Shown in pieces: positions 1-21,326 of a DNA stretch of 21,326 bases; position 1 is the first letter of the stretch, and every line of letters starts with the position of its first letter. Location: positions 1 through 21,326 of the IMG/VR virus record IMGVR_UViG_3300047548_000736; one strand, given 5' to 3'. The notes under the pieces are model-generated. The model did not search any database. It was not told the DNA's origin and saw nothing but the letters and a program-made list of their open reading frames with translations. The position numbers and the translations under genes were made by a program. The DNA comes from a virus.

Positions 1-987
1 TTTAATTGGCTCTACTAAAATATTTCTAGTTACAAAATAATTATTGTCAGATGGACGAAGAAGATATTCTTGTGGTTTAATTATGGATATTTCCTTTCCA
101 AATAAAGCACTAAAAAGTAATCTGAATGAAGTATCAGTTCCTTTTGTAGTGTAAAAATCAATAGCTCTAGATAAGATATTTTGAATTTGTATTTGAGGAA
201 CAAAATTTCTATTCTCAAATCCAGGTAAAAATTGAGATTTAAATTTTTTAAAAAGTTCTTGATAGAAAACTAAATTTAAATTTTGTACTACAACTGTTTT
301 GACTACTTTAGATTTATCAGAAATATCACTTGCTGCTTCAACTATAATCTGTTGTTGGGAATTTACACTTATTACTTTTGCAGGTACTCCTCTTGGAACC
401 AACGGATTTGTTGACGCTGTAGATATCCCATCCTCAAAATAGATAGTTTCATTAACTGAAACGTCAATCGGATCAATCAATGAAATAGTCCAAGACGAAT
501 CATTCTGAACTATTGATGATATCTCAAATGTTGAAATATGAGAAGAGGCAGAAGTCTTAGAAAAATTAATAGTTTCTGTTTTTAATGTTTGATTTATACT
601 GTCTACTCCAGAAAAACCTCTAAAGCATCCAATAAAACTATTTTCTGTTTTTGAAGAATAAAATATTATTTCATCATTGATCTTAAGTAATCCATACTTA
701 CTCGGAAATCCAATTGTATGAGTAACATTGATTACATCATCAAATGCTAGAACCTTTTGGGTTAAAACACTTGGGTAAACCGCAGAAAAAAAGGTCTCAT
801 TATCATATGAAGATAATGATTTAAGTGAATCTACATTAACACCTAAATCTACTATACCAGTTGGATGTTCTTGTGATATATAATATCTGTCTAAAAATTC
901 TTTAAATAGAGGAGATTCCTCGTTTAAGAACTCTGGAATCTGTGCTTCAATGATATTTTGGATTCTGACTCTCTTAATTTCTGACAT
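1..987 (-). CDS. Baseplate-associated virion structural protein (N-terminal part, cut by window edge)
   Basis: An open frame of 329 codons starts at ATG 987 and leaves the window at base 1. The protein begins MSEIKRVRIQNIIEAQIPEF and continues with mixed beta-rich sequence and a stretch near residue 70 reading LTQKVLAFDDVINVTHTIG. There is no signal peptide or membrane segment. The start is one base after the stop of the gp6 C-terminal frame, so translation is probably coupled to gp6. In T4-like cyanophages a large structural protein follows gp25 and gp6, and this fits that position. It may correspond to a gp7-like or tail-fibre-like wedge component. I cannot assign the exact homologue from the N-terminus alone. 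Confidence 0.75.
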   Translation of the reverse strand, partial: MSEIKRVRIQNIIEAQIPEFLNEESPLFKEFLDRYYISQEHPTGIVDLGVNVDSLKSLSSYDNETFFSAVYPSVLTQKVLAFDDVINVTHTIGFPSKYGLLKINDEIIFYSSKTENSFIGCFRGFSGVDSINQTLKTETINFSKTSASSHISTFEISSIVQNDSSWTISLIDPIDVSVNETIYFEDGISTASTNPLVPRGVPAKVISVNSQQQIIVEAASDISDKSKVVKTVVVQNLNLVFYQELFKKFKSQFLPGFENRNFVPQIQIQNILSRAIDFYTTKGTDTSFRLLFSALFGKEISIIKPQEYLLRPSDNNYFVTRNILVEPIK

Positions 988-988
988 T

Positions 989-1543
989 TTATCTAATATA
1001 ATCTCCGTTTGAATAGCTTGATGTTACAATATATTCTGTTGCAGAAGTATTTTCACCTGAAGTAATCTTATCTTCAACCATATTTACAACTAAGTTGCTA
1101 ATACTTAGATCTAAATATATATCCTTCAATGCAATGACATCATTTGACTCTGGGATTGCTTGTACTTCAATTCCATTTGTTGAAACTGTTGATGTAATGT
1201 TCACAACATCTAATAAAATTTCACCTCTATCATAATGAATCACACCTGCATTATTTTTGATGATAAATGGTAAATTGTCTTTTAATACAAAGAAGAAAAT
1301 TGTACCTTTTTTATCATCAATAGGGACATCACTCATATAAACAGTACCATCAACGTTCAAAATATTAAATCCTGTAGATTTTATATTATAACCACGATTG
1401 TCTAGTAGATTATTTCTTTTTATATGAAATGCATTACCAAAACACAATTCATAAGTTGCAAATTTATTAAATTCTGGTTGAAGATCTCTTCTAATCTTTA
1501 TTTTTGTAATATTAGAAGTAACTGATGTACTTACGTTATCAAT
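989..1543 (-). pseudogene. gp6: gp6 baseplate wedge, C-terminal part, in a shifted frame
   Basis: This frame continues the gp6 protein after a frameshift. It opens after a TAA at 1544-1546 with IDNVSTSVTSNITKIK, runs without interruption through FNKFATYELCFGNAF and ends at TAA 989-991. It has no credible start of its own: the first start-like codon is a TTG at 1447 with no ribosome site, in the middle of what reads as continuous baseplate sequence. Joined to the upstream part the protein would be about 625 residues, close to the roughly 660 of T4 gp6. The break is a natural mutation, an assembly error or an unusual recoding site. Confidence 0.75.
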
Positions 1544-2862
1544 TTACTATATTTAAATCTTCCTCCAAAATTATTTAATTCATATGAAGAACCATATTGT
1601 GTAATTGTATCAATAATCTTTTTCCTAACATTTTCAACTTCAGAAATTGCACTTCTATCATAATAAGCACTAGTGTTTATTTCAACATAGAGATATTTGA
1701 GGTCAACAATCTCTGGTTTAATTCCTGCAATTGTATATTGCTTTAATTTATTTTTAATTTCTTCTTTAGTTATTTTTGAAATATATTTTCCATTTCTTGG
1801 TTTAATTGATATAAAAACTTTTCCATATTGTGGTGGATCCAATTCATCACCACCATAAGCAGTAACAGATTCAACATTGGGAAATATTGATGGAATTAAT
1901 CCTTTATAGTCATTTGCAGTAACTGCCCTAAATTGTGATGAATATACTCTAGGTGCAATATATTTAATGGAATCTATTTTTTCAATGTCATCTCCATTTT
2001 CTGATGGAATATTTGTTGTAATTAAAGAGATTCCATTGGTAATTTTATTACTGTTATTATCAACTAAAATTCCACTAAAGGTAAAATTCGCAGATCCATT
2101 TGCTTGTTTTCCATTTGTAGTAATATAACTTACATAAACAGAACTTCCAGAAATTGGTCTTCTTCCAAATATATTATCTCCGAATAAAATCTGATATTTC
2201 TCATCTTCTACTTCTTGAACTAAGAAAATTTTAGAATTTTTATTAACATTTAAGATATTATCAAACTTTGTATATTCTTCATTAGTAATATCAGTAACAA
2301 AAACCCTTATTAACTCGGTATCAACGTCAGCATTTGGAATAATAAACTTTTGATTTGGTTGATTATTATCTATAATAAAACTTTTTGTTAAGAATCTTCC
2401 TTCGTAAATTGAAATATTATTAAATCTCGCAATTCCCTGATTATCTACAGGAACCGTAATGTCTTCTGGGATAGAAAATACAAAATTTCCTGTTTCAAGA
2501 TTTCCTAAACATACAACACCAGACCTTAATGTAACTGACTTTACATCTAAAAATCCTTCAGTATCTACTGTAAAACTAATTTGTGCTCTAGATGCTCTTT
2601 TTGATCTAGGAACATATCCAATATTTCTTGCAAGTGAAACTACATTTTCTCGTAAAGTTGCACTATCCAAAAATGATTCATTCACTGCCATATTGGTGTT
2701 ATAGGCAGTTATATAAGAGTTATAGGCAAGAATATCAATTAATACAGAAAAATTAGAACCTTCATAATCAAAGTCAGTAAATTCTGTATTGGTTCTTAGA
2801 TAATCTTTTATTTGAGATCTAATGTCCTCAAAATCTAGATTAGTGAATTGATTTATTGCCAT
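1531..2862 (-). CDS. gp6: Baseplate wedge subunit gp6 (N-terminal 443 residues; frameshifted)
   Basis: The product resembles the baseplate wedge protein gp6 (J-like family), which joins gp25 and gp53 in the wedge and controls sheath contraction. The N-terminus (MAINQFTNLDFEDIRSQIKD, then VLIDILAYNSYITAYNTNMAVNESFLDSA split over residues 45-70) is the typical gp6/J opening. The middle contains the FGDNIFGRRP and YSSQFRAVTANDYKG segments common in this family. The ATG overlaps the gp25 stop by one base (TAATG), so the two are translationally coupled. The frame ends early at TAA 1531-1533 after GGRFKYSKLIT. The remaining third of the protein lies in the next frame (989-1543). A loss of one base, or of one copy of an ATTG pair, would explain the break. 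Confidence 0.9.
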   Translation of the reverse strand: MAINQFTNLDFEDIRSQIKDYLRTNTEFTDFDYEGSNFSVLIDILAYNSYITAYNTNMAVNESFLDSATLRENVVSLARNIGYVPRSKRASRAQISFTVDTEGFLDVKSVTLRSGVVCLGNLETGNFVFSIPEDITVPVDNQGIARFNNISIYEGRFLTKSFIIDNNQPNQKFIIPNADVDTELIRVFVTDITNEEYTKFDNILNVNKNSKIFLVQEVEDEKYQILFGDNIFGRRPISGSSVYVSYITTNGKQANGSANFTFSGILVDNNSNKITNGISLITTNIPSENGDDIEKIDSIKYIAPRVYSSQFRAVTANDYKGLIPSIFPNVESVTAYGGDELDPPQYGKVFISIKPRNGKYISKITKEEIKNKLKQYTIAGIKPEIVDLKYLYVEINTSAYYDRSAISEVENVRKKIIDTITQYGSSYELNNFGGRFKYSKLIT

Positions 2863-3263
2863 TATGCTCTAGTTGGTTGTAAGATAAACTCTATATTTTG
2901 TCTTGGGAATCCCTCACCAACAATATCATAGACAATGTTTATATTTAATTCATATAAATCAGGATCATCACTAATATTAATTTGTCTAACCTTTATTCTT
3001 GGTTCAAAATTATTAAGTAATGTTTTAATTTCATCTTCCAATACAATAGATATCCCAATTGTATTAAGTTCAAATAGCGAATCATTAATTGTTGAACCAA
3101 TTAATGAATTAAAAAATCTCTCACCTACAACTGTTTTTACTAAATTAGTGACAGATTTTTTAATTGCATCTTCATTTTTAATTGGTAAAATATCATTTGT
3201 TACAGGATGCCTAGCAAAAGACAAACTAATGTCCTTAAATGCTCTTGAAATCCTTGCTGCCAT
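2862..3263 (-). CDS. gp25: Baseplate wedge subunit gp25 (GPW/gp25 family)
   Basis: This 133-residue protein matches the small GPW/gp25 wedge family, the sheath-initiating wedge component of contractile tails. Family features visible are the N-terminal ISLSFARHPVTNDI segment, the central KSVTNLVKTVVGERFFNSLIGS helix region (residues about 37-57) and the C-terminal LLNNFEPRIKVRQINIS strand region. The length is normal for the family (T4 gp25 is 132). It lies directly upstream of gp6 and its stop overlaps the gp6 start. There is no clear Shine-Dalgarno before ATG 3263. An AT-rich TATATAAAATA about 20 bases upstream could be a degenerate late promoter. Confidence 0.93.
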   Translation of the reverse strand: MAARISRAFKDISLSFARHPVTNDILPIKNEDAIKKSVTNLVKTVVGERFFNSLIGSTINDSLFELNTIGISIVLEDEIKTLLNNFEPRIKVRQINISDDPDLYELNINIVYDIVGEGFPRQNIEFILQPTRA

Positions 3264-3300
3264 TAAAATAAAAAGGTATTTTATATATCTATAAGACTTT

Positions 3301-3504
3301 TTAGACTATTTTTCCGTAACTTGGTTCTGTTCCATATTCCCAATCATCATAATCTTCATCATTTCTAATTTTTTCGTGCAATTCTGTTTGTTTTTTCAAA
3401 TCATGCTTAGAAATATTTGGTTTTTCATAGTCGGTAACTAACTTTTTAGTTCCCCACATCTCATACATGTAGTTTTGATCTCTATCAACGGGTAAATTGG
3501 ACAT
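3301..3504 (-). CDS. Small conserved cyanophage protein, function unknown
   Basis: A 67-residue charged soluble protein starting MSNLPVDRDQNYMYEMWG, rich in Asp, Glu and Lys, with the segment DEDYDDWEYGTEPSYGKIV at the C-terminus. No known domain is recognised. The start is well supported by AGGAGC five bases before ATG 3504. A short hairpin (3513-3532) abuts the ribosome site. The gene stands between SpeD and gp25 and could belong to the late transcript. Confidence 0.75.
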   Translation of the reverse strand: MSNLPVDRDQNYMYEMWGTKKLVTDYEKPNISKHDLKKQTELHEKIRNDEDYDDWEYGTEPSYGKIV

Positions 3505-3512
3505 TTTAGCTC

Positions 3513-3532
3513 CTGTTTTTTGGTAAAAACAG
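3513..3532 (-). promoter_or_regulatory. Hairpin abutting a ribosome binding site
   Basis: On the minus strand CTGTTTTT and AAAAACAG form a perfect 8-bp stem around a 4-base loop. The closing CAG runs straight into the AGGAGC ribosome site of the gene starting at 3504. Folding of this stem could change access to that site. Confidence 0.45.
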
Positions 3533-3573
3533 AACTTTTTTTGGTAGGAGGTTGCTATCTCCCCTACAAATAT

Positions 3574-3915
3574 TTAACGATGCAAATATCTGAGGTTATA
3601 ATTATCTGAATTTAAATATTTTAACAATTCCAATGCTATTAATTTGGGATTTCCTGGTCCACAAGTATAAACATCAATAGCAACACATCCATTTTCGGGC
3701 CAAGTATGGCACGATACATGACTCTCTGACAGTGCTATAACTATTGTACAACCTTGTGGGTAGAAACAGTGCTGAAACGTGTTTAAAATGGTCATTCCTG
3801 CACGTTCAATGCCTTGTTTCATAACTCCTTCAAGAGTTACCGCATCATTGAGTAGAGAGTATTCTACCCCGTATACCTCCAACAGGAGGTGATTCCCCAT
3901 TGAAAATCTATCCAA
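3574..3915 (-). CDS. speD: S-adenosylmethionine decarboxylase proenzyme (SpeD), phage-borne
   Basis: SpeD makes decarboxylated S-adenosylmethionine, the aminopropyl donor for spermidine. The bacterial class 1B signature is clear. The cleavage and pyruvoyl site is Ser65 in the segment LSESHVSCHTWPENG, with catalytic His70 and, in DVYTCGPGNP, catalytic Cys85. The 113-residue length fits prokaryotic SpeD. An exceptional AGGAGGA (3925-3931) lies nine bases before a TTG codon at 3915, whereas the first ATG (3900, residue 6) is 24 bases away, so I prefer the TTG start. SpeD is a known auxiliary metabolic gene of marine cyanomyoviruses. Phage polyamines may help DNA packaging or host physiology, but that is inference. 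Confidence 0.93.
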   Translation of the reverse strand: MDRFSMGNHLLLEVYGVEYSLLNDAVTLEGVMKQGIERAGMTILNTFQHCFYPQGCTIVIALSESHVSCHTWPENGCVAIDVYTCGPGNPKLIALELLKYLNSDNYNLRYLHR

Positions 3916-3924
3916 TTCACAAAA

Positions 3925-3931
3925 TCCTCCT
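3925..3931 (-). promoter_or_regulatory. Strong Shine-Dalgarno deciding a TTG start for speD
   Basis: AGGAGGA on the minus strand lies nine bases upstream of TTG 3915 and 24 bases upstream of ATG 3900. The spacing selects the TTG. Confidence 0.7.
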
Positions 3932-3947
3932 ATTTTCCCCGAAAAAC

Positions 3948-3957
3948 TATTTATTTG
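3948..3957 (-). promoter_or_regulatory. Possible T4-type late promoter before speD
   Basis: The minus strand reads AAATAAATAG, one or two changes from the T4-like late consensus TATAAATA. It lies about 33 bases before the speD start and overlaps the stop codon of the upstream gene. This rests on sequence similarity only. Confidence 0.35.
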
Positions 3958-4550
3958 ACATAAATCCCACGTCTTCCATACGTATCATACTCAGAATCTT
4001 TGATAAAACTAGGATTTTCATAAAAATCATCATCCCAAACTGGAATTGCGACCTCATTATCATACCTAAAATCAGGATTTTGCCTTACATGGACCTCAAT
4101 TAAGTTACCGTCAATCAATTCACAGTTAATCCAGTCATAATTTCCCTTTAAATTCTTCAAAATGGAAGGAAATTCTACTTCTTTATCAATTTTTTCCCAT
4201 TTTTGCCACTTATAAAGTGGATCACTATCATCTTTTGTGCCTTTAACCACTAATTTTGGTTCTTGATAGTGATAATCAACACTTAAATGCTCTCCTTTGA
4301 AAACCTCACACCAAAAATTAGATGGATGAAAGTGCTCTGTGTCCTTTTCTATCCACACAATTTCAGCAAACCGACCCATTCCAAGGAAATTTATCGCAGG
4401 TCTAACAATATAAAAGTCGGGTTTAGGGACTGTAGATCCAATTGGACCACATTTATATCCTAAAACCCGACTTAATTGTAATTTATTGTATATCCACAAG
4501 TCTTCATAATGAATTGCATTCCATTCATCATCAACTTCTAGATGATACAT
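3951..4550 (-). CDS. Conserved cyanophage protein, possibly ATP-grasp-like
   Basis: From ATG 4550 the protein is 199 residues, starting MYHLEVDDEWNAIHYEDLWI. An extension to a TTG at 4619 would overlap the 41-residue gene upstream and is rejected. I recognise it as a family widespread in T4-like cyanophages. The pattern KPDFYIVRPAINFLGMGRFA followed by HPSNFWCEVFKGEHLSVDY and then CELIDGNLIEVHVRQNPDF recalls the nucleotide-binding and C-terminal elements of ATP-grasp ligases, but I cannot confirm the fold. No membrane segment is seen. It is one base downstream of the stop of the 41-residue gene, so the three genes from 4823 down form one translational unit. Its substrate is unknown. Confidence 0.8.
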   Translation of the reverse strand: MYHLEVDDEWNAIHYEDLWIYNKLQLSRVLGYKCGPIGSTVPKPDFYIVRPAINFLGMGRFAEIVWIEKDTEHFHPSNFWCEVFKGEHLSVDYHYQEPKLVVKGTKDDSDPLYKWQKWEKIDKEVEFPSILKNLKGNYDWINCELIDGNLIEVHVRQNPDFRYDNEVAIPVWDDDFYENPSFIKDSEYDTYGRRGIYVK

Positions 4551-4551
4551 T

Positions 4552-4677
4552 TTACTTATTCTCTTTTTTATTATCTGGATGCTCTTGTAAATGTGCTGGT
4601 TTTCCAGCAACCCAACCAAAAACTTTCGGTGCAGAAGTAGAAGTGGTTTCTTCTGAAGTTTTTTTAGTTCTTGCCAT
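4552..4677 (-). CDS. Tiny conserved cyanophage protein (41 residues)
   Basis: The frame starts at ATG 4677, reads MARTKKTSEETTSTSAPKVF then GWVAGKPAHLQEHPDNKK, and ends at TAA 4552. The N-terminal part is basic and Ser/Thr-rich, and the rest is a short Gly/Trp-containing segment. Its start overlaps the stop of the 48-residue gene upstream (TAATG), and the next gene starts one base after its stop. The tight packing and the same strand support it as real. Function unknown. Confidence 0.65.
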   Translation of the reverse strand: MARTKKTSEETTSTSAPKVFGWVAGKPAHLQEHPDNKKENK

Positions 4678-4823
4678 TACCCCTTTCCTTGTCCACGATA
4701 CTTTTTACGTGCCTTATTACGACTCGTTGCACTATATTTAGTATTGCGACCTGTACCTTGAAGAGTCAACTTGGGTTTGGATTCAACTTTTGCTCCACCT
4801 TTTGCACTCTTTTTCACTGCCAT
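4677..4823 (-). CDS. Very basic small cyanophage protein (48 residues)
   Basis: The frame from ATG 4823 begins MAVKKSAKGGAKVESKPKL and ends with TSRNKARKKYRGQGKG. About a third of the residues are Lys or Arg and there are almost no acidic residues, unlike the acidic neighbours. AGGAGA eight bases upstream is a good ribosome site. I recall near-identical short proteins in many cyanomyoviruses. The composition suggests nucleic-acid binding, but no function is known. Confidence 0.75.
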   Translation of the reverse strand: MAVKKSAKGGAKVESKPKLTLQGTGRNTKYSATSRNKARKKYRGQGKG

Positions 4824-4889
4824 TGTAATAATCTCCTAGTTGGTTTTTGTTTACGGTTTTTTTAAACGGTTTTTTCAGAAGGACTTAAA

Positions 4890-4926
4890 ATGCCCTTAGA
4901 AGACCTTGAAATCTCCATAAGGGCAT
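4890..4926 (-). terminator. Hairpin with short T tract (possible second terminator)
   Basis: ATGCCCTTA (4890-4898) and TAAGGGCAT (4918-4926) form a perfect 9-bp stem with a 19-base loop. On the minus strand it is followed by TTTAAG, a short U run. It lies downstream of the glycosyltransferase gene, after the hairpin at 4941-4966. Confidence 0.5.
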
Positions 4927-4932
4927 CCTATC

Positions 4933-4966
4933 AAAAAGATCAGAGAACGTCAAGAAGACGGTTCTG
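4933..4966 (-). terminator. Rho-independent-type terminator after the glycosyltransferase gene
   Basis: On the minus strand CAGAACCGTC and GACGTTCTCTG pair around TTCTT with a bulge and one mismatch. They are followed by ATCTTTTT, giving the stem-plus-U-tract form of an intrinsic terminator. It begins nine bases after the stop of the gene ending at 4975. Confidence 0.6.
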
Positions 4967-4974
4967 AAAGGGAC

Positions 4975-5727
4975 TCAGATGATTCTAGTCTTCTCGTGTC
5001 CAACACGAATCTTAGGATCACACCAAATCTCATATCCTGCTTCTTTTGCATCAAGACAGAATGAAACATCCTCTCCGCACATATCCTGAACTTCTCCTGA
5101 GTCAAATACCTGCATCTTGGGAGCAAACCAAGGATACTCCAAGTTCTCAAAAACTCCCTTCTTAATCAGAACCCAACCAAATCCAGTGTAATCTACAGTG
5201 AATGGTTTGCGACGGTTTTTCATCGTCTCTAGAGTTTCATGATTCATCACTCCACCATTGTTCTTAAAGTCATCTTCTTCAAGCCAATGTGCAACGGATG
5301 TAGTCATTCCATCCTCAGTGCAATACCAACCAGCAGCAATATCCCGATCCATTGCTACAAGACGATAGAACTTCTCAGTATCAAAGACAATATCACTGTC
5401 AATCCAGAGTTGATAATCATATGCAAGTTTACCATCCCAAGGAACCTGCTTTGGACCTCTGAGAACATTTGCTCCAAGAACTTTGCATCGTGCAAAGTTT
5501 ACCATTGAACTATAATCTTGTGAAATCTGAATACTTGCACCTGCTTGTACCAAATCAAAACACAGTTGAACAAAATTTTTCAAATATGTATATGATACTC
5601 CTCTTCCTGGAAGACAAAATACAATTGACTTCCCTCGAATCATTTCCCTTGCTGTTGCAATATCAAACTCATCTGCACTCTTATTTACAATGGGTGCATT
5701 TGCTTTAACTGTAAATCCTTTTGCCAT
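4975..5727 (-). CDS. Glycosyltransferase, GT-A/Anp1-like
   Basis: A 250-residue soluble protein with the layout of a nucleotide-sugar glycosyltransferase. An early strand IVFCLPGRGVS (residues 35-45) is followed by the DxD-type metal and sugar-nucleotide motif DSD at residues 110-112 in QLWIDSDIVFD. It then has a YTGFGWVLIKKGVF acceptor-loop region and a C-terminal CGEDVSFCLDAKEAGYEIWCDPKIRVGHEK. The GEDxxFC...VGH pattern is typical of phage family 2/Anp1-like enzymes. The product is cytoplasmic and may modify DNA, virion protein or host surface sugars; the acceptor is unknown. A TTGCAA-N17-TATAAT promoter precedes it and an intrinsic-type terminator follows, so it is probably transcribed alone. 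Confidence 0.85.
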   Translation of the reverse strand: MAKGFTVKANAPIVNKSADEFDIATAREMIRGKSIVFCLPGRGVSYTYLKNFVQLCFDLVQAGASIQISQDYSSMVNFARCKVLGANVLRGPKQVPWDGKLAYDYQLWIDSDIVFDTEKFYRLVAMDRDIAAGWYCTEDGMTTSVAHWLEEDDFKNNGGVMNHETLETMKNRRKPFTVDYTGFGWVLIKKGVFENLEYPWFAPKMQVFDSGEVQDMCGEDVSFCLDAKEAGYEIWCDPKIRVGHEKTRII

Positions 5728-5750
5728 AAAAAATAAATTTCGACGTTAAC

Positions 5751-5779
5751 ATTATACCACTACAAATCAATCATTGCAA
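5751..5779 (-). promoter_or_regulatory. Sigma70-like promoter for the glycosyltransferase gene
   Basis: On the minus strand TTGCAA (5774-5779), a 17-base spacer and a perfect TATAAT (5751-5756) lie 24 bases before ATG 5727. The -35 box overlaps the stop codon of the 55-residue gene upstream. Confidence 0.75.
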
Positions 5780-5938
5780 TGGGTCTTCTTGATTATTTAG
5801 AACTATTTTGATATCCTCATTGTTTCCACCAGAAGTCCATACAAGACCTCTGACCTGATTCAACATCCCATCTAAATCTTCTGGATTTACTTTCTCAACG
5901 ATTGTTATACCATTGACTTCTATGTTATACGTATTCAT
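5771..5938 (-). CDS. Small hypothetical protein (55 residues)
   Basis: ATG 5938 begins MNTYNIEVNGITIVEKVNPE and the frame ends at TGA 5771. The sequence alternates short beta-like stretches with NPEDLDGMLNQVRGLVWTSGG and has no membrane segment. It overlaps the upstream 50-residue gene by 14 bases. Short proteins beginning MNTYNIEVNG-like occur in cyanophages, but I know of no function. Confidence 0.65.
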   Translation of the reverse strand: MNTYNIEVNGITIVEKVNPEDLDGMLNQVRGLVWTSGGNNEDIKIVLNNQEDPLQ

Positions 5939-6077
5939 CAGATTCTTCTACCTTGAAGAGCAACTCTTCCAGTTCCTCTCTTAGATCTCCATTTGAATTT
6001 ACTGTCTTATCTGTCTCTAACCGATATTGAATACACTCGATTAATAATTCTTTCTCTTTTTGTGTAACTTCTAACAT
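5925..6077 (-). CDS. Small acidic hypothetical protein (50 residues)
   Basis: ATG 6077 begins MLEVTQKEKELLIECIQYRL and the frame ends at TAA 5925. It is predicted almost entirely helical, with the acidic tail FKVEESDEYV. AAAGGAG is placed immediately before the ATG with no spacer, which is unusually close, but an in-frame TGA just upstream rules out an earlier start. The gene marks the edge of the long non-coding region. Confidence 0.55.
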   Translation of the reverse strand: MLEVTQKEKELLIECIQYRLETDKTVNSNGDLREELEELLFKVEESDEYV

Positions 6078-6123
6078 CTCCTTTCAGTTTATTTCTTTTC
6101 CAATTATATATCAACCTTTGAGG

Positions 6124-6150
6124 AATTTTTTCCCCTCCGGAAAAATTTTT
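6124..6150. terminator. AT-rich hairpin, possible bidirectional terminator
   Basis: TTTTTCC and GGAAAAA pair around the 5-base loop CCTCC, extended by A-T pairs beyond one mismatch. It lies 50 bases upstream of the gene starting at 6077. The right arm is followed by TTTTT on the plus strand, so it could stop plus-strand transcripts. Confidence 0.4.
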
Positions 6151-6362
6151 GTATCTCTTGTGCCCCAAATCTCATAAGTTCTCCGAGGGTAATTCCGAGG
6201 TATTCTAACTCTTCCTTATGCGTGGTTCTCGTGCTCAGAGAATTTTTTTTTCTCAAAGACAATTTCAATGGCAAAATCATACTTTTATAGATTAGGGTAG
6301 TTATGCGTTTTTACTTTTAGGGGGGCATCGGTTCTTTATAAGAATACCCAACAATCGCAAAT

Positions 6363-6650
6363 CACTGTCGATTAGAATTAAACAACACTGTTTTATTCTT
6401 ATAACGAACAATAACGAATACTAATTAAACATAACTGGGTATAAAGAATAAGAAACTATTACCAGGGTATTAGTGATAACGAAGGGGCACACATAACGAA
6501 TTAAGTGTCACTGTGTGATTAGAATATAAAACCCTACCCCAGGTATGACTATAGGACGAATCCTCCGAGTTGTCAACACACAAGGACGAAACATAAGGGA
6601 CTATACAACACTGTGTGATTCTTATAGTAAACCCTACCCAGGGTATCATA
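6363..6650. repeat. CACTGT-ATT direct repeats
   Basis: CACTGTGTGATT occurs at 6509-6520 and exactly 100 bases later at 6609-6620. Each copy is followed by ATA- or TTATA-type sequence and ACCCTACCC (6531-6539 and 6631-6639). Weaker copies start near 6363 (CACTGTCGATTAGAAT) and 6386 (CACTGTTTTATTCTT). Confidence 0.6.
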
Positions 6651-6652
6651 CC

Positions 6653-6714
6653 TGTGGAAAACTCTTATACTTTTTCCACAACCCTGTGGAAAACTCTGTG
6701 GAAACTGTGGAAAA
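6653..6714. repeat. Cluster of DnaA-box-like sequences, left group
   Basis: TGTGGAAAA (the complement of TTTTCCACA) occurs at 6653-6661, 6685-6693 and 6706-6714, with a one-mismatch copy at 6697-6705 and an inverted copy at 6672-6680. TTTTCCACA fits the DnaA-box consensus TTWTNCACA and is the form reported for cyanobacterial DnaA boxes. Copies 6672-6693 form a palindrome with ACCC between the arms. Confidence 0.7.
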
Positions 6715-6804
6715 CTTTATATCAACCCCTGTGCAATTCTTATAAGTCCTAGGTGTTTATAACGAATTCCCTCTCCTCCCACCCTATAAATCTAGCACGA
6801 ATGG

Positions 6805-6883
6805 CATAAGACTCATAAGACGAATAGACAGTTCTCAGAGTGTCCTTAGACGAATGAATCCACAGAGAATTATGAGTCTTATG
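6805..6883. repeat. 14-bp perfect inverted repeat
   Basis: CATAAGACTCATAA (6805-6818) is repeated inverted as TTATGAGTCTTATG (6870-6883) with 51 bases between the arms. A related GAGTCTCATAAGACG lies at 6906-6920. Confidence 0.6.
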
Positions 6884-7032
6884 GACGAACAAATAAAAAT
6901 CCTCCGAGTCTCATAAGACGTATGAGTTTCTTTAAGACCCATTGCTATAACTCATCATACACGAACTTGACATAAGAATCAAAACGTGCTGGGGAGTTAT
7001 AGTGTGCCAGTTTGGGAGGTGGAAAAATGCTC

Positions 7033-7061
7033 TTGACTTTTCTGGGGTTTTATGATACAAT
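7033..7061 (+). promoter_or_regulatory. Plus-strand sigma70 promoter inside the non-coding region
   Basis: TTGACT (7033-7038), a 17-base spacer and TACAAT (7056-7061) differ from consensus by one base in each box. It points away from every gene of this window, toward the second TTTTCCACA palindrome and the T10 tract. No plus-strand gene follows, so the product would be a non-coding or primer RNA. Confidence 0.65.
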
Positions 7062-7175
7062 GCACGCTTAGACGGCAATAAAATCACATAATAACAGGGT
7101 ATAAGAGAAGGATTACGAGACAATAAAGAAGGTTTTCCAGACGATTAGAAGAACTAAAAGAGGTATAACACATAG

Positions 7176-7197
7176 TTTTCCACAGGGTTGTGGAAAA
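7176..7197. repeat. DnaA-box palindrome, right copy
   Basis: TTTTCCACA, GGGT and TGTGGAAAA form a palindrome that is the exact reverse complement of 6672-6693. With flanks (7175-7198 against 6671-6694) the match is 24 bases. The two copies lie about 500 bp apart in opposite orientation. Confidence 0.75.
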
Positions 7198-7402
7198 ACA
7201 ACAAAACACACATATATGTTTTTTAATACATTTTTTTTTTAATTATCTTTTTTAACGATAATACATTAAAATAGATTATTTTACCTTATTCATCTCTGTT
7301 TCTACTGTATAATACATACCAATCAACACATAAGATAAACAAACTGATAAGGTAATAGAGTTGAATATACTAGGAAGAATCGGTATGGATTGCTTCATAG
7401 TA

Positions 7403-7558
7403 TTAGGAGTTAAGTTCTACTTGAGCAGAGGTGAAAGTATCAATGATCTCTTCGCATAGAGTTTGTTCAGTTTCATTGAATTCATACTCTTGTTGTTCAA
7501 GACAATAAAGTAACAACTCAATCTGATCGTTGTTTAACCTTACGAATGTTTCTTTCAT
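7403..7558 (-). CDS. Small acidic hypothetical protein (51 residues)
   Basis: ATG 7558 begins MKETFVRLNNDQIELLLYCL and the frame ends at TAA 7403. The pattern resembles a short two-helix protein. It is the last gene of the cluster transcribed from the cassette near 9005, four bases after the stop of the 99-residue gene. Function unknown. Confidence 0.65.
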   Translation of the reverse strand: MKETFVRLNNDQIELLLYCLEQQEYEFNETEQTLCEEIIDTFTSAQVELNS

Positions 7559-7562
7559 TGTA

Positions 7563-7862
7563 TTAGTAAGATGCTGATTCAAGTTGAAGATTTTCTTTTC
7601 TTGAGAGTTGATCTACTTGATACGACATTTCATCTCTTACACTCTTGTAAATCGTTTCATAAATTGAATCATAACAATCTAGATTGATAAGAACTTGTTC
7701 TGCTAGATCATCAGTATATGGATAAACAATTTCATTACGATTGTAATCATAATGTGCCAAATCTTCTTTTATGTTCTGTGTAGTATAAATGACTGAGAAG
7801 ATTGTTTCATTCGGATCAAGTTTTTCAAGTTGATTGATAACGTCTTTGACTGTTTGTTTCAT
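7563..7862 (-). CDS. Acidic hypothetical protein (99 residues), paralogue of the gene at 19586-19852
   Basis: The sequence starts MKQTVKDVINQLEKLDPNE and is acidic throughout. Its C-terminal half (YTDDLAEQVLINLDCYDSIY, then ETIYKSVRDEMSYQVDQL) lines up with the C-terminal half of the protein at 19586-19852 (LPDEDACEILYEVGNTDYIY, then QVIGECIDDEVARL). The two are likely paralogues of one cyanophage family. The start overlaps the preceding stop as ATGA. No catalytic motif is visible. Confidence 0.75.
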   Translation of the reverse strand: MKQTVKDVINQLEKLDPNETIFSVIYTTQNIKEDLAHYDYNRNEIVYPYTDDLAEQVLINLDCYDSIYETIYKSVRDEMSYQVDQLSRKENLQLESASY

Positions 7863-8053
7863 TGAATTAGGGCAATGAGTTCTTTTTGAATGTTAAGGAC
7901 TTCTTGTATGTCCTCGCAGTTGAATAGATCTACAGGTGCAAACTCAGAAAGGTTTACAGTGTTGTCATTGTAGATAGGAGCATAATACAACTCTTGGGAA
8001 TCAGTGTCAAGAGTATAAACACAACCGTGAGTTTCTTTTTGGAGGATAATCAT
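7859..8053 (-). CDS. Small hypothetical protein (64 residues)
   Basis: The frame begins MIILQKETHGCVYTLDTDSQ, continues ELYYAPIYNDNTVNLSEFAPVD in a beta-rich pattern, and ends with a helix. Similar short proteins that look like single beta-sheet domains occur among T4-like cyanophage early genes. It shares ATGA overlaps with both neighbours. No function can be assigned. Confidence 0.7.
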   Translation of the reverse strand: MIILQKETHGCVYTLDTDSQELYYAPIYNDNTVNLSEFAPVDLFNCEDIQEVLNIQKELIALIQ

Positions 8054-8148
8054 TTGCCTTGGGAGTTAAGAATTGCTTGTGCGATCAGGAGAAGTTCTTT
8101 GCCGTTGGTTGCTTTAGACAGCAGTTGAAGTTTTTCTTTGCGTTTCAT
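8050..8148 (-). CDS. Tiny hypothetical protein (32 residues)
   Basis: ATG 8148 begins MKRKEKLQLLSKATNGKELL and ends LIAQAILNSQGK before TGA 8050. It is a single basic amphipathic helix in outline. The ATGA overlap with the gene starting at 8053 supports a real, coupled gene despite the length. Confidence 0.5.
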   Translation of the reverse strand: MKRKEKLQLLSKATNGKELLLIAQAILNSQGK

Positions 8149-8155
8149 CTTTGTT

Positions 8156-8308
8156 TTAGTCAATGACTGAGTAGTTGTCAACATCAATCTCTTTCAGAAG
8201 AGATGTGTATGCTTGAATTGCTGCTTCATTGCAGTTATCTTCCTTGAGTCTGTAAATATAAAACTCAAGTGCCTCAACTAAAAGTTCAGTCCTTGTTGGT
8301 TGATACAT
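8156..8308 (-). CDS. Small hypothetical protein (50 residues)
   Basis: ATG 8308 begins MYQPTRTELLVEALEFYIYR and continues LKEDNCNEAAIQAYTSLLKEID before TAA 8156. It appears all-helical and acidic, with no recognised domain. It lies two bases after the stop of the 47-residue gene in the same cluster. Confidence 0.6.
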   Translation of the reverse strand: MYQPTRTELLVEALEFYIYRLKEDNCNEAAIQAYTSLLKEIDVDNYSVID

Positions 8309-8309
8309 T

Positions 8310-8453
8310 CTAGTTGCTCATTACTTTTTCAAAGAGTGAATCATATGATTCTTGGTCTACACCATCAGGAATACCAACATCATTAAAGAATCCAATCAGA
8401 GATTGCAATACTTCAAGTTCTTCAGGAGTGAATCGGAAAATCAATTCAGTCAT
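8310..8453 (-). CDS. Small hypothetical protein (47 residues)
   Basis: ATG 8453 begins MTELIFRFTPEELEVLQSLI and ends VDQESYDSLFEKVMSN before TAG 8310. A beta strand followed by two helices is the likely fold. It is one base from the preceding gene. Function unknown. Confidence 0.6.
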   Translation of the reverse strand: MTELIFRFTPEELEVLQSLIGFFNDVGIPDGVDQESYDSLFEKVMSN

Positions 8454-8454
8454 T

Positions 8455-8613
8455 TTAGTTGCTTACTTGACGTTCAATTAGTTTAGCAGGAGAACCACAA
8501 GACTTGTAAAACTCTACCATTCTCTCTGCTTCCTCAAGAGTGTTAAAGTATTGACTTCTCCACTCACAATCATTGTAGGGAATCTGATAAGAAACTTGAT
8601 ACATTTCAGGCAT
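8455..8613 (-). CDS. Small hypothetical protein (52 residues)
   Basis: Starts at ATG 8613 (a second ATG at 8604 is possible) with MPEMYQVSYQIPYNDCEWRS followed by QYFNTLEEAERMVEFYKSCG. The strand-helix pattern with a conserved-looking SxxFxTxEEAxxMVxFY segment resembles small phage proteins of unknown role. It overlaps the gene at 8606-8770 by eight bases. Confidence 0.65.
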   Translation of the reverse strand: MPEMYQVSYQIPYNDCEWRSQYFNTLEEAERMVEFYKSCGSPAKLIERQVSN

Positions 8614-8770
8614 TGATCAGAGTTTTTACTTCATCAAAAGACTTACATTGTCCTGCTTTAATTGCATTGACAAGATTGTAAGTTACAAAACCGCAACGTT
8701 CAGTGTTAGGATCACAGATTGCGTAACCTGCTTGTTGAGTCTGAACGTCAAAAACAGTTTTAATCAGCAT
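8606..8770 (-). CDS. Small hypothetical protein (54 residues)
   Basis: ATG 8770 begins MLIKTVFDVQTQQAGYAICD and continues PNTERCGFVTYNLVNAIKAG before TGA 8606. A beta-rich first half is followed by a helix. Just upstream (8781-8796) the intergenic DNA carries one copy of the TATGTGGGACAnATA motif found also at 11981 and 15371. Function unknown. Confidence 0.6.
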   Translation of the reverse strand: MLIKTVFDVQTQQAGYAICDPNTERCGFVTYNLVNAIKAGQCKSFDEVKTLINA

Positions 8771-8806
8771 TGGTTGTTTTTATGTGGGACAGATAGAAAG
8801 AAAGAA

Positions 8807-8962
8807 CTACACAAGAGTCAGAGCATCTTTCTTCTGTTTGGGGTTTTGGACTTGCTTTACCCAAGCAGACTTGCGATTCTTAACAACTTGAGAAGGAAGT
8901 TTTTGCTTGCCCTGAACTTCATTTATAAGAGTAATGAAGTTGATGAAGAATTGCTTTTCCAT
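8807..8962 (-). CDS. Small basic hypothetical protein (51 residues)
   Basis: I choose ATG 8962 (MEKQFFINFITLINEVQGKQ). The longer frame back to 9097 runs through the promoter cassette and overlaps the upstream gene's stop, so it is not coding there. The rest, LPSQVVKNRKSAWVKQVQNP followed by KQKKDALTLV, is strongly basic, in contrast to the neighbours, and might bind nucleic acid. It is the first gene after the cassette at 8993-9064. Confidence 0.65.
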   Translation of the reverse strand: MEKQFFINFITLINEVQGKQKLPSQVVKNRKSAWVKQVQNPKQKKDALTLV

Positions 8963-8992
8963 CCGTTGAGCAGTAGTCAAGGTCTCATCCTC

Positions 8993-9064
8993 TGAACTTC
9001 GTTCAGTATAGCAGGTCTGGAGGGGGTTTGGGGGGTGTATTGTGCCACTAGAACAAGTGGCACA
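8993..9064 (-). promoter_or_regulatory. Early promoter cassette A (palindrome plus extended -10)
   Basis: The palindrome TGTGCCACT-N6-AGTGGCACA (9041-9064) is followed on the minus strand by a C-rich stretch and TGC-TATACT (-10 at 9005-9010). Palindrome and -10 centres are 45 bp apart. No -35 is seen. A mini-dyad TGAAC-GAA-GTTCA (8993-9005) covers the predicted start site. It heads the cluster 8962 to 7403. Confidence 0.65.
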
Positions 9065-9096
9065 TCGTATCATTGGACTCAGATGAGTATGATACA

Positions 9097-9324
9097 TTAA
9101 AGGTCATTCATTGCATTGCTAAAACCTTGAGCAATACCAGTCAGAAATGCAGCACCAATACCCATCCAAAACTCAGGACTTTGCACACATTCAGAAATTG
9201 CTTTTGCCCAATCTTGAGGAGTAGAGTTCATTAACATTTTCTTCTCCTCAGGAGTCAGATTGGAAATAGTTTCATTCCAAGCAGTTTCAATCTCTTGCTC
9301 AACCACTTGATTGAAAGAGGACAT
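9097..9324 (-). CDS. Small hypothetical protein with hydrophobic C-terminus (75 residues)
   Basis: I take ATG 9324 (MSSFNQVVEQEIETAWNETI), with GAGG just upstream; an ATG three codons earlier is less well placed. The N-terminal half is acidic and helical (NLTPEEKKMLMNSTPQDWAK). The C-terminal FWMGIGAAFLTGIAQGFSNA is Gly-rich and hydrophobic and could be membrane-associated. It is alone behind cassette B. Function unknown. Confidence 0.7.
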   Translation of the reverse strand: MSSFNQVVEQEIETAWNETISNLTPEEKKMLMNSTPQDWAKAISECVQSPEFWMGIGAAFLTGIAQGFSNAMNDL

Positions 9325-9336
9325 TTCCCTCATCTG

Positions 9337-9407
9337 TGAACTCCGTTCATCATAGCACCTCTAGGGGCACTGTGCTCTTTTAGTGTGCCACCAGTACAAG
9401 TGGCACA
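9337..9407 (-). promoter_or_regulatory. Early promoter cassette B
   Basis: The palindrome TGTGCCAC-N8-GTGGCACA spans 9384-9407, and extended -10 TGC-TATGAT is at 9349-9354, with centres 44 bp apart. The mini-dyad TGAAC-GGA-GTTCA (9337-9349) overlaps the predicted start. It shares nearly 20 bases around the palindrome with cassette E. Confidence 0.65.
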
Positions 9408-9419
9408 TCGTATAAGAGA

Positions 9420-9662
9420 CTAGAGTTGAGATAGCACCCACATCATCGCAGAAACTTCGTGTTTAGTATTCCATCCACTTACATCTTCAGTAAGATTACC
9501 ATTGGGACGGAAAATACCAACCTCATAAGTTTCTTCATCAATTCTACCATACAATCCAGGACCAGCAACTACACTAATCTCCCAATCATTCTCAAACTTA
9601 TGCCTTGCAGCAATCGCATTTGGAATGTTGTGCGGTTCAAACTTCAGAAGGTCAAACATCAT
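9420..9662 (-). CDS. Hypothetical protein (80 residues)
   Basis: From ATG 9662 (the frame could open one codon earlier at TTG) the protein begins MMFDLLKFEPHNIPNAIAAR. It continues with a beta-rich segment ISVVAGPGLYGRIDEETYEV and a GWNTKHEVSAMMWVLSQL tail. The start overlaps the upstream stop as ATGA. No family is recognised with confidence. Confidence 0.7.
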   Translation of the reverse strand: MMFDLLKFEPHNIPNAIAARHKFENDWEISVVAGPGLYGRIDEETYEVGIFRPNGNLTEDVSGWNTKHEVSAMMWVLSQL

Positions 9663-9991
9663 CAAATAACTTGGTTGGAGAGGGCAAATTTAACAATCTC
9701 AGTGCGATTGTTCTTATACTCAAGAATCAAATCTACGATTGCTTCTACATCATCAGGATCTGGTTCATCTTCACACTCATCTTTTGCAAGTGCCTCGAAA
9801 ATACTTGCAATCTCAAAGTCGGATTCAAACAGAATGTTCCGATGATTATCAATCATTACATAATCATCCACTGCCTCAGGAGTCAGTTTCAGTGGAATAT
9901 CAGGACCAATCATACCCAAAGTTGCAAGTCGTTGCAATGCACCAACAACCCACATCACTTTACATTCACTAATCGAAAGTTGAGTCATCAT
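9662..9991 (-). CDS. Acidic hypothetical protein (109 residues)
   Basis: The sequence begins MMTQLSISECKVMWVVGALQ, has a central LKLTPEAVDDYVMIDNHRNI and a strongly acidic DECEDEPDPDDVEAIVDLIL stretch. It is soluble, with mixed helix. No Shine-Dalgarno is seen before the double ATG. It follows the DUF2786 gene in cassette C's cluster. Unknown function. Confidence 0.7.
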   Translation of the reverse strand: MMTQLSISECKVMWVVGALQRLATLGMIGPDIPLKLTPEAVDDYVMIDNHRNILFESDFEIASIFEALAKDECEDEPDPDDVEAIVDLILEYKNNRTEIVKFALSNQVI

Positions 9992-10032
9992 CGTATCAAG
10001 AATAAAAGGAAAAAGAGAAAGGGGTGTTTAAC

Positions 10033-10707
10033 TCACACCCCACAGAGTTGTTTTGCCACAGAACCAGATGCTTGACGGTTCAGAGAAACAGAACCACCAA
10101 CACCAGCACCAGCATAAGCACCAGCACCGTTTGCACCATTCATCTTCTTGGCACGTCCGAATCGCATCTGAGACAGTTTGTTTTTCACTGCATCAGCATC
10201 ATCGTGAACTCGGTTCTCTGCGAGTTTCATTTCCTTCAGACGTTCTGCAACTTTATCTGCAAATGCCTTACGGAAGTTCAACTTGAAAGACCGAGAAACA
10301 CTTTTACCAGTCAGATCAGACATAATCTTTTCTGCTTTATGTGCAACTTCTGCCTCTTTCTCCATCACCTGCACCAGGTAATCATAATAGAGTCGCACTT
10401 GGATTTGTTGTGCTTCACTACCAATGATTTGCAGAGATTTAGTATCTCCGTTCTTCAGGTATGCTTTTGCATCATAGAACGTTGCAATCGCATTGGCAAG
10501 AGTAGACAGAGCAACATTGATTCTCTTGAAAGAAGCAAAAGACTCATCAAGAACTTGAGTTTCAGTTGCTTCAGAGATTGTTACACCATACTGCTTACAC
10601 AGTTTATCAATCATCTTGGCAGCAGCATCTGCCTCACCCTCAAAAGAAGTTCCATTCTGCAGTTTCAGAATGGATTGAATCTTTGCGATGACTTGCGAAC
10701 GATCCAT
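10033..10707 (-). CDS. DUF2786-domain protein
   Basis: The start is ATG 10707; the open frame extends further upstream only through cassette C. Residues about 3-43 (KIQSILKLQNGTSFEGEADA, then AAKMIDKLCKQYGV) match the DUF2786 pattern of bacterial and phage proteins, in which FxGEAxxA precedes a helix ending in KYG(V/I). The middle is a long, charged, helical region. Residues about 187-205 are Gly/Ala-rich (NGANGAGAYAGAGVGG), probably flexible. The total is 224 residues. DUF2786 proteins are often near SprT-like or DNA-processing genes, but the biochemical role is not known. It is the first gene behind cassette C. Confidence 0.85.
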   Translation of the reverse strand: MDRSQVIAKIQSILKLQNGTSFEGEADAAAKMIDKLCKQYGVTISEATETQVLDESFASFKRINVALSTLANAIATFYDAKAYLKNGDTKSLQIIGSEAQQIQVRLYYDYLVQVMEKEAEVAHKAEKIMSDLTGKSVSRSFKLNFRKAFADKVAERLKEMKLAENRVHDDADAVKNKLSQMRFGRAKKMNGANGAGAYAGAGVGGSVSLNRQASGSVAKQLCGV

Positions 10708-10759
10708 AACAAGAAGTGAAGAATTGGACTCGGATGGGACTGACCCCTTCCACCCTCTT

Positions 10760-10817
10760 AATCTACCAGAAAAAAGTGCCAGTGCCCATTTACTGTGCCA
10801 CCAGTACAAGTGGCACA
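10760..10817 (-). promoter_or_regulatory. Early promoter cassette C
   Basis: The palindrome TGTGCCAC-N8-GTGGCACA spans 10794-10817, and extended -10 TGG-TAGATT is at 10760-10765, with centres 43 bp apart. It gives a leader of about 45 bases before ATG 10707. Confidence 0.6.
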
Positions 10818-10831
10818 TCTCAACACTGGAC

Positions 10832-10945
10832 TCACCGAGTTGTACTGATAATGTCAGCAGCAGTGTAGAGTGCGTTTGCAGTTAGATTCCTCACACCAGG
10901 AGAAAAAATAAATGCAACCGCAAAGATAAGAATTATAGTTCGCAT
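10832..10945 (-). CDS. Tiny membrane or exported peptide (37 residues)
   Basis: ATG 10945 reads MRTIILIFAVAFIFSPGVRN followed by LTANALYTAADIISTTR and ends at TGA 10832. A two-residue charged start and a 14-residue hydrophobic run make a signal-anchor-like segment. It lies 35 bases after the 73-residue gene of cassette D. Function unknown. Confidence 0.6.
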   Translation of the reverse strand: MRTIILIFAVAFIFSPGVRNLTANALYTAADIISTTR

Positions 10946-10980
10946 CTTATTCGGTGGTCTGAAAGTAAGTGTTTTGGTTC

Positions 10981-11202
10981 TCATTTGCCAATCAGTTCGG
11001 CACGACCCTCATCCATCAAATTGCCGAAGGCATACATCACATCTTTCTCCATCAGAGCAAGATTCTCTTCAGTCCAGTTATTCCAAACTTCATCATCACC
11101 ATCATACAACTCATTCACCCAATAATCAAAACAATTCACATCCCAGTTGGACAGATTGTTTAGTGCCTCGTAGATAGCATCAATCAGTTCGGGTTGAGTC
11201 AT
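10981..11202 (-). CDS. Small acidic hypothetical protein (73 residues)
   Basis: It begins MTQPELIDAIYEALNNLSNW and continues DVNCFDYWVNELYDGDDEVW, rich in Asp, Glu, Asn and Trp. GAGGAG lies just upstream of ATG 11202. It is the first gene behind cassette D. No domain is recognised; the highly acidic surface is common among phage early proteins that bind host proteins, which is inference only. Confidence 0.75.
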   Translation of the reverse strand: MTQPELIDAIYEALNNLSNWDVNCFDYWVNELYDGDDEVWNNWTEENLALMEKDVMYAFGNLMDEGRAELIGK

Positions 11203-11227
11203 TGCTCCTCTTGTCTTGAATGAATGT

Positions 11228-11290
11228 ATTGTAGCACCTCACAGGTGCTAATGCGAGTAATAGTGGACAGTGCTACAACTGGCACTGTCC
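11228..11290 (-). promoter_or_regulatory. Early promoter cassette D
   Basis: The outer stem GGACAGTGC-N8-GCACTGTCC (11265-11290) and inner stem TAGCACCT-CAC-AGGTGCTA (11232-11250) precede extended -10 TGC-TACAAT (11228-11233). The outer palindrome is 47 bp from the -10, and its sequence differs from cassettes A-C while the layout is kept. Confidence 0.65.
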
Positions 11291-11300
11291 AATTCTAGAC

Positions 11301-11489
11301 TCAGGCACAGACAGAATAGAGTTTCTTAAACTCGTATTCTCCATCTTCACCCTCAACTGCCTGATAAACAAACACAGTTTCACCAGACAGTTCTACACTC
11401 CAATCAAGTGCATCTTCTTTTGCATTGTCTACATCTTGATACCACTCGGCATCAATCAAATCGTGAGAAACAGGACAAGAAAGAAACAT
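11301..11489 (-). CDS. Small acidic hypothetical protein (62 residues)
   Basis: ATG 11489 begins MFLSCPVSHDLIDAEWYQDV; a TTG three codons earlier is the only alternative. It continues DNAKEDALDWSVELSGETVF and VYQAVEGEDGEYEFKKL, suggesting a helix followed by a small beta sheet. No Shine-Dalgarno is visible. Second gene behind cassette E. Function unknown. Confidence 0.65.
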   Translation of the reverse strand: MFLSCPVSHDLIDAEWYQDVDNAKEDALDWSVELSGETVFVYQAVEGEDGEYEFKKLYSVCA

Positions 11490-11548
11490 CGGAATCAAAA
11501 ATAATGAAACAGAAGAGGAAGGGGAGAATTGAATCTCCCCAGATTTAA

Positions 11549-11806
11549 TCAGACTGCAGCAAGGTATGCTTCAATCTCATCATCATTCTCAGGACAATCA
11601 GCAATACCCAGTTGATCGCAAACGTATTCACGAGTCATCTCAACAACTTCATCAGGAACAAGAACATTCAGAATGTCGAGAATCTGAGTTCCAGTCTGAC
11701 CCTTGCGGAGCATACCGAGCATCACATCCTTGGAGAAATCAACAGTCATTTGAGTTGGAGTAAGTTTGACGTTTGTGGAAAGTGTCTGGATTCTTGTGAG
11801 AGACAT
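11549..11806 (-). CDS. Hypothetical protein (85 residues)
   Basis: It begins MSLTRIQTLSTNVKLTPTQM, with a central VMLGMLRKGQTGTQILDILN and an acidic C-terminus PENDDEIEAYLAAV. The LRKGxTGxxILxxLN pattern looks like a short helix-turn-helix but is not diagnostic. A stable hairpin (11821-11841) sits in its leader between the cassette E -10 and the start codon. Confidence 0.7.
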   Translation of the reverse strand: MSLTRIQTLSTNVKLTPTQMTVDFSKDVMLGMLRKGQTGTQILDILNVLVPDEVVEMTREYVCDQLGIADCPENDDEIEAYLAAV

Positions 11807-11820
11807 TCCAGACTAGAAAC

Positions 11821-11841
11821 CCGACAGTGCGAAACTGTCGG
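11821..11841 (-). promoter_or_regulatory. Leader hairpin of the gene starting at 11806
   Basis: CCGACAGT and ACTGTCGG pair perfectly around a 5-base loop (TTCGC on the minus strand). The hairpin is 15 bases before the start codon and about 20 bases after the -10 of cassette E, so it would be in the mRNA leader. Confidence 0.6.
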
Positions 11842-11861
11842 ACTTCCCTCACCACCCCTTT

Positions 11862-11919
11862 AATATAGCACCTTTTGGGGTCTGTGCTCTTTTAGTGTGC
11901 CACTAGAACAAGTGGCACA
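11862..11919 (-). promoter_or_regulatory. Early promoter cassette E
   Basis: The palindrome TGTGCCACT-N6-AGTGGCACA spans 11896-11919 and is identical to cassette A in all 24 positions. Extended -10 TGC-TATATT is at 11862-11867, with centres 43 bp apart. Between them AGCAC and GTGCT form a weak outer pair. Confidence 0.65.
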
Positions 11920-11939
11920 TCGCATAACTGGACTCGGTG

Positions 11940-12184
11940 AGACTGGATTTTCCTTGGAAGCACCAACCCCCCTGAGTCCTATGCGGGACACATAATGAGA
12001 CTGAGAAGAGTTTTTGTTTCTTCTCTGATTCTACCTGCAACCCAGGCACACCTCCCCGCAGGATGCAGTCCCATTGCAGTCTCGTGTGAAACTGTTGATT
12101 TAGGATTTTTCTGCAATCTGGAGTCCAGGTGCCCTAGGTCATCCACCGCAGTCTCATCGACGGTCCATCTGAAACTGTTGAGAA
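11940..12184 (-). other. GC-richer structured region, possible non-coding RNA
   Basis: About 245 bases lie between the stop at 12185 and cassette E without a convincing gene, and are visibly richer in G and C than the flanks. On the minus strand two hairpins share a stem: CAGTTTC with GAGACTG around 4 bases near 12080-12097, and CAGTTTCA with TGAGACTG around a larger loop near 12152-12180. GAGAAG/CTTCTC and CTGCA/TGCAG pairs also occur. An ATG-started frame of 31 codons (11979-12074), extendable upstream without ATG to about 12198, ends at TAG 11979. I cannot say whether it is translated. Confidence 0.45.
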
Positions 12185-12373
12185 TCAGTCCTCAATTCCC
12201 AGGAGTTCAGGATAACAATCTGTTACTTCAGTAATCAACTCTTCCTCAGTATAATCTGTAAGATTTTCTACCAGAGTATCATACACAAAACGTTCCATGG
12301 TTTTCATGTCCATGCTATCCAGCAGTTGCTGGGCATAAGCATCAATCAGGTCTTCTTTGTTAATTTCAGGCAT
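12185..12373 (-). CDS. Small acidic hypothetical protein (62 residues)
   Basis: ATG 12373 begins MPEINKEDLIDAYAQQLLDS and continues MDMKTMERFVYDTLVENLTD. Similar short proteins with the DMxTMxxFVYDTLVENL pattern recur in T4-like cyanophages. The frame could open at TTG 12397, but that would overlap the upstream gene. It is helical and acidic, and last in the cluster of cassette F. Role unknown. Confidence 0.75.
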   Translation of the reverse strand: MPEINKEDLIDAYAQQLLDSMDMKTMERFVYDTLVENLTDYTEEELITEVTDCYPELLGIED

Positions 12374-12374
12374 T

Positions 12375-12581
12375 TCAGTTAGATTCAACAATTTCAATGT
12401 AATTGAGAGATTTTACACACCAACCAGTTTCGTCAGAGATTGCATCAGCAAGTTCATCCTCACTATCAACCTCAAAGACTTCTCCGATCACAGACTTTGC
12501 AACTGCAACCTGCTCATCATAAGGAAGTTCTCCAGATGAGTCTTCAAAATCAAATTCGATGTCAGTGAGTTGAAATAGCAT
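12375..12581 (-). CDS. Small acidic cyanophage protein (68 residues)
   Basis: It begins MLFQLTDIEFDFEDSSGELP and continues YDEQVAVAKSVIGEVFEVDS, then DELADAISDETGWCVKSLNY. The LTDIEFDFE opening and the E/D-rich core ending in GWCVKSLNY recur in cyanophage early proteins of unknown function. It is tightly packed, with one base to the next gene and two from the previous. Confidence 0.75.
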   Translation of the reverse strand: MLFQLTDIEFDFEDSSGELPYDEQVAVAKSVIGEVFEVDSEDELADAISDETGWCVKSLNYIEIVESN

Positions 12582-12583
12582 TG

Positions 12584-12832
12584 TCAGACAGTAGCAAAAG
12601 GATTAGCAAGTTGGGGGACAGTGTTGAAGTCTACAACTTCATAAGGAATAGTGTGATTAAGGTATTCATCAATCTCAAGATTCATCTCAATTCGGTTGAG
12701 AAACTTCTTAGATTGAGATTTACCCATAAAGGTGAGAGTTTTAAGATACCACTCTTTGGATACATCACCCATTGGAGTTTTGATGGGGTAGAAATCCACT
12801 ACCATGTTTCCATCTTTAGATTGAAGTTTCAT
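12584..12832 (-). CDS. Hypothetical protein (82 residues)
   Basis: The sequence begins MKLQSKDGNMVVDFYPIKTP and contains the basic centre LKTLTFMGKSQSKKFLNRIE and an acidic C-terminal part. It shows mixed alpha/beta character. No domain is recognised. It lies three bases after the ArdA-like gene, in the same transcript. Confidence 0.7.
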   Translation of the reverse strand: MKLQSKDGNMVVDFYPIKTPMGDVSKEWYLKTLTFMGKSQSKKFLNRIEMNLEIDEYLNHTIPYEVVDFNTVPQLANPFATV

Positions 12833-12835
12833 AGA

Positions 12836-13231
12836 TCAGAACTGAGAGTCAAACACAAAACCGTTGGCATACACACAATCAAGATTCTCAAAAGTGGCAT
12901 CCCAATCAATTTCAAGAAAACCAGGATGGTCAATGGAATAGCAGTCAGTTACATAGTTTTCTGCATACTCTGCTTTAGAGTTCCACTCACCACGATAAGC
13001 ATCTTCAAAGGATTGAAGATTATCAATACCAAACTCTTCGATGAAAGTATCTACAGCACGATAGTTGTAGGATTCACCAAACTGAACATACTCTTCGTAA
13101 TACTGAACAAAAGTGTCTTCACCGTGCTCACTGATGAAGTCATACATATCCTCATCGTGATAGGATTGCTCAACCAAATCCTTGATGAAATCAACAGTAG
13201 ATTCTTTGAGTTGCATTTCAGTTGCAGGCAT
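12836..13231 (-). CDS. ArdA-like antirestriction protein
   Basis: From ATG 13231 the protein is 131 residues and very acidic. The C-terminal half carries the ArdA-type pattern: SFEDAYRGEWNSKAEYAENY (residues 74-93), then FLEIDWDATFENLDCVYANG and VF at the end. In ArdA this is FEDAYxGEYxS...A...Y...YxDYxAxAxDL...GYVF. ArdA proteins are acidic DNA mimics that inhibit type I restriction enzymes, acting in the host cytoplasm early in infection. The N-terminal domain is shorter and divergent here. It is the first gene behind cassette F, as expected for early expression. Full activity is inference. Confidence 0.75.
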   Translation of the reverse strand: MPATEMQLKESTVDFIKDLVEQSYHDEDMYDFISEHGEDTFVQYYEEYVQFGESYNYRAVDTFIEEFGIDNLQSFEDAYRGEWNSKAEYAENYVTDCYSIDHPGFLEIDWDATFENLDCVYANGFVFDSQF

Positions 13232-13247
13232 TGGGTCTCTCAACCTT

Positions 13248-13317
13248 GATTACTTCGTAATCATAGCACCCCAAAGGGGCAAACGGGGGACTTAGTGGAC
13301 AGTCCCCCAACTGTCAC
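13248..13317 (-). promoter_or_regulatory. Early promoter cassette F with competing hairpins
   Basis: Extended -10 TGC-TATGAT (13260-13265) is preceded by CCCC-TTT-GGGG (13269-13279). Two overlapping stems follow further upstream: GGGGGACT/AGTCCCCC (13285-13308) and GTGGACAGT/ACTGTCAC (13295-13317, one bulge). The second is centred 43-44 bp from the -10. A mini-dyad GATTAC-GAA-GTAATC lies at 13248-13262. Confidence 0.6.
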
Positions 13318-13332
13318 AGTCTCACACTAGAC

Positions 13333-13497
13333 TCACTCATCATACCAGTATTCATAACTACGGATAATATCATCGGGATGATTATACTTTGCAGTCATAC
13401 GGTCAATGAAATCTTGAACCTCTCCATCATCCAATTCAGCATTGAAATACAGAGTAAGATTTACAGACTTGTATTGAGTCACAGTTTGTTGTTCCAT
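13333..13497 (-). CDS. Small hypothetical protein (54 residues)
   Basis: ATG 13497 begins MEQQTVTQYKSVNLTLYFNA and continues ELDDGEVQDFIDRMTAKYNH before TGA 13333. The beta-strand-then-helix pattern with a DDIIRSYEYWYDE tail is acidic and aromatic. The start overlaps the preceding stop by one base (TAATG). Function unknown. Confidence 0.65.
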   Translation of the reverse strand: MEQQTVTQYKSVNLTLYFNAELDDGEVQDFIDRMTAKYNHPDDIIRSYEYWYDE

Positions 13498-13892
13498 TAA
13501 AATTGTTGTTCGATCAGTTTAGAAAGTTCATTGAAAGTATAACCTGAATCGTTCAGATTGGCAATCTCATCATTGTAGAACCAATCATCCTCATCATCAT
13601 TTTCAGTTACATCCACTCGGACACTAGGATTGCCAACAGGAAGTCCTGCCCACTCTTTTACAGATTCAGGCAGAAACTCACTCTCTCCCTCAAAGTACCA
13701 ATAGTCTTGAGGTTGAAGATTAGTTTCCGTAATTCCCCGAAACTCCCAATCTGTATTCTTTTCTTGAGAATACAAATCACAGAGAACACCAAGGCAACAA
13801 TAACCTTGAACACTGCGGAGTTTCTCACTGCCCTGTTCGTATTTACCACTACGCAGAGCATCAATCCACTTCTGCTTAACTTCGGTGTTCAT
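13497..13892 (-). CDS. Conserved phage protein of the KxKWIxALRSGxYxQ type
   Basis: From ATG 13892 (MNTEVKQKWIDALRSGKYEQ) the protein has 131 residues. The opening, followed by GYCCLGVLCDLYSQE (about residues 30-44), is a pattern I recognise in many phages of unrelated hosts. The function is unknown. The C-terminus ends with an acidic stretch ENDDEDDWFYNDEIANLNDS and a short helix. An ATG ten codons earlier would overlap the upstream gene, and the chosen start is one base after its stop. Confidence 0.8.
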   Translation of the reverse strand: MNTEVKQKWIDALRSGKYEQGSEKLRSVQGYCCLGVLCDLYSQEKNTDWEFRGITETNLQPQDYWYFEGESEFLPESVKEWAGLPVGNPSVRVDVTENDDEDDWFYNDEIANLNDSGYTFNELSKLIEQQF

Positions 13893-13893
13893 T

Positions 13894-14076
13894 TTAGTTT
13901 TCAGTGTCGTTGATGTCATCAAACCAAGTGTCGAGTGAGTTAAAGATTTCAGTTACAATAGTATCAGCAATCGCATCAATGTGTGGTTCTGGATTGTGCT
14001 TGTGGGCACGATTGTATCCAAACCTTACACCTTCTTCTATTGCCATTTCTAATACGGCACGGAACTTAGGTTTCAT
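13894..14076 (-). CDS. Small hypothetical protein (60 residues)
   Basis: It begins MKPKFRAVLEMAIEEGVRFG and continues YNRAHKHNPEPHIDAIADTI. The basic start and a helical GVRxGYxRAHKH segment are recognisable from other cyanophage short proteins but carry no function. The start overlaps the preceding stop by one base. Confidence 0.7.
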   Translation of the reverse strand: MKPKFRAVLEMAIEEGVRFGYNRAHKHNPEPHIDAIADTIVTEIFNSLDTWFDDINDTEN

Positions 14077-14351
14077 TATTCAAACTCTCCAGGTTTTGGT
14101 TCAGGAACTGGGGGAAGAGGAGGGATAGCAGGTTGCTTAACAACTACAGTTTCAGGTTTAGGTTGTTCCTTAACTTCTTTCAGTTGTTCTTCAAGTTCAT
14201 TGATTTTCTCCTCAAAAACAGAAACATCTTGTTTCGGTTGTTCTACTGGTTGTGGTGCCTGACTTTCTTGAGTCAGTTTCCAACCAGCAGCACCAGCACC
14301 AAAGATACTAGCAAGAGCAGCACAAACAGAAATAGTCTTGGAAAAACTCAT
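14076..14351 (-). CDS. Membrane-anchored coiled-coil protein with proline-rich tail (91 residues)
   Basis: The N-terminus MSFSKTISVCAALASIFGAG carries one hydrophobic segment (about residues 6-25). A helical, heptad-like stretch (VFEEKINELEEQLKEVKEQ, about residues 45-63) follows, then a Pro-rich tail PAIPPLPPVPEPKPGEFE. This layout of anchor, coiled coil and tail resembles inner-membrane spanins or tether proteins, but there is no lipobox partner nearby, so lysis function is not established. The start is three bases after the preceding stop. Confidence 0.75.
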   Translation of the reverse strand: MSFSKTISVCAALASIFGAGAAGWKLTQESQAPQPVEQPKQDVSVFEEKINELEEQLKEVKEQPKPETVVVKQPAIPPLPPVPEPKPGEFE

Positions 14352-14354
14352 ATT

Positions 14355-14564
14355 TTAATTTGCGGCAAGAACAAGGTTAGCAACACGTTTCTCTGGTTGG
14401 AGTTCATAAAGTTTCTCCAACACTAACTCAAATTGATTCTGCAGACTCAGATAATAACTAGCAAGATGTGCATCTTTCTGATTGAAGTAAGCATCATTCT
14501 CGTAGTATTCAAGTGCTTTGATAATGTCTTGAATCTGACCAGAAGTAAATGAAAGAGAAGTCAT
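14355..14564 (-). CDS. Small helical hypothetical protein (69 residues)
   Basis: It begins MTSLSFTSGQIQDIIKALEY and continues YENDAYFNQKDAHLASYYLS, ending in VANLVLAAN. A helical hairpin is likely. ATGA overlap with the gene at 14561. The SGQIQxIIKALEY opening resembles short cyanophage proteins; role unknown. Confidence 0.7.
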   Translation of the reverse strand: MTSLSFTSGQIQDIIKALEYYENDAYFNQKDAHLASYYLSLQNQFELVLEKLYELQPEKRVANLVLAAN

Positions 14565-14758
14565 CGTGCGTTAGGTGCAAAAGTTTCTTCAAAGATAACA
14601 TCAAAATCTTCTGTCATCTTCACATAATTCCACAATCCATCTTCTTCGTGAGGTTGATAAAAATGAATGATTTTGTCCTCATCCATTTTAACGTATGCGT
14701 CATCAAATGAATCATCATACACAAACCCCGATGCAATCAATTCATCAGCAAATGTCAT
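14561..14758 (-). CDS. Small acidic hypothetical protein (65 residues)
   Basis: The sequence MTFADELIASGFVYDDSFDD, AYVKMDEDKIIHFYQPHEED and MTEDFDVIFEETFAPN is acidic and beta-rich. The start and stop overlap both neighbours as ATGA, so translation is coupled through three genes. No domain is recognised. Confidence 0.7.
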   Translation of the reverse strand: MTFADELIASGFVYDDSFDDAYVKMDEDKIIHFYQPHEEDGLWNYVKMTEDFDVIFEETFAPNAR

Positions 14759-14955
14759 TTGATGTCAAAGATGTCAAACAGTTCACGTTGAGTTTTAGTG
14801 AAAAGAGTATCCTCTTGGGGATAATCATAGAGTTCCATCTCAAACTCTTTGTAGAAGTAAAGAATGTCCCGCAGAGCAAGCAGTTGTTTCTCTGTAAGGA
14901 TTTCTTCCATCGTCAGAACAGTATCAAGCATAGTTTCAGTAGTCAGTACCATCAT
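14755..14955 (-). CDS. Small acidic hypothetical protein (66 residues)
   Basis: I use ATG 14955 (MMVLTTETMLDTVLTMEEIL). Later ATGs at 14931 and 14910 are also possible, since none has a good ribosome site. The core TEKQLLALRDILYFYKEFEM is helical. The chosen start overlaps the upstream 54-residue gene by 20 bases. Confidence 0.6.
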   Translation of the reverse strand: MMVLTTETMLDTVLTMEEILTEKQLLALRDILYFYKEFEMELYDYPQEDTLFTKTQRELFDIFDIK

Positions 14956-15100
14956 TTTCACAACGTTGAATCCAATAAGCAAAACAAGGAAAGTTCAATG
15001 GATGATCTTCCTGTCTGTTGTACCAATTAAATGCAAGATTCAATCGGTTTTCAGGAACCTTCAAATAAGGAAGGTTAGATTGAATCGGGGTGTAAGTCAT
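14936..15100 (-). CDS. Small hypothetical protein (54 residues)
   Basis: ATG 15100 begins MTYTPIQSNLPYLKVPENRL and continues NLAFNWYNRQEDHPLNFPCF before TGA 14936. AAGGAG four bases upstream is a good ribosome site. It is first behind cassette G. Function unknown. Confidence 0.65.
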   Translation of the reverse strand: MTYTPIQSNLPYLKVPENRLNLAFNWYNRQEDHPLNFPCFAYWIQRCENDGTDY

Positions 15101-15123
15101 TGGACTCCTTCATCCATACAAGT

Positions 15124-15182
15124 ATGATACCAGAAAACCCCCTGCACTGCAAGGGGTCTAGTGCCAGTGCAACAAGTGGCAC
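15124..15182 (-). promoter_or_regulatory. Early promoter cassette G
   Basis: The imperfect palindrome GTGCCA-N10-TGGCAC (15161-15182) lies 45 bp from extended -10 TGG-TATCAT (15124-15129). Between them, 15138-15156 can form a stem of CCCCTTGC with GCAGGGGG on the minus strand, with one G-T pair that would be tolerated in RNA. Confidence 0.6.
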
Positions 15183-15197
15183 ATAGACTCACAAGAC

Positions 15198-15362
15198 TCA
15201 ACCGAGATTGTTAATGTATTTCTTTAGTAGATGTTTTCCCTTCTCAACATCAAATCTACGTTCAAAGAGTTCCATTAGTTCTAACACAAGGTCAGCATAA
15301 ACTACTGGAACTCTGATATGTTTAGTTTCACCTGATTTGGGAAACTTTTTAGTGAATGGCAT
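15198..15362 (-). CDS. Small ribbon-helix-helix-like protein (54 residues)
   Basis: ATG 15362 begins MPFTKKFPKSGETKHIRVPV and continues VYADLVLELMELFERRFDVE before TGA 15198. A basic start, a KHIRVPV strand and two helices resemble CopG/Arc-type ribbon-helix-helix DNA binders, in which a single strand precedes the helices. The start codon is buried in a 17-bp perfect inverted repeat (15359-15395), which suggests translational control or self-binding. The match is by shape only. Confidence 0.6.
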   Translation of the reverse strand: MPFTKKFPKSGETKHIRVPVVYADLVLELMELFERRFDVEKGKHLLKKYINNLG

Positions 15363-15395
15363 AAATCTCTATGTGGGACACATAGAGATTTATGC
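15359..15395. repeat. 17-bp perfect inverted repeat over a stop and a start codon
   Basis: GCATAAATCTCTATGTG and CACATAGAGATTTATGC are perfectly complementary around GGA. The stem includes the TAA of the helicase gene (15390-15392) and the ATG of the next gene (15360-15362). The apical TATGTGGGACACATA recurs with one change at 8781-8795 and at 11981-11995. Confidence 0.75.
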
Positions 15396-16625
15396 AGCAA
15401 GCACTTCACCCTTCACAAAGATGGTATCAACCACAGTTTGAAGTTGACGGGCAATACGATCACCATAGTTATTGTTGACAGGAATAGTGATAGTACCAAA
15501 GGGTTTCTTATAGAAAGCAAACTCACCTGCTTTCATCTTACCTTCTGCGATTGCTTGTCGGTCTTCTTTGTGCATACGGATAACACGTCCAACAGTCTGT
15601 GCCATTTCAATCAGAGGAAGATTGCGAAGCATAATGCAATGAGTCAGACCCTGCACATTCATACCCTCAGACAGGATGCTGTAGTGAAACACAATGAACT
15701 TCTTGTCTGCATCAGCACCAAACTCAGTCATCTTCTGGAAGAATACTTCACGGGAGACTTTCTGTTTGTCAATATAAGCACCGTGCTTAGAAGTGATGTG
15801 CATAATGGTATAACCCATATCATTGAGTTGTTGCAGCAAATCACTCTCAGTAAACATTGCCCAGATTACTTTGGTGCTAGGAGCAGCAACAAGAACTTTA
15901 GGAGCATCACAATCAGAAATCTCTGACAGAATACCTACAATGTTTTCTGCATCTACAAAAGGTGCATTTTCTTTGGTGCGAATGGTTTGTGCTTCATAAG
16001 GCACAACTTTAGGAGGAATGATACTACCTGCCTCAATCAGTTCTTGTGCAGGAATACTGATGATGTTGTTGCCATAAACATCAGTATTGTTCATAGACTC
16101 CTTGCTGTTATTGAACTTCGGAGTTGCAGTGAAGAAATAAGCATTGTCTGCAACTGCTGAAGTGTGAGCAATACCGACAAAGTTAGAAGGTTTCACACAG
16201 TGGTGTGCTTCATCAAAATACACCACATCAATGTTAATGTCTGCTTCATTCACCCGACCAATCGAATTGTAAGTGGTGAAGATGAATTGATGCTTACCAC
16301 TTCCGATTGCAGTGTCATTATATTCTGCAATGACTGCTGGACGTGTAGAGGATTGATGATGAGTTTCACCACTGTGAACGTGCATATAAGCAATGTTTTG
16401 CTCTTTGAGATATTCTTCAAACTCCGAACAGAGTTGATTTGCAAGCAGAATACGAGGGGCAACAACAACAAACGTCATCGGTTCTTTTGCGTTAAGAACA
16501 CGTTGACGGGCATCTTCCATCATCACAACAGTCTTACCACCACCAGTAGGAATATAGACAGAACCCCTGATTGCTTTTTGCACAGCATCAAGAGCACGTT
16601 GTTGATACGGAAGAAGAGTCAGCAT
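15390..16625 (-). CDS. SF2 DEAH-box helicase
   Basis: The 411-residue protein starts at ATG 16625 (the upstream TTG is less likely). It has the full superfamily 2 motif series: PYQQRA (residues 6-11), Walker A PTGGGKT (26-32), APRILLANQL (motif Ia), DEAH (138-141), FTATP (165-169), SEGMNVQGL (motif V), and QTVGRVIR (343-350, motif VI arginine finger). It lacks a large extra domain and is of the compact RecA-pair kind, like phage UvsW/RIG-I-like helicases. It may unwind recombination or replication intermediates; true UvsW is usually a separate gene in these phages, so I do not use that name. It is first behind cassette H and linked to the next gene through a palindrome. Confidence 0.9.
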   Translation of the reverse strand: MLTLLPYQQRALDAVQKAIRGSVYIPTGGGKTVVMMEDARQRVLNAKEPMTFVVVAPRILLANQLCSEFEEYLKEQNIAYMHVHSGETHHQSSTRPAVIAEYNDTAIGSGKHQFIFTTYNSIGRVNEADINIDVVYFDEAHHCVKPSNFVGIAHTSAVADNAYFFTATPKFNNSKESMNNTDVYGNNIISIPAQELIEAGSIIPPKVVPYEAQTIRTKENAPFVDAENIVGILSEISDCDAPKVLVAAPSTKVIWAMFTESDLLQQLNDMGYTIMHITSKHGAYIDKQKVSREVFFQKMTEFGADADKKFIVFHYSILSEGMNVQGLTHCIMLRNLPLIEMAQTVGRVIRMHKEDRQAIAEGKMKAGEFAFYKKPFGTITIPVNNNYGDRIARQLQTVVDTIFVKGEVLAA

Positions 16626-16646
16626 CAATAGGTCAGTTCAATCGTT

Positions 16647-16715
16647 TGTATTCATACATTATAGCACCCCTCCCGTGGTTTCGGGAAGAGTGCTGGACAG
16701 CTCAAGAAGTGGCAC
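16647..16715 (-). promoter_or_regulatory. Early promoter cassette H
   Basis: Perfect extended -10 TGC-TATAAT (16658-16663) abuts an inverted repeat whose arms AGCACCCCTCCCG and CGGGAAGAGTGCT (16663-16694) differ only at two sites that form G-T pairs in the minus-strand RNA. Further upstream is a degenerate GTGC...GCAC palindrome (16690-16715) about 42 bp from the -10. TGTA-TGAA-TACA (16647-16658) covers the predicted start. Confidence 0.6.
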
Positions 16716-16721
16716 AAAGGG

Positions 16722-17093
16722 TTAAGATTCCAACCACTCATAAAACTCAGAAATAGTCGGGAGTTCCTCTCCTTTCTCCATAGCAATTTTGCACATCAAA
16801 TCATACATCTCAATCTCTTGTTCATCAAGAGATTGATAGAAGTCATCATCATCATTATCTTCGGGTTCTTGATAATGATGATGAATCTCTACAACTTCTG
16901 ATGTAGATTGTTCTTGACCAAAATAATCAGTTGTCCTTGGAGCACTGAAACTTGGATGAATAGAAATGACTTTCTTTCCACCAGTCATTCCAAGTGCAGC
17001 AGATGCAGCATCTTGTTGAGAAACATAACCCTCAAGAGTTAGTTTCTTGTAGAAACCAGAATCAGTTACTACTGTTACGTCCCAATTAGTCAT
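16722..17093 (-). CDS. Hypothetical protein with acidic tail (123 residues)
   Basis: An N-terminal beta/alpha domain (MTNWDVTVVTDSGFYKKLTL through KKVISIHPSF, residues 1-50) is followed by a linker with VVEIHHHYQEPEDNDDDDFY and an acidic helical C-terminus. The first domain resembles in outline the N-terminal part of the gene at 17086-17406 (strand, helix, V/I-I-P/N end), so the two may be duplicates. No enzyme motif is seen. Confidence 0.7.
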   Translation of the reverse strand: MTNWDVTVVTDSGFYKKLTLEGYVSQQDAASAALGMTGGKKVISIHPSFSAPRTTDYFGQEQSTSEVVEIHHHYQEPEDNDDDDFYQSLDEQEIEMYDLMCKIAMEKGEELPTISEFYEWLES

Positions 17094-17406
17094 TTGCTTT
17101 AATAAAGAGATAAATTAACCAAAAAATTAAGGAAACAACTCCTAAAATTAGGAAATACTTCCAAAATGATACAACTAAAGCAATCAGTCCAAGAACTAAA
17201 ATAGATCCAATACTAATTGAACTTGAATCACTGCCTCCTACACTATTATTCTCTCTTGATTCATTAAGATTCCAAATATCATTATCATTAACGTGATAAA
17301 TGGTCTTTATCTGTTCTCTTGCACCATTCCAAGTATTAGAGTTCACATAAACTCTTTGTCTTCCACTAGAAGAACCTAACCAAACATCTGCTTGATAACG
17401 TGCCAT
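17086..17406 (-). CDS. Two-segment membrane protein (106 residues)
   Basis: The soluble N-terminal part MARYQADVWLGSSSGRQRVY to NDIWNLNESRENN (residues 1-54) is followed by a Ser-rich linker and two hydrophobic stretches: ISIGSILVLGLIALVVSFW and KYFLILGVVSLIFWLIYLF. These two probably form a transmembrane hairpin. It overlaps the following gene by eight bases, and its start overlaps the preceding stop (TGATG). The small soluble domain may be a duplicate of that in the gene at 16722. Inner-membrane location is inferred. Confidence 0.75.
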   Translation of the reverse strand: MARYQADVWLGSSSGRQRVYVNSNTWNGAREQIKTIYHVNDNDIWNLNESRENNSVGGSDSSSISIGSILVLGLIALVVSFWKYFLILGVVSLIFWLIYLFIKAND

Positions 17407-17540
17407 CAGAGAAACTCTGCAATGTAGTAATCAACAGTCACTTCAAGTTCTGCTGCTTTCCTTTCAATTTCCATTGCATACTCATCTGCAAACTCATCAG
17501 AGTCATGATCGCAGAAGAGATCAAGAGTAGAATCATGCAT
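17406..17540 (-). CDS. Small acidic cyanophage protein (44 residues)
   Basis: ATG 17540 reads MHDSTLDLFCDHDSDEFADE followed by YAMEIERKAAELEVTVDYYI and AEFL. The longer frame to TTG 17588 overlaps the 32-residue gene. The S-T-L-D-L-F-C-D opening and AAELxVTVDYYIAEF ending are a recurrent pattern among T4-like cyanophage early genes. Function unknown. Confidence 0.75.
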   Translation of the reverse strand: MHDSTLDLFCDHDSDEFADEYAMEIERKAAELEVTVDYYIAEFL

Positions 17541-17631
17541 CGTGTTCACTTTCCGAATTAACTGAATGAAGGCAATAATTAAGTCCAAGGGACAATCCCA
17601 GGAGTATCAAATAAACAACAAGGTAAGTCAT
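17533..17631 (-). CDS. Tiny membrane peptide (32 residues)
   Basis: ATG 17631 begins MTYLVVYLILLGLSLGLNYC and ends LHSVNSESEHDA before TGA 17533. One hydrophobic helix (about residues 3-20) is followed by a polar tail. It shares ATGA with the preceding gene and overlaps the following one by eight bases. Confidence 0.55.
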   Translation of the reverse strand: MTYLVVYLILLGLSLGLNYCLHSVNSESEHDA

Positions 17632-18014
17632 CAGAACTCAATGGGTTCCAAAGTCGGTTCTCCACCAAATCCAAATACACTCGGAGAAACTTCCTCAAAC
17701 TTATCAGTTCCTGGAACTTGCTTATAGCAATGCAGAGAACCCTCAAGAACTTTATTAAGTTCGGGATTCACCTTATCAACCTCCACAGAGTCATTATACA
17801 CATCCTCAGAGGTCGTGTCAACTCCATCAAAGATGATGAGATTGATACAAGCATCTTTAGCATCTTTGAGAGTCTTTGTAACGTGTTGAGGAGTGTCTAC
17901 AACATCAGTCACAATCCACTTAGCAGCAGATGCTTTACGAATGAATCCAACAGTGTTAGAATCCTTCTGGACTTCGTAGATACCAGCAGACAGACGAGGG
18001 AAGGTGAAAGTCAT
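17631..18014 (-). CDS. Hypothetical protein (127 residues)
   Basis: The beginning MTFTFPRLSAGIYEVQKDSN is followed by TVGFIRKASAAKWIVTDVVD and KTLKDAKDACINLIIFDGVD, an alternating strand-helix layout. The C-terminus is acidic with GFGGEPTLEPIEF. There is no membrane segment. The stop overlaps the next start (ATGA). No known family is recognised. Confidence 0.7.
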   Translation of the reverse strand: MTFTFPRLSAGIYEVQKDSNTVGFIRKASAAKWIVTDVVDTPQHVTKTLKDAKDACINLIIFDGVDTTSEDVYNDSVEVDKVNPELNKVLEGSLHCYKQVPGTDKFEEVSPSVFGFGGEPTLEPIEF

Positions 18015-18050
18015 AATGAAGAAGTGTGGATTGATTAAGTTAAGTGTGAA

Positions 18051-18296
18051 TCAGCAGTATTCAGGAAGAATACAGAAAGAAGCACAGAAACTACGAACCC
18101 AGTTCAGAGTATCAGCATAGCAACGAGGTTCACTCATCACCATACTCGTATTCTTACGAGGATTGTAAGCAACAGCAACATAACGGTAGCAATCAGGAGA
18201 TTCTTCAATCTCTTGAATCCACATCTGATTCACATTGCCATCTTGCCAATCCCAACGAGAAGCAGTGTAATTAAAAACAGTGTTGAGGTCTACCAA
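18051..18296 (-). CDS. Hypothetical protein with TTG start (81 residues)
   Basis: The start is TTG 18296 with AAAGGAA five bases before it; no in-frame ATG occurs until residue 25. The protein opens MVDLNTVFNYTASRWDWQDG and ends in a Cys-containing WVRSFCASFCILPEYC. It is rich in Trp, Tyr and Cys, suggesting a small stable domain. It is first behind cassette I. Unknown role. Confidence 0.7.
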   Translation of the reverse strand: MVDLNTVFNYTASRWDWQDGNVNQMWIQEIEESPDCYRYVAVAYNPRKNTSMVMSEPRCYADTLNWVRSFCASFCILPEYC

Positions 18297-18322
18297 GTGG
18301 TTTCCTTTGCTTGTGTCCCTGT

Positions 18323-18380
18323 ATTATAGGGCATCAGGGGGGTCCGCGGGACTTTATAGTGCCAGTGCTACAGGTGGCAC
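18323..18380 (-). promoter_or_regulatory. Early promoter cassette I
   Basis: A perfect TATAAT (18323-18328) lies 44 bp from the palindrome GTGCCA-N10-TGGCAC (18359-18380). Unlike the other cassettes there is no TG before the -10. The stop codon of the upstream gene lies inside the palindrome. Confidence 0.6.
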
Positions 18381-18622
18381 ACGGGACCATCTTCCTCGTC
18401 GTATTTTGATGCCCTTGACTTCACATACTTAAGTTCTTTCCATTGATTGTGATAACAAACTACAAGAATATGCTCTTTCTTATGATGAGTTCCTTTATCA
18501 CACTTCTTTTCTTTTACTGAAATTTCAATGGTAATGTATTCTTCATCCTTGAAATAAACCCATCCTTCTAGTTTTTTCCATTTGACGTAATCATTAACCT
18601 TGGGTGTGTAATGAGCAACCAT
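18368..18622 (-). CDS. Conserved cyanophage hypothetical protein (84 residues)
   Basis: It begins MVAHYTPKVNDYVKWKKLEG and continues WVYFKDEEYITIEISVKEKK, then QWKELKYVKSRAS. The DYVxWKxxEGWVYFxDEEYITIE pattern is a family I recognise from cyanophages. It looks like a small SH3-like beta barrel. The last residues GPVCHL are encoded by the cassette palindrome, so the gene's end and the cassette overlap. Function unknown. Confidence 0.75.
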   Translation of the reverse strand: MVAHYTPKVNDYVKWKKLEGWVYFKDEEYITIEISVKEKKCDKGTHHKKEHILVVCYHNQWKELKYVKSRASKYDEEDGPVCHL

Positions 18623-18644
18623 CTGCCAATAAAATAACCTCTTT

Positions 18645-18652
18645 AATTTATA
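18645..18652 (-). promoter_or_regulatory. Possible internal T4-type late promoter
   Basis: The minus strand reads TATAAATT, one change from the T4-type late consensus TATAAATA, 22 bases before ATG 18622. It lies in the gap after the 68-residue gene. Sequence similarity only. Confidence 0.35.
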
Positions 18653-18653
18653 A

Positions 18654-18860
18654 TCATTTCAAATTGCAATCTGGATGCCAACCTGCTTGACGTTCGCACC
18701 AAGTTTTCAAAGAATTAGATGGAGGATTCTTTAGTCGTTCTATTGCTACTTTCTTTTCATAAGAATCAAACATTCTCTTATCTCGTTGAATGAGAATAAT
18801 GTTCCATCCAATGACAGCAAAGATAGCAAGCAGTCCGTAGGTAATAACTTTAGAGTTCAT
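18654..18860 (-). CDS. Single-span membrane protein (68 residues)
   Basis: The N-terminus MNSKVITYGLLAIFAVIGWN has one hydrophobic segment (residues 4-24). A positive helical part with RDKRMFDSYEKKVAIERLKN and a C-terminal Cys/Trp-rich piece LKTWCERQAGWHPDCNLK follow. Topology with the C-terminus in the cytoplasm or periplasm cannot be decided. The start shares ATGA with the preceding gene's stop. Role unknown. Confidence 0.7.
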   Translation of the reverse strand: MNSKVITYGLLAIFAVIGWNIILIQRDKRMFDSYEKKVAIERLKNPPSNSLKTWCERQAGWHPDCNLK

Positions 18861-19267
18861 TTGTAAAGATAACCTCCTGCCCAGTCTGCACGTTGATACA
18901 TTTCTTCCCGAGACTTATCATCAAGCAAGTTGTATCGTATTCCTTTTGCGGGAGACTTCCAACTTGCAGACTTATACACATCACCAGTGCTCAGGTCAAC
19001 AAATGCGTGAGCACTTCTCTGATTGCTTGGTTTGCTAACGTGAATGATACGAGCATACTTTCTACCTTTCTCGTAGACATACTCATCCACACCTTCACCC
19101 ATTGCAAGTGCATCAATTTGTTTTTGATGCCATTCTTGAGTTTCTGGATCGTCAAGATGTCTACGATGAGAAGAAATGGAGTATTCTTGATAATTAGTGC
19201 GAAGAACATCGCAGAATTGTTCAATTAAATCAAGGATTTGTTCTTGCATCAGAGTTGTGTTGTTCAT
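18857..19267 (-). CDS. Conserved phage hypothetical protein (136 residues)
   Basis: From ATG 19267 the protein begins MNNTTLMQEQILDLIEQFCD. The central HVSKPSNQRSAHAFVDLSTG followed by DVYKSASWKSPAKGIRYNLL (residues about 82-121) is a block I recognise in phages and giant viruses, where KPSxQ, HAFV, TGDVYKxASW and PAKGxRYNL are conserved. Its biochemical role is not known. The N-terminal helix and C-terminal RADWAGGYLYK complete it. Two adjacent stop-start overlaps couple it to both neighbours. Confidence 0.8.
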   Translation of the reverse strand: MNNTTLMQEQILDLIEQFCDVLRTNYQEYSISSHRRHLDDPETQEWHQKQIDALAMGEGVDEYVYEKGRKYARIIHVSKPSNQRSAHAFVDLSTGDVYKSASWKSPAKGIRYNLLDDKSREEMYQRADWAGGYLYK

Positions 19268-19425
19268 CAATGATTTAACTCGTTTGTAATTGCTTGGATT
19301 CTTTCGATTCGAGTTACAAGTGATTTGATTTTGCCGACAACCAAATCAAAGTCATCATTTGTTTTTCCTGCAAGTGCTTCTTGCAATCTTTCAAATGCAG
19401 CATCAGTTTGTAATGTTAATTTCAT
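19267..19425 (-). CDS. Small helical hypothetical protein (52 residues)
   Basis: ATG 19425 begins MKLTLQTDAAFERLQEALAG and continues KTNDDFDLVVGKIKSLVTRI, ending ERIQAITNELNH. It is an amphipathic helical protein that could form a short coiled coil. The stop overlaps the next start by one base (TGATG), and the start overlaps the preceding stop (TAATG). Confidence 0.6.
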   Translation of the reverse strand: MKLTLQTDAAFERLQEALAGKTNDDFDLVVGKIKSLVTRIERIQAITNELNH

Positions 19426-19589
19426 TATTCTGTTGTACCTACACTTACATCTGGTTCATCATCATTATACTCCAAAATTGCTTCTCCAGCATCGTGATTC
19501 AGTTGCTCATAGATGCTTTCATAAATCCAATCACAACAGGGTTGGTCATCCTCAACAAGGAGTTTAATAGTGATGGTGACTTCTTTCAT
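19425..19589 (-). CDS. Small acidic hypothetical protein (54 residues)
   Basis: ATG 19589 begins MKEVTITIKLLVEDDQPCCD and continues WIYESIYEQLNHDAGEAILE. Its VTITIKLLVEDD strand and an IYESIYEQL helix resemble part of the 7563-7862 protein (YDSIYETIYKSV), hinting at shared ancestry. Coupled by ATGA to the gene at 19586. Confidence 0.65.
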   Translation of the reverse strand: MKEVTITIKLLVEDDQPCCDWIYESIYEQLNHDAGEAILEYNDDEPDVSVGTTE

Positions 19590-19852
19590 TTTTTGATAGT
19601 TTTCTTGAGTTTCAGACGGGCAACTTCATCATCAATACATTCTCCAATTACTTGATAAATGTAATCGGTGTTTCCTACTTCATAAAGAATTTCACAAGCA
19701 TCTTCATCAGGAAGATATTGCTCATTACAGTTCTCATCCATAGTGAATACATCAGCAGGACTGAAAACAAATGCAGCAACGTAGGCATCTTCACCATACG
19801 TTGCAATCAGGTCATCAACCCGTTGCTTGAGATTAGCAAGATTGCGATACAT
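19586..19852 (-). CDS. Acidic hypothetical protein (88 residues), paralogue of the gene at 7563-7862
   Basis: The sequence begins MYRNLANLKQRVDDLIATYG and includes PDEDACEILYEVGNTDYIYQ and VIGECIDDEVARLKLKKTIKK. It aligns over its second half with the 99-residue protein at 7563-7862. The two sit in different cassette clusters 12 kb apart, consistent with duplication or independent capture. No motif of known function. Confidence 0.7.
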   Translation of the reverse strand: MYRNLANLKQRVDDLIATYGEDAYVAAFVFSPADVFTMDENCNEQYLPDEDACEILYEVGNTDYIYQVIGECIDDEVARLKLKKTIKK

Positions 19853-19854
19853 AA

Positions 19855-20028
19855 TCAGAAAGAAACGTAAGGGTGGTCGGGGTCAAGAACATCTACTGTT
19901 TTATCCGTAAAATGAAAACTATTCATTGGATAAAACTCATCATTGGCAATGTCATAAATTGACACGTCAGACTTCAATTGCTCCAGAGTGAGAGTCTGAA
20001 GAATCTCCAAAAGATTTTGATAAGTCAT
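19855..20028 (-). CDS. Small acidic hypothetical protein (57 residues)
   Basis: ATG 20028 begins MTYQNLLEILQTLTLEQLKS and continues DVSIYDIANDEFYPMNSFHF. The LLxxLxxLxxEQLxxDVxIYD opening followed by E(Y/F)YP recurs in many phages of diverse hosts. Extension to 20097 would read through the upstream gene in another frame and is rejected. It overlaps the preceding stop by one base. Confidence 0.75.
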   Translation of the reverse strand: MTYQNLLEILQTLTLEQLKSDVSIYDIANDEFYPMNSFHFTDKTVDVLDPDHPYVSF

Positions 20029-20150
20029 CAGATTACTTTGAATTTGCGTTTGATGTGCTGCAATGCTTGTTTTCTTGCTTTGAGTTTCCCCTTGCAAGAA
20101 CCTTTTGTGGACTTACGTTTGCCCGAGTTGTGCTGCCAATTCGGAGTCAT
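20028..20150 (-). CDS. Small very basic protein (40 residues)
   Basis: ATG 20150 begins MTPNWQHNSGKRKSTKGSCK and ends GKLKARKQALQHIKRKFKVI before TGA 20028. Roughly a third of the residues are Lys or Arg. GGGGAGGG stands directly before the start, a strong but very close ribosome site. Nucleic-acid binding is plausible from composition alone. First behind cassette J. Confidence 0.65.
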   Translation of the reverse strand: MTPNWQHNSGKRKSTKGSCKGKLKARKQALQHIKRKFKVI

Positions 20151-20174
20151 CCCTCCCCTTTGCTTGATGAACAT

Positions 20175-20236
20175 AGTATAACACCCCTTCCAAGCAAATG
20201 GAAGGGGTGATGGACAGTCCCACAAGTGGCACAGGA
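20175..20236 (-). promoter_or_regulatory. Early promoter cassette J
   Basis: The perfect 11-bp stem CACCCCTTCCA/TGGAAGGGGTG (20182-20209, loop of 6) abuts extended -10 TGT-TATACT (20175-20180). The degenerate upstream palindrome, with AGTCC/GGACT and CCAC-AA-GTGG, lies about 47 bp from the -10 and keeps the word CAAGTGGCACA. Confidence 0.65.
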
Positions 20237-20401
20237 CTATTTCTTTAGACTCCTAGTTTCCAGACCATTAACAACCATTCCCTTTTTAATCATTTTCATC
20301 ATTGCTTCCTGTGCGGATTCAAGTTGAAAATAGCAGGCAAACTTCTGTTCTCCCATAAACTCATATTCTACAGTGTAGAACTCATCATCGAGTTTAGGCA
20401 T
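20237..20401 (-). CDS. Small hypothetical protein (54 residues)
   Basis: ATG 20401 begins MPKLDDEFYTVEYEFMGEQK and continues FACYFQLESAQEAMMKMIKK before TAG 20237. A beta hairpin followed by a Met-rich helix is likely. It overlaps the HNH gene stop by eight bases and the end of cassette J, and is probably read from the promoter at 20891. Function unknown. Confidence 0.65.
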   Translation of the reverse strand: MPKLDDEFYTVEYEFMGEQKFACYFQLESAQEAMMKMIKKGMVVNGLETRSLKK

Positions 20402-20870
20402 AGGTATATTCCTTCCATTCAGGAACGTTTGACCTATCCAAAGAGAATAGCATCTTGTTGAGTGGTTTTCTTGGAACAGTTTGAAGAACTAAATTAGTTT
20501 CTTCTAAGAGTTTATCACCCTTACGGGAATTGCAAGGCATACAAGCAACTACAAGATTCTCCCAAGTATCTTCACCACCACGGGAACGAGGAATGATATG
20601 GTCAATAGTAAGTTCTTTAGTTGAACCACAATACTGACACTTGTGCCCATCACGTTTGTAAATCATTGTGCGTGATGGTTTGTTCTGTGCGAGTTTCGCA
20701 TATGGCAACTTAATATAATTGACCAGTCGAATGACTCTCTTACCAAGTGCCTGTGCTTTATTCTTCATAAGCAGCACGATTGCTCTCTTCCAATTAGTAA
20801 AGTTAATTGGTTCGTAAGATGCGTTCAGAACAAGTATAGTTTGGTTTGGTTCAATTTTTAAGTAGTCCAT
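20394..20870 (-). CDS. HNH endonuclease
   Basis: A 158-residue protein with a full HNH nuclease domain. Zinc-binding pairs CQYC (78/81) and CMPC (110/113) frame the DH of TIDHIIPRSRGG (Asp90, His91), with Asn105 and the catalytic-helix residues NSRKGD (114-119). The N-terminal VLNASYEPINFTNWKRAIVL block is the recurring phage/cyanobacterial HNH family opening. Such proteins are either free-standing homing endonucleases or packaging-related nucleases. No intron or terminase is nearby, so the choice is open. It has its own perfect-consensus promoter. Confidence 0.92.
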   Translation of the reverse strand: MDYLKIEPNQTILVLNASYEPINFTNWKRAIVLLMKNKAQALGKRVIRLVNYIKLPYAKLAQNKPSRTMIYKRDGHKCQYCGSTKELTIDHIIPRSRGGEDTWENLVVACMPCNSRKGDKLLEETNLVLQTVPRKPLNKMLFSLDRSNVPEWKEYTYA

Positions 20871-20890
20871 AAGAGTATTTGAGTGGAATG

Positions 20891-20920
20891 ATTATACTTC
20901 CATTAGTATCTAGATGTCAA
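20891..20920 (-). promoter_or_regulatory. Perfect-consensus sigma70 promoter for the HNH gene
   Basis: TTGACA (20915-20920), an 18-base spacer and TATAAT (20891-20896) on the minus strand are perfect boxes. The -35 box lies inside the last codons of the phosphoesterase gene. No cassette palindrome is present here, so this promoter is of a different class. Confidence 0.75.
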
Positions 20921-21326
20921 AGAATTTATCTGGAAAGAATCCAGTATCTTGACCTGGATAACCACCAGGATTACAAACAACTCGACAACCATCAATCATA
21001 TAATCAAAGGCATTGTGAGTGTGTCCGTGAACCCAGTATTTAATTTGTGGATGATTCACAATAATATCATCAAGATTACTACAATAAGCACCATTTGCAT
21101 ACTTCTTGTATTCCTGCGGAATAGATTGATAACTCGGTGCGTGATGACTGATGACAAATACGTTTTCATTCAGTGTTTGTAGTTGCTTGAGAAGATACGT
21201 CTTACTTTCTTTATGAAAAGCAAGAGTATCAGATGGATTCATCTTCCGATACTTCGGAGTGATACGAATAACTTTATAGTCATTCATCACTTGTGCTGCT
21301 TCCATCATCTCTAAAGCATTTTCATT
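20910..21326 (-). CDS. Calcineurin-like metallophosphoesterase (C-terminal part, 5' cut by window edge)
   Basis: The frame is open to the right edge, so the start is outside the window. Seen are the metal-binding blocks VISHHAPS (the GNHE/H-type site) and YWVHGHTHNAFDY (GHTH site), followed by GCRVVCNPGGYPGQ, the typical ending of phage metallophosphoesterases. The N-terminal Asp/His metal site (DxH) must lie upstream. It probably acts on nucleic acid or a nucleotide phosphoester; the substrate is unknown. It ends at TAG 20910, overlapping the HNH promoter. Confidence 0.9.
   Translation of the reverse strand, partial: NENALEMMEAAQVMNDYKVIRITPKYRKMNPSDTLAFHKESKTYLLKQLQTLNENVFVISHHAPSYQSIPQEYKKYANGAYCSNLDDIIVNHPQIKYWVHGHTHNAFDYMIDGCRVVCNPGGYPGQDTGFFPDKFFDI

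Follow-up and report, generated by a model that had tools for sequence, protein, structure and literature searches.

The window analyzed here, that is, the whole stretch of 21,326 nucleotides, encodes gp6, gp25, SpeD, a PHROG_1574 glycosyltransferase, a DNA helicase and an HNH nuclease. The closest cultured homologues of gp6, gp25, the helicase and the glycosyltransferase are those of Kyanoviridae, and the glycosyltransferase exhibits 78% identity to its counterpart in DSL-LC03. Because its proteins match cultured Kyanoviridae in this way, the window is, as judged from sequence, part of a T4-like cyanophage. The gene for SpeD (S-adenosylmethionine decarboxylase; 3574-3915) adjoins gp25, an arrangement also seen in S-SRM01. 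Since the record is only a 21-kb fragment, we carried out genome-wide tests on relatives instead.

Between minus-strand genes lies a region crossed only by short open reading frames, none of which is a credible gene. An earlier note on this DNA had described a gene-free stretch of about 550 bp at this place; its non-coding character held up, whereas its extent proved to be about 1.1 kb. The features of the region and its two landmarks are as follows.

2862..3263, minus strand: gp25 baseplate wedge gene, a positional landmark about 3.4-3.9 kb from the boxes
6281..7402, no strand: non-coding region of about 1.1 kb, holding the whole set of elements described below
6548..6576, minus strand: second predicted sigma70-type promoter, P_B (TTGACA, 17 nt, TATAGT), in the direction of the genes and 100-160 bp from the proximal array
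6653..6714: proximal array (motif search) of one near-box and four exact boxes at 6653-6661 (minus), 6672-6680 (plus), 6685-6693 (minus) and 6706-6714 (minus)
6672..6693, no strand: 22-nt palindrome within the proximal array, two converging boxes, TTTTCCACA-ACCC-TGTGGAAAA
6697-6705, minus strand: near-box with a single mismatch, GTTTCCACA (motif search)
6809-6825, 6839-6855 and 6907-6923, plus strand: three AGACTCATAAGACGAAT-like repeats, possible iterons (repeat search)
7003..7012, plus strand: the TGTGCCAGTT element, situated upstream of P_A and over-represented among related regions
7033..7061, plus strand: predicted sigma70-type promoter P_A (TTGACT, 17-nt spacer, TACAAT), conserved, reading against the genes into the A+T element
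7062..7080, plus strand: conserved block directly after the -10 hexamer, GCACGCTTAGACGGCAATA (pattern GCnnGCTWAGACnnCAA; conservation and motif counts)
7176..7197: distal pair, a 22-nt palindrome of two exact boxes, 7176-7184 (plus) and 7189-7197 (minus), incomplete in some relatives
7203..7282, no strand: the 80 bp with the highest A+T content in the window (87.5%), by composition a candidate DNA unwinding element
7208..7240, plus strand: A+T element, conserved and oriented, ...TATGTTTTTTAATACATTT..., on the strand of P_A and downstream of it
15390..16628, minus strand: SF2-type helicase gene, not clearly T4 UvsW, the landmark on the other side

Six Exact DnaA Boxes in a Non-coding Region

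The six exact boxes are the only copies of TTTTCCACA or TGTGGAAAA in the window, in which 0.62 would be expected and the reversed 9-mer, used as a control, does not occur. In 2,000 second-order shuffles of the interval 6280-7400 the mean number of boxes was 0.04 and the maximum two, so that six were never reached. The region thus contains a cluster of host-consensus DnaA boxes, as oriC-type origins do, and the six exact boxes and the single-mismatch box reported in the earlier note are all where it had placed them. Likewise borne out was its description of a palindrome that recurs as its exact reverse complement over 24 bases (6671-6694 and 7175-7198); when extended, the match spans 30 nt at 97%.

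The two sub-clusters are unequal, as became evident when nine close relatives were aligned over the region. In the proximal array all four exact boxes were perfect in nine out of nine, whereas the distal pair was complete only in some (L071, L088 and L058), and we therefore rejected the idea that the distal pair, poorly kept as it is, is an essential part. The absence of the boxes from close relatives had been named as an observation that would count against their significance; the opposite was found. Other well-kept blocks were 7040-7079 (P_A and the block that follows it; 96-98%), 7200-7239 (the A+T element; 88-99%), 6880-6899 and 6760-6810. When all boxes were scored together as a mask, the effect was moderate (0.91 for box columns versus 0.78, with 11 of 349 slid masks equaling it), because the distal pair dilutes the box columns.

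Host DnaA as the Candidate Reader of the Boxes

The 9-mer TTTTCCACA is the cyanobacterial DnaA box, established in Cyanothece by footprinting of DnaA domain IV (PMC4674748). Domain IV is encoded in 40 of 41 Cyanobiaceae genomes, and the stretch beside dnaN in this family carries zero to three exact boxes together with degenerate ones. The proposal that the boxes are of host type is thus upheld, and from the identity of the box we infer that host DnaA binds to the phage copies. We rejected a phage-encoded DnaA as the reader, as the PF00308 domain was absent from 17 phage records.

Neighboring boxes lie 12 and 21-22 bp apart as direct pairs, 13 and 23-25 bp apart as converging pairs and 13 and 19 bp apart as diverging pairs, the 13-bp converging class being inflated by palindrome-based selection; loci selected through the glycosyltransferase also yield 12 and 21. 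These spacings fall on helical steps of DNA, which fits a cooperative DnaA complex.

Could the palindrome instead be bound as a dimer by some other phage or host protein, its match to the DnaA box being coincidental? In keeping with this, the 13-bp converging spacing dominates the palindrome-selected loci (with the inflation just mentioned), the 22-nt palindrome was absent from all 300 genomes of the host family Cyanobiaceae that were searched, and the phage boxes show an additional preference in their flanks, AG-TTTTCCACA-GGTTT. Yet what is conserved coincides exactly with the known 9-mer, and the direct repeats, the diverging pairs and the boxes of S-RIM44, Syn1 and S-H38, which occur without any palindrome, fit binding to single sites. 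We consider a different reader very improbable. The absence of the palindrome from the host family also led us to reject the idea that the region is a copy of the host oriC.

Occurrence of the Cluster in Cyanophages and Other Viruses

At least 120 viral contigs carry the palindrome TTTTCCACA-N4-TGTGGAAAA, as compared to eight for a scrambled palindrome, and among the matches listed 90 of the 120 contigs, versus none of the eight controls, had clear Kyanoviridae homologues. A nucleotide search with the region returned no direct match among cultured phages, whereas the short array alone did find them. In eight cultured cyanomyoviruses (S-PM2, S-RIM32, S-RIM44, DSL-LC03, S-SZBM1, Syn9, S-H38 and S-MS29) there was one cluster per genome, as judged by the best 150-bp window, and it exceeded both shuffled sequences and every other place in the genome. 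It is located at 19.2 kb in S-PM2, 52.6 kb in Syn9 and 58.9 kb in S-RIM44. Six of these eight genomes had been found through the array sequence itself; S-SZBM1 and Syn9 had not. In all eight the cluster lies 4.9-8.1 kb upstream of gp25-gp6, and the search for the same cluster at the same locus that the earlier note had called for thus came out in its favor.

Among the genomes examined, no cluster was present in S-CAM9, S-T4, S-SRM01, S-CRM01, P-SSM4, P-HM2 or T4, and among relatives selected for the glycosyltransferase (fetched stretches with at least 4 kb of upstream sequence) it was present in 6 of 25. The boxes are therefore common but not universal in T4-like cyanophages.

Three observations concern other viruses. 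First, in several GC-richer contigs (L005, L019, L036, L045, L076, L092, L100, L113 and L118) the palindrome is centered on GGCC (TTTTCCACAGGCCTGTGGAAAA); most of these exhibit little or no Kyanoviridae homology, and a different group of viruses may rely on the same signal. Second, gut phage and Microviridae records (MT837840, MG945383, MG945642, MG945423 and others) match the box array, several of them in unannotated stretches; small phages that infect other hosts may have DnaA-box arrays as well. Third, a 284-kb viral contig (G004, the contig of L041) departs from the rule of one cluster in having two arrays, at 29317-29434 and 239066-239129, about 210 kb apart; these could be a pair of origins or the product of a joined assembly.

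A Promoter and an A+T Element Accompany the Boxes

The A+T maximum of the window abuts the distal boxes; an A+T-rich unwinding element next to the boxes is likewise a mark of oriC-type origins. In S-RIM32 and S-RIM44, too, A+T content peaks no more than about 250 bp from a box group. DSL-LC03 and Syn9 are only weakly enriched in A+T around their boxes. Within 73 distinct box regions the enriched motifs were sigma70 -35 hexamers, TGTGCCAGTT and CTTATGAGTC-type repeats. The block that follows P_A was present in 30 of the 73 (1.1 expected; 0.6% of background stretches). For the A+T element, as TATGTTTTTTAA, the count was 24 (3.1 expected; 1.7% of background). Both in the window (6809-6923) and in DSL-LC03 (about 80.4-80.5 kb), AGACTCATAAGAC / CTTATGAGTC-type repeats are over-represented next to the boxes. 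A recurrent promoter-like unit, GGGGTTGACTTTTGCCCC...CATACTACCTAAGTCAAC, was also observed about 85-140 bp from the boxes in six loci (L114, L004, L072, L095, L002 and L063).

To avoid circularity, we searched all viral contigs with each motif alone and counted boxes within 1 kb. The P_A block identified 37 contigs, and 28 of the 32 distinct ones had at least two DnaA boxes within that distance (none for the reversed 9-mer). The A+T element was located downstream on the strand of P_A in 32 of the 37 and never on the other strand, at 94-164 nt in all but one contig. When the A+T element alone was used, 105 distinct contigs were recovered; two or more boxes lay within 1 kb in 58 of them, as against 3 for the reversed control. 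In the group to which the window belongs the array is followed after about 350 bp by P_A and after about 150 bp more by the A+T element, and S-RIM32 has P_A first, then the A+T element and then the boxes. A transcript from P_A would be expected to begin at about 7068 on the plus strand of the window, and its antisense equivalent in S-RIM32 near 60.88 kb. The block or the element runs antiparallel to the genes in the annotated genomes of S-RIM32, S-PM2, DSL-LC03, S-H38 and S-SZBM1. As judged by sequence, conservation, order, orientation and position, then, the array, P_A with its start block (7033-7080) and the A+T element (7208-7240) form one module.

At about 44.7-45.9 kb, upstream of gp25, S-CAM9 (KU686204) has a P_A-like block and an A+T-rich non-coding stretch. 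Boxes are absent there, and GCACGCA-type repeats stand in their place; the region may be of the same kind and be bound by a different protein. Because S-CAM9 retains the P_A-like block without boxes and some cyanophages are boxless, the boxes may be a replaceable part.

No gene on its own strand lies ahead of P_A. We considered a structured RNA as its product and rejected it: there was no credible Rfam match, and such an RNA is disfavored because conservation from the P_A block to the distal boxes is among the lowest in the region (7120-7160 being poorly conserved in the nine relatives).

In other bacteria DnaA also works as a transcription factor (PMC7198777), and two sigma70-type promoters flank the array. 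Array-bound host DnaA might therefore regulate the outward-reading P_A and P_B and so couple early transcription to the level of DnaA. Such a switch seems distinctly unlikely, as P_A has no gene to serve on its strand, the array is about 350 bp upstream of P_A in the window group, which is far for direct control, and P_B is less conserved than the array in the nine relatives.

The boxes might alternatively serve as a decoy, like datA, with replicating phage genomes, whose boxes would outnumber and outclass those of the host origin, soaking up DnaA and stopping new rounds of host replication. Consistent with this idea, the phage arrays have three to eight exact boxes, more than the zero to three, plus degenerate ones, beside host dnaN, and phage copy number would multiply them. 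A sponge, however, has no need of one conserved locus, or of an accompanying promoter and A+T element in fixed order and orientation, and we regard titration as unlikely to be the function of the region.

A Candidate Replication Origin

We favor the interpretation, to which we assign a probability of roughly 0.6, that the region is a replication origin of T4-like cyanophages in which a promoter and unwinding element resembling oriF are joined to binding by host DnaA. Host DnaA would bind the phased array, an expectation that derives from the known cyanobacterial box. Meanwhile, host RNA polymerase would transcribe from P_A, against the genes, into the A+T element about 95-165 nt downstream; here the promoter, the order and the orientation rest on conservation, and it is transcription that we infer. 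DnaA and transcription would together open the A+T element, the short P_A RNA could prime leading-strand synthesis, as at T4 oriF and oriG, and the phage's own replisome would load at the opened element.

We favor this hybrid because P_A and the A+T element are origin-like, P_A is without a gene and the array would add opening of the bacterial type. The host-type box, the presence of DnaA in the host family but not in the phage records, the one conserved locus, the perfect array, the helical phasing, the A+T maxima near the boxes and the non-circular motif test all count for an origin. Counting against it are the six boxless cyanophages, the S-CAM9 block without boxes, the variable distal pair and the weak A+T enrichment in DSL-LC03 and Syn9. 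Moreover, DnaA is not obviously needed, because the phages carry T4-type replication genes. Cumulative GC skew showed no minimum at the cluster in the eight phages and lends no support to an origin; we dropped it as a marker, one-sided coding being a confounding factor. The earlier note had offered an origin or a decoy: the origin has gained because promoter and A+T element travel with the boxes, the skew lends it no help, the boxless relatives tell against it, and the decoy keeps the small share given above.

More tentatively, and at somewhat short of even odds, we propose that this hybrid is a class of origin widespread in T4-like cyanophages, in which the DnaA array and the promoter RNA act together at the A+T element. 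A lytic T4-like phage would then depend for its first round of replication on the host initiator and thereby on the cell cycle, light or growth state of the host.

In the open literature we came across no account of DnaA boxes or a replication origin in T4-like cyanophages (most subscription papers were outside the search), and the word "origin" is absent from a comparison of 26 genomes (PMC3037559). What appears to be new here is thus a candidate phage origin that combines T4-like anatomy with boxes for host DnaA. The candidate is compact, precisely located and present in standard laboratory phages (S-PM2, Syn9, Syn1 and S-RIM44), and hence directly testable, and the presence of boxes in some phages and their absence from others provides a natural comparison. 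If the region is an origin, infection by abundant aquatic viruses would be tied to the switch that initiates host replication, and a T4-like phage would be seen to add host DnaA to a promoter-driven origin.

Comparison with Known Systems

The region shares with the cyanobacterial oriC, which lies beside dnaN, a cluster of TTTTCCACA boxes and nearby A+T-rich DNA. Unlike oriC, the phage site has no dnaN or dnaA gene, and its boxes are perfect, closely phased and accompanied by the 22-nt palindrome.

Foreign replicons that borrow host DnaA through a few boxes include P1 oriR, pSC101 and RK2 oriV. The cyanophage site likewise has few host DnaA boxes, but no adjoining Rep gene was identified and the replicon is a large lytic T4-like phage. 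The titration locus datA of E. coli is a single compact cluster of strong DnaA boxes; the cyanophage cluster, likewise compact and strong, adds a conserved promoter and A+T element.

Within T4 itself, oriE has phased 12-nt repeats (iterons) that resemble the phased cyanophage boxes, although they are not described as DnaA boxes in a review of T4 replication that makes no mention of DnaA (PMC3016281). The closest parallel in layout is with oriF (ori(uvsY)) and oriG (ori(34)), at which, as at 7033-7061 and 7208-7240 in the window, a promoter is followed just downstream by an A+T-rich unwinding element. Moreover, oriF is annotated beside gene 25, and the cyanophage cluster is also near gp25. We nevertheless rejected identity with the oriF locus by descent and treat the likeness as analogy only: oriF lies beside both uvsY and gene 25, whereas cyanophage uvsY lies elsewhere, tens of kilobases away, and the neighboring helicase is not clearly UvsW. 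The T4 origins use a MotA middle promoter, whereas the cyanophage promoter looks sigma70-type and has an array of DnaA boxes attached. Thus, the working principle would be that of the T4 origins, a promoter plus an unwinding element, with a host DnaA array added.
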